Of a stretch of 64,000 bases of DNA, positions 1 to 64,000 are shown in pieces. The stretch's first letter is position 1. Each line of letters begins with the position of its first letter. Made by a program: the position numbers and the translations under genes. This stretch comes from Neptunicoccus cionae. GTDB taxonomy: Bacteria > Pseudomonadota > Alphaproteobacteria > Rhodobacterales > Rhodobacteraceae. The notes beneath the pieces are model-generated. The model saw nothing but the letters and a program-made list of their open reading frames with translations, was not told the origin of the DNA and made no database searches. Where the stretch lies: contig NZ_PKOJ01000002.1 in assembly GCF_002860325.1 (NCBI RefSeq), positions 186,001 to 250,000 on the forward strand, written 5' to 3'.

Positions 1-270
1 GTTCACTTTCCGGGAATCAAACCTGAACTGGTCGCAGAAGCACTGACCCAGTTTTACGACATCCGCGAAACACCGGGTCTGAAGAAAAAGCCGAGCACAT
101 CGGAAGTGCTGGACTGGCTGAAACTCCTGCTGGTGGAAGATCTCGACCCTGCTGACATGAAACGGGACGGCAAGGATGCCTTGCCCCGCCTGCACGGTGC
201 GCTGCTGAAAAACGAGCAGGACGTGCATCTTTTCGAGCGGCTCGCCTTTATGGCGCGGGGCAATAGATGA
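1..270 (+). CDS. MoxR-type AAA+ ATPase, C-terminal end only
   Basis: The window opens inside this gene; only the last 89 codons are present and the reading frame is open to base 1. The visible part contains HFPGIKPELVAEALTQFY and LHGALLKNEQDVHLFERL, which I recognise as the C-terminal lid region of the MoxR-like AAA+ ATPases (COG0714 type) that are paired with CoxE-like VWA proteins in Rhodobacteraceae. Walker motifs lie upstream of the window. The stop codon overlaps the next start by 4 bp (ATGA), so the genes are translationally coupled. The matching VWA protein is encoded at 2264-3448, which supports an ATPase/VWA chaperone pair. Family assignment is good; the substrate is unknown. Confidence 0.75.
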   Translation, partial: VHFPGIKPELVAEALTQFYDIRETPGLKKKPSTSEVLDWLKLLLVEDLDPADMKRDGKDALPRLHGALLKNEQDVHLFERLAFMARGNR

Positions 271-707
271 CAACGACCGTTCGCTATGTGACACCTGCGG
301 ATGAAGCCGACTGGCGCGCCTTGTGGAAGGACTATCTCGCCTTTTACGAAACGAGCCGCGATGAAGACGTCTATGCCGGAACGTGGAAACGCATTCTCGA
401 CCCTGATGAAGGCATGTTTTCCATGGTGGCCGAAACACCCGGTCACGGGATCGTGGGCATTGTGAACTTTCTCTACCACAGCCATTTCTGGGGACCGGAA
501 AACCGGATTTATCTAAACGATCTTTATGTTCGTCCTGAAATTCGCGGCACCGGTGCAGGAAAGGCGATGATCGACGCAGTCGTCGCCCATGCAAAGGCAC
601 ACGATTGCCCGCAGGTCTGGTGGCTGACAGCCGAAGATAATGCTGTGGCGCGAAAGCTTTATGACGGCGTGGCCACACTGGCCCCCTTTGTGAAGTACCA
701 GATATGA
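267..707 (+). CDS. GNAT-family N-acetyltransferase
   Basis: This 146-residue protein has the length and layout of a single-domain GNAT acetyltransferase. The segment LNDLYVRPEIRGTGAGKAMI carries motif A with the acetyl-CoA pyrophosphate loop (R-G-x-G-x-G/A type), and VWWLTAEDNAVARKLYDG is motif B with the usual Asn and Tyr. It starts at an ATG overlapping the ATPase stop and overlaps the next gene by 4 bp, so it is inside the same operon. The acceptor substrate cannot be read from the sequence; it may be a protein, an amino acid or a small amine. Confidence 0.85.
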   Translation: MTTTVRYVTPADEADWRALWKDYLAFYETSRDEDVYAGTWKRILDPDEGMFSMVAETPGHGIVGIVNFLYHSHFWGPENRIYLNDLYVRPEIRGTGAGKAMIDAVVAHAKAHDCPQVWWLTAEDNAVARKLYDGVATLAPFVKYQI

Positions 708-2089
708 ACTTCTGGCGCGACGCAGCCTTCGGATTGACGGCAATGACCCTCTCTGCCTGTGCGGGTCCTATGGCGGATGTTGTCAGCAAACGCTCTGATC
801 CGGCGATACAACTGTCGGGTATGAAAACCTTTCAGGCACCGCCCCCTAAATCCGGCGTGGCACGCTCCAATGTAGATGTTTTCGAAGAATTTCTTGATCT
901 GACTTTTGCACTTGAAAGCGGTCAGGATCTCTCGCGGCTGTCCCGCTTTGAAGGGCCGATCACGGTTGCGCTGGTCAACGCGCAGAGCGATGTCGTCGGG
1001 CAGGATCTGGACCAGTTGATCAAGCGGCTTCGCACTGAAGCAAGTATCCCGATTTCCCGCGTTCAAACTGCATCTGCGGCAAATATCGTCATCGAAATGG
1101 TCTCCAAGCGGCAGTTGCGCCGCGCGGCACCGACTGCGGCCTGCATCGTGGTTCCCCGCATGAGCAGTTGGGCAGAATTCAGGAAGAACCGCTTTAACCG
1201 GCGTGCCGACTGGACTTCCTTGGAAGTCCGCAGCAGGGCAGCGGTTTTCATGCCCCGCGATATTTCCCCGCAAGACGCGCGCGATTGCCTGCACGAAGAA
1301 CTGGCGCAGGCGATCGGACCATTGAACGATCTTTACCGGCTGCCGGATTCTGTTTTTAACGACGATAATTTTCACATCGTTTTAACGCCCTACGACATGA
1401 TGATCCTGCGTGCCATGTATGCGCCGGAACTCAAATCGGGCATGGCCAAACATGAAGTGGCGGCAGTGCTGCCCCGCATTCTTGCACGGGTAAATCCCGA
1501 AGGTGCCGGACTGGCCCCCCGCCAGATTCAGGAAACACCCGGTTCGTGGATGCGCAAGATCGAGCTTGCACTGGGCCCGGACGCCTCTGAAAAGACACGG
1601 ATTGAAGCGGCATCGGATGCCGTGCGAATTGCACAGCAGTTGGGAATGACAGACCACCGGCTCGGGTTCAGTTATTATGCACGGGCCCGCGTGAACGCCT
1701 CGGCCAACGGTGTTGAAGCCGCCGCCGATTACGCCCGTGCCTATGCAAACTTCTCCAAAATCTTCGGCCCATATGATATCCACACGGCTCAAGCCGGATT
1801 GCAGATGGCATCGCTTGCCATGTCCAGTGGCGAGTTCCGTCAGGCTTTGCAGTTCATTGAAAGTGGGCTGGTCGCCGCCAAAACCGCGCAGAACGGCCGG
1901 CTGATGTTCAGTCTTCTGGCGATGAAATCGGAAATCTATAAACTTGCAGGTCGCACGGAAGAAGCCACCGCCCTGCGCGACGAGGCCATTGCATGGGGCC
2001 AGTACGGCATCCATCCGCCAGGCGAGATCAGAAAACGTCTCGAAATCATCGCTAACCTGCCGCCCCGCCTGCCCCAGAAAGAAAGTTAA
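704..2089 (+). CDS. DUF2927 lipoprotein with C-terminal TPR-like region
   Basis: The 461-residue product begins with a short hydrophobic signal and a lipobox (LSAC, lipidated Cys at residue 19), so it should be anchored in an envelope membrane. Residues about 80-245 match DUF2927 as I know it, including CLHEELAQAIGPLNDLYRLP with H197-E198-E199, followed by DSVFNDDN and LRAMYAPELKSGM. The conserved His-Glu pair is suggestive of a metal site, but no function is established. The last third (about 290-430) is helical and repeat-like, resembling TPRs. It overlaps the acetyltransferase by 4 bp and is followed closely by a 56-residue membrane protein. Confidence 0.8.
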   Translation: MNFWRDAAFGLTAMTLSACAGPMADVVSKRSDPAIQLSGMKTFQAPPPKSGVARSNVDVFEEFLDLTFALESGQDLSRLSRFEGPITVALVNAQSDVVGQDLDQLIKRLRTEASIPISRVQTASAANIVIEMVSKRQLRRAAPTAACIVVPRMSSWAEFRKNRFNRRADWTSLEVRSRAAVFMPRDISPQDARDCLHEELAQAIGPLNDLYRLPDSVFNDDNFHIVLTPYDMMILRAMYAPELKSGMAKHEVAAVLPRILARVNPEGAGLAPRQIQETPGSWMRKIELALGPDASEKTRIEAASDAVRIAQQLGMTDHRLGFSYYARARVNASANGVEAAADYARAYANFSKIFGPYDIHTAQAGLQMASLAMSSGEFRQALQFIESGLVAAKTAQNGRLMFSLLAMKSEIYKLAGRTEEATALRDEAIAWGQYGIHPPGEIRKRLEIIANLPPRLPQKES

Positions 2090-2092
2090 ACA

Positions 2093-2263
2093 ATGTTTAC
2101 AATTCCAGCCTTCCTGATCGGCGCCATCATCGGGTGGTATCGCGCGCGCAAATTCGGCGGCAAAACCGCGGATAAACTGCAGTACAGCGTCATACACGGC
2201 ATTATTTTCTTCCTCCTCGCCCTGTTTGCAACGGTCATGGTGGACTGGATGGGGTGGGTGTAA
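2093..2263 (+). CDS. small membrane protein (56 aa)
   Basis: An ATG three bases after the DUF2927 stop opens a 56-codon frame whose TAA directly precedes the ATG of the VWA gene. The product has a short N-terminal hydrophobic stretch (FLIGAIIGWYRARKFGG), a basic patch, then a clear transmembrane helix (HGIIFFLLALFATVMVDW). The tight packing without gaps on either side is the main argument that it is a real gene. I do not recognise a named family. It may be a membrane partner of the lipoprotein or of the ATPase/VWA pair. Confidence 0.65.
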   Translation: MFTIPAFLIGAIIGWYRARKFGGKTADKLQYSVIHGIIFFLLALFATVMVDWMGWV

Positions 2264-3448
2264 ATGTTCTTACGATTCTTCGAAGCCCTGCGCGCTGCAA
2301 AAATCCCTGTTTCCCTGCGGGAGTATCTGGCGTTTCTTGAAGCGATGAAAACCGGACTCGTGCTCTATGATGTCGAGGGTTTTTATTTCCTTGCCCGTGC
2401 CACGATGGTGAAGGACGAACGGAATCTGGACAAGTTCGATCTGGTTTTCGCAGAAGTTTTCAAGGGTATGGAAAACCTGTCGGTCGATGACATTCTGAAC
2501 GCGGTTGACGTTCCTGACGACTGGTTGACCAAACTGGCGGAGAAACATCTCAGCCCCGAAGAAATGGCGGAAATCGAAAGTCTTGGCGGGTTCGAAAAGC
2601 TGATGGAAACCCTGAAAGAGCGCCTGAAAGAACAGGAAAAGCGTCATCAGGGCGGTAACAAATGGATCGGCACAGCCGGTACATCCCCCTTTGGGGCCTA
2701 TGGGTACAATCCTGAAGGCGTTCGCATTGGCCAGAAGGAAAGCCGCCACAAAAAGGCGACGAAAGTATGGGACAAGCGTGATTTCAAAAACCTCGACGAT
2801 TCCGTAGAGCTTGGCACGCGCAACATTAAAGTTGCGTTAAAACGGTTGCGCAAATGGGCCCGTGCCGGCGCGGAAGACGAACTGGACCTGAACGGCACAA
2901 TCCGCTCCACCGCTGAGAACGGTTATCTCGATGTGATTACCCGTCCCGAACGGCGCAATGCAGTTAAGGTTCTGTTGTTCCTTGATGTCGGTGGTTCAAT
3001 GGACAGCTATATCAAACTCATCGAAGAACTGTTTTCCGCTGCGAAAACCGAATTCAAACACATGGAATACTTCTATTTTCATAACTGTTTGTACGAAGGT
3101 GTGTGGAAGGACAATGCACGGCGCTGGACCGAACAGACCCCCACTTGGGACGTGTTGCGGACTTACGGGTCGGATTACAAATGTATTTTTGTCGGCGACG
3201 CCGCAATGAGCCCTTATGAAATCATGTATAAGGGGGGTGCGAACGAGCATTGGAACGAGGAACCGGGAAAAGTCTGGCTCGAACGTGCGCAAGAACAATG
3301 GCCCGGATCGGTCTGGATCAATCCTGTGAAAGAGCAATACTGGCAGTACACCCATTCCACCATGATCCTTAAGGAAATCTTTAATGATCGCATGTACCCA
3401 ATGACCTTGAAGGGCATTGAATCCGCGATGAAGGAACTGGGACGGTAG
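2264..3448 (+). CDS. CoxE-like VWA-domain protein
   Basis: The 394-residue product is cytoplasmic (no signal peptide). The N-terminal half is helical and charged (MLFLRFFEALRAAKIPVSL-type start common in this family). The C-terminal half holds a VWA fold with the MIDAS motif D241-V-G-G-S245 followed by M-D, in the context KVLLFLDVGGSMDSYIKL, and a later THSTMILKEIF segment. Such proteins (COG3825/CoxE group) work with MoxR AAA+ ATPases in metal insertion or complex assembly; the ATPase is the partial gene at the left edge. The start is fixed by the preceding stop at 2261-2263. The client protein is not in view. Confidence 0.85.
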   Translation: MFLRFFEALRAAKIPVSLREYLAFLEAMKTGLVLYDVEGFYFLARATMVKDERNLDKFDLVFAEVFKGMENLSVDDILNAVDVPDDWLTKLAEKHLSPEEMAEIESLGGFEKLMETLKERLKEQEKRHQGGNKWIGTAGTSPFGAYGYNPEGVRIGQKESRHKKATKVWDKRDFKNLDDSVELGTRNIKVALKRLRKWARAGAEDELDLNGTIRSTAENGYLDVITRPERRNAVKVLLFLDVGGSMDSYIKLIEELFSAAKTEFKHMEYFYFHNCLYEGVWKDNARRWTEQTPTWDVLRTYGSDYKCIFVGDAAMSPYEIMYKGGANEHWNEEPGKVWLERAQEQWPGSVWINPVKEQYWQYTHSTMILKEIFNDRMYPMTLKGIESAMKELGR

Positions 3449-3536
3449 GACCATATTGTCGGCCAGTCCGGACACATTCGGGTGAGCGGAAAGCCCATCG
3501 CTTGACAGACATACGTCGCAGGGTCAGCCTGTTTTC

Positions 3537-4094
3537 ATGATGTTGCGAACCCTGATAAGCGCGTTTTTACTGGCCGGGCCGGTCGCAGCAGATTGCCCTG
3601 CCCTGCCGGACCGGGCTGCGGAACGCACGCAGCTTCTGGGGGAACTTGCCGAAGCCGGCACTTTCGAAGAGGCGCGGCAGGCGGCCAACGCGCTCTGGCA
3701 GTTCTGGCATATTGCGCCGGATGAAATCTCACAGGAAATGCTCAACACCGGAGTAAATGCGATCCGTTACGGGGATACGCTTCAGGCAGAGGACATCCTG
3801 ACACGTCTGGTTCGCTATTGCCCGGATTATAGTGAAGGTTTCAACCAACTGGCATTCGCCTATTTCCTGCAAAAACGGGACGTCAAAGCATTGGACCTGT
3901 TGACCCGCAGTCTGGAACTGGAACCCGCCCATTTCGGGGCCCTGTCGGGCATAGCGCTGATTCACATCCGCAACGGACGGCCTGCTCTCGGCCAGATTTA
4001 TCTGCGCCGCGCAGTTGCCCTGCATCCGTGGCTGAACGAACGCGGGCTTTTGGACCAAACCGTCCCCAAAAGGAACGGCGCGAAAGAACTATAG
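3537..4094 (+). CDS. periplasmic TPR-repeat protein
   Basis: The 185-residue protein starts with a signal peptide (LRTLISAFLLAGPVAADCP, cleavage probably after VAA) and continues with helical pairs of TPR type. SEGFNQLAFAYFLQKRDVKA and AHFGALSGIALIHIRNGRP each carry the W/G/Y-A-A spacing of TPR consensus. Two ATGs are adjacent at 3537 and 3540; either may be used. It lies 88 bp after the VWA gene and may be a separate unit. TPR proteins are protein-protein interaction scaffolds; no partner can be named. Confidence 0.75.
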   Translation: MMLRTLISAFLLAGPVAADCPALPDRAAERTQLLGELAEAGTFEEARQAANALWQFWHIAPDEISQEMLNTGVNAIRYGDTLQAEDILTRLVRYCPDYSEGFNQLAFAYFLQKRDVKALDLLTRSLELEPAHFGALSGIALIHIRNGRPALGQIYLRRAVALHPWLNERGLLDQTVPKRNGAKEL

Positions 4095-4448
4095 CGCCAA
4101 AGTCTTTGGTTTTGCGCTCTACGCATTTTCCAGCGCCCTGATCCGGCGTCCAGCGGCCGCAACTCCACCCTATGTAGCGCTCTTCCGTGAAGATATCGTT
4201 AAAGTCGAGCAGTTTCTATTCAACACCGTGAAAACGACTCTAATTTAGTGAGGCTTATCACTCTTTTCCGGTTAAATTCTTGTTCCGTCCCCGTTTCAAA
4301 CCTAACCTAGGGTCAAGGCCGCAAACAGGAAATTTCGACCTGTTTATTAAGGCCTGGAGGGGGGCATTTGCCTCAAATTATTTAATCGTTTCCCGTCATT
4401 TGCTCTGATCGGGAGGCAACACAAATACTCTAACGGGAGAAAAGTAAA
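4095..4448. other. 354-bp intergenic region upstream of the RTX/integrin-like gene
   Basis: No credible gene is visible. The stretch is more AT-rich than its surroundings. It contains a small dyad GTGAGGCTTATCAC at 4248-4261, a hairpin AAACAGG/CCTGTTT with arms at 4323-4329 and 4339-4345, and a good ribosome-binding site (CGGGAG) about 10 bases before the ATG at 4449. The length suggests a regulated promoter region for the secreted protein, but no promoter hexamers could be assigned with confidence. Confidence 0.4.
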
Positions 4449-5996
4449 ATGGCAGACTTTATTGGTACAGAAGAAGACGATGGCTTGGTTGGCGGGCTGT
4501 TTTCCGACTTTATTCAAGGTTTGGAGGGGAACGACCTTCTTGCCGGGCTAAACGGAGATGACACACTTGATGCAGGCGCCGGCGATGATGTTGTGATCGG
4601 CGGGATCGGTGACGATGTGATGTTTGGCGGTGACGGTAATGACAAGATTGTCATGACAGCCGGTGATGATCAGGTATTTGGCGGTGCCGGTGACGACAAG
4701 TACTTTGTAAACGGATTTGCGGGTGACTGGTCGATTGTAACCGACACCTCCGGCATCGACACACTGAATTTCGCAGGCGGCATCACAGGGGCTGACATCG
4801 ATCTTTCGCCCGGCGCACTTTCCTACGTGGACGACCGCGTAATCGAAATTTCCGGTCTCAAGGATTCTGAACGTCCGCTGGAACTGGTGCTCTTGCAGGA
4901 TCTATCCGGATCGTTCTCCGATGACCTTTCAACTGTGAACAGCCTTGTGGACGACCTGATCACCTCGGTCAGCGGATTGGCGGATGATGTCCGGCTGGGC
5001 TTGACCTCCTTTATCGACAAACCGACGTCTCCTTTCGGATCCTCCGGCGATCACGAGTATAAAACCGAGCTCAGCCTGACCAGCGACACAGACGCGTGGA
5101 AAGCAGCTGTAACAGGTCTTTCCACAGGGAGCGGTAATGATGGCCCGGAATCCCAGATGACAGGTCTGTTGCAGGTTGCCTTGCGCACTGCGGAAGTTGG
5201 CTGGAGTTCTTCTTCGCTCAAGGTTGTTGTGATGACCACTGATGCGGTTCCGCACTTTGCTGGTGACAATCCGGATACGCCGAACAATGGTGACACGATC
5301 CTTGACGGACCGGGCGGTGATGGCACCGGTGAGGATTATCCCACCATTGAAATGGTGAAAGCCGCGCTGCTGGATGCAGGGATCGTTCCGGTATTTGCTG
5401 TCACCTCTGGTGTAACATCCGATTATCAGGATCTCGTCGATGCCTTCGGCTTTGGTGCGGTTGTACCGCTGAGCTCTGACAGTTCGGATATTATTGCCGC
5501 GTTTGAAGACGGTATTAAAGGTGCCGCCGATACATTGATCGAAAACGCTGTCGGCACAGCTTTTGACGATGATATTTTCGGCAACAGCGCTGACAACATG
5601 CTTAAAGGTAAAGCCGGTAAAGATGACATTCGTGGCTTTGGCGGCGACGATTACCTGAAAGGCAACAAAGGCAAGGACAAGCTGGACGGCGGCAAAGGCG
5701 ATGACATGCTTGATGGTGGCGCCGACAAGGACAAACTTGAAGGCGGCGACGGTGCAGATACCTTTGTCTTTGATGTCTTCCATCCGGATCACGCGCGCGA
5801 TGTCGTGCAGGATTATGAAGATGGCGTAGATAAAATCATGGTGTTGAATGACACGATGTTGACCTTCGCTGACATCGAAGTAACCCAAGTTGGGGGCAAG
5901 ACAATCCTGTCCCACGACGGCGATGCGTTTGCCTTGCTGAAATCCACCCACGCCAGCGATATTGATGCATCAGACTTCGTCTTTGACATTGCCTGA
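4449..5996 (+). CDS. secreted RTX protein with integrin-beta-like I (VWA) domain
   Basis: The 515-residue product has no signal peptide. Residues 35-85 hold RTX nonapeptides (GDDVVIGG, GDDVMFGG, GNDKIV, GDDQVFGG). Residues about 142-345 form a VWA domain; 375-440 is a second, Lys-rich RTX block (GGKGDDMLDGGADKDKLEGG), and the C-terminus DFVFDIA fits a type I secretion signal. The VWA segment resembles the integrin beta I domain more than ordinary VWA: D151-L-S-G-S-F-S-D158-D159 has the MIDAS/ADMIDAS spacing of integrin beta, D231-G-P233-E234 matches the ligand loop, T264-D265-A-x-x-H269 matches the second MIDAS aspartate, and FIDKPTSP and GW (251-252) are also shared. It is presumably calcium-stabilised and extracellular. 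No type I exporter genes are in the window. The integrin-like reading is by eye. Confidence 0.85.
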   Translation: MADFIGTEEDDGLVGGLFSDFIQGLEGNDLLAGLNGDDTLDAGAGDDVVIGGIGDDVMFGGDGNDKIVMTAGDDQVFGGAGDDKYFVNGFAGDWSIVTDTSGIDTLNFAGGITGADIDLSPGALSYVDDRVIEISGLKDSERPLELVLLQDLSGSFSDDLSTVNSLVDDLITSVSGLADDVRLGLTSFIDKPTSPFGSSGDHEYKTELSLTSDTDAWKAAVTGLSTGSGNDGPESQMTGLLQVALRTAEVGWSSSSLKVVVMTTDAVPHFAGDNPDTPNNGDTILDGPGGDGTGEDYPTIEMVKAALLDAGIVPVFAVTSGVTSDYQDLVDAFGFGAVVPLSSDSSDIIAAFEDGIKGAADTLIENAVGTAFDDDIFGNSADNMLKGKAGKDDIRGFGGDDYLKGNKGKDKLDGGKGDDMLDGGADKDKLEGGDGADTFVFDVFHPDHARDVVQDYEDGVDKIMVLNDTMLTFADIEVTQVGGKTILSHDGDAFALLKSTHASDIDASDFVFDIA

Positions 5997-6033
5997 TTGC
6001 TGACACTGTCTGGAATGACATAACCTAAACACG

Positions 6034-6070
6034 CTGCCCCTGTCTGCGCTCGCGGACAGGGGCAGTTTTT
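6034..6070 (+). terminator. rho-independent terminator after the integrin-like RTX gene
   Basis: An 11-bp perfect stem, CTGCCCCTGTC (6034-6044) with GACAGGGGCAG (6055-6065), has a 10-base loop and is followed by TTTTT at 6066-6070. It lies 38 bp after the stop codon and ends that transcription unit. Confidence 0.95.
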
Positions 6071-6167
6071 CGTTTTTCAAAGGTGCAACAGGGAATTTTT
6101 TCCCGTTACTTCAAATCCTTTTTGCAAAGGGCTGGTCTTCCCCGGTGGAGTTCCCATATCCTAACAT

Positions 6168-6845
6168 ATGCTTAAACTGACCCCGATCCTCCTCGCCCTG
6201 CTGTACGGATTTGTTTACTACAGATTTTCTATCTGGCGCACACAATCCGAGCTGGACGCCAAGTCTACAGAACTGGCCGACCCGGTGCTGCGCAAACTTT
6301 GCGCCCGAATGGCAGATTCTCTGGATCTGGCGCAGGTGAAAGTTCATATCTACGAGATCGAGCCGGTAAACGGACTGGCTGCGCCGGATGGGCGTATTTT
6401 CATCACACGCGGTTTCTACCGGAAGTATCAGAACGGAGAAGTCAGCGCCGAGGAAATCGCCAGTGTCATTGCGCACGAACTCGGGCATGTGGCACTTGGC
6501 CATTCGCGGCGGCGGATGATCGATTTTTCGGGACAGAACGCAATTCGTGTTGCGCTTGGCATGGTGTTGGGCCGGCTCATTCCGGGGTTGGGTGTCTTGC
6601 TGGCAGGGATGCTGTCCGGGCTCCTCGCGGCGCGTTTATCGCGACAGGACGAATATGAAGCGGATGCATATGCGGCAGCACTTTTAACCAAGTCCGGAAT
6701 CGGCATCGCTGCGCAAAAATCCCTGTTTACCAAACTGGATGCGCTTGCAGGCAACAGCGGCCAACCGCTTGCGTGGTTGATGAGCCATCCCAAAACATCC
6801 GAACGTATTGCGGCGATCGAAAAACTGGAAAGCCGCTGGCAGTAA
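6168..6845 (+). CDS. M48-family zinc metalloprotease
   Basis: This 225-residue protein has an N-terminal hydrophobic segment (LTPILLALLYGFVYYRF) that acts as an anchor or uncleaved signal. The zinc motif is H103-E-L-G-H107 in the context VIAHELGHVALGH, and the third-ligand region is EYEADAYAAAL at about 162-172, both typical of M48 (Ste24/HtpX/LoiP-like) peptidases. A Gly-rich hydrophobic stretch at about 130-155 may lie along the membrane. It is at the short end for the family and lacks a C-terminal TPR region. It is a single gene between a terminator and the BLUF gene. The likely role is periplasmic protein quality control. Confidence 0.88.
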   Translation: MLKLTPILLALLYGFVYYRFSIWRTQSELDAKSTELADPVLRKLCARMADSLDLAQVKVHIYEIEPVNGLAAPDGRIFITRGFYRKYQNGEVSAEEIASVIAHELGHVALGHSRRRMIDFSGQNAIRVALGMVLGRLIPGLGVLLAGMLSGLLAARLSRQDEYEADAYAAALLTKSGIGIAAQKSLFTKLDALAGNSGQPLAWLMSHPKTSERIAAIEKLESRWQ

Positions 6846-6925
6846 CCTTCAGCTGTTTACCATTATTTTACACTCCCGTCCCTATTCTGCCCTGAAAACA
6901 AGGTCGCAGCAGAAAAGGGTGAAAA

Positions 6926-7477
6926 ATGTTGAAACGGTTGCACTATGAGAGCCGGATCGCGGGGCGGTTCGGGCCGCTGGCCCTTCTGACGCTGCAAAAA
7001 AAATGTGTCCGGCGCAATATCGAGGCAGGTATCACAAGCTATTTGTATATCGGCAAGCAGCGGATCTTTCAGATACTGGAGGGAGAGACCGGCGATGTCG
7101 ATGCCACAATGGAACGGATTGTCCGGCACAGAATGCACAAGGAAATCAAGATCCGTGCGGTCATGCGGTGTTCCAAGCGGAAGTTTTCAAATTGGCCTTT
7201 TGGCGTAACCACACGCCATGACCCTGATTTCAAACGGGTGATGAACGCCGGAATGCAACCGGATTTCTTCAAACTGGATGTGTTACAAGCGGAACGCTTT
7301 TTAGGGATTATTGCTTCCCGCAAAAGACGCGCTGTCCGCCCGGAAGAGTTCGAGACGACAGCGAAGCGGTTCAGCGCCCCCTCTCCTATATTGAATCCCG
7401 CAAACAACGCAGGCATTCAAAATTCAGGCACGATCCACATTCCGGGCCTGCAACAGGAAAAAACCGCCAGAGCATAA
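6926..7477 (+). CDS. short BLUF-domain blue-light sensor
   Basis: The first 95 residues match the BLUF fold (blue light using FAD). The photocycle residues are present: Tyr7 (RLHYES), Asn31 in RRNIEAGITS, Gln49 in FQILEG, and Trp90 in FSNWPFG. The remaining 90 residues are basic and low in recognisable structure, with no EAL, cyclase or HTH output domain, so it is a short-type BLUF protein that probably signals through a partner. The ATG is preceded by AAAAGGG. The usual substrate ligand set appears intact, so FAD binding is expected. The output is unknown; the C-terminal tail could be the partner-binding part. Confidence 0.85.
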   Translation: MLKRLHYESRIAGRFGPLALLTLQKKCVRRNIEAGITSYLYIGKQRIFQILEGETGDVDATMERIVRHRMHKEIKIRAVMRCSKRKFSNWPFGVTTRHDPDFKRVMNAGMQPDFFKLDVLQAERFLGIIASRKRRAVRPEEFETTAKRFSAPSPILNPANNAGIQNSGTIHIPGLQQEKTARA

Positions 7478-7656
7478 ACACTTATCGTGCCACGCAAGGC
7501 CTGTACGGCCGCGCCCCTCTCTCAAATTGCATATCCACACAACGATCCAACCACAGATTGATTGACAGAATTCCCAAATCGCAGCACTGTTTAACTTTAT
7601 TTCAAGTCGACCATTTGCGGTCAAATTTAGTTCAATAAGTTTAAAGGGGAAATATT

Positions 7657-9645
7657 ATGGGCTCTGCCTTTAAGGACGTTGCGTTCGAATTTCTGGTGAA
7701 TACCTACACAGATGACACGCAGGAAGATCCGAGCATAGACGCAAATCCAAAGACCGGCGGGTTTCAGGTGGTCTGGGAAAGTGAAGGACAGGACGGGAGC
7801 GGACTTGGCGTTTACGCACAAAACTTCCATGCCGGTGGAAACACACTCGGCTCCGAATTCCGGATAAATACGGTCACGGAGGGCGATCAGGAGAACGTCG
7901 ACGTGGCGTTCAATGAAGACGGTAACGGATCATGGGTCTGGCAAACCGACAATATCTGGTTTGTCACCGTAAATCGGGATGAAACACCGATTTCCGGCGG
8001 CATTGCAGAGAATATCCGCACCCGTTCCAAGACCTTCGGATTCGAGAGCGAGGACGGCTTCTACTACAACGAAGACCGCGTTCGTTACGGACGGTTCGAT
8101 CCCGATCAGGAAGGTCAGGAAGGATTGGAGCCACGGGTAATCTCTGTTGGCGGCGACCAGTTCATCACCGTCTACCGCGTTAATGAAACCTTCCGTAATT
8201 TTTCGGGGCTGGATGTAAGCGAATATACTGCCTACATCCCATCTGTTGTGCCGAATAATGGCCAGTGGTCTTTGCGCACGGTAAAAGATGATGTGTTTCC
8301 AAGGGCGCACACTTCTTTCGGTGATGTGGCGCAGGTAGATGATGACACTGTTGTTGTGGCATCCTCCATGCATTCCGACCTTGTCGGACTGGACGGTGTG
8401 ATCCAGTTCCAGTTCATGGGACGCAACGATACACAGGGGCTTCCCCTGTCGCTGGAAGAACGTTTTGTACTGGAAGAAACCTCCGGCCTGAACGGGACCG
8501 CACTGAAGCCACGGATTGTCGTTCTCTCTGATGGGGGAATTGCGGTTACATGGATTGAACAGGACGAAAGCAGCGAGAATGAAGCGGACTGGCATTTTGA
8601 CGTTTTCTTTCAGGTCTTTAACGCCGATGGTACCCCCCGTGGGGGCCGCATTGCAGCCCATGGAGACAGCAAGACCGACCAGACAGAGCAAGAGATCACT
8701 GCGCTGAAAGACGGTGGGTTTGTCATTACATGGACGGATGAGGGCGGCGACGGCAAAGGGGATGCTGTCAAAATGGCCCGCTTTGATTCAAAAGGCATTC
8801 GCCTTGGTGACATTGAAACCGTGAACGAGACCACCAAAGGCGACCAGCGGGATTCGGCGATTACCACGCTTAAAAACGGAAATGTGGCGCTGGTTTGGGA
8901 ATCCGAAACCGGCGACGGAGACGGGACCGGCGTGTTCGGCAAAATCTTCAAGACCGTTAACTATGCCAATTCCACAGCACAAACACTCACAGGGACGGAC
9001 GACGGGGAAAAGATTTCCTCGGGCGGCAAGAATGATGAAGTGTTCGGTGAAGGCGGCGACGATCAGTTGTTAGGCGGCGGCGGCGCGGACAGCCTTTATG
9101 GCGGTGACGACAATGACACGCTCAAAGGTGGCGGCGGTGCCGATAAACTTTATGGCGACGACGGCGACGACGCATTGGTCGGTCAGGGTGGCAACGACAA
9201 AATGTTCGGCGGCGACGGGAATGACAACCTCAAGGGCAATGGTGGCAAGGATGCGTTGAACGGCGACGGTGGAGATGACCGTCTTGACGGTGGTGGCGGC
9301 AATGACGTGCTGAAAGGCGGCAACGAAAATGACTCCCTGTTTGGCGGAGGCGGAAACGACCTGCTGAACGGCGGTAAAGGCAATGACGTTATGAAAGGCG
9401 GCGGCGGCAAGGATACCTTTGTCTTTGCCAGTGACAGAGACACCATCAAGGATTTCGAGGATGACAAAGACATCGTCGAGTTCTCCAAATCCCTTGTCAA
9501 AGGTGGCCTGACCATCCGTGATCTTTCCAAAATGGTCGACGAGCGCAAGGACGCGCTGATTTTCGATTTCGGGAGCGGAGACCGTTTGGTTGTGGAAGGG
9601 ATCGGCAGCTTCTCCGATTTCCGCGATGATATCGAAATAGCCTGA
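7657..9645 (+). CDS. secreted RTX protein with seven propeller-like repeats
   Basis: The 662-residue protein starts after a strong site (AAAGGGG) and has no signal peptide, as expected for type I secretion. Residues about 20-440 contain repeats of the form GGF-x-V-x-W-x(S/D)E...DG-x-GV...F...G (for example GGFQVVWESEGQDGSG, GGIAVTWIEQ, GGFVITWTDEGGDGKG, GNVALVWESETGDGDG). I count about seven, consistent with a seven-bladed beta-propeller, though blades 2-4 are degenerate. Residues about 450-575 form a long RTX calcium-binding block with many GGxGxDxLx units, encoded at about 8996-9420. The C-terminus is DDIEIA. The function is probably adhesion or matrix; no enzyme motif is seen. Confidence 0.85.
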   Translation: MGSAFKDVAFEFLVNTYTDDTQEDPSIDANPKTGGFQVVWESEGQDGSGLGVYAQNFHAGGNTLGSEFRINTVTEGDQENVDVAFNEDGNGSWVWQTDNIWFVTVNRDETPISGGIAENIRTRSKTFGFESEDGFYYNEDRVRYGRFDPDQEGQEGLEPRVISVGGDQFITVYRVNETFRNFSGLDVSEYTAYIPSVVPNNGQWSLRTVKDDVFPRAHTSFGDVAQVDDDTVVVASSMHSDLVGLDGVIQFQFMGRNDTQGLPLSLEERFVLEETSGLNGTALKPRIVVLSDGGIAVTWIEQDESSENEADWHFDVFFQVFNADGTPRGGRIAAHGDSKTDQTEQEITALKDGGFVITWTDEGGDGKGDAVKMARFDSKGIRLGDIETVNETTKGDQRDSAITTLKNGNVALVWESETGDGDGTGVFGKIFKTVNYANSTAQTLTGTDDGEKISSGGKNDEVFGEGGDDQLLGGGGADSLYGGDDNDTLKGGGGADKLYGDDGDDALVGQGGNDKMFGGDGNDNLKGNGGKDALNGDGGDDRLDGGGGNDVLKGGNENDSLFGGGGNDLLNGGKGNDVMKGGGGKDTFVFASDRDTIKDFEDDKDIVEFSKSLVKGGLTIRDLSKMVDERKDALIFDFGSGDRLVVEGIGSFSDFRDDIEIA

Positions 9646-9675
9646 CACCGCAAAACTGCTACGATCAAAATCTTA

Positions 9676-9703
9676 ACGCGCCCGCAATCCGGGCGCGTTT
9701 TTT
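9676..9703 (+). terminator. rho-independent terminator after the propeller RTX gene
   Basis: The stem ACGCGCCCG (9676-9684) pairs perfectly with CGGGCGCGT (9690-9698) around a 5-base loop and runs into a T tract (9698-9703). It separates the RTX gene from the leuA leader. Confidence 0.93.
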
Positions 9704-9739
9704 ACTTTTCACGGGATGAAACTTGCGTATAAAGGCAGC

Positions 9740-9823
9740 ATGATTACGCAGACACATATCCCTAATATTGCCACCGCTTTTGGTGCGACTGCTGCTGCGC
9801 TTCTACTACTTAGCCGCCTCTGA
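9740..9823 (+). CDS. leuA leader peptide (27 aa, Leu-rich)
   Basis: A short frame starting at ATG 9740 (AAAGG five bases upstream) or at ATG 9716 in the same frame ends at TGA 9821-9823. Near its end are four consecutive leucine codons (CTT CTA CTA CTT, 9800-9811), including two CTA codons that are rare in the surrounding genes, and a fifth (CTC) just before the stop. The position directly upstream of leuA and the codon run are the signature of a leucine-sensing attenuation leader. The longer form would be 35 residues. No function of the peptide itself is implied. Confidence 0.75.
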   Translation: MITQTHIPNIATAFGATAAALLLLSRL

Positions 9824-9875
9824 GCGTGTCGGGGTCCGGCGCGTGCGCTCAGGGGAGAGTGAAATCCGCGCTGGA
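9817..9875 (+). promoter_or_regulatory. leuA leader hairpins (two mutually exclusive structures)
   Basis: Hairpin A pairs CCTCTGAGCG (9817-9826, containing the leader stop codon) with CGCTCAGGGG (9846-9855), ten pairs with one G-T. Hairpin B pairs TCCGGCGCG (9835-9843, in the loop of A) with CGCGCTGGA (9867-9875), nine pairs with one G-T. The 5' arm of B lies inside A, so the two compete. A ribosome stalled on the leucine run would cover the 5' arm of A. No U tract follows either hairpin, so whether this acts by termination or by controlling translation is not clear. Confidence 0.6.
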
Positions 9876-9915
9876 ATGAACCCGAAAAGCTAAGTAAAAT
9901 TAAAGAGATACAGAA

Positions 9916-11466
9916 ATGACCGATACAGCGAAACAAGACCGCGTCTTGATTTTTGACACCACGTTGCGTGACGGTGAACAATCCCCCGGCGCTACGATGA
10001 GCCATGACGAAAAGCTGGAAATTGCCCAATTGCTCGACGAAATGGGCGTAGACATTATTGAAGCCGGTTTTCCGATTGCCAGTGAAGGCGATTTCAAAGC
10101 AGTCAGCGAAATCGCCGCCCGTTCCCAAAACGCCGTGATCTGCGGTCTGTCCCGCGCAGACACCCGCGACATTGACCGGTGCTGGGAAGCGGTCAAACAC
10201 GCAAAACAGCCCCGTATCCACACTTTCATCGGCACCTCCCCTTTGCACCGCGCCATTCCGAACCTCAATCAGGATGAAATGGTAGAGCGGATCCACCAGA
10301 CCGTGACCCATGCGCGCAACCTGTGTGACAATATCCAGTGGTCCCCGATGGATGCGACCCGCACGGAAGATGACTATCTCTGCCGCGTCGTCGAAGTTGC
10401 GATCAAAGCGGGTGCAACCACGATCAACATTCCCGATACAGTGGGCTATACCGCGCCACGGGAAAGCGCCGAACTGATCCGTATGTTGCTGGAAAAGGTG
10501 CCCGGTGCAGACGACATCATCTTTGCCACCCACTGCCATAACGATCTGGGCATGGCGACTGCGAACTCTCTGGCTGCGGTAGAGGCTGGTGCCCGCCAGA
10601 TCGAATGTACCATCAACGGATTGGGCGAACGGGCCGGCAATACTGCACTTGAAGAAGTGGTCATGGCGTTGAAAGTCCGCAACGACATCATGCCGTTCCG
10701 TACCGATATCGACACCACCAAGATCATGAACATCAGCCGCCGTGTCGCCACCGTCAGCGGTTTTCAGGTGCAATACAACAAGGCCATCGTCGGCAAGAAC
10801 GCTTTCGCCCATGAAAGCGGCATCCACCAGGACGGTATGTTGAAGAACGCCGAAACGTTTGAGATCATGCGTCCCGAAGACGTGGGTCTGTCCGAAACAA
10901 ATATCGTGATGGGCAAACATTCGGGTCGTGCTGCACTGCGCTCCAAACTCAAAGACCTCGGGTATGAATTGGGCGACAACCAGTTGAAAGACGTGTTCGT
11001 CCGGTTCAAGGCTCTGGCTGACCGCAAGAAGGAAGTCTATGACGACGACCTGCTCGCGCTGATGAATGACGAAGGCACCAATGCCGCCAATGATCGCGTA
11101 CAGGTGAAATCCCTGCGGGTTGTCTGTGGCACCGAAGGGCCGCAGCAGGCAGACCTGACGCTGACAATCGACGGGGTGGATCACAGCGTTTCTGCCACAG
11201 GGGACGGACCGGTTGACGCCTCCTTCAACGCCGTCAAACAGCTGTTCCCGCACAGCGCCAAGCTGCAACTCTACAACGTACATGCTGTGACAGAGGGGAC
11301 TGATGCGCAGGCAACTGTTTCTGTTCGCATGGAAGAAGCCGGCAAGATTGTCGTGGGTCAATCCGCTGATACCGACACTGTCGTGGCCAGCGCACGGGCC
11401 TATGTCAACGCTTTGAACAAACTGCTGGTACGTCGTGAAAAAACTGCTCCGGCGGCGACAGCCTGA
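9916..11466 (+). CDS. leuA: 2-isopropylmalate synthase
   Basis: The 516-residue enzyme condenses acetyl-CoA with 2-oxoisovalerate, the first committed step of leucine synthesis. The N-terminal TIM barrel shows FDTTLRDGEQSPG (residues 13-25), the metal-binding ATHCHNDLG and the IECTINGLGERAGN loop. The linker includes GIHQDGMLKNAETFEIM, and the C-terminal regulatory domain (from about 400, KSLRVVCGTEG onward) is full-length, so feedback inhibition by leucine is expected. It is read from its own leader (9716-9875) and closed by a terminator at 11478-11510, so it is a single-gene unit. Confidence 0.97.
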   Translation: MTDTAKQDRVLIFDTTLRDGEQSPGATMSHDEKLEIAQLLDEMGVDIIEAGFPIASEGDFKAVSEIAARSQNAVICGLSRADTRDIDRCWEAVKHAKQPRIHTFIGTSPLHRAIPNLNQDEMVERIHQTVTHARNLCDNIQWSPMDATRTEDDYLCRVVEVAIKAGATTINIPDTVGYTAPRESAELIRMLLEKVPGADDIIFATHCHNDLGMATANSLAAVEAGARQIECTINGLGERAGNTALEEVVMALKVRNDIMPFRTDIDTTKIMNISRRVATVSGFQVQYNKAIVGKNAFAHESGIHQDGMLKNAETFEIMRPEDVGLSETNIVMGKHSGRAALRSKLKDLGYELGDNQLKDVFVRFKALADRKKEVYDDDLLALMNDEGTNAANDRVQVKSLRVVCGTEGPQQADLTLTIDGVDHSVSATGDGPVDASFNAVKQLFPHSAKLQLYNVHAVTEGTDAQATVSVRMEEAGKIVVGQSADTDTVVASARAYVNALNKLLVRREKTAPAATA

Positions 11467-11477
11467 TTCTTGGAAAA

Positions 11478-11512
11478 ACAACGGGCGAGTTGCAAAAATT
11501 TGCCCGTTGTTC
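11478..11512 (+). terminator. terminator after leuA
   Basis: ACAACGGGC (11478-11486) pairs perfectly with GCCCGTTGT (11502-11510). The loop is AT-rich and only a weak T tract (TCGTT) follows, so efficiency is uncertain. Confidence 0.75.
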
Positions 11513-11571
11513 GTTATGTGCAAGTATTAAGTGAAAGAATGGGCAAGTCCCCCCTATTCTTGGCGCGATAA

Positions 11572-12726
<1,155 letters not shown>

Positions 12727-12744
12727 TGCCTGTGACGGATGTAA

Positions 12745-13638
12745 ATGGCACATCAAAATGACAGCGAGGTCTATTTTCGCCGCGTCGTAAGGCGCGTGCT
12801 GATCTCTGTCCTTCTGGTTTTTCTGGTCGCGATTTTTCTGATCTGGCGTATCGACAATCCCCGCGCCGAACGGTTCCGCATGGCGATGATTGATCGGGTG
12901 GTGCCAAATCTGGAATGGGTGTTCGCCCCTGTCGCCCATATGTCCAACATGGTCTCCGACTTTCAGGCATATTCGCGCATTTACCAGCAAAATCAGGAAC
13001 TTCGCCGCGAATTACAACAGATGAAAGCCTGGAAAGAGGCCGCCATCCAGTTGGAACAGAAAAACGCAAAACTGCTGGATCTCAACAACGTCAAACTAAA
13101 CCCCAAACTGACCTACACCACAGGCGTAGTGCTGACTGACAGCGGCAGCCCATTCCGCCAGAGTGCACTCATCAACATCGGGCGGCATGACGGGGTTGTG
13201 GACGGCTGGGCCGCGATGGACGGTCTGGGGCTTGTCGGGCGGATTTCTGGTGTGGGTAAAAACTCTTCCCGCGTATTGTTCCTGACTGACAGTTCCAGCC
13301 GCATTCCGGTAGAGGTCACACCTTCGGGCCAGAAGGCTATCCTTGCAGGAGACAACACCCCTCTGCCGCCGCTTGAGTTCATCGACGGGGTCGATCAGGT
13401 CCGTGCGGGTGACAGGGTTGTGACGACCGGAGATGGAGGCGTCTTCCCACCCGGTCTGCTGGCAGGAACCGTGTTCCTAAGCGGTGACGGGCGACTGCGG
13501 GTGAAGCTGGCGGCGGATTACCGCCGTCTCGAATTCCTGCGGGTGATCCGCCATCTGCCCGCGGCACCGATCTCTGAACCAGGCCGTCTTGTCGGCCCAA
13601 CCCTGCCCGGGCAGGTGAATGCAGGCAACGATGGATGA
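12745..13638 (+). CDS. mreC: rod shape-determining protein MreC
   Basis: The 297-residue bitopic protein has an N-terminal transmembrane helix (RVLISVLLVFLVAIFLIW), a coiled coil (about 70-115, NQELRRELQQMKAWKEAAIQ), and a periplasmic beta-domain with the conserved GRHDGVVDGWAAM and TTGDGGVFPPGLLAGTV segments. It bridges MreB/MreD and the transpeptidase PBP2. It ends 8 bp inside the mreD start region, consistent with coupled translation. Length and position are typical for Rhodobacteraceae. Confidence 0.95.
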   Translation: MAHQNDSEVYFRRVVRRVLISVLLVFLVAIFLIWRIDNPRAERFRMAMIDRVVPNLEWVFAPVAHMSNMVSDFQAYSRIYQQNQELRRELQQMKAWKEAAIQLEQKNAKLLDLNNVKLNPKLTYTTGVVLTDSGSPFRQSALINIGRHDGVVDGWAAMDGLGLVGRISGVGKNSSRVLFLTDSSSRIPVEVTPSGQKAILAGDNTPLPPLEFIDGVDQVRAGDRVVTTGDGGVFPPGLLAGTVFLSGDGRLRVKLAADYRRLEFLRVIRHLPAAPISEPGRLVGPTLPGQVNAGNDG

Positions 13639-14170
13639 CGTCTCGCTGGTTCAGCTATACGCGCGCCGTGCACTGTATCTCGGGGTTGGTTTCGCCATTA
13701 TCCTGTGGTCCATCGTCCCCTTCGATCTGAGCGCGGGCGACCTGCCCGGCCCTGACATTATCTATTGCATCACAATGGCTTACGTCGTGCGCAAACCTGA
13801 ATGGGCCCCCGTGTGGGCCATATTTCTGGTCTTCTTCTTCCGTGACATACTAACCCTTGCCCCCCTTGGTCTGTTCACGCTTTTGACTGTGCTCGGTTCC
13901 GAAGTTGTGCGCTCTAATATTCAGGCATTCCGCGAATACAGTTTCGGGCTGGAATGGCTCTGGATCGGGACAATTTTTGTGATCATCACCATCCTGCAAC
14001 AGATTATCCTTCTTTTAACCCTGACCCATACACCAAGATTTGTAGAGCAACTTTATCTAATGGTTTTCACCATCGCGCTCTATCCTGTTATTGTAGGTGT
14101 CATGAAATTCGGTTTCGGCTTCCAGCGTCCCCGTCCCGGAGAGCTGGATGCTTGGGGGAAAAGACTATGA
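13631..14170 (+). CDS. mreD: rod shape-determining protein MreD
   Basis: This 179-residue integral membrane protein has about five hydrophobic segments, ends in a charged tail (QRPRPGELDAWGKRL) and lies between mreC and mrdA. I chose ATG 13631 because it gives an 8-bp overlap with mreC; an in-frame ATG at 13619 would add four residues. MreD is poorly conserved in sequence, so the call rests on topology and gene order. Its TGA overlaps the next ATG. Confidence 0.88.
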   Translation: MDDVSLVQLYARRALYLGVGFAIILWSIVPFDLSAGDLPGPDIIYCITMAYVVRKPEWAPVWAIFLVFFFRDILTLAPLGLFTLLTVLGSEVVRSNIQAFREYSFGLEWLWIGTIFVIITILQQIILLLTLTHTPRFVEQLYLMVFTIALYPVIVGVMKFGFGFQRPRPGELDAWGKRL

Positions 14171-16065
14171 AACGTCCAGTAAAACCCGGTCGTTTACGCC
14201 AGATGCTGACCCGCCGCACGATCCTGCTCGCAGGGTTGCAGGCGGGCATTATCGGTACGCTTGGGGTTCAGATGCGCCGGATCGCGGTAGAGCAGAACCA
14301 GTCCTTCCGCCTTCTCGCCGAAGAGAACCGCGTCAACATCCGCCTTATCCCCCCTGTTCGGGGTCTGGTGTTCGATCGCTTGGGCAAACCCCTTGCCTAT
14401 AATGAACCCAACTACAAAATCGATATGGTGCGCGAACAGTCCGGAGATCCGGAGACTGTTTTGCGCCGCCTCGCTACCATCATCCCGATCAGCGAGGAAG
14501 ATATCACCAGCGCGCTGCAGGAAATGAGCAAGCGGCGCGGCTTTGTGCCAGTGACTGTGGCAGAGGATCTTGACTGGGAACACATCGCCGCTGTCAGCGC
14601 GAACGCCCCGGCCTTGCCCGGCATCACGCCGGAACTGGGCCACTACAGGATCTATCCGCAAGCTGATGATTTTGCACATATTCTCGGCTTCGTGGGGCCA
14701 GTTTCCGACTACGATCTCAGCCAGACAGATGACGATGACCCCCTGCTGCTGATCCCCCGTTTCCAGATCGGTAAGAACGGTATCGAGCGGCGCATCGAAA
14801 AACCCTTACGGGGCAAATCCGGCGTGAAGCGGATTGAAGTGAACTCTATCGGGCGTGTGATGCGTGTTCTGGGCCGCGAGGAAAGCCAGCCCGGTGCAAA
14901 TGTACAGCTGACCATCGACAACCGGCTGCAACGTTACACAATGGAACGGCTTGGCAAGGAAAGCGCTGCGGCCGTCGTGATGGATGTGCGCAACGGTGAT
15001 ATCGTCGCGATGGCCTCCGCACCGAGCTTTGACCCCAACAAATTTGTACGCGGAATTTCCACAACCGACTGGAATGCGCTCAACACCGATATTTACAAGC
15101 CAATGCTGAACAAGGCTGTAACGGGCACTTACCCCCCCGGCTCTACCTTCAAAATGGTCACAGCCCTCGCCGCACTCAAAGGCGGATTTGTGAAGCCCGA
15201 CGACAAAGTCTATTGCGGCGGTTTTCTGGAACTACACAACCGCCGGTTCCACTGCTGGCGGCGCGGCGGGCACGGCAAGGTAAACCTGCACGACAGTCTT
15301 AAGGAATCCTGCGACGTCTACTATTACGAAATCAGTCAGGAGGTCGGGATCGAAAATATCTCGGCGATGGCCAAGGAACTGGGAATTGGTGTAGAGCACG
15401 AACTGGAACTGCCCGCCGTACGCGAAGGACTGGCACCCACAAAAGACTGGAAGAAACGCCGCAGGGATGCGGATTGGGTGATCGGTGACACGCTGAACGC
15501 ATCGATCGGACAGGGATTTGTGCTTGCCTCCCCCATGCAGCTTGCCGTGATGACAGCGCGCATCGCCTCGGGCACCAAAATCTCTCCACGACTGGTCAAC
15601 GCAATCGACAACAGGCCCCACCCCGTCAAGGGACGCGAACCTCTGGACATTGATCCGGCCCATCTCAACGCGGTCCGCAAAGGCATGTACGGCGTTGTGA
15701 ACGAGCGCGGCGGCACGGCAGGCGGGTCCCGCATCCGTAAGGAAGGCTGGGATATGGCGGGGAAAACCGGCACCAGCCAGGTCCGCTTTATCACCAAGGA
15801 AGAACGCGCCCGCGGTGTCATCCGGAACAGCGATCTGCCGTGGGAACGGCGCGATCATGCGTTGTTTGTGGCCTATGCCCCTGCCGACAATCCGCGTTTT
15901 TCAATTTCTGTTGTAGTAGAACACGGCGGCGGCGGTTCGGCAGTTGCCGCCCCGATCGCACGGGATATCATGCTCGAAGCTCTCGAACTCTCCGAGGATA
16001 TGGACTACCGCTCGTTGCCCACGGATGTGCGCGCCGGACGGGAAAGGCCTGACGACAAAGCATGA
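14167..16065 (+). CDS. mrdA: penicillin-binding protein 2 (elongasome transpeptidase)
   Basis: The 632-residue class B PBP cross-links peptidoglycan during elongation. The start is ATG 14167, in an ATGA overlap with mreD; the longer open frame from 13954 is only the alternative frame of mreD. A membrane anchor follows a basic N-terminus (RRTILLAGLQAGIIGTLG). The dimerisation/pedestal region begins with PPVRGLVFDRLGKPLAYN. Catalytic motifs are S326-T-F-K329 (YPPGSTFKM), SCD in DSLKESCDVYYYE, and K533-T-G-T. It is followed by rodA in a 4-bp overlap, giving the expected SEDS/bPBP pair. Confidence 0.97.
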   Translation: MKRPVKPGRLRQMLTRRTILLAGLQAGIIGTLGVQMRRIAVEQNQSFRLLAEENRVNIRLIPPVRGLVFDRLGKPLAYNEPNYKIDMVREQSGDPETVLRRLATIIPISEEDITSALQEMSKRRGFVPVTVAEDLDWEHIAAVSANAPALPGITPELGHYRIYPQADDFAHILGFVGPVSDYDLSQTDDDDPLLLIPRFQIGKNGIERRIEKPLRGKSGVKRIEVNSIGRVMRVLGREESQPGANVQLTIDNRLQRYTMERLGKESAAAVVMDVRNGDIVAMASAPSFDPNKFVRGISTTDWNALNTDIYKPMLNKAVTGTYPPGSTFKMVTALAALKGGFVKPDDKVYCGGFLELHNRRFHCWRRGGHGKVNLHDSLKESCDVYYYEISQEVGIENISAMAKELGIGVEHELELPAVREGLAPTKDWKKRRRDADWVIGDTLNASIGQGFVLASPMQLAVMTARIASGTKISPRLVNAIDNRPHPVKGREPLDIDPAHLNAVRKGMYGVVNERGGTAGGSRIRKEGWDMAGKTGTSQVRFITKEERARGVIRNSDLPWERRDHALFVAYAPADNPRFSISVVVEHGGGGSAVAAPIARDIMLEALELSEDMDYRSLPTDVRAGRERPDDKA

Positions 16066-17201
16066 GCTATCTCGAACAGAATATCCGCACGATCCCCACC
16101 GGCCTGTCCAAAGTGCTCTACTTTAACTGGCCGCTTGCCCTGTTGCTGACAGCCGTGGCCTGTACCGGTTTTCTGATGCTCTATTCCGTGTCTGGCGGGG
16201 ATATCGAACGCTGGGCCCAACCCCAGATTATCCGCTTTGCGCTCGGAATGGGGGTCATGATCTTCATGGCCTTCATCCCGATCAATTTCTGGCGCGAAAT
16301 CAGTGCTTTCGCCTACATCTTCGGGATCGCTTTGCTGGTTGCAGTCCCCTACATCGGGGAAACCCGTGGCGGGGCGCAGCGCTGGATCGACTTGAAGTTC
16401 ATGACATTGCAACCGTCCGAACTGATGAAAGTGGCTGTGGTGATGGTGCTCGCGCTCTATTACGACTGGCTAGACGAGCGACGGGTTTCCCGCCCCTTCT
16501 GGGTCGCCCTGCCGATCCTGCTGATCCTGCTTCCGACCTTTCTGGTGCTCGGCCAGCCCGACCTTGGCACAGCACTGCTGATCATGGCCGGCGGCGCGAT
16601 TGTCATGTTCATTGCCGGTGTCAGCTTCTGGTATTTTGGTATTGCAATCCTGTCCATCGTGCTGCTGGTCACGGGTGTTTTTGCCTCCAAAGATACCGAA
16701 TACCAGATGCTGAAAGACTATCAGTACAAACGGATTGAAACCTTCCTTGACCCTTCCTCCGATCCCCTCGGCTCGGGCTATCACATTACCCAGTCGAAAA
16801 TTGCATTGGGGTCCGGCGGGCTGACCGGACGCGGGTTTATGCAAGGAACGCAGCAAAGGCTGAACTTCCTGCCGGAAAAACACACTGACTTCATCTTCAC
16901 CACCTTGGGAGAGGAATTCGGGTTCGTCGGCGGCATCGTCTTGCTCGCACTTTACGGGTTGATCCTGATTTTCTGTTATGTCTCGGCCCTGTCGAACAGG
17001 GACAGGTTCGGTTCACTGGTGACAATCGGGGTTGGCACCACCTTCTTCTTCTATTTCGCCGTGAATATGTCCATGGTTATGGGGCTTGCCCCCGTGGTGG
17101 GCGTTCCACTCCCGTTGGTCAGTTACGGGGGATCGGCCATGATGGTCTTGCTGATCGCTTTCGGACTGGTACAAAGCGCACATGTCCACCGACCAAGATA
17201 A
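16062..17201 (+). CDS. rodA: SEDS peptidoglycan glycosyltransferase RodA
   Basis: The 379-residue polytopic protein polymerises lipid II together with PBP2. About ten transmembrane segments are visible, with the family motifs RWIDLKFMTLQPSELMKVA, LGQPDLGTALLIM, LPEKHTDFIFTTLGEEFGFV and the C-terminal VGVPLPLVSYGGSAMM. The conserved Glu-Asp positions in the QPSE and QPDLG loops are present. It is the last gene of the shape operon; a reductase follows after 9 bp and may be read from the same transcript. Confidence 0.97.
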   Translation: MSYLEQNIRTIPTGLSKVLYFNWPLALLLTAVACTGFLMLYSVSGGDIERWAQPQIIRFALGMGVMIFMAFIPINFWREISAFAYIFGIALLVAVPYIGETRGGAQRWIDLKFMTLQPSELMKVAVVMVLALYYDWLDERRVSRPFWVALPILLILLPTFLVLGQPDLGTALLIMAGGAIVMFIAGVSFWYFGIAILSIVLLVTGVFASKDTEYQMLKDYQYKRIETFLDPSSDPLGSGYHITQSKIALGSGGLTGRGFMQGTQQRLNFLPEKHTDFIFTTLGEEFGFVGGIVLLALYGLILIFCYVSALSNRDRFGSLVTIGVGTTFFFYFAVNMSMVMGLAPVVGVPLPLVSYGGSAMMVLLIAFGLVQSAHVHRPR

Positions 17202-17210
17202 GGCCCTCTC

Positions 17211-18146
17211 ATGATCAACGTTCTCTTTTCGGCACGTGCCGCACAATGGCCCGTGTACCGCACCCCGCTGGAATCCGCTTTTGCCAGAAAAGGGTTGGAT
17301 GTTAAACTGATAGATCACACAGATGCCCCTGAAACGATTGACTATCTGGTCTATGCTCCGGCACGTGATGATGACGATCTTAGCGTCTATACAAATCTGA
17401 AACTGATCCAGAGCCTCTGGGCCGGGCCTGACAGGTTGCTTAAAAACGAAACCCTTACTCAGCCGATGGCCCGTATGGTCGATCCGGGAATGACACAGGG
17501 CATGGTAGACTACGTCTTCGGCCATATCATGCGTCACCATCTGGAAGTGGACCGTTTCGCCAATGCCAAACCGGGAGAATGGCTGATGGATTGGGCCCCG
17601 CCCCTGCCCGCGGACCGCACGGTCGCTATCCTTGGCATTGGTGCACTTGGTATGGCCTGTGCCAGAGTGGCCCACGACTACGGCTTTAAAGTGATCGGCT
17701 GGAGCCGGACACAAAAAGAAGGGGCACCTTTTACTTGTTATGCGGGCGAGGACGGGCTCAAAAACACCCTTGCCGAAGCGGATATCATCGTCACACTCTT
17801 GCCCAACACCCCCGCAACCGAGGGGCTGATCAATGCAGACACAATTGCGCAGATGAAGGACGGAGCAGCGATAATCAATCCCGGCCGTGGCCAGTTGATC
17901 AACGACGATGCACTGCTTGCAGCGCTAGACAAAGGCAAGATTTCAGGGGCCACGCTGGATGTGTTCCATACCGAACCCCTGCCAGAGCAACACCCTTACT
18001 GGCACCATCCGAACGTTCTCGTCACACCCCATGTGGCTTCGGAAACCCGTGCCGTAACCGCAGCCGATGTGGTCGCAGAAAACATCGCGCGGGTCGAGCA
18101 GGGTCAGGAAGCGCTTTACCTGATCGACCCTGCGCTCAAATACTAG
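17211..18146 (+). CDS. ghrA: glyoxylate/hydroxypyruvate reductase (D-2-hydroxyacid dehydrogenase)
   Basis: The 311-residue protein reduces glyoxylate or hydroxypyruvate with NADPH, judging by similarity to the GhrA branch. The Rossmann motif LGIGALGMACARVAHDYG, the WSRTQKEG segment after beta-2, the ADIIVTLLPNTPATEGLI loop, INPGRGQLINDDAL, and the catalytic His in HPNVLVTPHVASETR are all visible. It is nine bases downstream of rodA, close enough for read-through. A hairpin-rich palindromic element follows the stop. The assignment to GhrA rather than another 2-hydroxyacid dehydrogenase is likely but not certain. Confidence 0.88.
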   Translation: MINVLFSARAAQWPVYRTPLESAFARKGLDVKLIDHTDAPETIDYLVYAPARDDDDLSVYTNLKLIQSLWAGPDRLLKNETLTQPMARMVDPGMTQGMVDYVFGHIMRHHLEVDRFANAKPGEWLMDWAPPLPADRTVAILGIGALGMACARVAHDYGFKVIGWSRTQKEGAPFTCYAGEDGLKNTLAEADIIVTLLPNTPATEGLINADTIAQMKDGAAIINPGRGQLINDDALLAALDKGKISGATLDVFHTEPLPEQHPYWHHPNVLVTPHVASETRAVTAADVVAENIARVEQGQEALYLIDPALKY

Positions 18147-18237
18147 GGCAGAGTCGGGGGCATTCTGCCCCCGCACCCCCTGAGGATATTTTCCAGAAAA
18201 GAGCGCTTTCAATGTTCCCGAAATACTCCCGCCGGAG
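18146..18237. repeat. Roseobacter-type intergenic palindromic element
   Basis: The gap between two convergent genes starts with overlapping hairpins (GGGGGCA 18156-18162 with TGCCCCC 18166-18172; GGGCAGA 18146-18152 with TCTGCCC 18164-18170). It continues with CACCCCCTGAGGATATTTTC and ends with TTCAATGTTC(CCG)AAATACTCC at 18208-18229 followed by CGCCGGAGG. GGATATTT and AAATACTCC are near-inverted copies. The last part recurs at 45620-45641, also between convergent genes. It probably works as a terminator-like or REP-like element. Confidence 0.6.
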
Positions 18238-18246
18238 GCTCCTGCT

Positions 18247-19029
18247 CTATCGCAGGATCGGTGGTTTATCAGGGTTAGAACCGGGCGCTTCGATCGTTCG
18301 GGTTTTGGGCTGTTCCGGCTCCGGCAAATCAAACCGCAGACCGTGTTTGGCAAGAGCGCCGCTGAGCGGGTTTTGCGCACTCAGGAACACAACATCAAGC
18401 GATCCGGCTTCGATCCCTGAAAAGGTCAGCGCCTCGGAAATGGCAGCAGCAATCGCGCTTTGCGCTTCGGGGATGGCGTCTATGAACGCCATCACATGGC
18501 TGCGCGGACGGTTTTCATATTCGATCTGCGCAAGATAGGCGAATTTGGCCAGTCCGGCCATTGTCGCCAGTTTGGTATCAAGCGCTGTAACAAGTGTTTC
18601 CGGCAGTGTGCCGGGCGGAAAGATGGCACTTGGTGTTGCCTCTTGCGCTTCCGGCGCGGTACCGAGCGTTTCGTTCAGCCAGTCCACTGCAGTATCGGGC
18701 AGAAGCATCGAAGAAGGTGCAACGGCAAGGTTCACCCCGAGCCCTATACCCTGCCCTGCCAGCAAGGCTGCGATCTGGCGGCCCGCCATAGCCAGAAACG
18801 GTGTTACGGATTGGGTGAATTCCCCCATTCGGTCTTCACTGTCAAACACCAATGCATATCGCGCGCCCTCGACTTCGAAAACTGCGGGCGTGACGCGATC
18901 GTCCACAGGTTCGGTTTCCAGCACGAGAAACAATTCGCTGTCGGCAACACGTTCGTAAAAGGCCATGCGTTTTGCTGTATCATCCGGCGCAGCTTCCATA
19001 GCAGCATGGGCGGTATCAAGAAGGGTCAT
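18247..19029 (-). CDS. SseB-family protein
   Basis: The 260-residue soluble protein has the SseB N-terminal domain (FYERVADSELFLVLETEP, then ALVFDSEDRMGEF and MAGRQIAALLAGQGIGLGVN) and a C-terminal region of the SseB_C type. SseB itself is named for an enhanced serine sensitivity phenotype in E. coli, but the molecular role is not settled. Its start overlaps the stop of the DNA-glycosylase-like gene upstream by 4 bp (ATGA), so the two are one operon. There is no sign of secretion. Confidence 0.82.
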   Translation of the reverse strand: MTLLDTAHAAMEAAPDDTAKRMAFYERVADSELFLVLETEPVDDRVTPAVFEVEGARYALVFDSEDRMGEFTQSVTPFLAMAGRQIAALLAGQGIGLGVNLAVAPSSMLLPDTAVDWLNETLGTAPEAQEATPSAIFPPGTLPETLVTALDTKLATMAGLAKFAYLAQIEYENRPRSHVMAFIDAIPEAQSAIAAAISEALTFSGIEAGSLDVVFLSAQNPLSGALAKHGLRFDLPEPEQPKTRTIEAPGSNPDKPPILR

Positions 19030-19613
19030 AAAAGCTCCGTTACGCGGTGGCGCAAGTGTGGGATTAGGTCGGTTTCAAACCAGGGGTTCTTTTTAAGCCA
19101 ACTGGTATTGCGCCAGCTCGGATGAGGCAACGGGATAATGTACGGATCGTATTTCTGCCAGTTCGCAACCGTTTCCGACATGGATTTTGCGCCCAAATGC
19201 CACTTTTGTGCATACCCACCGACAAGCAGGGTAAGGCGCACCTGCGGCATCAAGGCCAGCGTATCCGCCCGCCAGTGGTCTGCGCAGATTTTCGGCGGCG
19301 GCAGGTCGGAACCCTTGGCATCATATCCGGGAAAGCAGAAAGCCATAGGAAAGATCGCAACCTTGTCCTGATCGTAGAATGTGGCGCTGTCCACCCCCAT
19401 CCACTGGCGCAAGCGGTCGCCGGAGGCATCGGTAAATGGACGGCCCGAAGCATGAACCCGCGCGCCCGGCGCCTGTCCCACAACCATAATTCGTGCGGTT
19501 TGCGACAACCAGACCACGGGGCGCGGCCTGTGGGCGGTCTTAGTGACCGCAAACCGCTCTGCACACAGGCGGCAGGCGCGAATATTGCGGATATGGTCCG
19601 TAAAAGTATGCAT
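19026..19613 (-). CDS. uracil-DNA glycosylase superfamily protein
   Basis: The 195-residue form (start ATG 19613, MHTFTDHIRNIRAC) matches the COG1573-like uracil-DNA glycosylase superfamily. Motif 1 is VVGQAPGARVHASGRPFTDA, and the C-terminal motif is LPHPSWRNTSW. Cys at CRLC could contribute to a cluster as in family 4/5 enzymes, but the full four-Cys set is not evident, so an iron-sulfur cluster is doubtful. An upstream ATG at 19670 would add 19 residues but would overlap a palindromic operator at 19669-19688, so the shorter start is preferred. The activity on uracil is not proven. Confidence 0.78.
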   Translation of the reverse strand: MHTFTDHIRNIRACRLCAERFAVTKTAHRPRPVVWLSQTARIMVVGQAPGARVHASGRPFTDASGDRLRQWMGVDSATFYDQDKVAIFPMAFCFPGYDAKGSDLPPPKICADHWRADTLALMPQVRLTLLVGGYAQKWHLGAKSMSETVANWQKYDPYIIPLPHPSWRNTSWLKKNPWFETDLIPHLRHRVTELL

Positions 19614-19668
19614 CCCAGGCCATGTATCAGGGTTTTGACGAGAGGCAAAGGTAAGGTGTTTCCAGTAC

Positions 19669-19688
19669 ATTTCCAGATTTATCGAAAT
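19669..19688. promoter_or_regulatory. ArsR-type operator, site 1
   Basis: ATTTCCAGATTTATCGAAAT is an imperfect palindrome with ATTTC/GAAAT outer arms. It lies 41 bases before arsR and is matched by a second site 32 bp further on (start to start), about three helical turns, so two dimers would bind on the same face. Confidence 0.6.
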
Positions 19689-19700
19689 GTTTCTTGATTA

Positions 19701-19720
19701 ATTTCCATAAATCTAGAAAT
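19701..19720. promoter_or_regulatory. ArsR-type operator, site 2
   Basis: ATTTCCATAAATCTAGAAAT has the same outer arms as site 1 and an inner AT-rich dyad. It ends 8 bases before the ATG of the ArsR-family gene, so it must overlap the promoter core; a TTGATT at 19694-19699 could be the -35. Autorepression is the natural reading. Confidence 0.65.
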
Positions 19721-19728
19721 ATAGCGAT

Positions 19729-20082
19729 ATGACACATGGAATCGAAAAAGACATTAGTATCGAAGATGCGGCGCAGGCTTTCGCAGCACTTGGATCGGAA
19801 CAGCGCCTTGGCGTATTGCAAACACTCGTTCGTGCCGGCCCCAACGGGCTTTCGATGGGGGAATTGGGCAAACGCACCGGCGTTCCGGGATCAACCCTGA
19901 ACCACCATCTGCGGTTTCTTGTGCACGCGGGGCTGGTGGAACAGGCCAAACAGGGGCGCAGCGTAATCTGTTCGTCTGTAGCTTATGACATGACCCGCTC
20001 TCTTTCGAATTTCATTCTGAAAAACTGCTGTGCGGATGCAAATCACCCGGATGCACATGACCAGCACCTAGAGGACCGTTGA
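19729..20082 (+). CDS. ArsR/SmtB-family repressor
   Basis: The 117-residue winged-helix protein contains LGSEQRLGVLQTLVRAGPNG, the recognition helix MGELGKRTGVPGSTLNHHLR and the wing LVHAGLVEQAKQGRSVICSS, all typical of ArsR/SmtB. A Cys pair (NCCADANHPDAHDQH) near the C-terminus, followed by His residues, could bind a metal or metalloid. The ATG has no good ribosome-binding site and lies close to the predicted promoter, so the mRNA may be leaderless. It is followed after one base by a permease gene, which it presumably controls. Confidence 0.88.
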   Translation: MTHGIEKDISIEDAAQAFAALGSEQRLGVLQTLVRAGPNGLSMGELGKRTGVPGSTLNHHLRFLVHAGLVEQAKQGRSVICSSVAYDMTRSLSNFILKNCCADANHPDAHDQHLEDR

Positions 20083-20083
20083 T

Positions 20084-21112
20084 ATGACCGAGTCGACCAC
20101 AAATCCTGATTTCTGGCAGCGCTACAAGCCGGATAACGCCTGGATTGCAATTGCTATCATCTTTCTGGCGGTGGCGGTGATGGTGCCCCGCGACCTGCTT
20201 GGTGTTGGGCAGGATACCCTGTCTTCTGTACTGGGCACCGCCCCGTTTATTTTGTTCGCAGTATTTATGGTAGCCTACCTCAAAGCCACAGGGGCCGAGG
20301 GCATCGTTGCTGAAGCCTTCAAAGGAAGCCCTGCACGTATGGTGGTTCTGGCCGCACTCGTGGGCGGGATTGCTCCGTTCTGTTCGTGTGAGGTTATTCC
20401 CTTCGTGGCGGCCCTTCTGGCAATGGGCGTGCCTTTGGCCGCGGTAATGGCTTTCTGGCTGTCCTCGCCGATCATGGACCCGCCGATGTTCATCATTACC
20501 AGTGCTGCACTGGGGGTGGATTTTGCCATCGCCAAAACAATTGCGGCCGTTTGCTTTGGCCTGTTCGGGGGATTTGTTGTGATGGCATTCAGCCGCACTG
20601 CTCTCTTCACCGATCCCTTGCGCCCCGACGCCCAAGGGGGCGGTTGCGGATGCGGCGCAAATCCGTTCACAGGCAAACCGGTCTGGGGTTTCTGGCAGGA
20701 TTCCGAACGTCTGAACCAGTTTAAAACCACCGCGACCCATAACCTTGTGTTTCTGCTAAAGTGGTTGACGCTCGCCTATACGGTAGAGGCTGTTATGGTC
20801 CGTTATGTGCCAGCTGAATGGATTGCCAATATCCTTGGCGGCGACGGGTTTGGGCCTACCCTGCTTGGTGCACTGGTGGGTGGGCCTGCCTATCTCAACG
20901 GGTATGCCGCTGCTCCGCTGGTCGGTGGTCTGATCGACCAAGGCATGAGCCAGGGCGCTGCTATGAGCTTCATGATGGCCGGATCAGTCAGTTGCATTCC
21001 AGCCGCTATCGCGGTCTGGGCGATTGTGAAGCCTCGGGTGTTTACGGCCTACATCGCGTTTGGTTTCACCGGTTCTTTGATGGCAGGACTTCTCTGGTCC
21101 GCCTGGACCTGA
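20084..21112 (+). CDS. ArsP-like/DUF318 permease
   Basis: The 342-residue membrane protein has about eight transmembrane segments and belongs to the predicted permease family PF03773, which includes organoarsenical exporters. The first half contains the conserved APFCSCEVIPF with Cys100 and Cys102, then FWLSSPIMDPPMFIIT. A cytoplasmic loop has a Cys/Gly cluster (GGGCGCGANPFTG) that may bind a metal(loid). The second half repeats the fold (LVGGPAYLNGYAAAPLVGG, SFMMAGSVSCIPAAIAVW). Pairing with an ArsR-family repressor supports a resistance role, probably to a metalloid or thiol-binding compound; the substrate is not established. Confidence 0.85.
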   Translation: MTESTTNPDFWQRYKPDNAWIAIAIIFLAVAVMVPRDLLGVGQDTLSSVLGTAPFILFAVFMVAYLKATGAEGIVAEAFKGSPARMVVLAALVGGIAPFCSCEVIPFVAALLAMGVPLAAVMAFWLSSPIMDPPMFIITSAALGVDFAIAKTIAAVCFGLFGGFVVMAFSRTALFTDPLRPDAQGGGCGCGANPFTGKPVWGFWQDSERLNQFKTTATHNLVFLLKWLTLAYTVEAVMVRYVPAEWIANILGGDGFGPTLLGALVGGPAYLNGYAAAPLVGGLIDQGMSQGAAMSFMMAGSVSCIPAAIAVWAIVKPRVFTAYIAFGFTGSLMAGLLWSAWT

Positions 21113-21117
21113 TTAGA

Positions 21118-21145
21118 AAACGGGGCGGATTGATCCGCCCCGTTT
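21118..21145. terminator. bidirectional terminator between permease and antiporter operons
   Basis: AAACGGGGCGGAT (21118-21130) pairs perfectly with ATCCGCCCCGTTT (21133-21145). A and T tracts flank both sides, so it can end transcription of the permease (+) and of the antiporter operon (-). Confidence 0.93.
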
Positions 21146-21171
21146 CCATTTAACTTATATGCTGTTGCGCT

Positions 21172-22866
21172 TCAGAGGAAGTTCACCAGCAAAGCTGCCG
21201 CCAGCAGCACCGCCACCCACAACACCATTGACCCTGTCGGCCAAACGCGTGCGATACGCCCTTCCGGTCCGTGGGTTTTGTAAAGGCCGGTCGCTACATC
21301 GGTTAACTGACGCAGCGCAAAACGGGTCACGCCGGTCCACATCCGTCCGATCATCAGTGCGGCGTAACCGATCACCGCCGGTGCCATGCGGCGATAGCTC
21401 CAGTCGGTATCGAGATACACACTCCGCGTCATGGACGGATAGAGCCCTGATTTAACCAGAAGTACGTAGGACAGAAGCGCGAAAAACAACAACTGGAACT
21501 GGGTCACAATATGGGTCAGCGTGTAAGGCGCGTAATCCACAGCGAAGGGCAGCAGATCATAGAGCATCGTAGGGAAAATCCCGAGCGCGATACAAAGGGC
21601 AGCAGTCATCCCCATCGCCAGCAACATCTGCACAGGCGCTTCTTTCGGGCGCAAACCGCTATCGCGACCAAAGAAGACATTGTGCAGGATCTTCAGACCG
21701 GAGTGGTGCAAAGTCACCGCCGAGGCAAACAACAGCACCCCCCAGATGATGTAATATCCCTTGTAGGCCGCAGCCGAGAGGATCAGCGATTTGGAGATGA
21801 AACCGGAAAGCCACGGGAATGCGGCGATCGACATGGCGCCGATAGCGCAGAAAATTAACGTCAGCGGCATGGTTTTGTGCAGTCCGCCAAGTTCAGACGC
21901 TTTGGCGGTTCCGGTCCGGTACAGCACGGCCCCGACGCCCATGAACAGCAGCGCCTTGTATAGAATACCCGCAAAAGCGTGGGCTACAGTGCCGTTCAAA
22001 GACAGCTCTGTCCCGATGCCGACACCTACCACCATAAAGCCAAGCTGGATGTTCAAGGAATAGGCCAGCACGCGGCGCAGATCGTTTTCAAGTATGGCGT
22101 AGAGCGTCGGCAGCAGGGTCATGACCGCACCTACATAGATCAGCAGTTCCGTGCCCGGAAATCCCCGCGCCAGTGCATATATGGCCAGTTTTGTGGTGAA
22201 GGCCGACAGGATAACCGTGCCTGTTACAGTAGCCGCAGGATAGGCATCGCTCAGCCAGTTCCCCATCAGAGGGAAAGCCGCTTTTATCCCGAAAGACCCG
22301 AGGAGAAGCCATGTGCCCAGACTACCAGGATTCATTGCTTCAAAGGTGAAGGAACCGGTTTCTTGCCAGATCAGTACGGTACCGGCCAGTAGCATCACAC
22401 CTGATGAAACCTGAATGATCAGATAGCGCATCCCCGTTGCAAGCGCCCCTTCTGTTCGGCGCGCCCAGATCAGAAAGACCGAAGTAATCGCCGTGCCTTC
22501 CCAGAACAGGAACAACGCGATCAGATCACCGGCAAAGACCGCGCCGATGGCGGAACCGGAATAGGCCAGAGCGGCCACCTGCTGCACTGTATCTTTCACG
22601 TGCAGTGCATACAGATTTGCCAGAAAGGCCGCGACGCAGAAAATGATCGCAAAGATGCGGGACAGACGGTCCACCCGCATCAATTCCAGTTCAACGTTCA
22701 ATAGTTGGGCGGAGAACAGATTGCCCTCAGGCAGGTTCCAGATCAGATATAGCGCAACCAACGGCACCGCCAGAAGCACCCCTGCCCGCAAGGCCCCTTT
22801 GGGCAGCAGCGCCAGAAGGGCAGCACCGGCGAAGAACAGAAAAGCAATAGGGAAGGCTTCAACCAT
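21172..22866 (-). CDS. antiporter-like subunit (NuoL/N/MrpD superfamily), third copy
   Basis: The 564-residue polytopic protein is the last gene of the antiporter operon. It carries the hallmark charged membrane residues: Glu in LFLFWEGTAITSVFLIW, Lys in GSFGIKAAFPLMGNWLSDAY, and Lys in HAFAGILYKALLFMGVGAVL, which line the proton path in this superfamily. The start ATG 22866 overlaps the previous stop by 8 bp; a longer form from 22911 would overlap further and is rejected. It is more NuoL-like than the MrpD at 25074. The extra C-terminal part (FALRQLTDVATGLYKTHGPE) resembles the lateral tail of NuoL-like proteins. It may be a proton channel rather than an exchanger. Confidence 0.88.
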   Translation of the reverse strand: MVEAFPIAFLFFAGAALLALLPKGALRAGVLLAVPLVALYLIWNLPEGNLFSAQLLNVELELMRVDRLSRIFAIIFCVAAFLANLYALHVKDTVQQVAALAYSGSAIGAVFAGDLIALFLFWEGTAITSVFLIWARRTEGALATGMRYLIIQVSSGVMLLAGTVLIWQETGSFTFEAMNPGSLGTWLLLGSFGIKAAFPLMGNWLSDAYPAATVTGTVILSAFTTKLAIYALARGFPGTELLIYVGAVMTLLPTLYAILENDLRRVLAYSLNIQLGFMVVGVGIGTELSLNGTVAHAFAGILYKALLFMGVGAVLYRTGTAKASELGGLHKTMPLTLIFCAIGAMSIAAFPWLSGFISKSLILSAAAYKGYYIIWGVLLFASAVTLHHSGLKILHNVFFGRDSGLRPKEAPVQMLLAMGMTAALCIALGIFPTMLYDLLPFAVDYAPYTLTHIVTQFQLLFFALLSYVLLVKSGLYPSMTRSVYLDTDWSYRRMAPAVIGYAALMIGRMWTGVTRFALRQLTDVATGLYKTHGPEGRIARVWPTGSMVLWVAVLLAAALLVNFL

Positions 22867-23269
22867 TGTGGCGCTCCTCGTCCTGTTCGTCTTGAGGGTA
22901 GGATTCGCCATCTACATCGTTCGGGGCGTAGTAAGTTTCGGGCCGACGGACCCACCCTCCGCAGAATTTGGCAAGCAGTACAGCCCCGGCTGTCATCAAT
23001 ATTCCGTACAACGCGTAAAAACCGGGGATGTTCTCAACCGAGACGTAGGTATGTTTGTGATAGAAAAAATCCGCAAGAAACAGGACCGCACACAGGACAA
23101 CCAAGGTGTAAAACAGTGTCTTGGCCATTTTCGGATCGGCCAGCGCTGTGAACATGCGGCCTAAGGCAGGATAGCCTGCAACATCATCCGCCCTGTTGTG
23201 GGACATTTGGCCTGTCCCGTCGCGTGCAACGTGCGGGGACGCAGGTTCGGTTTGCTTTTGATCAGACAT
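22859..23269 (-). CDS. small membrane protein in antiporter operon (unrecognised)
   Basis: The 136-residue product has a polar N-terminus, two transmembrane helices (TLFYTLVVLCAVLFLADFFY and FYALYGILMTAGAVLLAKF) and an acidic C-terminal tail (NDVDGESYPQDEQDEERH). I do not recognise the family. It lies between two antiporter-like subunits with overlaps or two-base spacing, so it is very likely a component or assembly factor of the same complex. Confidence 0.75.
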   Translation of the reverse strand: MSDQKQTEPASPHVARDGTGQMSHNRADDVAGYPALGRMFTALADPKMAKTLFYTLVVLCAVLFLADFFYHKHTYVSVENIPGFYALYGILMTAGAVLLAKFCGGWVRRPETYYAPNDVDGESYPQDEQDEERHNG

Positions 23270-23271
23270 AG

Positions 23272-23601
23272 TTACCCTCTGTCCTCTGCGGCAATGATCT
23301 TCTTGGCCCAGCCGCGTGCCTCGTCCTTCGGGATGGTCAGGGTCTGGGCGATTTTATAGGCGAAACGGGCCTCGCTCAGCGCCGGAAAGCGGGAGCGCAA
23401 CACGTTGAGTTCGTACCCGCGTGCACGGTTCAGACCGGCGCAGGTCTCGATAACCTCGCCAATGTCCATGTCGAAATGGGCGCGCAAGGCCTTGCGAATA
23501 TAAATCTCGCGCTGGCCTTCCTGTTCCAGACGTTTGGAATAGGTCAAATCGGTCTCGTCTTCCCGCGGGACGTCTGTCTCAAAGTCTTTGTGTTTGCTCA
23601 T
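23272..23601 (-). CDS. small soluble protein in antiporter operon (unrecognised)
   Basis: The 109-residue product has no membrane segment and is rich in charged residues. The start ATG 23601 overlaps the stop of the upstream NuoL-like gene (ATGA). The sequence (KHKDFETDVPREDETDLTYS, then IYIRKALRAHFDMDIGEVIE) is helical with no domain I know. Being the only soluble protein in the operon, it is a candidate regulator or peripheral subunit. Confidence 0.7.
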   Translation of the reverse strand: MSKHKDFETDVPREDETDLTYSKRLEQEGQREIYIRKALRAHFDMDIGEVIETCAGLNRARGYELNVLRSRFPALSEARFAYKIAQTLTIPKDEARGWAKKIIAAEDRG

Positions 23602-25064
23602 TGGGGTACTCCAAGCATGGGCGTGAGGAATTCCACCAATGTGCCTGCATACAAGAACAGGATCACACAACCGATGGCCGTGAAGACGGGGGGGATGTAA
23701 CAGAAAGCCGGTGCTTCCTTGACCCCGTTATAGGGATTGTCAGGCGAAGTACTGAAGAAGCCTTGCGCCACAACCGGCAGCAGATAGCTCAGGCTTAGCA
23801 GGGAAGAGGCCATCAACACGCCGATCATGATCTTGTGATCCGCATCCGCTGCCCCGACCATCAGCAGCCATTTAGACCAGCTTCCGCCAAGGGGCGGCAA
23901 GCCGATGATGGACAGCGCACCGATCAGAAAGGCGAAATAGGTGAACGGCATACTGCGCCCCAAGCCCTTCATCTGGCTGATGTTGCTTTTGTGGGTGGCC
24001 ACATAGATTGCACCGGCACACATGAACAGGGTGATCTTGCCCATCGCGTGCATGGCAATCTGAAGCGCACCGCCCATAACCCCCATCTGCGTTGCCAGCG
24101 CCAGACCAAGTGTCACATAGCTGAGCTGGGACACCGTAGAATAAGCCAGCCGTCGCTTCAGGTTGTCCTGCTGGTAAGCCACGATAGAGCTCGCCAGAAT
24201 GGTATAGGCGGCAATCCACATCAACCAGTCGGACGCCCCCGTATCAGCCAGAAAGTCGATCCCGAAAGTGTATACGCCCACTTTCAGCATGGTGAACACA
24301 CCAGCCTTCACAACCGCCACAGCATGCAGCAGTGCCGAAACCGGGGTCGGAGCCACCATCGCCGCAGGCAGCCAGCGGTGGAAGGGCATCAACGCGGCCT
24401 TACCGATACCAAAGGCAAACAGACCCAGCAGGATCGGCACAAGCAGTCCTTCGACCTTGCCTTGCAGGATGCCGCCGGGCACAAAGTCCAACGTTCCGGC
24501 CAGCGTGTAGGTCCAGATGATTGCCGTCAGGAACAGCGCGATAGAGGTGCCGATCAGCACGCCAAGATAAGTGCGCGCACCACGGATCGCTTCCGGCGTA
24601 CCCTTGTGGGCGACCAGCGGATAAGTGGAAACGGTCAGAACCTCGTAAAACAGGAAAAGCGTCAACAGGTTCGCAGAAAAGGCGATCCCGATCGCCGCAG
24701 AAATCGCCGCCGAAAAACAGGCGAAGAAACGGGCGTGGTGTTTCTCTTTGTTGCCGCGCATGTAGCCAAGGCCGTAAATGTGGGTCACGATCCACAGGCC
24801 GGAGGCCACCAGCGCAAACATCAGGCCAAGCGGCTCGACCTGTAGCGCGATTTGCAGGCCCGGCAGCATTTCCACCAGAACGATTTCTTCGGAGGTGCTG
24901 TTGCCCAGATTGCCCAGAACCCCCAGTACCGCGCCAAAGGTCAGGATAGCGCAGACAAAGGTAAACCCGTCACGCAGGTTGTCCTGTTTGGCAAAGGCCA
25001 TATTGCCAAACATTGCCAGCACAGGCAGCAGCAAGGCCAGAAAGATGAGCGTGTTCGTGTCCAT
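23598..25064 (-). CDS. antiporter-like subunit (NuoL-like), second copy
   Basis: The 488-residue polytopic protein has the proton-path residues of the superfamily: Glu in LFYEVLTVSTYPLVAHKG, Lys in GIGKAALMPFHRWLPAAM, and the NuoL/MrpA-type HAVAVVKAGVFTMLKVGV with its conserved His and Lys. The motif set is closer to NuoL/MrpA-N than to MrpD. It follows the MrpD gene by nine bases. In standard Mrp operons this function is the N-terminal part of MrpA, which is missing here, so this gene is its probable functional replacement. Confidence 0.88.
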   Translation of the reverse strand: MDTNTLIFLALLLPVLAMFGNMAFAKQDNLRDGFTFVCAILTFGAVLGVLGNLGNSTSEEIVLVEMLPGLQIALQVEPLGLMFALVASGLWIVTHIYGLGYMRGNKEKHHARFFACFSAAISAAIGIAFSANLLTLFLFYEVLTVSTYPLVAHKGTPEAIRGARTYLGVLIGTSIALFLTAIIWTYTLAGTLDFVPGGILQGKVEGLLVPILLGLFAFGIGKAALMPFHRWLPAAMVAPTPVSALLHAVAVVKAGVFTMLKVGVYTFGIDFLADTGASDWLMWIAAYTILASSIVAYQQDNLKRRLAYSTVSQLSYVTLGLALATQMGVMGGALQIAMHAMGKITLFMCAGAIYVATHKSNISQMKGLGRSMPFTYFAFLIGALSIIGLPPLGGSWSKWLLMVGAADADHKIMIGVLMASSLLSLSYLLPVVAQGFFSTSPDNPYNGVKEAPAFCYIPPVFTAIGCVILFLYAGTLVEFLTPMLGVPQ

Positions 25065-25073
25065 GTTCCTACC

Positions 25074-26642
25074 CTAATGCCCGTTTCCAAGAAGTCCGCC
25101 CACCGTGGGCGTAAGCGCCATACCATCGGTACCGCCCATCAATCCGATTGCCGCTGTATTGGCAGCGCCCATCGTCAGGCTGGTGTCGATCCCGAACCAC
25201 ACACAGGCCCCTGCTGCGATCCACATCGGGATGACCATGCTCAGGGGCGCTTCCTTGTGGATCGCTTCCGGGTGTGGGGTGTGCAGATAGAGAATCTCTA
25301 CCACACGCCACATGTAGATCACCGCCAGCAGCGATGAAGCCACGATCAGCAAGGCGATCCACCACAGCCCCGCCTCGAACGCGGCTTGCACCAGCACCCA
25401 TTTGGAGATGAAACCGGCCGTACCGGGTACACCAATCAGGGACAAACCGCCCAGCACAACCGCGGCACCGGTCAGCGGCATCACCCGTCCCATGCCTTCA
25501 ATCCGGTCGTAAAAGGTATTACCGGACCGCAGCACCAGCGCACCAACAGCCATAAACAGCGCCGCTTTGGTGATGCCGTGGTTGAACAGGTGTACCATTG
25601 TCGCGCTTAACCCTGTGACAGAGAACAGCGAGATCCCAAGCAGCATGTAACCGATCTGCGCGATAGAACTATAGGCCAGCATCCGTTTGAAATTGGTCTG
25701 GAACACCGCAATCAGGCTGGCTGCAAACATCGCCAGCAATGCGAACGGCGCGAGGATCCACAACAAGAGGTTGGTGTCAAAGACGAACTCCGGCTGGAAC
25801 ACCGAGAACATGAACCGCAACAGCACGTAGACAGCCGCTTTGGTGGACGTCGCCGCCAGAAACACGGTCACAGCGGAAGGTGCATAGTTGTAGGCCGCAG
25901 GCAACCACAGGTGGAGCGGGTAGATCGCTACCTTCAGCCCCATTCCCACGACGATAAAGGCAAAGGCCGCCTGAACCGTGCGGTTGTCCCCCTGCCCGAC
26001 CAGACGCTCTGCCATGTCGGCCATGTTCAGCGTGCCGGTGGTCATGTAGAGAAAGCCGATGCCGATCACAAAGAAGGTCGCGCCAATGGTGCCCATGATC
26101 AGATAGTCATAAGCCGCACTCAGCGCCCGTTTGTCGCGGTACAGTCCCTGGGAGACTAACACATAGGTGGCCAGAGACGAAATCTCGAGGAAAACAAAGA
26201 CGTTAAAGGCATCGCCGGTGGCCACAACACCAAGCAGGCCGGTCAGCACCAACGTAAAACAGGCATAAAACAGCGTGTGGCTGCGGGCCGGAATCTCATC
26301 CGCGACAGAGCGCAGGGCAAAGGGCAGCACCAATGTGGCCGTCAACGAGATCAGCAGCAGCACAAAGGCATTCGCCGCATCAATCCGGTATTCGATCCCG
26401 ATTGGCGGCGCCCATCCGCCAAGGTGATAGCTGATGAAGCTGCCGTCCATAACCTGCATCATCAAAAGGAAGGACACAACCAGCGACAACATTGCAGCAA
26501 GGAAGGCAAGGCCCCATGCCACGCGGCGGTCCCCCAGCAGCACGATCAGCGGTGCGGTACACAGCGGGATCAGGACTTGCAGGATCGGCAGATGGTCCCG
26601 TAGCGTCAGTGCGATATGCGGCGTTTCGGAAGCAGTTGCCAT
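25074..26642 (-). CDS. mnhD: Mrp-type antiporter subunit D
   Basis: The 522-residue protein belongs to the MrpD/NuoN branch: Glu in VFVFLEISSLATYVLVSQ, Lys in GMGLKVAIYPLHLWLPAAYN, and Lys in ATSTKAAVYVLLRF and FNHGITKAALFMAVGALVLR. About 14 transmembrane helices are visible. Its ATG overlaps the last base of the MnhC gene. It should catalyse or gate the cation/proton exchange step of the complex. The ion (Na+, K+ or Li+) cannot be told from sequence. Confidence 0.92.
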   Translation of the reverse strand: MATASETPHIALTLRDHLPILQVLIPLCTAPLIVLLGDRRVAWGLAFLAAMLSLVVSFLLMMQVMDGSFISYHLGGWAPPIGIEYRIDAANAFVLLLISLTATLVLPFALRSVADEIPARSHTLFYACFTLVLTGLLGVVATGDAFNVFVFLEISSLATYVLVSQGLYRDKRALSAAYDYLIMGTIGATFFVIGIGFLYMTTGTLNMADMAERLVGQGDNRTVQAAFAFIVVGMGLKVAIYPLHLWLPAAYNYAPSAVTVFLAATSTKAAVYVLLRFMFSVFQPEFVFDTNLLLWILAPFALLAMFAASLIAVFQTNFKRMLAYSSIAQIGYMLLGISLFSVTGLSATMVHLFNHGITKAALFMAVGALVLRSGNTFYDRIEGMGRVMPLTGAAVVLGGLSLIGVPGTAGFISKWVLVQAAFEAGLWWIALLIVASSLLAVIYMWRVVEILYLHTPHPEAIHKEAPLSMVIPMWIAAGACVWFGIDTSLTMGAANTAAIGLMGGTDGMALTPTVGGLLGNGH

Positions 26643-27079
26643 TACGCACGCCCCCCCATCGCTTCTCCGTGGATGATGTTTTCAGCGCGGGCGGTTCTGG
26701 CGTCGATCTCCAGAATGTCGTCCTCTTCAATGGTGTTATAGGCTTCGCGGATACGCACGATCAGTGCCAGCGCCAGCGATGTGGTCGCAATTCCCACAAC
26801 AATGGCTGTGAGGATCAGAACGTGGGGCAAAGGGTTGGAGTAGACAATTTCAGGGTCTGCCTTGATCTTGCCCATCCGGTCGGTCGGGAAAATCGGCGCA
26901 GTGCCGCCGGTGACCTTACCGATAGAGATGTAAAGCATGAAAACCGCCACCTGAAAGATGTTCAGACCGACGACCTTTTTCACCAGATTGCCCGCAGAGA
27001 CAACGATGTAAAATCCGGTCATCATCAGGACGATGAACAGCCAGTAGTTGATATGGCCGATAAAGAATTCCAGTGTCAT
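26642..27079 (-). CDS. mnhC: Mrp-type antiporter subunit C
   Basis: The 145-residue protein has three transmembrane helices in the NuoK/MrpC pattern: HINYWLFIVLMMTGFYIVVS, KKVVGLNIFQVAVFMLYISI, and LPHVLILTAIVVGIATTSLA. The family's conserved L-x-x-I/V-x-G-x-A segment is present. A cytoplasmic acidic tail of about 35 residues follows (YNTIEEDDILEIDARTARAE), longer than in many MrpC proteins. It sits between subunits B and D as in all Mrp operons. Confidence 0.92.
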   Translation of the reverse strand: MTLEFFIGHINYWLFIVLMMTGFYIVVSAGNLVKKVVGLNIFQVAVFMLYISIGKVTGGTAPIFPTDRMGKIKADPEIVYSNPLPHVLILTAIVVGIATTSLALALIVRIREAYNTIEEDDILEIDARTARAENIIHGEAMGGRA

Positions 27080-27085
27080 TGCGCC

Positions 27086-27529
27086 CTACCAGTCATCATT
27101 GCCAAGACGCGGCGTGCGTCCGGCAAAAGCGTAATAAATTGCCACCATGACGCCGGTCACAGTGATGCCAACTCCGGCCTCTACATAAAGAATGCCGCTG
27201 TGTTGTCCGTGGGACATGTGATCGGGTGTGAAGCTGCCGTAATGCAGGAATTCATAGCCCAGAAACATGTTCCAGATGCCCGTGCCCGCATAAACAAGCA
27301 CCCCGAGCGCCACCAGTTTGTGGACCACCCACGCCGGAAGGACGCGCTGGACTTCGTGAAGGCCGAAAACGATGCCATAGAGAATGAAGGCCACAGCCAT
27401 AATCACACCTGCCTGAAAGCCGCCACCGGGCGAAAAATCCCCGTGGAACTGTACGTAAAAGGCAAAAAGGATGATGGTGCCGACCAGTGATTTGGTAACG
27501 ACACGCAGGATCAGATGGTGCTCTTTCAT
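27086..27529 (-). CDS. mnhB: Mrp-type antiporter subunit B
   Basis: The 147-residue protein has about four transmembrane helices and the clear MnhB signature HGDFSPGGGFQAGVIMA, with FAFYVQ before it and ILYVEAGVGITVTGVMV near the end. It overlaps the DUF4040 gene by 4 bp. Length matches MnhB. Confidence 0.93.
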   Translation of the reverse strand: MKEHHLILRVVTKSLVGTIILFAFYVQFHGDFSPGGGFQAGVIMAVAFILYGIVFGLHEVQRVLPAWVVHKLVALGVLVYAGTGIWNMFLGYEFLHYGSFTPDHMSHGQHSGILYVEAGVGITVTGVMVAIYYAFAGRTPRLGNDDW

Positions 27530-28089
27530 GCGTCTTCTTCCTCTTCCTCGTCCTTACGGCGGCGGTGGCGCAAGCCCGAAAGGATCATCAGCACACCGAT
27601 ACCGGCGGCAAAGACCACGGCAGTTTCACCCAATGTGTCAAAGCCCCGATAGCTTGCAAGGATGCTTGTGACCACGTTGGGCACGTCGATTTCTTCAATG
27701 GAGTTGGTCAGGTAGTGTGGCGACAGATGCACGCTTGCCGGCGCATTCGGATCACCGAAATTCGGCATGTCGAGCGTGCCGTAAACCAGCCCCGCCCCTG
27801 TCACCAGCACAACCAGCAAAGGCAGCGTTTGCGGGCGTGATGCAGGCTTTGCACCCCGTGCCGTCAAGGCGATGGTGCCAAGCATCAACACGGTGGAGAT
27901 CCCCGCCCCCACGGCAGCTTCTGTGAAGGCCACATCCACCGCATCCAGAGCGATAAACAGCATGGCTGTCAGCAGGGAAAAAACGCTTGCCAGCATTACA
28001 ACCGTAAACAGCCGGTCTTGCCGCACAATGGCAAAGGCGGTGATCACCAACATGGAAAACAGGATGAAGTTTACAATGGTCTCGGTCAT
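27526..28089 (-). CDS. DUF4040/MbhD-MbhE-like subunit (MrpA C-terminal equivalent)
   Basis: The 187-residue protein starts at ATG 28089, overlapping the MnhG stop (ATGA). Residues 1-80 (LFTVVMLASVFSLLTAMLFI, then EAAVGAGISTVLMLGTIAL) match DUF4040, the MbhD equivalent. Residues about 85-187 (VYGTLDMPNFGDPNAP, then NVVTSILASYRGFDTLGE) match the MbhE or MnhB-N-like part. In canonical Mrp these two parts are the C-terminus of the large MrpA; here they are a free-standing protein, as in membrane-bound hydrogenases. The C-terminus is highly charged (RRRKDEEEEEDA). Confidence 0.88.
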   Translation of the reverse strand: MTETIVNFILFSMLVITAFAIVRQDRLFTVVMLASVFSLLTAMLFIALDAVDVAFTEAAVGAGISTVLMLGTIALTARGAKPASRPQTLPLLVVLVTGAGLVYGTLDMPNFGDPNAPASVHLSPHYLTNSIEEIDVPNVVTSILASYRGFDTLGETAVVFAAGIGVLMILSGLRHRRRKDEEEEEDA

Positions 28090-28463
28090 TGGCCACGCAC
28101 CGTCGGTTCGGGCAGATCGGAATATGGTACGCCTTGCTCGGGCTCCAGATCCTCTGCTGTTTTCGGACGCCATCCGGTCACCAGCGCAGCATTGGCCACC
28201 GCGTGGGTCGCCGTTGGGCCGGTGATGATCAGGAAAATTCCCATAATGATCAGTTTGACCGTGATCAGGGTCAGCCCGCTTTGCAGGCACATGCCAAGGA
28301 TCAGCAGGATCATCCCGCCGCTATCCCCGACCGAAGCCGCATGGGTGCGGGACCAGAAATCAGGAAACCGCAACATGCCGATACCGCTGACGACCATCAG
28401 AAAGCTGCCGGTAACAATGCTGGCCCATGACAGGATTTCTATAATAAGTGCCGGAATATCCAT
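28086..28463 (-). CDS. mnhG: Mrp-type antiporter subunit G
   Basis: The 125-residue protein has three transmembrane helices and the MnhG signature: WASIVTGSFLMVVSGIGMLR followed by FPDFWSRTHAASVGDSGG, then LKLIIMGIF-like TVKLIIMGIFLIITGPTATH. A polar C-terminal tail of about 30 residues follows. It is two bases from the MnhF gene and couples to the DUF4040 gene. Confidence 0.92.
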   Translation of the reverse strand: MDIPALIIEILSWASIVTGSFLMVVSGIGMLRFPDFWSRTHAASVGDSGGMILLILGMCLQSGLTLITVKLIIMGIFLIITGPTATHAVANAALVTGWRPKTAEDLEPEQGVPYSDLPEPTVRGQ

Positions 28464-28465
28464 GA

Positions 28466-28762
28466 TTAACGCTCCTCGCCCGGATGGGCCGGCATCTGTG
28501 GAATATCCCCGAGCGCACGATAGCGGAAGAACTTCAACACAGCGATCGTGCCGACAAAGTTGATCAACGCATACAAAAGCGCAATGTCGAGGAAATCAGG
28601 GCGGCCTGTCAGAAACCCGAGCACGGCAATGAACAGCACGGTTGCTGTTCCGAAGGAGTTCACGGCAAGAACCCTGTCATAAACAATCGGACCCGCATAA
28701 AGCCGTACGAGAATTAGAACCATCGTGACAAACAGCGCAACGGCTGCCACCAGAAACATCAT
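28466..28762 (-). CDS. mnhF: Mrp-type antiporter subunit F
   Basis: The 98-residue protein has three short transmembrane helices with the MnhF pattern: LFVTMVLILVRLYAGPIVYD then RVLAVNSFGTATVLFIAVLG and FLDIALLYALINFVGTIAVL. It overlaps the upstream MnhE gene by 4 bp. Confidence 0.92.
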   Translation of the reverse strand: MMFLVAAVALFVTMVLILVRLYAGPIVYDRVLAVNSFGTATVLFIAVLGFLTGRPDFLDIALLYALINFVGTIAVLKFFRYRALGDIPQMPAHPGEER

Positions 28763-29238
28763 GCTGCCCCCGTTTCAATTGATGTGACCCGCCGGTCCAT
28801 ATCGGCCAAAGCCTCGTGGTCGCCCTCGTCATAGCTGACCGCATGGACCCAGAAGGCATCGCCTTCGGTTTCCACTGTGATCGTGCCCGGTGTCAGTGTG
28901 ATCGAATTGGCAAATATCACTTCGGCCAGTTCCGATTTTTGCGTATTGGGCACGCGGAACAAATGTTGGCGCAGGTTCAGATGCGGGGCGAGAATCAACT
29001 TCGTCACGGTGACGTTCGATTTCACAACCTCCCACAGCAACCAGATTCCATAGGCGATAAAGTGAAACGGATTCAAAGGGATCTTCAGATGATCCTGATC
29101 CACGCGATCCATCCGGCGCACCATATATACCGCAAATACCGCAGAAGCCGCGCCAAGCCCTACAACCAAAGGCTTGTAGATCCCCGACATAAGCAGCCAC
29201 AGGCCGAACAGCGCCAAAGCAGACAAAATTGTTCGCAT
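28759..29238 (-). CDS. mnhE: Mrp-type antiporter subunit E
   Basis: The 159-residue protein is the first gene of the operon. It has two N-terminal transmembrane helices (LSALALFGLWLLMSGIYKPL, then GLGAASAVFAVYMVRRM) and the MnhE core FHFIAYGIWLLWEVVKSNVT followed by a cytoplasmic alpha/beta part with FANSITLTPGTITVETEGD. It is important for assembly in characterised Mrp complexes. The start of the whole 11-gene operon lies in the 373-bp gap to its right. Confidence 0.92.
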   Translation of the reverse strand: MRTILSALALFGLWLLMSGIYKPLVVGLGAASAVFAVYMVRRMDRVDQDHLKIPLNPFHFIAYGIWLLWEVVKSNVTVTKLILAPHLNLRQHLFRVPNTQKSELAEVIFANSITLTPGTITVETEGDAFWVHAVSYDEGDHEALADMDRRVTSIETGAA

Positions 29239-29611
29239 CAGTGTTCAGTCTCCCCGCTGTAATTCTTCGTGCGGTTATATCAACAGGGAGAGATTAGGAA
29301 AACCGCAATCGGAACGGAGAGATAGGCTATTTTAGCGCACCTCAACCACACAGATATACAACCAGCAGGGAAGTTGCGGCGTCAGATGAACCCGTTTTCA
29401 TCTGCAAACCTGACCGTACGGCCAGTGTTTCGGCAACGATCCGCTCCCTAACTGGAAATAATTAACCATATTTTATTGCATTCCCACAACACTAACAGGC
29501 ATATTGCCTTAAACGGGCAACCGAACGGCGGGCATTTGCACTCCGGTCACAAAAATGCCCGAAGAAGCGTGTAAAACGCAGTTCGATTGAGGTAGCCAGG
29601 GGCATCCCCGG
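29239..29611. other. 373-bp divergent intergenic region
   Basis: This gap separates the leftward antiporter operon from the rightward capsule-export genes and must hold promoters for both. No convincing ORF or strong hairpin was found. The part from about 29440 to 29520 is AT-rich (ATTAACCATATTTTATTGCA), which is a plausible promoter location for the rightward genes. Nothing more specific can be supported. Confidence 0.4.
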
Positions 29612-30265
29612 ATGATTGAGTTTAGAAATGTCAGCAAGTCCTTCTGGACAGGCACGCAACGCAAGGTCATTCTGGACCAGGCGTCCTTCCGCATTAACCT
29701 CGGCGGTTCTGTGGGCATTCTCGCGCCCAATGGCACGGGTAAAACCACGCTTATCAATATGATGTCCGGTCTGGAGAAACCCGATGAAGGGGAAATCCTG
29801 CGTTCTTCGCGGATTTCCTTCCCGCTCGGTTATATGGGGGGCGTATTGCCCAAGCTCAACGCGGTAGAGAACTCCCGTTACATCGCCCGACTCTACGGTC
29901 TTGATCCGGATTACATCGAAAGTTTCTGCCGTTATATCTGTGGCTTGGAAGAATACTTTGAAATGCCAATCGCGACTTATTCAAAAGGGATGCGCGCCCG
30001 CTTCATGATGTCGTTGTTGCTGGCGCTGGAATTTGATATCTACTTGATTGACGAAGGCATGCCGTCTTCCACCGACGCAGAGTTCAACCGCAAGGCCGGT
30101 TCGGTGCTGCGGGAACGCTTGCAAAAGGCCACTGTCGTGATTGTGTCGCACCAAACCGATATTCTGGAAAAATTCTGCCAGAGCGCGGCGGTCCTGCGCA
30201 ATGGCCGACTGACAATGTATGACTCCTTGGAAGAGGCAAAACAGGTTTACAACTATGCCCAATAG
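29612..30265 (+). CDS. polysaccharide-export ABC transporter ATP-binding protein (KpsT-like)
   Basis: The 217-residue ATPase has Walker A APNGTGKTTLIN (in the form GxxxxGKT), a family-type YSKGMRARFMMSLLLAL signature in place of LSGGQ, Walker B DIYLIDEGMP, and the switch His in VIVSHQ. These variations are typical of capsule exporters (KpsT/Wzt-short). It overlaps the next gene by 11 bp. The membrane permease (KpsM) is not adjacent and not in the window. It should power export of a capsular or related polysaccharide through the inner membrane. Confidence 0.9.
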   Translation: MIEFRNVSKSFWTGTQRKVILDQASFRINLGGSVGILAPNGTGKTTLINMMSGLEKPDEGEILRSSRISFPLGYMGGVLPKLNAVENSRYIARLYGLDPDYIESFCRYICGLEEYFEMPIATYSKGMRARFMMSLLLALEFDIYLIDEGMPSSTDAEFNRKAGSVLRERLQKATVVIVSHQTDILEKFCQSAAVLRNGRLTMYDSLEEAKQVYNYAQ

Positions 30266-31922
30266 CCCAAAGAACTTTCGGATTTTGCGCGGCGGCAGCC
30301 AGCCAAACGGTAGTGAACCTTCAAACACATCCGCTGAAGGGACGGACAGCGCTGCGTCACAACAACATGTTCAGATGCGTCATCAGCGGCAGGCAGCAGT
30401 GGAACGCCACCATATGTCTTCGGATGACGCAGATTTCGACAGACAGGATAACCAGCAGGTTGTGAATGCAGCCGGCGCGCGGGAACTCACCGCGCGTGAG
30501 GAAATCGAACAGATCAAGAAAGAGAACCTGACAGGCCGTCAGTTGCGGATTGCCCGGCGCCTGGCCCAGCGGAACAACCTGTCTCCCACTTCGGATCTGG
30601 ATGCGGTGCGCCTGTTGCGCCGTCAGGGGATTGATCCCTTCGGCCGTCAGGATATCGCCAATGTGCTTACGCCTGTTGAAGGGGCCGACGAACCCGGACC
30701 GGGCGTTGCCCTGCCCGCGACCGTGCGCAAATCGGCAGTTTCGGATCACAAGCCGCAGGTGATTGACGATGACAGCCGCGAACAGGAAGTACGCAAGATT
30801 CAGCGGGATCTGGTCAAGCGCCGCCGCAAACGGTTGGGCATTCTGTTCATCAAGCTTGCCTGTTATGTCTTTCTGCCCACCCTTCTTGCCGGTTACTACT
30901 TTTATAAAGTGGCGACACCGATGTACGCTACTTACACCGAATTCGTGATCCAGAGCGCGGATGCACCCGGTGCCACAGGGGCATCCGGCCTGTTCTCCGG
31001 CTCTCCGCTCGAAACCGTCACCGATAGTATCACCGTGCAGGGCTATCTGACCTCTCGCGATGCGATGCTGCGCCTTGATGAAGATCCGGGCTTTCGCCAG
31101 TTGTTTCAGGACGAAAACATCGACGTGTTACAACGGCTTGAAGCGGATGCAACCAATGAAGACGCGTACAAGGTCTACAAAAAACGGGTGATTATCGGCT
31201 TTGATCCGACCGAAGGCGTGATCAAAATGGAGGTGGTTGCCCCCTCTCCGGAAGCCTCCAAGGCAATTTCACAGGCGTTGATCGGATATGCCGAGGAACA
31301 GGTCGACCAGTTGACCGCCCGACTGCGCGGCGACCAGATGACCGGAGCGCGGGAAATCTATGAAGAGGCCGAAGCCAAAATGGAAGAAGCCTATGACGAA
31401 GTAGCCCGCCTACAACGCCAGACCGCAACCCTTGATACCGCCGGTGAAAACGCACTGATCATGGGACAGATCGGAGAACTTGAAAGCCAGTTGACTGCCA
31501 AACAGCTTGAACTGGCCCGCCTGAAAGCGAACACCCGCCCGAATGTCACAAAAGTGCGCGTTCTTGAGGATGAAATCACGCTTTTGCAGGGAAAAGTGGA
31601 TGAAAAGCGCAATGAAGTCTCCCAAGGGATCGGAAATAATGACTCTCTGGTAAACATCAACGCAGAGCTGAATAAAGCCCAAAGCAAGCTGGTCGTGCGC
31701 CAGCAACTGGTCGCCGCCGCGTTACAAAACCTTGAAAGCGCGCGGGTTGAGGCAAGCCGCCAGACCCGCTACATCTCGCGCGGGGTGTCTCCGGTGACGC
31801 CGGACAAGGCAACTTACCCCCGTGCCTTTGAAAACACCCTTCTGGCTCTCATCGTGTTTGCCGGAATTTATCTGATGCTGTCCCTGACAGTCAGCATCCT
31901 GAGAGAACAGGTAACGACATAA
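30255..31922 (+). CDS. capsule export inner-membrane protein (KpsE/RkpR-like)
   Basis: The 555-residue protein starts at ATG 30255 inside the end of the ATPase gene. It has a long polar cytoplasmic extension (about 195 residues, with EREEIEQIK-type helices and the ENLTGRQLRIARRLAQRNNL segment), a transmembrane helix (KLACYVFLPTLLAGYYFY), a periplasmic region with a long coiled coil (about 370-510, ELESQLTAKQLELARLKANT), and a C-terminal helix (LLALIVFAGIYLMLSLTVSI). This is the polysaccharide co-polymerase/KpsE architecture. The N-terminal extension is longer than in E. coli KpsE. It precedes kdsA without a gap. Confidence 0.85.
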   Translation: MPNSPKNFRILRGGSQPNGSEPSNTSAEGTDSAASQQHVQMRHQRQAAVERHHMSSDDADFDRQDNQQVVNAAGARELTAREEIEQIKKENLTGRQLRIARRLAQRNNLSPTSDLDAVRLLRRQGIDPFGRQDIANVLTPVEGADEPGPGVALPATVRKSAVSDHKPQVIDDDSREQEVRKIQRDLVKRRRKRLGILFIKLACYVFLPTLLAGYYFYKVATPMYATYTEFVIQSADAPGATGASGLFSGSPLETVTDSITVQGYLTSRDAMLRLDEDPGFRQLFQDENIDVLQRLEADATNEDAYKVYKKRVIIGFDPTEGVIKMEVVAPSPEASKAISQALIGYAEEQVDQLTARLRGDQMTGAREIYEEAEAKMEEAYDEVARLQRQTATLDTAGENALIMGQIGELESQLTAKQLELARLKANTRPNVTKVRVLEDEITLLQGKVDEKRNEVSQGIGNNDSLVNINAELNKAQSKLVVRQQLVAAALQNLESARVEASRQTRYISRGVSPVTPDKATYPRAFENTLLALIVFAGIYLMLSLTVSILREQVTT

Positions 31923-32756
31923 ATGCAAAGTTTTGACATCGGAAACGTCACCGTCGGCAACGACCGGCCTTTGGTGGTGATTGCCGGACCGTGCCAGCTG
32001 GAAAGCAGTGAACACGCGCTCATGATTGCCACGGAAATGGCGCAGGTCTGTGCTGCTGTTGGTGCCGGTTTCATCTTCAAAGGCTCTTTTGACAAGGCCA
32101 ACCGCACCTCGCTCAGCGGGAAACGCGGCCTTGGGATCGACGCAGGACTGCAAGTCATGGCTGATGTGAAATCCAAGCTCGGCTGCCCTGTCATCACCGA
32201 TGTGCATTTGCCCGACCAATGCGCCCCCGTGGCCGAAGTTGTGGACGTGCTGCAAATCCCTGCCTTTTTGTGCCGCCAGACCGATCTTTTGCTGGCTGCG
32301 GGAAATACGGGGGCTGCGATCAATGTGAAAAAGGGCCAGTTCCTGAGCCCTTGGGAAATGCCGAATGTGTTGGAAAAAGTCAGCAGCACCGGCAACACAC
32401 GTGTAATGGCCTGCGAACGGGGAACCTCTTTCGGGTATAACACCCTTGTCGCGGACATGCGCAGCCTGCCACAGATGGCAGCGACCGGACATCCCGTCAT
32501 CATGGACGCAACCCATTCGGTGCAACAACCCGGCGGTCAGGGCGGTTCCAGCGGTGGCCAGCGTGAATTTGCACCACTCATGGCCCGTTGCGCGGTCAGC
32601 ACGGGGATTGCCGGCGTGTTCATCGAAACCCATGAAGACCCGGACAATGCCCCTTCTGACGGGCCGAATATGATTCCCCTAAGCCGCATGAGCGCAGTGC
32701 TTGAAAGCCTGATGGCCTTTGACCGGCTTGCCAAATCCGATCCTTTCCGACTGTAA
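31923..32756 (+). CDS. kdsA: 3-deoxy-8-phosphooctulonate synthase (KDO-8-P synthase)
   Basis: The 277-residue enzyme condenses phosphoenolpyruvate and arabinose 5-phosphate to KDO 8-phosphate. Visible motifs are VVIAGPCQLESSEHAL, FKGSFDKANRTSLSGKRGLG, ITDVHLPDQCAPVAEVVDVL, IPAFLCRQTDLLLAA, and DATHSVQQPGGQGGSSGGQR. The start ATG follows the preceding stop directly. KDO is used in lipopolysaccharide and in the linker of many capsules, so location behind the export genes fits a capsule role. Whether it is the only kdsA copy is unknown. Confidence 0.95.
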   Translation: MQSFDIGNVTVGNDRPLVVIAGPCQLESSEHALMIATEMAQVCAAVGAGFIFKGSFDKANRTSLSGKRGLGIDAGLQVMADVKSKLGCPVITDVHLPDQCAPVAEVVDVLQIPAFLCRQTDLLLAAGNTGAAINVKKGQFLSPWEMPNVLEKVSSTGNTRVMACERGTSFGYNTLVADMRSLPQMAATGHPVIMDATHSVQQPGGQGGSSGGQREFAPLMARCAVSTGIAGVFIETHEDPDNAPSDGPNMIPLSRMSAVLESLMAFDRLAKSDPFRL

Positions 32757-32783
32757 ACACCAACCAATAATGGAGCCTTTTCC

Positions 32784-34280
32784 ATGACGAAACCTGCGGC
32801 AACAGTGGCCCAGAACACGTGGGAATTCCTGCGCGACCCGATGATTACCCCAACGGGTTTTCGCGAATATGACGCCCGCTGGAAATACCCCGACGACATT
32901 AACCTGCCTGGTATTACGGCCCTTGGCATGGGTCTTGGCACCCAGATGTACGAGGCAGGGATCGAACCTGTTATCGCCGTTGGCAACGATTACCGCGACT
33001 ATTCCCTGACAATCAAAAACGCGCTGATGCTGGGCCTGATGCGGGCCGGTATCCGCGTGCGAGACATCGGCCCTGCCCTGTCCCCTATGGCTTATTTCAG
33101 CCAGTTCCATCTGGACGCACCCGCCGTAGCAATGGTCACGGCCAGTCACAATCCGAATGGCTGGACCGGTGTGAAGATGGGTTTCCAACGTCCACTGACC
33201 CATGGCCCTGACGAAATGGGACGCCTGCGCGAAATCGTGTTGAACGGCGAACAAGTGGCCCGTGAAGGCGGATCTTACGAATTTGTGGACGGCGTGCGCG
33301 AAGCCTATATCGACGATCTGTGCGGCGATTTCAAAATGACCCGCAAACTGCGCGTTGTCTGCGCAACCGGCAACGGCACTGCCAGCGCTTTTGCACCGAT
33401 GATTCTGGAACGCATCGGCGTAGAGGTCGTCCCCTCGCACAATGCGCTGGATTACACCTTCCCCAACTACAACCCGAACCCCGAAGCGATGGAAATGCTG
33501 CACGATATGGCGGCTTCGGTTAAAGAAAGCGGCGCCGATCTGGCGCTTGGCTTTGACGGTGACGGCGATCGTTGTGGTGTTGTGGACAATGAGGGCGAGG
33601 AAATCTTTGCCGACAAAGTGGGCGTTATCATGGCCCGCGACCTGTCTAAGCTCTACCCCGGTTCGACTTTCGTGGCCGATGTGAAATCCACCGGCCTTTT
33701 CGCCAGCGATCCGGAGCTGAAAAAGCACGGCGCAAAGGCAGATTATTGGAAAACCGGCCACAGCCACATGAAGCGGCGGGTCAAGGAACTCGGCGCGCTG
33801 GCAGGTTTTGAAAAATCCGGCCACTATTTCCTCGCCGAACCTGTGGGTCGCGGGTATGACTGCGGCATGCGCGTGGCGGTGGAAATGTGCAAGCTGCTGG
33901 ATCGCAACCCCGATATGTCCATGGCGGACCTGCGCCGTGCCCTGCCCGTGACCTATGCTACACCGACCATGTCTCCTTATTGTTCCGACACGGAAAAATA
34001 CGATGTTCTGGACCGGTTGGTGCAAAAGCTGGTCGCAATGTCTGACGAAGGTGGCAGCCTTGGCGGACGCAAGATCATAAATGTTGTGACAGTAAACGGT
34101 GCCCGCGTAATGCTGGAAAACGGCGCTTGGGGTCTGGTACGGGCTTCTTCCAACACCCCGAATCTCGTGGTTGTCTGTGAAAGCCCCGAAAGCGACGCGG
34201 AAATGCGCGCGATCTTTGCCGATCTGGACGCGGTTATCCGTACCGAACCGGCCGTTGGCGACTACGACCAGACGATCTGA
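32784..34280 (+). CDS. phosphomannomutase/phosphoglucomutase
   Basis: The 498-residue enzyme of the alpha-D-phosphohexomutase family interconverts hexose 1- and 6-phosphates. The catalytic phosphoserine loop is VTASHNPNGWTG, the metal loop is LGFDGDGDRCGVVDNEG, the sugar-binding loop is GFEKSGHYFLAEPVGRGYD and the phosphate-binding domain 4 includes GARVMLENGAWGLVRASSNT. It lies 27 bp after kdsA and would supply mannose or glucose 1-phosphate for nucleotide sugars. It is somewhat longer than bacterial AlgC-type enzymes (about 460). Substrate preference is not decided. Confidence 0.92.
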   Translation: MTKPAATVAQNTWEFLRDPMITPTGFREYDARWKYPDDINLPGITALGMGLGTQMYEAGIEPVIAVGNDYRDYSLTIKNALMLGLMRAGIRVRDIGPALSPMAYFSQFHLDAPAVAMVTASHNPNGWTGVKMGFQRPLTHGPDEMGRLREIVLNGEQVAREGGSYEFVDGVREAYIDDLCGDFKMTRKLRVVCATGNGTASAFAPMILERIGVEVVPSHNALDYTFPNYNPNPEAMEMLHDMAASVKESGADLALGFDGDGDRCGVVDNEGEEIFADKVGVIMARDLSKLYPGSTFVADVKSTGLFASDPELKKHGAKADYWKTGHSHMKRRVKELGALAGFEKSGHYFLAEPVGRGYDCGMRVAVEMCKLLDRNPDMSMADLRRALPVTYATPTMSPYCSDTEKYDVLDRLVQKLVAMSDEGGSLGGRKIINVVTVNGARVMLENGAWGLVRASSNTPNLVVVCESPESDAEMRAIFADLDAVIRTEPAVGDYDQTI

Positions 34281-34300
34281 TCGTTACACAACCGGAATTT

Positions 34301-34333
34301 AAGGCCGCCTGTCGTTTCCGGCGGCCTTTTTTT
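34301..34333 (+). terminator. rho-independent terminator after the phosphohexomutase
   Basis: GGCCGCC (34303-34309) pairs with GGCGGCC (34320-34326) and is followed by seven T (34327-34333). It closes the capsule/precursor operon. Confidence 0.95.
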
Positions 34334-34404
34334 GCATCCGTTGGTTTGACTTTTGCGCCCGATATGCAAGGTTTTCTTAAACATATTGGTTAAAGAGACT
34401 CCAG

Positions 34405-35748
34405 ATGCGCCTTTTCTTGCTGCTCCCGTTTTTGTTTGCGTTGAATGTCGCGGTACCTGCTTCCGCCCAGACGGCAGAATCCGATCAACCGGCCGGACAA
34501 ATCGCGGTAGAAGACAACGCCGCAACCGATGCCGCGATTGCGACACGTATCCGCGATATTCTGGAAGAGCTCGAAGTTTACTCCAACGTCACTGTCAGTG
34601 TGAGCAACGGGATCGTTTTGCTGCGTGGAACCACGCTGGATGCGGCCTCTGTTACGGCGGTCGGGGAATTGGTCAACCGCGTTGAAGGGGTTGTTGCGGT
34701 GGAAAACCGCGTGATCGAAAGCACCGACCTGATGGAACGGCTCGATCCCCTGATGGAGCGGTTCAGCGACCGGATGCAGCGTAGTATCGCCTACCTGCCT
34801 CTGTTGATGGTTGCACTGACTGCATTTGCCATTGTTGCCGCGCTCGGGATTCTTCTGGCGCGAATGAAGCAGCCTTGGGACCGGCTCGCACCGAATATGT
34901 TCATAGCGGACATCTATCGCCAGATAATCCGGCTGGTCTTTCTAATTGCCGGACTTGTCGTGGCGCTCGACATTCTGAACGCCACCGCCCTGCTGTCCAC
35001 AATTCTGGGCGCAGCAGGGATCATCGGTCTGGCCATCGGTTTTGCGGTGCGCGACACGGTTGAAAACTTCATCGCATCCATCATGCTGTCAATCCGCCAA
35101 CCCTTCCGCCCGAATGACAGCATCGAAATCAACGGCGATGAAGGCATGGTGATCCGCCTGACCAGCCGCGCCACCATCCTTTTGTCGTTTGACGGCAATC
35201 ACATACGCATTCCCAACTCTACCGTGTTCAAAAGCCGGATCGTGAACTACTCGCGCAATGCGGAACGGCGCTTTGTGATTGATTTCGGTGTTGCCGGAGA
35301 CACTGACCTGACAGAAGCCCGCCAGATTGCCCTGAACGCCTTGCAAAGCCTGCCCTTTGTGATTGAAGCCCCAGCACCAGGTGTCTGGGTCGAAGGCTTG
35401 GGTGACAGCACGATCACTTTGCGCTGTGCGGGCTGGGTGAACCAACAGGACAGCTCGCTCGTACTGGCCAGAGGCGAGGCGATCGAAGTGATCAAAACCG
35501 CGCTGGAAGAGGCCGGTGTGGAAATGCCGGAACCGACTTATCGCTTGGTTTCGCAGAGCGCTGGAAGCTCCACCGCAGCGTCGAACAACCAAACGCAGGG
35601 CAAGGCCAAACCGGCAGCGGGCAAGACGCCCGAGCAGGTAGACCTGAAAGATGTCAGCGCGGACGAGGCGCTGGATGACATCGTGAACGAAGAACGGGAT
35701 GCCCGACAGGACAACGACCTGCTGACACGTCAGGCGCCTGAGGAGTGA
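34405..35748 (+). CDS. BON-domain MscS-family mechanosensitive channel
   Basis: The 447-residue protein has a cleavable signal (LFLLLPFLFALNVAVPASAQ), then a periplasmic BON domain at about 45-110 (TRIRDILEELEVYSNVTVSV, GIVLLRGTTLDAASV, VVAVENRVI), three transmembrane helices (from about 135), and the MscS pore helix and beta domain (TILGAAGIIGLAIGFAVRDT, then FRPNDSIEINGDEGMV and HIRIPNSTVFKSRIVNYSR). The C-terminal 70 residues are polar and of low complexity. It releases osmolytes on hypo-osmotic shock if it acts like MscS; the BON domain may contact the outer membrane, peptidoglycan or lipids. Confidence 0.9.
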   Translation: MRLFLLLPFLFALNVAVPASAQTAESDQPAGQIAVEDNAATDAAIATRIRDILEELEVYSNVTVSVSNGIVLLRGTTLDAASVTAVGELVNRVEGVVAVENRVIESTDLMERLDPLMERFSDRMQRSIAYLPLLMVALTAFAIVAALGILLARMKQPWDRLAPNMFIADIYRQIIRLVFLIAGLVVALDILNATALLSTILGAAGIIGLAIGFAVRDTVENFIASIMLSIRQPFRPNDSIEINGDEGMVIRLTSRATILLSFDGNHIRIPNSTVFKSRIVNYSRNAERRFVIDFGVAGDTDLTEARQIALNALQSLPFVIEAPAPGVWVEGLGDSTITLRCAGWVNQQDSSLVLARGEAIEVIKTALEEAGVEMPEPTYRLVSQSAGSSTAASNNQTQGKAKPAAGKTPEQVDLKDVSADEALDDIVNEERDARQDNDLLTRQAPEE

Positions 35749-35752
35749 ACGC

Positions 35753-36928
35753 CTAAGCCACCTGCCCTGCCGCCCAGCCCGACGACCATGCCCACTGGAA
35801 GTTATACCCGCCAAGCCAGCCGGTTACATCCACCACTTCCCCGATAAAGAACAGGTTGGGACGTTTTCGCACCGCCATGGTTTTGGCGTCCAGCGCCGAA
35901 GTATCCACGCCGCCAAGGGTGACTTCTGCCGTGCGATACCCCTCTGATCCCACCGGTTTTACCGCCCAGCGGTGTACACGTTCATGTAGCAATTGCAGGC
36001 TTGCATCGCTCTGATCCGCCAGATTCCCCTTCAACGGCACATCTTTGAGAATTTGCTCCGCCAGTCGTGAAGGTACGATTTGCGCCAACGCTTTGGCCGG
36101 CGATACACGCCCCTTATGGCTGCGCGCGCTTCGAAGGGTCTCCAAAGTGTTTTCGCCAGCGGCAAGATCGATGAAAATCCCGTCCCCTTCCCGCCAGTAA
36201 GAGGAAATTTGTAGAATGGAAGGGCCGGAAAGGCCGCGATGAGTAAATAGCAGCCCTTCGTCAAATCCGATCTGCGGTGTACTCACCCTTGCCTGCACGG
36301 ACACCCCCGCGAGCGGTTTTGTCTGCTGCAGGTCCTGCTCTGCAAAGGTAAGCGGCACAAGGCCGGGTCGGGTTTCCACAACAGGCAGGTCAAACTGGCG
36401 GGCAATCTGATAGCCCCAGCCTGTAGCACCCATCTTGGGAATCGATTTCCCGCCTGTGGCAATTACCAGTGATTCCGCTACGATACCCCCACCTGAAGTT
36501 CCGAGCTTAAATCCCTCCCCTTCGGAAAGGTCAGCCACCGAGGTATTCAGGCGCAACACCACCCCTGCCTGACGCGCCTCTTCCAGAAGCATCGATATGA
36601 TGTCTTTGGCGGAAACATCACAGAACAACTGGCCGAGCGTTTTCTCGTGATAGGGAATATTGTGGCTGGCGACCTTGTCTATAAAATCGAACTGCGTATA
36701 GCGGCTGAGCGCGGATTTTGCGAAATGCGGATTATTCGACAGAAACCGTTCGGGCCGGATGTCCAGATTCGTGAAATTACAGCGCCCGCCGCCGGAAATG
36801 CGGATCTTCTCCGCCGGCGCCTTGCTGTGATCCAGCAAAACCACAGACCGGCCGCGGCGACCCGATTCAATCGCGCACATCAGCCCTGCTGCGCCCGCCC
36901 CTACGATACAAACGTCAAATTTTTCCAT
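35753..36928 (-). CDS. HI0933-like/YhiN-family flavoprotein
   Basis: The 391-residue protein starts at ATG 36928 (MEKFDVCIVGAGAAGLMCAI); the open frame extends to 36979 but the extra residues precede the Rossmann fold and are not conserved. The N-terminal FAD motif is GAGAAGLMCA, then the family signature KIRISGGGRCNFTN and LVIATGGKSIPKMG. The C-terminal segment VTLGGVDTSALDAKTM followed by LFFIGEVVDVTGWLGGYNFQ is typical. The molecular substrate is not established for this family. It is convergent with the mechanosensitive channel gene (4 bp apart). Confidence 0.9.
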   Translation of the reverse strand: MEKFDVCIVGAGAAGLMCAIESGRRGRSVVLLDHSKAPAEKIRISGGGRCNFTNLDIRPERFLSNNPHFAKSALSRYTQFDFIDKVASHNIPYHEKTLGQLFCDVSAKDIISMLLEEARQAGVVLRLNTSVADLSEGEGFKLGTSGGGIVAESLVIATGGKSIPKMGATGWGYQIARQFDLPVVETRPGLVPLTFAEQDLQQTKPLAGVSVQARVSTPQIGFDEGLLFTHRGLSGPSILQISSYWREGDGIFIDLAAGENTLETLRSARSHKGRVSPAKALAQIVPSRLAEQILKDVPLKGNLADQSDASLQLLHERVHRWAVKPVGSEGYRTAEVTLGGVDTSALDAKTMAVRKRPNLFFIGEVVDVTGWLGGYNFQWAWSSGWAAGQVA

Positions 36929-37026
36929 GCCCTGCCTTATCCAGCAGCCCCGTTCAAAACAAGTGGTGCTTTTTCGCAAATTACCCTTTGCAGACCGGCA
37001 AGGTTACGGTTAAACAGCGCCCCAGT

Positions 37027-37101
37027 TGGGACGTGGCCTAGTGGTAGGGCAACGCTTTTTGGTAGCGCAGATCGTAGGTTCGAATCCTACCGTCCCAGCC
37101 A
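37027..37101 (+). tRNA. tRNA-Gln (anticodon TTG), copy 1
   Basis: A full cloverleaf can be drawn: acceptor TGGGACG/CGTCCCA, D arm in TGGCCTAGTGGTAGGGCA, anticodon loop TTTTGGT with anticodon TTG, T arm TAGGTTCGAATCCTA. The discriminator is G and the CCA end is encoded. The first anticodon-stem pair is an A-C mismatch. It is identical over all 75 bases to the inverted copy at 38180-38254. Confidence 0.96.
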
Positions 37102-37154
37102 ACTCTCTGCACTTGCAATCGAATAACGAAATGGCACTGCTCTAATCCGCCCCA

Positions 37155-38021
37155 TTAGACAGCGCCGGGATCTTTCAGTGTTTTAAGAGATTTCATGCCT
37201 TGCACCTCTTTTCTGTATGGTCCGGCAATTGCTTTGGGCCACCAGCGGTTGATCAGCCAGAGCGTGCGGTTCATGGATGGCGGGTTATGCCCGTTTTTCT
37301 TGTCGTCGTAAGTGTCGAACGAAAAGCTGTTGAGATTCTGCTGCGCTACAGCACGGCTCAACGGCAGGACGTGTGAATTATAGTGCAGGGAATCATGTGT
37401 GTTTACAACAACCTGTGTCCTGCACCGGTCATAATACCGCCAAAGCGAACCACTGATGGAAAGCCTTTCATAATCGGACTGCTGCAAGCTCTTTGGTTCT
37501 TCCAAATAGGTGCGAAGAAAGGTTTCGCGCATATGGGGGTGGTACCGCAGCACATTTGTTTGCGGATTAATCGCAAGCGTACTGTCCACATGGTTGCGCA
37601 CCGTTGCCATCAGGGCCGCAAAACCGCCTCCTGAACTGCCAAAGGCGCAAACCTCTCCGTCTGTAAGACTGCGTGCCAACCGCAGGGGAACGGAAACAAT
37701 TTCGTCAAAATCCGCGCCGTTATTGGTCCCGGTGTACCAAGCCAGCTGCAGCTTTCCGCTGCTTTTGATGAGCGGGTCATGGGCGATGACAACGGAATGG
37801 GAAAACTTGTGAACCCACTTCCAACGTTGAAAAATCGGCGAAAGCGGGATCATCTTGCCACTGACCGCGCCACAGAAGAAAATGAAAACGCGGGACCGGT
37901 CTTCGCCCTTCCAGACGTATTGTCCTTCAACCAGTCCGGCAGTGCCTTCGGGTATTTCCTGAACTGTGCTGTAGACTTTGGCATCTTTTGGGCTGGCAGC
38001 CGTTTCGGTGGTCTCGGACAT
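37155..38021 (-). CDS. predicted alpha/beta-hydrolase-like protein between two tRNA-Gln genes
   Basis: The 288-residue protein has no signal peptide. A nucleophile-elbow-like motif is at G128-S-S130-G-G (CAFGSSGGGFAALMAT), the central strand VFIFFCGAVSG could carry the oxyanion hole, and a late His lies in DDKKNGHNPPS. Trp- and Arg-rich segments (RWKWVHKFSHS, WRYYDRCR, LWLINRWWPKA) are unusual and recall proteins that act on or modify glycans. I do not recognise a named family. It stands alone, enclosed by two identical inverted tRNA-Gln genes, with no operon partner, and the flanking spacers are AT-rich. Confidence 0.65.
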   Translation of the reverse strand: MSETTETAASPKDAKVYSTVQEIPEGTAGLVEGQYVWKGEDRSRVFIFFCGAVSGKMIPLSPIFQRWKWVHKFSHSVVIAHDPLIKSSGKLQLAWYTGTNNGADFDEIVSVPLRLARSLTDGEVCAFGSSGGGFAALMATVRNHVDSTLAINPQTNVLRYHPHMRETFLRTYLEEPKSLQQSDYERLSISGSLWRYYDRCRTQVVVNTHDSLHYNSHVLPLSRAVAQQNLNSFSFDTYDDKKNGHNPPSMNRTLWLINRWWPKAIAGPYRKEVQGMKSLKTLKDPGAV

Positions 38022-38179
38022 AGATGAAAGGTTCTCTTTGGACTTCGGATTGCGCGTTACGCTAGACTAGTGACCGGAGAGGCTCAACAAGCATCACTGT
38101 CGCAAGCGACGATATACATAAATAGGCCCAAGCGAAATTCACTTACTGCCTAAGAAACGATCATGCGAGATTAAGAAGT

Positions 38180-38254
38180 TGGCTGGGACGGTAGGATTCG
38201 AACCTACGATCTGCGCTACCAAAAAGCGTTGCCCTACCACTAGGCCACGTCCCA
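38180..38254 (-). tRNA. tRNA-Gln (anticodon TTG), copy 2
   Basis: This is the reverse complement of the tRNA at 37027-37101, identical over 75 bases including the encoded CCA. Similarity continues a few bases into both flanks (CAGT before the acceptor stem, ACT after the CCA). The two form an inverted repeat with about 1.08 kb between them. Confidence 0.96.
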
Positions 38255-38476
38255 ACTGAGGCTGTATTTAGCGCCACAGCTTTCGGGCTGCAAGGGTAAA
38301 ATTGAGAAAAATCCGGCTCTTTCAACCAGTTTTTTTTGTGCCCTTGTATAAAGCATCTCTGCAATTTGCAGGTGAAAACCGGATGCCGCATTCTCACAAT
38401 CCCGTGGCAGACCTATGCAGAGCTTTCCCTCGCGGGCATGCTGGAAACGTCTGCATATTCTGGGGGGAGTAGAAAC

Positions 38477-39448
38477 ATGCACAGAGTTTTGTCACTGGTT
38501 GCCACGGTTGTACTGGCTGCAACGCCCGTGCTGTCCGACCCGACGTCTTGGAACCGCGAATGGCCTGAAACCGATTTCAGCAAGAAAAATATAGAAAACT
38601 GGGGGGAGATCCAGTCCGGTGGACCGCCAAGGGATGGTATTCCCGCCATAAATGCGCCGGAGTTTCACAAAGCTACCTTGGAAACCGAACTTCAACCGAA
38701 TGAACCTGTAATGACGGTTGCGATTTCAGGAGAAAGCGAAAGGGCCTATCCGATCCGGTATCTTATCTGGCACGAGATTGTGAATGACACCATTGGCGGT
38801 GTGCCGGTTGCGGTAACCTTTTGCCCCCTGTGCAATTCCGGCGTGACATTCGACCGGCGGACAAAGCATGGCGTGCTGACCTTCGGGGTTTCGGGCAAGC
38901 TGCGCAATTCGGATATGGTGATGTTCGATCGGGAAACCGAAAGCTGGTGGCAGCAGGCCGTTGGTATTGCCATTGTCGGGGATCTGACGGGCACCGAACT
39001 TGCGATGATTCCGGGCTGGATGGAAAGTTGGAACCAGTTCAAAACACGCAATCAGGACTCGGGTCTTGTCATGAAAGCGCCCGCGCAACGCCGCCCTTAC
39101 GGGCGCAATCCTTATCAGGGGTATGACAGTTCCGCCCGCCCGTTCCTGTATAACGGAGAAATGCCACCCCACGGAATTTCCCCTGTGGCGCGGGTGGTAC
39201 GGGTTGGTGACAGGGCCTGGCCGGTCGCCCGCGTGCGTGAATCAGGTGGCATCAACGAAGCCGGAGTCCGAATTAGCTGGGAATCTGGCCAGGCCTCGGC
39301 GCTGGACACCGGAGAGATCGCCCGCGGCAGGGACGTCGGCAGCATCCGTGTACGCGATGCGCAAGGAAGTGACGTGGTGCATGACGTGATGTTTGCCTTC
39401 GCTTTCCATGCCTTCTGGCCGAACGGACACTGGATGATCGCGCCTTAG
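38477..39448 (+). CDS. DUF3179 exported protein
   Basis: The 323-residue form starts at ATG 38477 with a signal peptide (RVLSLVATVVLAATPVLSDP). An upstream open frame to 38336 does not look like protein and is rejected. DUF3179 hallmarks are visible: GIPAINAPEFHKATLETEL, VTFCPLCNSGVTFDR, LTFGVSGKLRNSDMVMFDRE, and SWWQQAVGIAIVGDLTG. The conserved Cys pair in FCPLCNSG is present and might bind a metal. The biochemical role is unknown. It is a single gene with a GC-rich dyad shortly after the stop. Confidence 0.85.
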   Translation: MHRVLSLVATVVLAATPVLSDPTSWNREWPETDFSKKNIENWGEIQSGGPPRDGIPAINAPEFHKATLETELQPNEPVMTVAISGESERAYPIRYLIWHEIVNDTIGGVPVAVTFCPLCNSGVTFDRRTKHGVLTFGVSGKLRNSDMVMFDRETESWWQQAVGIAIVGDLTGTELAMIPGWMESWNQFKTRNQDSGLVMKAPAQRRPYGRNPYQGYDSSARPFLYNGEMPPHGISPVARVVRVGDRAWPVARVRESGGINEAGVRISWESGQASALDTGEIARGRDVGSIRVRDAQGSDVVHDVMFAFAFHAFWPNGHWMIAP

Positions 39449-39496
39449 ACGGTGGCCGCAAGACAGCCGCCACCGCCTGTATGTGGTGCGCTCAGC

Positions 39497-39601
39497 TTAA
39501 AGCAGATCAAGCGCGAGCTGGCCAAGTGCGACCAGCAGAGCCATCATCACGATGCTCAGGATCCAGGACGCAATGATGTGCGTCCGACTATTGTCTTTCA
39601 T
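39497..39601 (-). CDS. possible small membrane protein (34 aa)
   Basis: An ATG at 39601 opens a 34-codon frame with a polar start (MKDNSRTHIIASW) and a single transmembrane helix (ILSIVMMALLVALGQLALDL). It is preceded on its strand by a weak AAAGAAA site. The strongly hydrophobic composition is not what chance would give in such GC-rich DNA, but there is no independent support. It may be a short membrane regulator. Confidence 0.4.
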   Translation of the reverse strand: MKDNSRTHIIASWILSIVMMALLVALGQLALDLL

Positions 39602-39677
39602 TAGATTTCTTTCGTCTGTGTGATCAATTTGCGCCGGAGGTTTTATCTGTCCGGCTGCGATCCCCATAAAGGGGCGA

Positions 39678-40040
39678 TTACACAGTAAAGGGCGGCGCGC
39701 GGATCGGTGTGCGCAGGTAGAACCGCTTGTCGCGCAAAGCACCATTGCTGCTTGTTACGGCGAGCCGCACGCCCTGCGCAGGGTCCAAAGCTGCCAGCAC
39801 AACTGCGCCGGACAAGGGATCATCCCCGCCCTGCACCTCATCCCCCGCCAGCGCCAGCACAGCCTGTCTGCTGCCCTGAGAGGCGATGCGGTCAGGCGTA
39901 TCAATACGCTCTAAAAGTGTTGCGCGAGACGTGTCGTCCCATCCATCACCCGCGCCAAAGCTACCCGCCAGCGCAAACGCCAGCAGCCAAAGGCAAAGAA
40001 CGCGAAGATAGCGCCTGAGACTGGAACCAAAGGTCATCAT
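39678..40040 (-). CDS. hypothetical exported protein
   Basis: The 120-residue product (ATG 40040) has a basic start and a hydrophobic core (YLRVLCLWLLAFALAGSFGA) that fits a signal peptide, followed by a polar Ala/Asp-rich region (AVLALAGDEVQGGDDPLSGA). A TTG at 40061 would add seven residues. No family is recognised. It lies 76 bp upstream of the 34-residue membrane ORF on the same strand, and the two might be one transcript. Confidence 0.5.
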   Translation of the reverse strand: MMTFGSSLRRYLRVLCLWLLAFALAGSFGAGDGWDDTSRATLLERIDTPDRIASQGSRQAVLALAGDEVQGGDDPLSGAVVLAALDPAQGVRLAVTSSNGALRDKRFYLRTPIRAPPFTV

Positions 40041-40422
40041 GGTATGACTATCGGTCCGCAACAGTGTAGGAACAACTGTGGATTATTGCAGTGCAGTCAT
40101 GCAGGTTACGCATAACACAAACGCAATGTCCGGTTTGGAACTTGGCCGAGCCGAACGGGATTCGTCATAAAGCAAGGACGCGAAGGCCCGTCCATTTGCA
40201 CTTCACGGTGCAATAGAGCGCTTTAATGCAAGAAGCGCTGTCCGGTTCGGGGGCATTTTAGCGAATTTCTAAAATTTGATTAATGTAAACTAACAGATGG
40301 AGGACGAAATCTTATAAAACCGTTTATTTTTTGAACGGGTACCCGACAACGTTAAATAAACTGATTTGCGGATATGCCAAGACGAAGTTTCTTGCACATT
40401 TTGTTAGCAACCAGGCATTTCG
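40041..40422. other. 382-bp intergenic region
   Basis: No coding frame, strong hairpin or RNA was recognised. The right part (40260-40400) is AT-rich and contains several short ATTTAACG/GTTAAATA-like strings. The base composition contrasts with the flanking core genes. Confidence 0.35.
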
Positions 40423-41136
40423 TTAAGCTGGCTGACCACCAGGTTCAGACGCCGCTTTTATCAAAAATATTGTTCTCTTGCGTCCAATCCTTGTGACAAA
40501 AACTAGCTCCTCAGAGCCATCCGCATTGACTACATATTTCAATCGGTGAACCGAAAAAACTTGACCATCAATTGATACGTCTTTTTCATCATCGGAAAGT
40601 TGAACGGAGTCCATTTCAAGGGACAACCGCATGAGAATGGCTTTCAATGACTGTGCTTCAAGAAGACGGACTTCCTTCACGATCTGGGTTATCGAGATGG
40701 GCTCAAGGCAGCCTTTCTCACGCTCTTCGTTAATCCGTCGCATTGTTTTGCGGGTGAAATAGAAGCCTAGAGTGGAAGTAATTGCCACGGTGGTTCCTGC
40801 CAAGGCCCATCCGACTGGGGTGAGGCCTAGAAAAGTTGCAACAGGTGCGATTCCGAGTGAGCTTGCAACTCCGCCTAGGCCGACCGCAGTCAATGCAGAT
40901 CCAACTGACAGCGCGGCACTGGAAGTTACTGCTGCTAGGCCGCCAGTAGCTCCGAAGATGCCTGCGGCAGATACAAGACCTAAGCTGCTTAGCAGAGTGC
41001 CATTCCCCAGAACAAATGCGCCGATCCAAGTGCTGGACAAAGTACCCGCGATGTATCCAGCAGCACCAGTGGAAGCGATCCATGCTCCGGACGAATGCAG
41101 AACTGGGATTGCAATGGCGAACAGAGGCAAAGGCAT
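40423..41136 (-). CDS. orphan protein with glycine-zipper-like membrane region
   Basis: The 237-residue product starts at ATG 41136 with CAGGA about nine bases upstream; a longer frame to 41187 has no site. Residues about 1-125 are almost wholly Gly, Ala, Ser, Thr, Leu and Val (GIFGATGGLAAVTSSAALSV, GLGGVASSLGIAPVATFLGL), suggesting several packed membrane helices of glycine-zipper type. Residues 130-237 are charged and soluble (RKTMRRINEEREKGCLEPIS, then SDDEKDVSIDGQVFSVHRLK). Codon use and GC content look less biased than in neighbours, suggesting recent acquisition. I do not recognise the family; possibilities include a membrane-active toxin, a colicin-like pore domain or a scaffold. Confidence 0.6.
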   Translation of the reverse strand: MPLPLFAIAIPVLHSSGAWIASTGAAGYIAGTLSSTWIGAFVLGNGTLLSSLGLVSAAGIFGATGGLAAVTSSAALSVGSALTAVGLGGVASSLGIAPVATFLGLTPVGWALAGTTVAITSTLGFYFTRKTMRRINEEREKGCLEPISITQIVKEVRLLEAQSLKAILMRLSLEMDSVQLSDDEKDVSIDGQVFSVHRLKYVVNADGSEELVFVTRIGRKRTIFLIKAASEPGGQPA

Positions 41137-41460
41137 GGATGAAATCCTGTTTAAAAGTATTAATGGAGAACAGCATGGAAAACTCAAGGACCGTAGTCAA
41201 GTATTAGAGTCCAACACAATGCCGACTGAACAGTCAGGATAGAACTAATGTCTTTTGCTCAACGTCAAAAATGGCCACTTTTGGGGAGGAGCAATGCAAA
41301 AGCAATCTTTCAATATAGCCATACCGGCGACAACTCCGTCCCGCTGCGCCGACCTACTACGCAGAAGACTCCCGAACATTTCTTCGGAAGCCTCACTTAA
41401 ACATAGCGCCATGCTCACCGGCAGTCCGGCCCCGCGCTACACTCTCGTTTTAGAAACCGC
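41137..41460. other. 324-bp intergenic region before thyX end
   Basis: No gene is supported. Short open frames here lack ribosome-binding sites and amino-acid composition of real proteins. The stretch is of lower GC content, continuous with the orphan gene on its left, and may be part of the same acquired segment. Confidence 0.35.
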
Positions 41461-42375
41461 CTAGCTGACAATATCCATAAATTCGCGCCATTCCCGTGCG
41501 CTCATGCCCACATCTGCGGCTTCTACCTTTTCGCCTTTCAGCATCTTGCGCAGTGCCTCGACCGCTGGTTGGGACAGTTGTGCGCCACCCAGACGGTAAT
41601 CCTCAAAGGCTTTGTAGGCGTAGGGCACCCAATCCGCCACCAGACGGCAGATTTCTTCGGCATAGACGCGGATTTCATACTGGGCGTGGGAATCTGCCCG
41701 CAGACGCAGGAAATGGAACAGGTTGTGCAGGTCCACCTTCCAGTACCATTGGGTATAAATATTGGCAGGCAGGTTCATCCGCGCAAGTTCACGGGCCAGC
41801 GCGATGCCGTTGCCATCTTCGCCCTCGTCGATCATGGTGGCGTAATGGTCATAGGCCCGAGCACTGTCTGCCTTGAGCATCTCAAGCACCCGCTGCGCAT
41901 CTTCACCCGTCAGTGTCTCACCGCGCCCCTGATTGTTGATCACGCTCTGTTTGGCGAGGTGTTCTTCTGCAGGAATGTAAAATTCACGGTCCAGAATCGA
42001 ATATCGGGCGGAATATTCATTCACATTCGCGGTGCGATGGCGGATCCACTGACGCGCCACAAACACCGGCAGTTTGACGTGCAGCTTGATCTCGCACATC
42101 TCAAACGGTGTGGAGTGCCAGTGCCGCATCAGATACCGGATCAGACCTTCGTCATTCTGGACCGCTTTCGTGCCCTTACCGTAGGACACGCGCGCCGCCT
42201 GTGTAATCGCTGCATCATCGCCCATATAATCAATTACGCGGACAAATCCGTGGTCCAGAACCGGCTGGGCAGTATAAAGATGCTGCTCCATTCCCGGTGC
42301 AACAACACGTCGGGTCGGCGCGGATTGCGCCCGTTGCTCGCTGATTTCGGCCTGCTGTTCCGCGGTAATTGGCAT
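41461..42375 (-). CDS. thyX: FAD-dependent thymidylate synthase
   Basis: The 304-residue enzyme methylates dUMP to dTMP using folate and reduced FAD. The ThyX signature RHRxxxxxxxS is present as [11 protein letters not shown], in [18 protein letters not shown]. Other family segments are [39 protein letters not shown] and [20 protein letters not shown]. It replaces ThyA; whether thyA is elsewhere cannot be seen. It stands alone on its strand. Confidence 0.97.
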
Positions 42376-42601
42376 CTGCTGTGTTCCTGTGTTCCTGACT
42401 CGCTGGCCACTATATCTAGAAGATCCGCTTCAATAAACTCGATATGTGGCGGAATCTGCGGAAAATTCCAAAGTCACGGCCCGCGATAGTTTTGCAACAG
42501 GTTCACTGCCTGAGAGTTTGAAAAGATTGACAGAATCCGCAGCTTTCCGGTTAGTGGTGGCAACGAGGCAGTTCAAAAACAAAAAAAAGCAGGAATTGAA
42601 A

Positions 42602-43447
42602 ATGAGATTCTCATTGGCAGCAGCAGCGTCCGTGGCTGTGTTCTTATCCGCATGTGGTGGTTCAACTGACAGCGGCTCTGATGATACCGGCGGCACCGAC
42701 GGAACCGATGGTGGCACCGAAGAAGAAGTTGTCATCGATACCGGACCAGCCCACATCCTGCTGGAAGGTGATAATCAGGCAACGCGTCTGGAATATGACA
42801 GCGAAGCGGACCAGATCATCGTTGAGAATATTCCATTCGATGACGAGGTGTTCGAAAGCCGCCTTGACCGCACGGCCAGCCGTGATGAAAGCGCCTATCG
42901 CGCCTACTCCAGCAAACGCGGCTTTGACGATTACACCGCCTATACCCGCGAAACCGATAGCGGTGCCGTATCCGTCGTCGTTGTGAACAGCGGCGAATAC
43001 AAAGGCCACGGTTACAGCGGTGCTGCTTATACACGCACCGGCACCACGACCCTGCCGACAGAAAACCAGCGCGCCTTCTACGAAGGTGAATACCTCGGCA
43101 CCCGCACAAGCGAGGAGAGCGGCGGTATGGATGTCATTGTTGGCGATGCTGCATTGGAAGCAGATTTTTCCGACGATACCATCCGCGGAAGCATCACCAA
43201 GCGCCGCGTGACAGAAGACGGTCTGGGGATGGATGCCGGAACCGATATTACGCTGGCCAATACATCGATCGACCGCAGTTCTGGTGTCTTCAACGGTTCG
43301 GTTTCCCAAACCAATGATGAAGTAACCTCCGAAGGTACCTATTCCGGCATTCTTGGCGGTGATACGGCAGATGAAACGGCGGGTTATCTGATCCTGGAGC
43401 GGGATGAGACCCGCGAGTTGGGCGTTTTCACGGCTGTCGAACGCTGA
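42602..43447 (+). CDS. TbpB-like beta-barrel surface lipoprotein (predicted Slam client)
   Basis: The 281-residue protein starts at ATG 42602; the frame is open further upstream (to 42446) but those codons do not form a signal. The signal peptide ends in the lipobox LSAC with Cys18, then a Gly/Ser/Asp/Thr-rich tether (GGSTDSGSDDTGGTDGTDGG) leads to a beta-rich domain. The last 90 residues (DFSDDTIRGSITKRRV, FNGSVSQTNDEVTSEGTYSG, then ETAGYLILERDETRELGVF) resemble the C-terminal eight-stranded barrel of TbpB/HpuA-like lipoproteins. The next gene encodes a Slam-type translocon 21 bp away, so surface display is likely. The ligand is unknown; iron-source binding is only one option. Confidence 0.72.
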   Translation: MRFSLAAAASVAVFLSACGGSTDSGSDDTGGTDGTDGGTEEEVVIDTGPAHILLEGDNQATRLEYDSEADQIIVENIPFDDEVFESRLDRTASRDESAYRAYSSKRGFDDYTAYTRETDSGAVSVVVVNSGEYKGHGYSGAAYTRTGTTTLPTENQRAFYEGEYLGTRTSEESGGMDVIVGDAALEADFSDDTIRGSITKRRVTEDGLGMDAGTDITLANTSIDRSSGVFNGSVSQTNDEVTSEGTYSGILGGDTADETAGYLILERDETRELGVFTAVER

Positions 43448-43468
43448 TTGTAAGGGACCGCGCGGGGG

Positions 43469-44848
43469 ATGCGGCGTTTACTTACCAGACTTGCTACACT
43501 TGGAACGGTCAGCCTCGGGTTGGCCGTTTCCGTCGGTTTTGCCGCCCCCCTTTCCATGTCCCCCGAAGAGGCCCGCGCCTTTGCGTGGCGGTCCCTTCAG
43601 CAGAACCGCCCCCATATCACCCTGCAAGTCGCATACGCCCTGAACAAGCGTGATCCCGACAGTTTCGAGGCAAACCTGCTGCGCGGCGAAGCCCTGCGCA
43701 GCCTGCAACAACCCAAAGCCGCGAAAGGCGCGGCGCTGAAAGCCTGGTCCCTTGCCCAAACGCCCGAACACAGGTTTAACGCCGCCCATCTGGTCGCAAA
43801 AAGCTATTTTGCAGACGGGGCCAAGCTGCGCGCGCAATTCTGGCTACGCCGCGCGGCACAAAATGCTCCGGATGCGCAGGCGCGGCGGCTGGCCAAGCGG
43901 GATTTCAACTTTGTGCGTCGCAGCAAACCGCTGGCAACGGCACTGTCTTTCTCTGTTTTTCCCTCTTCCAACATCAACAACGGATCGACCAACGATGCAC
44001 TGGTGATTGGCGGCCTGCCCTTCCGCGTGCCTGCATCAGGCCAGCCCCATTCGGGCACGGGTTTCCGGCTCGGGATGACTACGCGTTATAACAAGGCGCT
44101 GAACGATACGACGCTTCTGCGGCTCGGGTTCAGTGCAACCGGCACCACTTACAAACTTTCAAGTGCCTCCAAAGCACTCGGGTCCGGCAAAACCGGATCG
44201 GATTTCTCCTATGCGGCCGTAGAGGTTCAGGCCGGAATAACGCTCTATCCCGACAGCGGTCAGACACCGGGTTTCGGCGCGACCCGCTTTGATCTTGCTC
44301 TCGGGCGGAGCTGGTACGGCGGCAGCCCCCTGTCCAACTACATTCGGGTCGGAGCCGGTCAGGATTATAACATCTCCAAAACCACAAGACTGCGCGGCTC
44401 GCTGGAACTGGAGCGTCAGAACCGACTTGATGCGGCGATCTCCACTGCAAACATTGCCAGCCTCAACGTTGAAATGCAGCACAGGTTCAAAAACCGCGCG
44501 CGGGTCGGTTACGGAATTTATGTGCGCGACACGTCCTCCCAATCCAATCTGGTGGAAAGCCGTATTACAGGTGGTCAGGTCACCTATACCCCGCCACCGC
44601 TGCCGGTGGATGTGGTTCCGTCCTTCTCTCTTTCGGCAGAGCGCACAGAATACCCGCGCCTGCGTATCGCCGGTGTCGAGCGGGTGGACGAACGGGCCCG
44701 CGCTGCGGTATCGCTGCTCTTTCCAAAAGTAAATTATTACGGCTTCGCCCCTACCTTAAATCTCAGCGCGAGTAAGACAAATTCCACCGTTCCGATCTAT
44801 TCGACCAAGGATTTGCGGATGAACATCGGGTTCAAATCCACTTTCTGA
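43469..44848 (+). CDS. Slam-type outer-membrane translocon (DUF560)
   Basis: The 459-residue protein has a signal peptide (LGTVSLGLAVSVGFAAPL), a periplasmic helical TPR region (about 30-150, NAAHLVAKSYFADGAKLRAQ), and a beta-barrel (about 155-459) with alternating strands such as SGTGFRLGMTTRYNKALNDT and RARVGYGIYVRDTSSQSNLV, ending in a C-terminal Phe (LRMNIGFKSTF). This layout is the one described for surface lipoprotein assembly modulators (Slam), which pass lipoproteins to the cell surface. The client is probably the lipoprotein just upstream. I rate the family call from architecture rather than from a profile hit. Confidence 0.78.
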   Translation: MRRLLTRLATLGTVSLGLAVSVGFAAPLSMSPEEARAFAWRSLQQNRPHITLQVAYALNKRDPDSFEANLLRGEALRSLQQPKAAKGAALKAWSLAQTPEHRFNAAHLVAKSYFADGAKLRAQFWLRRAAQNAPDAQARRLAKRDFNFVRRSKPLATALSFSVFPSSNINNGSTNDALVIGGLPFRVPASGQPHSGTGFRLGMTTRYNKALNDTTLLRLGFSATGTTYKLSSASKALGSGKTGSDFSYAAVEVQAGITLYPDSGQTPGFGATRFDLALGRSWYGGSPLSNYIRVGAGQDYNISKTTRLRGSLELERQNRLDAAISTANIASLNVEMQHRFKNRARVGYGIYVRDTSSQSNLVESRITGGQVTYTPPPLPVDVVPSFSLSAERTEYPRLRIAGVERVDERARAAVSLLFPKVNYYGFAPTLNLSASKTNSTVPIYSTKDLRMNIGFKSTF

Positions 44849-44911
44849 CCGACGGATTTGCCGGAAAGCGGAATGCAGGCTAAACTGGCCCCGAACTTTA
44901 AAGGGGCGCTG

Positions 44912-45613
44912 ATGGAAACAGTCCGCCACCATTTACACGCGATAACGCTGATCGCCCTGATGTGGCCGGTTGCTTCGATGGCGCAGGCCTGCGGCATCGC
45001 GCTGGCTCTGGCGGTGGATGTATCCGGCTCTGTCGATGATCGGGAATATGATCTGCAAATGGGCGGGCTCGCCGCTGCCCTTCGGGACGGACTGGTGGCC
45101 GATGCCCTGATTGCCGAAGAAGCCGCCGTGATGGTAGTGCTCTGGTCCGGTAGTTCGCGGCAAACTGTTGTGGTAGACTGGCAGCGGCTGGCCTCCCCGT
45201 CCGATGTAGAGCATTTTGCAAGAGCCGTCGAAACAGTCCCCCGCCAGTGGCGCAACTTTTCAACCGGTATCGGTGAGGCGCTTATTTTTACCGCAAACCG
45301 CTTTGCCCCGGTCGCGGATTGCACCCGCCGTGTCATTGATGTTTCCGGTGACGGAACGTCGAACGAAGGCGCGCCCCCTGAAGAAATCAAGGAAATCCTT
45401 GCCGCGGCAGGCTACGTGATTAACGGCCTTTCCATCGAAGGGGAGACAGCGCAGCTTACAGAATACTACCGCAAGAACGTCATCGCTGGCCCGAACGCCT
45501 TCGTCCTGCCCGCCTTCGGCTTTTCCGATTATCCCGAAAAAATCCGCCGCAAGCTAATCCGCGAAGTTAACAAACAGCTCGCCCGAGGGTCTGAAACCAG
45601 AGAAGACGGATAA
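44912..45613 (+). CDS. DUF1194 exported VWA-like protein
   Basis: The 233-residue protein starts at ATG 44912 behind AAGGGG; the open frame from 44858 adds residues without a signal. A signal peptide ends near ASMAQA, followed by a VWA core: ALAVDVSGSVDDREYDLQ with MIDAS D36-V-S-G-S40, then RVIDVSGDGTSNEGAP and FGFSDYPEKIRRKLIREVNK near the end. This is DUF1194, common in Rhodobacteraceae and of unknown function. It lies 63 bp after the Slam gene and could share its transcript; a functional link is unproven. Confidence 0.87.
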   Translation: METVRHHLHAITLIALMWPVASMAQACGIALALAVDVSGSVDDREYDLQMGGLAAALRDGLVADALIAEEAAVMVVLWSGSSRQTVVVDWQRLASPSDVEHFARAVETVPRQWRNFSTGIGEALIFTANRFAPVADCTRRVIDVSGDGTSNEGAPPEEIKEILAAAGYVINGLSIEGETAQLTEYYRKNVIAGPNAFVLPAFGFSDYPEKIRRKLIREVNKQLARGSETREDG

Positions 45614-45619
45614 TCCGCC

Positions 45620-45641
45620 TTCAATGTTCGCTAAATACTCC
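45620..45641. repeat. second copy of the intergenic AAATACTCC element
   Basis: TTCAATGTTC followed by GCT and AAATACTCC repeats the string at 18208-18229 (19 of 22 positions shared). As there, it lies between the ends of two convergent genes. Confidence 0.6.
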
Positions 45642-45658
45642 AAAGCCGCTCTCAGGTG

Positions 45659-46492
45659 TCAGTGCGTTCCGGTTTCTTTCTCACCGTTCGGAAAAAACAA
45701 CTGCTGTCCGTCCCGTGTGTAAGCCCCGATCAGCGACTGGCCTTCCTTTGAGAGCATCCAGCCGATGAACTGTTGTGCTCCATTTGCATTCACATGCGGA
45801 TGGCGTTCAGGATTAACTGCAATGATGCCGTATTGATTAAATAACGACGCGTCTCCCGCAAAGAGGATCTCGTGTTGATCCTTTCCGGCGAAGGCGATCC
45901 ATGTTGCGCGATCTGTAAGGGTATATCCCTCTGATTCCACCGCAATGCGCAGGGTCGCCCCCATGCCTGCCCCAGTTTCACGGTACCATTGCCCCGTTTC
46001 AGTTTCCACATCCACACCAGCACCGGCCCAAAGGCTGCGTTCTTTTTTGTGGGTGCCACTGTCATCCCCACGGGAAAAGAACGGCGTGCCACTGCCGGCA
46101 ATTTGCACAAGCACTTCGGTCAGGGTCTTGGCAGAGCGCAACGCATCTGGGTCGGACGCAGGCCCCACCAATACGAAATCGTTGTACATCAAATCAAAGC
46201 GTTGCACCCCGTAGCCTTCCGCCACAAAAGCCTCTTCCGCAGCTTTGGCATGGACCAGCAACACATCTGCATCGCCGTTCCTTGCATTTTTGATCGCCTG
46301 ACCGGTACCGACCGAAACGACATCCACCCGCAATCCGGTTTCTGCTTCGAACAAGGGCAGCAGATAAGCATAAAGCCCCGAATTTTCCGTCGATGTGGTC
46401 GATTGCACCAAAACCCGCGCCGGGTCGGCCAGAACGAGGTTGCCAGCAAGGGCAAAGGCCGCAAGACTGCCAAGAAATTTGGAAATACGCAT
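45659..46492 (-). CDS. tupA: tungstate ABC transporter substrate-binding protein (TupA-like)
   Basis: The 277-residue protein starts at ATG 46492 with a signal peptide (LGSLAAFALAGNLVLADP). TupA landmarks follow: VLVQSTTSTENSGLYAYLLP at the mature N-terminus, VSVGTGQAIKNARNGDADVL, LVHAKAAEEAFV, and MYNDFVLVGPASDP, then FFSRGDDSGTHKKE. It binds tungstate (or molybdate) in the periplasm. The cognate permease and ATPase genes are not adjacent on this strand; they may be elsewhere. A ModE-like regulator is encoded divergently across a palindrome. Confidence 0.9.
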   Translation of the reverse strand: MRISKFLGSLAAFALAGNLVLADPARVLVQSTTSTENSGLYAYLLPLFEAETGLRVDVVSVGTGQAIKNARNGDADVLLVHAKAAEEAFVAEGYGVQRFDLMYNDFVLVGPASDPDALRSAKTLTEVLVQIAGSGTPFFSRGDDSGTHKKERSLWAGAGVDVETETGQWYRETGAGMGATLRIAVESEGYTLTDRATWIAFAGKDQHEILFAGDASLFNQYGIIAVNPERHPHVNANGAQQFIGWMLSKEGQSLIGAYTRDGQQLFFPNGEKETGTH

Positions 46493-46513
46493 GGTGTGCC
46501 TCCGCTCTAGAAT

Positions 46514-46539
46514 CCATTGTGCTAAACTTAGCATAATGG
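46514..46539. promoter_or_regulatory. palindromic operator between tupA and the ModE-like gene
   Basis: A 26-bp dyad has half-sites CCATTGTGCTAA and TTAGCATAATGG around a central AC; all but one position per arm pair correctly. It lies 21 bases from the tupA start and 45 from the regulator start. It is the natural target of the adjacent ModE-like protein and differs in sequence from the E. coli ModE box. Confidence 0.75.
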
Positions 46540-46584
46540 TCAAGCGGTAGCCCCTACGCGGTCCACACGCAAGCCAGAAGACAA

Positions 46585-46995
46585 ATGAGCATCAAGAAAA
46601 ACAACCGCCGCGCCGAACGTATTGCAAACACGCCCCAGTTAAGGGCCAAGGTTCTTGTACGCAACGACATGATCGGCGCAGGCAAGATCGAACTGCTGCG
46701 CCGCATTGCAGAAACAGGCTCGATCAGCGCTGCCGCCAAAGAAATGGGGCTCGGCTATCGCCGTGCTCTGTTCCTGATCGAAACCACCCAACGGATGTTC
46801 GACAGCCCGCTTTTGATCACCGAACGGGGCGGCAACAAAAGTGGCAGCAGGCTCACCGCGCTCGGGACCGCACTGGTGAAGCGACACGCGGCCTTTGAAA
46901 CCGCCATGAACCGGAGCGCGGCAGATTTCCTTGACTGGCTTGAAGAACACCAGAACCGCGCCCCTTTGCCCGAAGCATCCGGTGAAACCTCTTGA
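46585..46995 (+). CDS. ModE-like winged-helix regulator without molybdate-binding domain
   Basis: The 136-residue protein is a LysR/ModE-type DNA-binding domain: ELLRRIAETGSISAAAKEMG followed by LGYRRALFLIETTQRMFDSP and the wing ITERGGNKSGSRLTALGTAL. This is the N-terminal half of ModE. The C-terminal TOBE/molbindin domain is absent, so metal sensing must come from elsewhere or be lacking. It is divergent from tupA and probably represses it via the 46514-46539 palindrome. The first 30 residues are basic and may add to DNA binding. Confidence 0.85.
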   Translation: MSIKKNNRRAERIANTPQLRAKVLVRNDMIGAGKIELLRRIAETGSISAAAKEMGLGYRRALFLIETTQRMFDSPLLITERGGNKSGSRLTALGTALVKRHAAFETAMNRSAADFLDWLEEHQNRAPLPEASGETS

Positions 46996-47039
46996 AACAC
47001 CACCAGAGCCGCCCTATATCAGGGATGTTCCGCTTGCGG

Positions 47040-47345
47040 GACTATGGTGATAAACGCGCATGTAATAAACGGATCGGACCCGGGGGCGGTACCCGGCGAC
47101 TCCACCAAAACACCTGTCTTTGCAGGGGGTACGGGGTCGAAACAGGATCGACGGACGTCTAAAGATGTTAGCTTTTACTCGGTGAGTTACCACCGTTATC
47201 GGTACATTTAAGCTAGTTGCAAATGACAACAGAGCTCCAGTTGCCCTCGCTGCGTAAGCAGTGCGGAATACTGAAAACTTAGTCCTAGGCTTTGCAGCCT
47301 AGGCGGGGTCCGCAGGCACCTGGCAACAGAAGCCTGCACTTTACC
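47040..47345 (+). ncRNA. ssrA: tmRNA, circularly permuted (two-piece) type
   Basis: The acceptor piece comes first and ends at 47107: T stem CCGGG/CCCGG (47080-47084, 47092-47096) with the unusual loop GGCGGTA, acceptor strand CGACTCC, discriminator A and encoded CCA. After a 25-base spacer the coding piece begins at 47133 with GGGGTCG, which pairs with CGACTCC to give the third-pair G-U expected for alanine charging. The tag frame runs 47219-47257: GCA resume codon, peptide ANDNRAPVALAA, stop TAA. Hairpins follow (CCTAGGCTTTGCAGCCTAGG at about 47284). The outer ends given are approximate. It rescues stalled ribosomes and tags the products for ClpXP. Confidence 0.93.
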
Positions 47346-47356
47346 CCCACGCAAAG

Positions 47357-47388
47357 TGTTCTCTTCTGCGGCAACAGAACAGTTTTTT
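47357..47388 (+). terminator. terminator after ssrA
   Basis: TGTTCT (47357-47362) pairs with AGAACA (47376-47381), with TTCTG/CAGAA as an alternative stem, followed by six T at 47383-47388. Confidence 0.75.
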
Positions 47389-47484
47389 CGCACGCGGGTG
47401 CATTTCTTCACCAAGTTGGACTTTCCATAGTGGCTGAACCAGCTATTGTAAGGAAAAGACCCTAAAAACCGCTTGGCAGACCTA

Positions 47485-47976
47485 ATGACAGATACCATTC
47501 CATACGGCCAGTTGATGCACCGCGCCATGCGGGGCCTGATGCGAGAGTTGTTGATCGACATTTCCAAAGCTGGGCACCTCCCCGGGGAGCACCATTTCTT
47601 CATCACTTTTGATACAAACCACCCCGGTGTCGACATCGCGGACTGGCTGCGTGAACGCTATCCTGAAGACATGACCGTGGTTATGCAGCACTGGTTTGAC
47701 AATCTCGTAGTGAGTGACGACCGTTTTGCCGTGACGCTGAATTTCGGTGACCAGCCCGAACCACTTGTTATTCCATTTGACGCGATCCGCACTTTTGTGG
47801 ACCCGTCGGTTGAATTCGGCCTGCGCTTTGAAACCCATGAGGATGACGAAGAAGACGAATTCGACGATGTGCCCGAAAGCCCGATGATCGTTATTGAGGA
47901 AGACGAGGACGACACTGATGAACCGCCAAAAGGCGAAGCTGAAATCGTGTCACTCGACAGTTTCCGAAAACAGTAA
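47485..47976 (+). CDS. sspB: ClpXP adaptor SspB (alphaproteobacterial type)
   Basis: The 163-residue protein binds ssrA-tagged proteins and delivers them to ClpXP. The start ATG 47485 (MTDTIPYGQLMHRAMRGLMR) is preferred over a TTG at 47473. The tag-binding fold shows EHHFFITFDTNHPGVDIADW, VVMQHWFDNLVVSDDRFAVT and LVIPFDAIRTFVDPSVEFGL. An acidic linker (about 115-150) leads to the C-terminal ClpX-docking tail AEIVSLDSFRKQ. It lies directly downstream of ssrA, so tag and tag adaptor are encoded side by side. Confidence 0.93.
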   Translation: MTDTIPYGQLMHRAMRGLMRELLIDISKAGHLPGEHHFFITFDTNHPGVDIADWLRERYPEDMTVVMQHWFDNLVVSDDRFAVTLNFGDQPEPLVIPFDAIRTFVDPSVEFGLRFETHEDDEEDEFDDVPESPMIVIEEDEDDTDEPPKGEAEIVSLDSFRKQ

Positions 47977-47997
47977 CGCTAACTTCTTTTAAGTCAT

Positions 47998-48022
47998 AAA
48001 GGGGCCACTTGGCCCCTTTTTT
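47998..48022 (+). terminator. terminator between sspB and the convergent TPR gene
   Basis: AAAGGGGCC (47998-48006) pairs perfectly with GGCCCCTTT (48011-48019) around ACTT, with T to 48022. The A-rich left flank would also serve the minus strand. Confidence 0.92.
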
Positions 48023-48033
48023 GTGCAATTCTC

Positions 48034-49671
48034 TCAATGTTCCAACCGGCAGAAACAGGACGCACGGATCGGGCGGTCTGCGCGGGCGTTTGCGATGTCG
48101 AGCCGCTGCTTGATCAAACGGGCCTCGGCCACTTGTCCGGTTTTCATCAGACATTCATGCAACCCGTGCAGCGCCCAGACGTTGTCGGGGTTCTGGCAGG
48201 CCCGCGCGAGTTTGCCATCCAGCCCCAGATCGGCGCGATAGACGGCTTCGGCTTCTTCTACCCTACCCTGCTCCAGCAGCAGCGCCCCGAGCGCATGGCG
48301 ACTGGGCTGCATCCATCCCCACGGTTCTTCATACGGCAGATTGTCATCCAGCTCAACCGAGCGGCGCAAATGGGCAAAGGCCGTATCATACTCCCCTTTC
48401 CGGTAGGCCAGCTCCCCTTCCAGCATTTCAGTGCCGATGTTCAGAATGTCCGAACACAGGTTGTTAAACAGCACCCGCGTTTCCGGCACGGCGGCTTTGG
48501 CCGGATAAAACGCCGCGCGGTGCTGTTCTGCGCCCGCCACATCGCCACTAGCAGCACAGGCCACCGCTTTGGCATAGGCCGAAACCGCATGTGTGAAGGC
48601 AAAAAGTTCTGCATCTTCGGGCGGGTTATAGGCTTTGATCGCATCCCACTGGCCAAAGCGGATCAGCGCATGCAAGCGCATCGGGAAATAGCTCTCTATC
48701 CAGTCCGCCGCCGGTTCGATGACTTCAGGTGTCAGCAGGTTTTCCAAATGGTCCGCTGCTTCCAGTGCAGGGCCGATCTGGCCGAGAAACATGGCACCAT
48801 AAAGCTGGAAGTGCAGATTGTGACACATATACGTGGTGTAGAAGGTAAACGGCCCGTGTTCCGCCAGATACTTCTGATCCGCCTGCCACGCCCGCCGGTT
48901 GCGCGCCACAACATTGCTGTATTCCCCGCAAAGCACATCAATATGGGTTGCCATATGTTGAAGGTGCCCAGCATCCGGAACGAGGCCGGTAAGAGCATCC
49001 CCCGCTTTGAGAGCCTTCTCGGGGTGGGGGGACATTTCCATGAGGTGAATGTACATATGCAAAAGCCCCGGATGAACCATGGCCGCAGGATCATTGGCAA
49101 AGGCGGTTTCCATTAAGGTCATGGCTTCCGCCGTGCTGGCGTTCTCTGCGGGAGCACCTGTTTGCAAATTCCAGAGCATCCAAGGGGTACGCCCCATCAA
49201 GGCCTCGGCCGTGAGGGCGCAAATATCAAGATCCGTCGGAAACTGCTGGTAAACCCCGCGCATGGCCTCTGCGTAGGCTTCTGTATAGGGTTGGAAATCC
49301 TCTATCTCGGCCTGTTCGATATTGCGTGCCGCCAGTGCGCGCACCAAGGCTTGTTCTTCAGGTGTCGCCTTCTCTACCCCGGCTAAAGCAGCCGCATAAT
49401 GCCGGTTGAACATTTCGACCGCATTTTGTTTTTCCGTGTAGGGATAATCCGGCCAAGTATAATTATAGTTCGGTCCGATTGCATAGCAGATGCCCCAATG
49501 GGCCATAATGCAATCCGGATCGGACTCCAGCGCCTTTTGAAAACAGGCAATCGCTTCGTTGTGGTTAAACCCGTAGGTCCAGTTCAGTCCCCGATCGAAC
49601 CAGAGCTGCGCCTGATCGGAAGATGTTGTGATGGCGCGACTATGTGCGCCCAGATCGTAATAGCTGTTCAT
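48034..49671 (-). CDS. large TPR-repeat protein
   Basis: The 545-residue soluble protein starts at ATG 49671 (MNSYYDLGAHSRAITTSSDQ). TPR-like motifs run through the sequence: NEAIACFQKALESDPDCIMA near residue 38, then AMAL-type repeats and LEQGRVEEAEAVYRADLGLD near the end. Several aromatic and His-rich segments (GLLHMYIHLMEMSPHPEKAL, HLQHMATHIDVLCGEY) are characteristic of a COG0457-type family I have seen in marine bacteria but cannot name. No signal peptide. It is divergent from fumC with 87 bp between. The open frame further upstream overlaps fumC and is not real. Confidence 0.78.
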   Translation of the reverse strand: MNSYYDLGAHSRAITTSSDQAQLWFDRGLNWTYGFNHNEAIACFQKALESDPDCIMAHWGICYAIGPNYNYTWPDYPYTEKQNAVEMFNRHYAAALAGVEKATPEEQALVRALAARNIEQAEIEDFQPYTEAYAEAMRGVYQQFPTDLDICALTAEALMGRTPWMLWNLQTGAPAENASTAEAMTLMETAFANDPAAMVHPGLLHMYIHLMEMSPHPEKALKAGDALTGLVPDAGHLQHMATHIDVLCGEYSNVVARNRRAWQADQKYLAEHGPFTFYTTYMCHNLHFQLYGAMFLGQIGPALEAADHLENLLTPEVIEPAADWIESYFPMRLHALIRFGQWDAIKAYNPPEDAELFAFTHAVSAYAKAVACAASGDVAGAEQHRAAFYPAKAAVPETRVLFNNLCSDILNIGTEMLEGELAYRKGEYDTAFAHLRRSVELDDNLPYEEPWGWMQPSRHALGALLLEQGRVEEAEAVYRADLGLDGKLARACQNPDNVWALHGLHECLMKTGQVAEARLIKQRLDIANARADRPIRASCFCRLEH

Positions 49672-49758
49672 CGCTGCACATTGGTATGACTTTTGGACGT
49701 TGGCAAGAACCATCCCGCCCAGTATATGGAAGCGAGTTTTTTCACACAGGAGCGCATC

Positions 49759-51150
49759 ATGAGCGACACCCGCACAGAAACAGACAGTTTTGGCCCGTTG
49801 GAAGTTCCTTCCGACAAATACTGGGGCGCACAGACCCAGCGCAGCCTGAAGAACTTCCCGATTGGCTGGGAAAAACAGCCGGTTGCTGTGGTTCGTGCCC
49901 TTGGTGTGATCAAGAAAGCCTGTGCGCAGGCGAACAAGGAACTGGGCAAGATTCCCGCCGAACTGGCCGACGCGATGATCGAAGCCGCCGGTGAAGTGGT
50001 AGAAGGCAAGCTCGATGATCACTTCCCGCTGGTGGTCTGGCAGACAGGTTCAGGCACACAGTCCAACATGAACGCAAACGAAGTTGTTTCTAACCGTGCG
50101 ATCGAAATTCTGGGCGGTGAGCTGGGCAGCAAGACACCCGTCCACCCCAACGACCACTGCAACATGGGGCAGTCATCCAACGACACTTTCCCGACTGCCA
50201 TGCACATCTCTGCTGCGATGACAGCCCATGACGTGCTGATCCCCGGTCTGGAGAAGCTGCACGCCGCTCTGGCTGCAAAATCCGAAGCCTTCAAGGACAT
50301 CATCAAGATCGGCCGCACCCACACGCAGGATGCAACGCCCCTGACTCTGGGACAGGAATTCGGCGGCTATGCCTATCAGGTGGAACAGGGCATCAAACGG
50401 GTAAAGCACGCGCTGGAAAACATCTATCCGCTGGCCCAAGGCGGCACCGCCGTGGGCACCGGACTGAACACGCCCAAAGGCTGGGGTGAGATGGTTGCCA
50501 AAAATATGGCCGAGATCACAGGTCTGCCTTTTGTCACCGCCCCGAACAAATTCGAAGCGCTCGCCGCCCATGACGCCCATGTGGAAATGTCCGGTGCGCT
50601 GAAGGTTGTTGCGGCCTCTCTGTTCAAGATTGCCAACGACATCCGTTTGCTTGGTTCCGGCCCCCGCTGTGGTCTGGGCGAGCTGATGCTGCCCGAAAAC
50701 GAGCCGGGTTCGAGCATCATGCCCGGCAAGGTGAACCCTACCCAGTGCGAAGCCCTGACACAGGTTTGCGCCCACGTCTTCGGGAATGACGCAGCCGTCG
50801 GCTTTGCCGGCTCCCAAGGCCACTTTGAACTGAACGTCTACAAGCCGATGATGGCCTATAACGTTTTGCAATCCATGCAGCTTCTGGGCGATGCAGCCGT
50901 GGCCTTCACCGACAACTGTGTCGACGGTATCGAAGCGGACGAAGAGCGGATTTCAAACCTGATGTGGGAAAGCCTGATGCTGGTTACTGCACTGGCACCT
51001 GAGATCGGGTATGACAACGCGACAACCGTTGCCAAAACTGCGCACAAGAACCGCACGACACTGAAGGAAGAGGCTGTGAAGCTCGGCTTTGTGACCGCAG
51101 AACGCTTTGACGAAGTGGTCCAACCTGCGGATATGATCGGCCCCAAGTAA
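49759..51150 (+). CDS. fumC: class II fumarate hydratase
   Basis: The 463-residue enzyme interconverts fumarate and malate in the TCA cycle without a metal cluster. The start ATG 49759 is preceded by CAGGAG; the frame is open to 49693 but the added residues are not FumC. Signatures are [53 protein letters not shown], and the superfamily motif [17 protein letters not shown] with the catalytic Ser. Length is standard. The oxygen-stable class II form fits an aerobic organism. Confidence 0.97.
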
Positions 51151-51174
51151 GGCTGATCACTCCGCGAACATCAG

Positions 51175-51208
51175 GAGCCGCCCTGCCCCGTGCAGTGGCG
51201 GCTCTTTT
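51175..51208 (+). terminator. terminator after fumC
   Basis: GAGCCGCC (51175-51182) pairs with GGCGGCTC (51197-51204), followed by TTTT (51205-51208). Confidence 0.88.
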
Positions 51209-51304
51209 AATAAAAACCGAATTACTATCAATTTGCGCATTAACGCGATCCACAGCAAAACTCTGTTACGACCAAGGTGAGAAACAGTCAGAACAGGGTG
51301 AGCG

Positions 51305-51550
51305 ATGAAATTTCCTTATAGTTTAGCATCAAAATACACGGGCCGGACTGCCAGTGGAAAACACCCGGACGACAGCAGTGAAGCGCAGGACTTTCCAAAT
51401 ACAGACAGCGAGCGATCCGCTCCTTCCTGTGCCGACTGGTTAGGGACAGGTGTATTACGGGACGAATTCGCTATCAAAAGTGCGGCCTTTGCGTATCGGG
51501 CAGCCCACAGGCATAAGGCAATCGCCTACGGGATAGCCGCCTCCGGATAG
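51305..51550 (+). CDS. possible small hypothetical protein (81 aa)
   Basis: An ATG behind AACAGGGTGAGCG opens an 81-codon frame. The product is polar at the N-terminus (KYTGRTASGKHPDDSSEAQD) with an Ala-rich helical end (FAIKSAAFAYRAAHRHKAIA). No family is recognised, and the only support is the ribosome-binding site and the lack of any other feature here. It could be chance. Confidence 0.3.
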   Translation: MKFPYSLASKYTGRTASGKHPDDSSEAQDFPNTDSERSAPSCADWLGTGVLRDEFAIKSAAFAYRAAHRHKAIAYGIAASG

Positions 51551-51787
51551 ACTGTCCGCAGCACAGCCACCCATGGTGGAGCCGCCCGTTCCAGATGCAA
51601 GGAATGCCCTCAGGTCAATGGCATTTATGCCGATTCAAGTAATGTTAACGGACCCTTGGCGGTTTAATTCTTGTGCAACCCCAGCAGTTGCATTAAGGTT
51701 TTTAGAACAACCCAAGCTTCCGCAAGAGAAGCGTTAAGGGAAGAGGCGGGCAGCAGATTACATCACCAGCATAAGGTGGGAGTCTAT

Positions 51788-51808
51788 CTGCCCAAGGGTA
51801 TCGGGCAG
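51788..51808 (+). promoter_or_regulatory. hairpin covering the ribosome-binding site of the first Hint gene
   Basis: CTGCCC (51788-51793) pairs with GGGCAG (51803-51808), which includes the only Shine-Dalgarno-like string (GGGCAGG) before the TTG start at 51814. If it forms, it would lower translation initiation. Confidence 0.45.
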
Positions 51809-51813
51809 GTAAA

Positions 51814-52878
51814 TTGGCATATTTTACCTTTTTTGAGGTTAACGGCGATCCGTTAAACAGCAGCAGTCTGCGGCTGAAAAAGAGCGGAACAGCTGTTGTT
51901 GAAGACAACGACGGATTCCTACAGTCCGGCGCTGACGATACCGGTGTGCAATTTTCCATCGACGGTGAAGATTTCACGTCTTCCGCTTGGCCAGACTATT
52001 CTTCTACCGGCGACAACGTCGAAATTTTCTCGGCCTATATCAGGGTCAACGGTTCATACGAGCCAGTCACCTTTGCTTATCTGACCGCAAAAAACGACGG
52101 GGTTGACGATAATGTGGATCGCGTCGTCCAACTGTCCGGTCCCGAGTTCACGAAGAATACGTGGCTCTACAACGTCTCGCTTTATAACGGCAACACCGAC
52201 GTTCCCTATAGCTCCATTCCGTCCATCATCTGCTTCACGCCGGGGGCATTGATTACCACCCCGCGCGGGCAGGTTCAGGTACAGGATCTTCAGGTGGGCG
52301 ATCTGGTAATCACAGCCGACAACGGTTTGCAGGCCATCCGCTGGATCGGCCGTAAAAGAATGACCGGCGCACGTTTGCAAGCCTACCCCGAACTGCGCCC
52401 GATCCGCATCCGGAAAGACGCCTTCGGCCCGGGCCAGCCGACACGGGATTTGTGGGTATCGCCGCAACACCGGATGCTTGTGCGTTCCGAACGGGCTACG
52501 CTTGATTTTGGCGAAACCGAAATGCTGCTGCCCGCTAAAGGTTTGCTGAACGACAGCTCCATAACGGTGGACTACGGCATGCGCGAGACGGACTACATCC
52601 ATATCCTGTTTGACCGCCATGAAGTCATTTTTGCCAATGGAACACCAAGCGAAAGCTTCCATCCGGGCCACCACGCGATTGATACAATCGACGATGAAGC
52701 CCGCACTGAACTCTTTGAAATCTTTCCCGAACTGGAGACCACTCCTACAGATTACGGCCCCACAGCGCGGCTTAGTCTGAAGGTACAGGAAACCCGTGCG
52801 TTTATGCGCCGCAGCGGTGGCGGCCTAGCCGCCACTGACGGTGAATTACTTAACGACTCCAATCAGTTCGCTATGTGA
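51814..52878 (+). CDS. Hint-domain protein, first of a tandem pair
   Basis: The 354-residue protein appears to start at TTG 51814 (LAYFTFFEVNGDPLNSSSLR); no in-frame ATG lies nearby upstream. Residues 1-135 are a beta-rich N-terminal domain unique to this copy. The Hint_2-type domain begins at Cys140 (ICFTPGALITTPRGQVQVQD), continues with LQVGDLVITADNGLQAIRWI and DLWVSPQHRMLV, and ends near AKGLLNDSSITVDY. Unlike inteins it lacks a C-terminal His-Asn plus nucleophile, so it may cleave or not splice. Such proteins are frequent in Roseobacter genomes and probably exported. It precedes a paralogue. Confidence 0.82.
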   Translation: MAYFTFFEVNGDPLNSSSLRLKKSGTAVVEDNDGFLQSGADDTGVQFSIDGEDFTSSAWPDYSSTGDNVEIFSAYIRVNGSYEPVTFAYLTAKNDGVDDNVDRVVQLSGPEFTKNTWLYNVSLYNGNTDVPYSSIPSIICFTPGALITTPRGQVQVQDLQVGDLVITADNGLQAIRWIGRKRMTGARLQAYPELRPIRIRKDAFGPGQPTRDLWVSPQHRMLVRSERATLDFGETEMLLPAKGLLNDSSITVDYGMRETDYIHILFDRHEVIFANGTPSESFHPGHHAIDTIDDEARTELFEIFPELETTPTDYGPTARLSLKVQETRAFMRRSGGGLAATDGELLNDSNQFAM

Positions 52879-53057
52879 CCAGAAAGACTCTATCCGGTGA
52901 AAACACATGCGATAAGGAATTTACAGAATTGAACACTTCCCTGCCTTGGCGCAGGATGGGTTCATAAAACGATCCGGCAAAAGCTGGGCAGACATGAGGC
53001 AGGCGATAACGTCCCCGCGACGAGGCGGGGACGGCATCCCGAACAGACAGGTGTGAT

Positions 53058-54014
53058 GTGAACATCACGTTTTACGAAACTCTGGGTCGCCCCGGGGCGG
53101 ACCTTGATTGCACAATCTTGAAACAAGGCACCGGACACCTTTCCGTTGCCTCCGATACTTTTTTGAATTCCGTTGCTCCGCAAGCTGGTTGCCAGATCGA
53201 AGGTGTGGACTACCGCATTTGTGGCGCGGATCAGGGTTTCGTCTGGGGCGGCACCGTCAATCCGGACCGCCGTGACCAGCGACGGGTGGAATTTGCTGAA
53301 CTCCGACGGCAGGATGGCAAGCCCAGCCCGCCCCGCATAATACTGACCAAAGGCTACGTCGCACGGGGCGAGGCGATTTGCGAGATATCAAAGAGCAGTG
53401 AAACAGCTGCTTTTGCGGCAGACGGTATGGTCTGCTTTACACAGGGCTGCCGGATACTGACAGCCTTTGGCGATCTCCCGATAGAACACCTGCAAGTCGG
53501 GGATCTGGTCCACACCGTGGACAACGGTTTGCAACCGGTTCGCTGGATCGGGTCGCGTGACGTTTCCCGCGCGCGCATCGACGCTGCACCGCACCTCTGC
53601 CCCGTACTGATCCGCCGCGACGCCTTTGGGCCGGGTTTGCCGTCAAATGACATCCGCGTATCCCAGAAGCACCGGATGGTGCTGGAAACACCCGAAATCA
53701 CCAAAGTTTTCGGATCGGGAGGCATCCTTGCCCCCGCTTCGGTTCTGGCAAGCGACAGCACGATCCTGCTGGACCCTGCCCCGAAGGACACCCGCTACAT
53801 TCATCTGTTGTTTGACGAGCACCAAATCGTTTTCGCCGATGGCATTCCCGCAGAGAGCTTCTATCCCTGCCCCAACGGCTTGATGTCCCTGACACCGGAA
53901 GGACGGGCCGGAATCTTCGAGATCATGCCGGAACTTTCAGAGCATCCGCTGCTTTATGGTCCAAGCGCACGGCCCCTGTTGCCAAGCAGGCTCAAACAGA
54001 TCCTTGCTGCGTGA
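53058..54014 (+). CDS. Hint-domain protein, second of a tandem pair
   Basis: The 318-residue protein starts at GTG 53058 (MNITFYETLG in mature reading), with AGGTG just upstream. The N-terminal 120 residues differ from the first copy. The Hint domain opens at Cys126 (MVCFTQGCRILTAFGDLPIE), followed by HLQVGDLVHTVDNGLQPVRW and DIRVSQKHRMVLETP. DTRYIHLLFDEHQIVFADGI near 240 matches the equivalent HILFDRHEVIFANGT of the first gene, so the pair arose by duplication followed by N-terminal divergence. It shares the TGATG junction with the ribbon-helix-helix gene. Confidence 0.82.
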   Translation: MNITFYETLGRPGADLDCTILKQGTGHLSVASDTFLNSVAPQAGCQIEGVDYRICGADQGFVWGGTVNPDRRDQRRVEFAELRRQDGKPSPPRIILTKGYVARGEAICEISKSSETAAFAADGMVCFTQGCRILTAFGDLPIEHLQVGDLVHTVDNGLQPVRWIGSRDVSRARIDAAPHLCPVLIRRDAFGPGLPSNDIRVSQKHRMVLETPEITKVFGSGGILAPASVLASDSTILLDPAPKDTRYIHLLFDEHQIVFADGIPAESFYPCPNGLMSLTPEGRAGIFEIMPELSEHPLLYGPSARPLLPSRLKQILAA

Positions 54015-54247
54015 TGGCGTATGACCGCCCGCGCAAACACTCCCTGTCATTGAAAGGTCACCGCACCAGCGTTTCGCTGGAGCAGGAGTTCTGGGACGGG
54101 TTTCGTGCCATTGCACAGTCAGAGGGCGTTGCGCTCAACGCGCTGGCGGCGCGGATTGATGCCGAGCGGGGGATAGACTGCGGTCTGGCTTCAGCTATCC
54201 GCCTGTTTGTGTTCCGCTGGTACCGGGATCACGGCGCGTTAGACTAA
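54014..54247 (+). CDS. ribbon-helix-helix domain protein
   Basis: The 77-residue protein starts at ATG 54014, in a TGATG junction with the preceding Hint gene. It matches the RHH_4-type domain (PF13467): KHSLSLKGHRTSVSLEQEFW, then LNALAARIDAERGIDCGLAS and AIRLFVFRWYRDHG. Proteins of this type are sometimes annotated as arylsulfate-sulfotransferase-associated, which is not informative. It may bind DNA as a dimer. Its 3' end overlaps the convergent P450 gene by 53 bp. Confidence 0.82.
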   Translation: MAYDRPRKHSLSLKGHRTSVSLEQEFWDGFRAIAQSEGVALNALAARIDAERGIDCGLASAIRLFVFRWYRDHGALD

Positions 54248-55598
54248 GGTGAATGCCGTCCTGCGCGCGAACGGTCAGATGAGCGGCAGGCACGGGAATT
54301 TTGCCCGCGACAGGATCGAACCGGAAAGATTTGACCAGCATCGCCAGCAGTAACACCCCTTCGACCATAGCAAACCCAGCACCGGTACAGACCCGAGGCC
54401 CCGATGAAAACGGGATGTATGCCTCGCGCGCAGGGGTTTTGGTTTCCGGCCTATCCCAACGGTCCGGATCGAACACATCCGGCTTGTCCCAGAACCGCTG
54501 ATGGCGGCCCAGATGCCACGGGGAAATCACGATCTGGCTGCCAACCTTGATACTGCGCTTGCGAAAGGTCTCTGGTCTTAGGTTCTCTCGCACCATCATG
54601 GGCACAGGGGGATAAAGCCGCAGCGCTTCGCGGAAGACGTTGCGGGTGAAGGGCATTTTTGACAGGTTCTTGAAGGTGAAATCACCCTCTGCACTGGCCG
54701 CTCTGGCCTCGGCTGCGACGCGATCTTGGGCATCTGCGTCCATTGCCAGCAGGTAAAGCGTCCACGCCAGCGCCGAGGCGGAGGTTTCATGCCCTGCGAG
54801 AAAGAAGATCGCCACCTGATCCACCATTTCCGCGCCGCTGAATTTCTCGCCCGTCAGGGGGTCGGCGGTGGTCATGATCTTGGTGGCCAGATCTTCAGGA
54901 GCCGTGCCAGCGGCAATCTGGGCTGTGCGCTCGTCCGTGAGCTTGGTCAGCAGAGCGCGGATCTTTGCGCTGGTTTCCTTGGTGCTGCTGCGCTGGAAAG
55001 CGGGCATCCAGCGAGGCATCTTAAAAAAGCTCGCCACATTCATCAGGGGCTGGGTGCGTTGATAATCGCGGAAGTTTTCAAACACACTGCTGGCGTCATC
55101 GTCGGTGATCGGGATGGAAAACAGGGTGCGGAATATAACATCGGCCGCCAGCTTGGAAGTCTGCGCTTCAACCTCTACCGGAGCACCAGTTGCAAGCGGC
55201 GTCAGACGCGCCACCGCGTCATGGCCCGCATCCCGCATCGAAGGGAACACATCGCGAAGCCGCCCCCCTTCGAAAGCAGGGTCGATGATACGCCGTTGAC
55301 GCTTCCACTTCTCTCCGTTCGAGACAAAAACCCCATCCCCCAAAAGCGAGTAAAGCGCACCGCGAATGATCTCCGATTTCGGGAAATCGTCGGGACGTTC
55401 GTTCAGCACGGTTTTCACCAGTTCCGGCTGGTTCACGAAATAGCTGCGAAAGAATGGCATGCGAAATTCTGCCATCCATGCACGGTAGAGCCGTTCGGGC
55501 TGGCTGGCGAAAATATCTTTCCGGAACAGTTGGATATGCTGCCAAAGCGAGACTTTTTCGGGCCGCGATGCGGGTTTCGGGGGGGTGTAATCGGTCAT
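54195..55598 (-). CDS. cytochrome P450
   Basis: The 467-residue enzyme has the I-helix AGHETSASALAWTLY, the K-helix E-x-x-R in FREALRLYPPVPMM, the PERF-like FDPDRWDRPE, and the heme-binding loop FSSGPRVCTGAGFAMVE with its Cys. The sequence is soluble and full-length, resembling bacterial CYP fatty acid/terpene oxygenases, but the substrate cannot be told. Its start overlaps the stop of the upstream hydrolase gene (ATGA). No ferredoxin or reductase gene is nearby, so electrons come from elsewhere. Confidence 0.96.
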   Translation of the reverse strand: MTDYTPPKPASRPEKVSLWQHIQLFRKDIFASQPERLYRAWMAEFRMPFFRSYFVNQPELVKTVLNERPDDFPKSEIIRGALYSLLGDGVFVSNGEKWKRQRRIIDPAFEGGRLRDVFPSMRDAGHDAVARLTPLATGAPVEVEAQTSKLAADVIFRTLFSIPITDDDASSVFENFRDYQRTQPLMNVASFFKMPRWMPAFQRSSTKETSAKIRALLTKLTDERTAQIAAGTAPEDLATKIMTTADPLTGEKFSGAEMVDQVAIFFLAGHETSASALAWTLYLLAMDADAQDRVAAEARAASAEGDFTFKNLSKMPFTRNVFREALRLYPPVPMMVRENLRPETFRKRSIKVGSQIVISPWHLGRHQRFWDKPDVFDPDRWDRPETKTPAREAYIPFSSGPRVCTGAGFAMVEGVLLLAMLVKSFRFDPVAGKIPVPAAHLTVRAQDGIHLSLTRRDPGTSGTQTGG

Positions 55599-56815
55599 GT
55601 AGACTGGCTTGTGTGGGGGTTCACGGCACGGGCAATGCGCGAGGGCGAATGACTGCGATGGGCAAAACGGTCCCCCAGAAACTGCGGTCCTGCGGTGATT
55701 TTGAAATAGTCGTAATCTTTGGGCAGATCGAAGGCACAGAGATACTGGAAGTGAAGGCGGAAAAAACGGCGGTGGAGCTCTTTTCGTTTGGCCTCTGACA
55801 GGGTTTGCGTGAAGGCCGCTGAAAGGACCAAAGGGTGCAACTGGCCGGTTTCAGGGGCCACGCCTGACACGGCCACCGGATCGCAGAGCGCAAAGGTCGC
55901 CCCGTCACCGGGGGCAGAGACATCCACCCATGACAGGCGGTTTTGCTGGCAGAGGTAATTCAGATCGGCCCGTAACCGCGATGCGTTTCGCAGGAAGCTG
56001 ACCATCGGGATCACCTGCCCCAATGTCAGCAAGCCGAGGCACGGACCATTGGCAGGCACCCTGCCCTGACGCAGCAGATCCGCAAGGATGCTGACCGCAA
56101 GGTGCGCACCGGAGGAATGGCCGACCACGAGGACTTCATCCACGTCAGACCGCATAGCCTGTGCAATCCGGTCGGTAAATTCGGCCATCCGCGCCTCTAG
56201 CTCTGGCGGGTTTTCCCCTTTATAGCGGGCGGAGTAGCCGTAATCGTGCATCAGGTAATAGGCGAAAAGCTTCGCATCCTTACGTTTGAACCAGACCAGA
56301 ACACCACAAACGATCGCCGCGCCCAGCACCACGCCAGCCCCCCAATGCAGATAAAGCGCTGACAGGTAAAAGGCCGCGCCCCCCAGAGCCAGCGCCAGCA
56401 GCAGTTGCACCAACAGCATCGCCACAGGGTACAGCGCGGCCAAAACGGGACCGATCCGCAGTTTCATAAGACCAAACAAGGCACCGGAGCCGATATACTC
56501 CCATGCAGTTGACAGCAGCAGCAGATAGGTTCGGGGAATATTCTGGTCCATCGAGCTTTGGACGATGTCCGCCCAGAAAAGAATCTCCGCTTGTGTTTCC
56601 GTTTTCTGCCCGTCGATTTCTGCGCTGATCCCCCAGCCGAAATTCTTGGCTCCCTTGGACTTGGGCTTCATTTCAAGGGAATAGCCGGATATTGCTGCCT
56701 GCTCTGCGCCTTCCTTGCGGTAAAGCTCGCGATAGCGGCGAGGCGGCACGGGATCGTAGCCGGGGATATAGAATAACTGGCGTGTCCGGACGCTGTGCTG
56801 TGCCTCTTCGGGCAT
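55595..56815 (-). CDS. membrane-embedded alpha/beta hydrolase
   Basis: The 406-residue protein has two or three transmembrane helices in the middle (MLLVQLLLALALGGAAFYLS, then HWGAGVVLGAAIVCGVLVWF) after a soluble N-terminal part that begins QLFYIPGYDPVPP. The C-terminal half carries the nucleophile elbow G232-H-S234-S-G236 (VLVVGHSSGAHLAV) of alpha/beta hydrolases and later WVDVSAPGDGATFA with a possible acid. It could be a lipase or esterase. It is co-transcribed with the P450, so both may act on one lipid-like substrate; that is inference. Confidence 0.78.
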   Translation of the reverse strand: MPEEAQHSVRTRQLFYIPGYDPVPPRRYRELYRKEGAEQAAISGYSLEMKPKSKGAKNFGWGISAEIDGQKTETQAEILFWADIVQSSMDQNIPRTYLLLLSTAWEYIGSGALFGLMKLRIGPVLAALYPVAMLLVQLLLALALGGAAFYLSALYLHWGAGVVLGAAIVCGVLVWFKRKDAKLFAYYLMHDYGYSARYKGENPPELEARMAEFTDRIAQAMRSDVDEVLVVGHSSGAHLAVSILADLLRQGRVPANGPCLGLLTLGQVIPMVSFLRNASRLRADLNYLCQQNRLSWVDVSAPGDGATFALCDPVAVSGVAPETGQLHPLVLSAAFTQTLSEAKRKELHRRFFRLHFQYLCAFDLPKDYDYFKITAGPQFLGDRFAHRSHSPSRIARAVNPHTSQST

Positions 56816-56891
56816 TTTGAAAACCTGATACTGCTAAATCACGACGGAAGTCTGCCTACTATAGTCGGAAAATCCAGCAATAATAAGGCAT

Positions 56892-57644
56892 TTATCCGAT
56901 GCGTGCCAAAGCGGGGAAGGTTTCAAGCAGCCAGTAAGAAAACACCGAGAAGAGATCAAAGACAAGCATCAGACCGACACCGATTAACAAAGCGCCCATA
57001 ATCTTTTCGATCAAAGCCATATGACGTTTGAACCGGTTCATAATCACAACAGCGCGGTTAATGTAGATGGCAGCAAGGATAAACGGCAGGCCAAGACCAA
57101 GCGCATAGAAAGCCATCAGCGTGGTGCCCCGCGCGATAGAGCCGTCTTGCGCGGCGACCGACAGGATCGCCCCGAGGATCGGGCCGATGCAGGGTGTCCA
57201 GCCAAAGGCGAAGGCCAGGCCAAGGATATAGGCGCCAAACGCGCTGCCGCCCTGATCCCCCGCATCAATCCGTGCCTCCCGATAGAGGAACGGCAGGCGG
57301 ATCAATCCGATGAAATGCAGACCGAACAGGATGATAACGGCACCGGCCACGATGCCAAAAGCCCGCTGGTTCTGCAAAAACATCTGCCCCAGCAAGGATG
57401 ACGTAAAGCCAAGGAAGATAAAGACGGTGGACAGGCCAAGGGCAAAGAAAATTGCAGCCGTAATGACAGGGCGGCGTGATTTGGTGCCTTCGGTCATATC
57501 CGCCATGGAAATTCCGCCCATATAAGCGATGTAGGGCGGAACAATCGGCAGGACGCAGGGGCTGAGAAAGGAAATCACACCGGCCAGCAGCGCGACGAGA
57601 AGCGAGGGCAGCAGGGCTGCGTCTATGACATCAATACCAAACAT
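56892..57644 (-). CDS. ccdA: CcdA thiol-disulfide transporter
   Basis: The 250-residue protein carries reductant across the inner membrane for cytochrome c maturation and related periplasmic pathways. It shows six transmembrane helices with the two redox cysteines in SFLSPCVLPIVPPYIAYM and FGWTPCIGPILGA, plus FLGFTSSLLGQMFLQNQR. No N- or C-terminal DsbD domains are present, so it is the short CcdA type. Its start faces the TusA-family gene divergently. Confidence 0.94.
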   Translation of the reverse strand: MFGIDVIDAALLPSLLVALLAGVISFLSPCVLPIVPPYIAYMGGISMADMTEGTKSRRPVITAAIFFALGLSTVFIFLGFTSSLLGQMFLQNQRAFGIVAGAVIILFGLHFIGLIRLPFLYREARIDAGDQGGSAFGAYILGLAFAFGWTPCIGPILGAILSVAAQDGSIARGTTLMAFYALGLGLPFILAAIYINRAVVIMNRFKRHMALIEKIMGALLIGVGLMLVFDLFSVFSYWLLETFPALARIG

Positions 57645-57736
57645 ACCCCTGCTCTACGCGAACGGCAGGCTTGCGTCATCAATCATTTGATCACGCTTGC
57701 GTGGACTTTTGCAACAAAGCGGATTATCTGGCGGTT

Positions 57737-57976
57737 ATGACCTTTGATGCCGAAGTTGACGCAACCGGATTGCTCTGCCCCCTGCCCGTCCTGAAGGCGC
57801 GCAAACGCCTGCTGGCGTTGCAATCGGGGCAGGTCCTTAGGGTGCGGGCGGATGATCCCGCGGCTGTGATCGACATGCCCCATTTCTGCGCTGAACAGGG
57901 CCACAAACTGGTGGCCAGTCACGAGGAAACCGGCGCGAACGGCATTGTGCAAATTTACCTGATCGCCAAAGGTTAA
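57737..57976 (+). CDS. TusA/SirA-family sulfurtransferase-like protein
   Basis: The 79-residue protein (ATG 57737) has the family motif LLCPLPVLKARKRL with the reactive Cys at the CPxP position, then LRVRADDPAAVIDMPHFCAE, with a second Cys in HFC that is common in this branch. A longer frame to 57671 has no ribosome-binding site. TusA proteins relay sulfur for tRNA thiolation or molybdenum cofactor sulfuration. It overlaps the convergent Lrp gene by 4 bp. Confidence 0.9.
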   Translation: MTFDAEVDATGLLCPLPVLKARKRLLALQSGQVLRVRADDPAAVIDMPHFCAEQGHKLVASHEETGANGIVQIYLIAKG

Positions 57977-58428
57977 AGCAGTAGCGGGCTTGTTTCCTCG
58001 CTTAACAAGACATTGGAATCCACTGCCCCGGCCCCCGGCAATGTCATAATCCGACGGCGCAACACCCTTTCAAAATCCGCAATGTCACGGGCGACCACCT
58101 TTAGCCGGTAGTCATAGAGCCCCAGAACATGCTGCACCACCTGCACTTCGGGAATGGCGGTAACGGCCCTTTCAAAGTCTTCCACGCTCACGCGGCCTCG
58201 TGTGGCGAGTTTGATGCCTAGAAAAACGGTGACGCCAAACCCCAACGCTTCCTGATTCAGGCGGATGCTGCGGCCTATGATGACACCATTGTCTTCCAGC
58301 TTGCGAATCCGGCGCCAGCAGGCCGGTTGGGACAGGCCGACCCGCTTGGCCACAGCCGCCGCATTGAGCGAACCGTCTTTTTGAAGCGTGCGCAGAATGG
58401 CACGGTCGGTATCATCCAGATCCATCAT
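57973..58428 (-). CDS. Lrp/AsnC-family regulator, second of a tandem pair
   Basis: The 151-residue protein has the Lrp helix-turn-helix (DDTDRAILRTLQKDGSLNAA, then KRVGLSQPACWRRIRKLEDN) and the RAM effector domain (VTVFLGIKLATRGRVSVEDF, VVQHVLGLYDYRLKVVARDI). It overlaps the upstream Lrp gene by 4 bp. The two share about the same layout but differ in effector-pocket sequence, so they may form heteromers or sense different amino acids. Confidence 0.93.
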   Translation of the reverse strand: MMDLDDTDRAILRTLQKDGSLNAAAVAKRVGLSQPACWRRIRKLEDNGVIIGRSIRLNQEALGFGVTVFLGIKLATRGRVSVEDFERAVTAIPEVQVVQHVLGLYDYRLKVVARDIADFERVLRRRIMTLPGAGAVDSNVLLSEETSPLLL

Positions 58429-58886
58429 AGCGGCAGGATATCCGAATTCTTGAGGTTGGAAATCAGCATCAAAGCCTCGATATCCGCGATATGGGGCAAG
58501 GCCAGAAGATGCGTGCGGTAAATATCCTGATAATGGGCCATATCCCGCGCCAGCACGTTCAGACGCACGTCTACACGGCCCAGAAAGGTCTGGATTTCGT
58601 TCACTTCGGGGATTTTACGGGCTTCTGCGATAAAGACGTCAAAGGCATTGCTTTGGGTTTTGTCGAGTGTGATCCGCAAGGAAACCTCGACTTCGTAACC
58701 TAGCGCCTTGGGGTCAATGCGGATGTCGCGGCCAAGAATAACGCCCGCTGTTTCCAGCCGCTCGATCCGCCGCCAGCAGGACGCCGTGGTCAATCCGGCC
58801 TGTTCAGCCAGTTGCGCCGTGCTTGCGGCGGGGTCATGCTGCATAAGTCGCAGCAGTTTTCTGTCGGTATCGTCTACATTCTGCAT
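58425..58886 (-). CDS. Lrp/AsnC-family regulator, first of a tandem pair
   Basis: The 153-residue form starts at ATG 58886 (MQNVDDTDRKLLRLMQHDPA). The DNA-binding part includes LAEQAGLTTASCWRRIERLE and the RAM domain EVEVSLRITLDKTQSNAFDV with FLGRVDVRLNVLARDMAHYQ. A frame upstream of 58886 exists but lacks the domain start. It is divergent from ilvC, so control of branched-chain amino acid synthesis or of their own operon is a reasonable hypothesis. Confidence 0.93.
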   Translation of the reverse strand: MQNVDDTDRKLLRLMQHDPAASTAQLAEQAGLTTASCWRRIERLETAGVILGRDIRIDPKALGYEVEVSLRITLDKTQSNAFDVFIAEARKIPEVNEIQTFLGRVDVRLNVLARDMAHYQDIYRTHLLALPHIADIEALMLISNLKNSDILPL

Positions 58887-58912
58887 GAAAAATTCATTAC
58901 AGACAGATCTCC

Positions 58913-60038
<1,126 letters not shown>

Positions 60039-60069
60039 ACACGGGATTTACGTGTTTGACGATTAAAGG

Positions 60070-60099
60070 AAGGGCATCGCAGGCGGTGCCCTTTCTTTC
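60070..60099 (+). terminator. terminator after ilvC
   Basis: AAGGGCA (60070-60076) pairs with TGCCCTT (60087-60093) and is followed by a T-rich tract (TCTTTCTTT). Confidence 0.82.
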
Positions 60100-60143
60100 T
60101 TTCATCTTTACCATATTTTAACTGAAATTTTTAAAGAGAGCAG

Positions 60144-61061
60144 ATGCCCCCTTCCCCGCAAAATCCCGGCCTAGTGAACTGGATTTCCATCATCGCCCTT
60201 GGTGCAATCTGGGGCGGTGCTTTCCTGTCCACCAAGCTCGCGCTTGACGGATTTGGTCCGTGGTGGGTTGCCTCGGGCCGTGTGGGGATTGCAGCACTGG
60301 CGATCACCATCTTGGGCGCGATGACGGGTCAGGGGATGCACCAGATCAAGGGCTTGCGGAGCTGGCTGTTCATATGCGCATTCGGGATGACATCGGTTGC
60401 GGCAGGCATGGCGCTTTTGGCGTTCGGCCAACAATATGTCCCCTCTGCCTTTGCCGGAATTTCCATGGGCGCTGTCCCGCTGTTGATCCTGCCGCTTGCC
60501 GCAATCTTTTCCAAAGAGGAAGGCATCGGGCCGAGACGGATTGCCGGCTTCATTGTCGGTTTTATAGGTCTGGCAGTTTTAATGGGGCCGAAGGCTCTGT
60601 CTTCTACAGGCCGAGATCTGGAAACTTGGGGGCAGCTGGCCTGCGTGGGAACGGCCGCCACATATGCCGTCGGTTCTATCATCACGCGGCGCAGTCCGCC
60701 GATGCCACAGCTTGCCTTTGCAGCAGCCACCCTTTGGGTCGGAACCGTCTTACTGGTCCCGATTGCAATAACCTTGGAAGGCGCACCGGCAAGTCTTGCG
60801 TCACCAGCCGGATATGCACTTCTCTACGCGGCCCTGATCCCGACGGCAGTGGGCGCTGTGATGCGGGTCCGTATCATCAAATCCGCCGGGTCGGTTTTCA
60901 TGAGCCTGACCAGCTATATGGTGCCAGTCTGGTCGGTGATCTTCGGGGTACTGCTGCTAGGAGAAACAATCACCCTGTCGATGTATTCGGGTATGGGTCT
61001 GGTACTTGGGGGAATCGCAATCAGCCAGAGCAGTGCGTTGCTTGATTTCTGGAGAAAATAA
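60144..61061 (+). CDS. EamA/DMT-family transporter, copy 1
   Basis: The 305-residue protein has ten predicted transmembrane helices and the two EamA repeats: LGAIWGGAFLSTKLALDGFG at the start and VPVWSVIFGVLLLGETITLS near the end, each with the conserved E or GE turn. It exports metabolites such as amino acids. A paralogue sits at 62346-63260 with about the same architecture. A LysR gene lies between and may control one or both. Confidence 0.9.
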   Translation: MPPSPQNPGLVNWISIIALGAIWGGAFLSTKLALDGFGPWWVASGRVGIAALAITILGAMTGQGMHQIKGLRSWLFICAFGMTSVAAGMALLAFGQQYVPSAFAGISMGAVPLLILPLAAIFSKEEGIGPRRIAGFIVGFIGLAVLMGPKALSSTGRDLETWGQLACVGTAATYAVGSIITRRSPPMPQLAFAAATLWVGTVLLVPIAITLEGAPASLASPAGYALLYAALIPTAVGAVMRVRIIKSAGSVFMSLTSYMVPVWSVIFGVLLLGETITLSMYSGMGLVLGGIAISQSSALLDFWRK

Positions 61062-61065
61062 AAAT

Positions 61066-61096
61066 AGCCCTCCCGTGGGAGGAGGATACGGGAGGG
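61066..61096 (+). terminator. hairpin after EamA copy 1
   Basis: GCCCTCCCGT (61066-61075) pairs perfectly with ACGGGAGGGC (61087-61096) over 10 bp. No T tract follows, so termination may need Rho or may be only RNA end protection. Confidence 0.6.
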
Positions 61097-61299
61097 CCAC
61101 TTAGAACAAACAACATCTGGGAGGAGGTAGATGCGTTTGTATTCTGCATTCATTTTCAGCGTTGCGAAGTTTGGTGCCTTCACTCTATGCTGCGCCGCAG
61201 AAATCTCTGCTGCAATGCAGTAATATCGCGGGACATCCGTCAAAACAACACTAGTTATTGTCACAACGGGTTTGCCATTTTGGAAACAGGTCAAGAGAC

Positions 61300-62187
61300 A
61301 TGGATACGGCAGGATTAATGGTGGTTTTTGCAAAAGTTGTCGACAGCGGCAGCTTTTCAGGGGCTGCGCGCAGCTTGGGGCGGACGCCCTCTTCGGTCAG
61401 CAAACAGATCAGCCAGCTGGAAGACCGGATGCACACGCGGTTACTGCACCGCACCAAAGATGGAATCCTGCTGACAGACACAGGCCGGGATTTCTACGCA
61501 AAATGCGCGGAAATTGCAGCTTTGGTACGCGATGCTACCGAAGAAGTTGATGAAGCTGAAGGACAACCGCGCGGATTGCTGAAGGTCATCAGTTCGGTTG
61601 CTTTCGGCAAAGCCCGCCTGATTCCCCTGATGCCGGAGTTTCTGGACCTCTATCCCGAAGTGTCCCTGCAGCTGGAACTGTCCGACCGCAGTGCAGATAT
61701 TGAAGCAGAAGACCTTGATGCGGCTGTGCGCTTTGCCGAGCAGATGGATAATCCGAACGTGATTGCACGACGCATTTTCACGAACGAGCGGGTTATTTGC
61801 GCCGCGCCTGAATATCTGGACAAGCACGGGATGCCGGAAACGCTGGAAGAACTGGCCCAGCACAACTGCCTGCAAGTTACAAAAATCAGGCGACGAAATA
61901 CGTGGGAAATGATCGGGCCGGACGGACCGCAAAAGATCGAAGTGACCGGAAATTTCTTTGGCAACTCCGCAGATGTGATCTACCGCGCGACCCTGAAAGG
62001 TCTGGGCATCTCGCGACTGTCAACATTCATCGTCGATAAGGATCTGGAGACTGGCAGATTAGTGCGCGTCTTGCCGGAATACGTGCAACCCCATGCGGAT
62101 GTGGCTGTGATTTACGCCGAGAAACGCAATCTGGCCCCTAAAATCAGGGTATTTGTAGATTTCCTGTCAAAAAAGTTGTCTCGATAG
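61300..62187 (+). CDS. LysR-family transcriptional regulator
   Basis: The 295-residue protein has the LysR helix-turn-helix (VFAKVVDSGSFSGAARSLGR with PSSVSKQISQLEDRM) and a full effector-binding domain (GLLKVISSVAFGKARLIPLM, then RLSTFIVDKDLETGRLVRVL). The start ATG 61300 is chosen by the usual LysR N-terminus (MDTAGLMVVF). It resembles the CrgA/AaeR-like subgroup. Two EamA exporter genes flank it in the same direction and are likely targets. Confidence 0.93.
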   Translation: MDTAGLMVVFAKVVDSGSFSGAARSLGRTPSSVSKQISQLEDRMHTRLLHRTKDGILLTDTGRDFYAKCAEIAALVRDATEEVDEAEGQPRGLLKVISSVAFGKARLIPLMPEFLDLYPEVSLQLELSDRSADIEAEDLDAAVRFAEQMDNPNVIARRIFTNERVICAAPEYLDKHGMPETLEELAQHNCLQVTKIRRRNTWEMIGPDGPQKIEVTGNFFGNSADVIYRATLKGLGISRLSTFIVDKDLETGRLVRVLPEYVQPHADVAVIYAEKRNLAPKIRVFVDFLSKKLSR

Positions 62188-62345
62188 CTTGCTGCAGCAG
62201 GGATTTAGCCCAATGGCGATTGTCCCGCTGCGCTGGTTGCAGTGAGTATTTCGCGAACATTGAAGCCGTCTGTAAAGGGATGGTGAAAACGGGTGCACTG
62301 GCTGGATTAGGGCGTTAAGGGTAATCTCCACCGGAGGATTTTACC

Positions 62346-63260
62346 ATGACTGCCCAGCACAACCGCGGCTTGTTGAACTGGACCCTTTTGATCTTGCTTG
62401 GGATGATCTGGGGGGCTTCGTTTATGGGCTCAAAATACGCCCTGACGGGGTTTGGTCCCTTCACGGTTGCCGCTCTCCGGATTGCACTTGGCGCGGTAGC
62501 GCTAACAGTCATGATCCATGCGCTGGGGCGGCGGTTGCCTGCATGGTCAGGTCCGAACAGCAAACGAATCTGGATGCATTGCTTGGGCATGGCACTGTTT
62601 TCAAACGCCATTCCCTTCACCTTGCTGAGCTGGGGCCAGTTGCATGTTTCTTCGGGCTTTGCGGGAATCACAATGGCGGTTGTGCCGCTACTGGTTTTGC
62701 CACTGGCGTTTATGCTGATACCGGGAGAGCAGACAAACCTGCGCAAGACGATCGGATTTTTTATCGGGTTTGCCGGTACGATTGTGCTGATCGGATTTGA
62801 TGCCTTCGACCTTTCCGGAAATGATCTGGAAGGCGTTGCGCGTCTGGCCTGTGTCGGCGCAGCCTGTTGCTATGCCATCGGCTCTATCATCACCCGCCTG
62901 TGTCCGCCTGTCTCCAATATGGGATTTGCAGCCGGCGCTCTCCTGCTCGCAAGCGGGGTCATGGTGCCACTGGCGCTCTTGGTAGAGGGCATACCGGATG
63001 CCCCCGCAAGGGAGGCAATCTGGGGCGTGGTCTATTTGGGTCTGTTCCCGACCGCTTTGGCAACAATCGTTTTGGTTACAGTGATCAATTCAGCCGGACC
63101 GAGCTTTCTGTCTTTGGTAAATTATCAGGTGCCGGTCTGGGCGGTTGTCTTCGGAGTGCTCCTGTTAGGAGAACCCCTGCCCGGCCGCTTTGTCTGGGCG
63201 CTCGCCTTGATCCTAATGGGGCTTGCGATCAGTCAGGTGCGGTTCCGGCGGATGGTTTAA
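62346..63260 (+). CDS. EamA/DMT-family transporter, copy 2
   Basis: The 304-residue polytopic protein has ten helices with LLGMIWGASFMGSKYALTGF in the first repeat and VPVWAVVFGVLLLGEPLPGR in the second. It is clearly paralogous to copy 1: both open with G-L-L/V-N-W and share the QLHVSSGFAGITMAVVP/ QQYVPSAFAGISMGAVP region. A good site (CCGGAGGA) precedes the ATG. Substrate unknown. Its stop overlaps the convergent gene's stop by 4 bp. Confidence 0.9.
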   Translation: MTAQHNRGLLNWTLLILLGMIWGASFMGSKYALTGFGPFTVAALRIALGAVALTVMIHALGRRLPAWSGPNSKRIWMHCLGMALFSNAIPFTLLSWGQLHVSSGFAGITMAVVPLLVLPLAFMLIPGEQTNLRKTIGFFIGFAGTIVLIGFDAFDLSGNDLEGVARLACVGAACCYAIGSIITRLCPPVSNMGFAAGALLLASGVMVPLALLVEGIPDAPAREAIWGVVYLGLFPTALATIVLVTVINSAGPSFLSLVNYQVPVWAVVFGVLLLGEPLPGRFVWALALILMGLAISQVRFRRMV

Positions 63261-64000
63261 CAGCGCGACAGGGCGGATTCTATGGCTTCAGAAGAATACG
63301 GGCCGAGCGTGTCTTTTTTAAACCGGCCTGCTTCGGAATAAACTGAAACGACGGTGGTCCGGCTCGCATCCGAGAGAATCATTTCCGGCCGGCCATCACA
63401 GTAGCGCAGGCCTCCATCAATCTCAGTCTCTCCGATTCTGTGGTTTGTCACATCGGGAACCACTGCGATTTCTTCCAGTGCGCCTGCCCGATAGCTCCAG
63501 ATCCGCAGTGCTTTGTAAAGATGCGGGCGGTCGACGTAAGCCACATCGAGCGTCCCGTCTCCATCAAAATCCGCGATCCCAGCAGGTGCGAGCCAGCGGA
63601 AACGCGTACCTATGTAAGGTGTAGCGGCACGCTTGCCGTCAGTTCCGTAAATCGCAAGCTGCGCGCCCTTTTGCGGGTGGGACTGGACGACGACAACTTC
63701 GGGAACTCCGTCACCGTCAAAATCGGCAAGGCGGGGGACGGTATCTTCAAAAATCTCTGAACGCAGCTCGATCTTGTAGCTGTTCTCCGCCTCGCCCGTT
63801 TGCACCAGAAGGCTACCCCATTCCATGTCATCCCCGAGAACCCCATGGGGATAGCGGGAGGTCGGGTCAAGATAACTGGCGTTGGTACCTGCAAAACATT
63901 CCGCTGTTCCGCCTTGGCAATATTTTTCTGCAGGAAGGCTGTGGTCCTGACCAAAAGCAGGAAGGCCGCCCAAAAGGGCGGCCATTGCAATAACTGTCGT
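63257..64000 (-). CDS. FG-GAP/VCBS-repeat exported protein, N-terminus cut by window edge
   Basis: An ATG at 63985 begins a 242-residue frame, but the five codons beyond it to the window edge are open and hydrophobic (TTVIA before MAALLGGLPAFGQ), so the signal peptide, and the true start, probably lie to the right. The mature part has two VCBS/FG-GAP calcium-binding units (VPRLADFDGDGVPEVVVV and AGIADFDGDGTLDVAYVD), likely part of a small beta-propeller. Cys pairs are present (CQGGTAEC). No catalytic motif is seen. Confidence 0.8.
   Translation of the reverse strand, partial: TTVIAMAALLGGLPAFGQDHSLPAEKYCQGGTAECFAGTNASYLDPTSRYPHGVLGDDMEWGSLLVQTGEAENSYKIELRSEIFEDTVPRLADFDGDGVPEVVVVQSHPQKGAQLAIYGTDGKRAATPYIGTRFRWLAPAGIADFDGDGTLDVAYVDRPHLYKALRIWSYRAGALEEIAVVPDVTNHRIGETEIDGGLRYCDGRPEMILSDASRTTVVSVYSEAGRFKKDTLGPYSSEAIESALSRC

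Follow-up and report, generated by a model that had tools for sequence, protein, structure and literature searches.

To our knowledge, work on Slam systems has been confined almost entirely to animal-associated bacteria, and for marine members we are aware of no evidence on ligand or transport. The locus described here, from the marine alphaproteobacterium Neptunicoccus cionae, raises the question of whether a predicted lipoprotein and the putative outer-membrane protein encoded next to it constitute such a system, and of what the lipoprotein might do at the cell surface. The evidence presented below favors, with a probability of about 0.9, a type 11 secretion (Slam) pair in which the adjacent Slam moves its client lipoprotein to the surface. 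The features of the locus are listed here in coordinates of the window, the whole 64,000-nucleotide stretch of DNA that was analyzed.

41461-42375, minus strand: thyX, flavin-dependent thymidylate synthase, divergent neighbor (Thy1 PF02511, E 1.1e-56)
42527-42532, plus strand: TTGACA, probable -35 promoter element of the client, 75 bp upstream of its ATG (conserved TTGAC)
42602-43447, plus strand: client lipoprotein, 281 aa, hemophilin/TbpB-like, with a handle and a C-terminal eight-stranded barrel (profile matches and Foldseek)
42602-42655, plus strand: type II signal peptide with lipobox LSA-C, Cys18 (sequence and Cys18 alignment)
42656-42745, plus strand: low-complexity Gly/Ser/Asp/Thr tether, about residues 19-48 (sequence and low conservation)
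43064-43435, plus strand: C-terminal barrel domain of the client, residues 155-278 (TbpB_B_D match and modelled strands)
43469-44848, plus strand: Slam / T11SS outer-membrane protein, 459 aa (SlipAM match)
43562-43921, plus strand: N-terminal periplasmic TPR-like helical domain of the Slam, residues 32-151 (seven predicted helices and TPR profile matches)
43943-44845, plus strand: SlipAM beta-barrel domain, residues 159-459, ending with Phe459 (Pfam match)
44858-45613, plus strand: DUF1194 von Willebrand A-like secreted protein with MIDAS motif DVSGS (DUF1194, E 7.7e-66)

Domain architecture of the lipoprotein and the outer-membrane protein

A first-pass annotation had described this locus as a lipoprotein with a tether and a C-terminal barrel-like domain, followed 21 bp later by a TPR plus DUF560 barrel protein, and both reading frames, which lie on the same strand, and their profile matches bear out this description. 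The translated reading frame 42602-43447 begins with MRFSLAAAASVAVFLSAC-GGS, and the lipobox Cys18 is invariant in all 54 aligned client sequences, while the tether region is weakly conserved and often gapped across the family loci. Many clients of the family also present an NPF motif a few residues past the lipidated Cys (consensus C.G..NP), which is a possible sorting or Slam signal; the motif is absent from the window client and its nearest relatives.

Three client family models converge on the same C-terminal region of the window lipoprotein. TbpB_B_D matched residues 155-278 with an E-value of 6.6e-5, scoring 23.9 bits against a cut-off of 26 when the single protein was searched with Pfam and, together with its neighbors, 26.1 bits, over that cut-off, in the whole-genome search. 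FHBP_C matched residues 157-261 (E 2.7e-4), and NCBIfam NF041636 (slam_lipo, 'Slam-dependent surface lipoprotein') matched residues 146-267 (E 1.1e-6) with 29 bits, a score far below the 80-bit cut-off of that model. The window protein combines a lipobox Cys, a TbpB-type barrel match and an adjoining Slam gene, as is characteristic of Slam-dependent lipoproteins.

The downstream protein matched SlipAM (PF04575, formerly DUF560) over residues 159-459 with an E-value of 1.5e-9 and 38.2 bits, well over the cut-off of 22, so that both profile searches proposed as a check by the first-pass annotation, DUF560 and TbpB_B_D, returned matches. SlipAM is matched at an E-value of 0.01 by 59 of 68 members of this Slam family, and the terminal F459 is invariant across the 68 aligned sequences. 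Ahead of the barrel, residues 32-151 are predicted to form seven helices (pLDDT mostly 70-90), the family profile matched consensus TPR proteins with an E-value of 6.7e-21, and a Sec signal peptide was judged by eye to be present at the N-terminus. This arrangement, a TPR domain behind a Sec signal peptide and a SlipAM barrel over cut-off, is that of the Slam family.

Structure models of both proteins were weak (pLDDT of 44 for the client and 42 for the Slam), because the input comprised only the window protein and one relative 95-97% identical to it, and the Slam barrel was modelled without any confidence. In the client model, residues 157-275 contain eight strands, with block pLDDT of about 39-66. 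A Foldseek search of this low-confidence model against the PDB returned Slam-class surface lipoproteins as all nine best matches, encompassing HphA of Vibrio and Haemophilus, fHbp, NHBA, TbpB and HphA of Acinetobacter, with the HpuA barrel in rank 12. The TM-scores are low, at about 0.3, and weight was placed on the pattern and not on single scores; so uniform a list would hardly be expected to arise from chance. The client family profile yielded no significant match among PDB sequences, and the fold evidence consequently rests on Foldseek.

By analogy with experiments on other members of the family, a route to the surface can be proposed for the window lipoprotein. Bearing a type II signal peptide, the client would cross the inner membrane through Sec, be lipidated on Cys18 and then be carried to the outer membrane by Lol. 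There, the TPR domain and barrel of the Slam would recognize the C-terminal eight-stranded barrel of the client and move the protein outside, and the flexibly tethered handle domain may bind a ligand there.

Co-occurrence and joint divergence of the pair

Whole-genome profile searches identified only two SlipAM genes and only two TbpB_B_D matches in the 4.29-Mb genome, and the four map to two neighboring pairs, one in the window and one on contig 13. Neither family had any match in 14 control genomes, which makes chance an implausible explanation. The second pair, on contig 13 (L126:8959-14218), encodes a 384-aa SlipAM protein (54.8 bits) and a 266-aa TbpB_B_D lipoprotein (40 bits), so that this Slam has a client of its own, different from that of the window. 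Directly beside it lies a gene whose 1015-aa product combines Ig-like Big_13 domains with calcium-binding RTX repeats.

The association extends to related genomes. Within the genus, the lipoprotein was detected in 10 of 33 genomes, all of them among the 13 with a Slam match; the corresponding hypergeometric probability, about 3e-6, assumes independence and serves as a guide only, since the genomes are related. The window Slam was matched in 136 of the 246 genomes of the family Rhodobacteraceae, from which 134 Slam loci were retrieved and searched with profiles built from the family. A client homolog adjoins the Slam in 110 of the 117 loci (94%) that carry the close Slam type and have at least 1 kb of upstream sequence. 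Because each genome contributed only its one or few best matches, this proportion is valid for the window Slam type and not for all marine T11SS proteins. Thirteen more divergent Slams, including the second copy of this genome, form a separate group, in which a client of the window family was found in at most one case. In one locus (L122, contig 170), the client homolog lies on the strand opposite the Slam, an exception to the usual order. A plasmid search yielded just four distant relatives, of which three already carried the annotation 'surface lipoprotein assembly modifier'.

In the published survey of T11SS loci (Grossman et al. 2025, Microb Genom; PMC12282271), TbpB_B_D was recorded at just 8 of 145 loci, with 0.21 cargo genes per outer-membrane protein in the cluster that this locus resembles; in our analysis, by contrast, cargo is near-universal beside the window Slam type. 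The authors proposed three reasons for the scarcity of cargo, one of them being cargo similarity below the detection threshold (PMC12282271). Most of the family clients score poorly in Pfam, with only 12 of 54 reaching TbpB_B_D at an E-value of 0.01, yet a client is almost always present; for the window Slam type, these sequence comparisons hence support the below-threshold explanation.

The same survey raised a change of function as one possibility for some of the marine T11SS proteins (PMC12282271), and the few cargo genes it found beside them could be read as a sign that the Slam has degenerated or been repurposed, with cargo translocation lost and the lipoprotein confined to the periplasm. 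For the window locus this reading is very unlikely, given that the family profile detects cargo in that 94% of loci of the window Slam type, that the Slam family retains its invariant residues and that Slam and client diverge together. Pairwise distances of the two proteins correlate across 83 loci with a Spearman coefficient of 0.50, against a permutation maximum of 0.09, and the partial correlation given thyX is also 0.50. Distances of the Slam and of the neighboring thyX correlate at only 0.08; thyX, being much the more conserved gene, may hold less signal, and the comparison therefore supports joint evolution of Slam and client but does not prove it. Correlation with the Slam is about as strong for the N-terminal part of the client as for its barrel part (0.50 and 0.46), and thus does not locate the recognition site. 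Together with the profile, fold and synteny evidence, these co-occurrence data back the first-pass assignment of a Slam/client pair in a roseobacter-type alphaproteobacterium.

Upstream region, iron and the DUF1194 neighbor

Of 100 loci analyzed upstream of the client, 98 have a TTGAC element at 50-100 bp, compared with 1 of 100 at 200-250 bp, and the element is kept even where thyX was not found. In the window it corresponds to the TTGACA listed above, and the client and Slam genes are probably transcribed together from this promoter of their own, as judged from other members of the family. A second motif, GATATAGT, lies nearer thyX and looks like its -10 element. At positions 42408-42420, a conserved CACTATATCT (GATATAGTG on the thyX strand), present upstream of thyX in 51 loci, has the appearance of the thyX -10 element and possibly overlaps a regulator site. 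A GAGGCAG motif, mostly 7-18 bp ahead of the start codon, is probably the ribosome-binding region.

The prominence of hemophilins among the fold matches raises the question of whether the pair is a hemophore or iron system like hemophilin HphA or HpuA, in which the client would bind haem or a haem protein and hand it to a TonB receptor. Hemophilins are indeed the closest solved folds, as judged with the low-confidence model. Against this, no exact Irr box or Fur-type site was found in 100 client upstream regions, and RirA-type sites (TGA-N9-TCA) showed no clear excess there, with 9 found and 5.2 expected. No TonB receptor is encoded in the neighborhood of the pair, the only two TonB-receptor barrels of the genome lie on other contigs, and the client family has no conserved His. 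TonB co-occurrence was also rare in the published survey (PMC12282271). Since no known iron-regulator box was found, a conserved histidine is lacking and the TonB receptors lie elsewhere, a hemophore role is not favored, and we regard it as improbable.

A secreted DUF1194 (MIDAS) protein is often encoded directly downstream of the client and Slam genes. Among the 105 loci with both flanks longer than 3 kb, on which neighbor genes were counted, DUF1194 was found downstream of the Slam in 70 and thyX was present in 78. In the window, the DUF1194 frame opens 10 bp after the Slam, its start being likely an internal ATG; the gene is the only copy in the genome, and the MIDAS motif DVSGS lies just past the signal peptide. 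In one relative of the genus (L115), three DUF1194 genes occur in a row. Elsewhere, the window encodes a 662-aa protein with seven stretches of RTX calcium-binding repeats (7657-9645) and two neighboring proteins, each with Hint_2 domains (51814-52878 and 53058-54014).

The position of this single-copy gene suggests, tentatively and with low confidence, that the Slam also exports the DUF1194 protein, or that the client anchors it, the three forming one adhesive surface complex; DUF1194 has already been raised as an alternative cargo (PMC12282271). This idea has to accommodate the 35 of 105 loci without a detectable DUF1194 nearby, where the client is by comparison nearly always present, and the fact that DUF1194 shows no TbpB-type barrel match. 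The further proposal that lipoprotein, Slam and DUF1194 are a surface apparatus unrelated to iron or animal hosts, with a MIDAS-type adhesin exported or anchored via the Slam, is in our view doubtful.

Comparison with known Slam systems

TbpB, fHbp, NHBA and HpuA pair with Neisseria Slams. Like them, the window client presents a lipobox, a flexible tether and a TbpB_B_D-type barrel, accompanied by a TPR plus SlipAM translocon; it differs from the two-lobed TbpB in having only one barrel, and its identity to these proteins is about 10-20% in fold alignments. For a free-living marine bacterium, the host proteins bound by Neisseria-type pathogens are improbable ligands. HpuA works with a TonB receptor such as HpuB. 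The first-pass annotation had likened the client to a minimal HpuA, and the HpuA barrel is indeed among its fold matches, but these, obtained with the low-confidence model, place it closer to HphA and fHbp and no TonB receptor lies nearby. On the modelled fold, 'hemophilin-like single handle plus barrel' appears to be a better label than 'HpuA-like'. The likeness to the hemophilin HphA systems of Acinetobacter, Vibrio and Haemophilus comprises a single handle with a C-terminal barrel, an adjoining Slam and the best fold matches. Unlike HphA, the window client is a tethered lipoprotein; no TonB receptor is encoded beside it, and its family lacks a conserved His.

The closest published counterpart is the marine 'cluster 3' T11SS locus of Rhodobacteraceae/Roseobacteraceae (Grossman et al. 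2025, Fig. 8; PMC12282271), which comprises a T11SS outer-membrane protein, thyX, a lactoylglutathione lyase and one or more DUF1194 genes, and in which 10 of 11 loci encode an SPII lipoprotein of 282-375 aa with an eight-stranded barrel. The window shares with it thyX, the SPII lipoprotein, the T11SS protein, DUF1194 and the taxonomic range, a likeness of locus architecture and not of placement in the published network; it departs from it in having a single DUF1194 and no glyoxalase gene, which was searched for in the window. The window pair is therefore real but not new in kind, belonging by its architecture to a locus type already published for Rhodobacteraceae (PMC12282271). What is new here is the near-universal homologous client beside the window Slam type, where the published survey found very few cargo genes (PMC12282271). 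The window Slam type is thus common in marine relatives of the roseobacters (136 of 246 family genomes), and the cargo gene beside it proves nearly universal when searched with a suitable profile, which bears on the question posed in 2025 of whether marine T11SS proteins have partner cargo (PMC12282271). Like its published counterpart, the locus brings together client, Slam and DUF1194, here in a single copy, and offers a tractable set for asking what Slam clients bind outside animal hosts.
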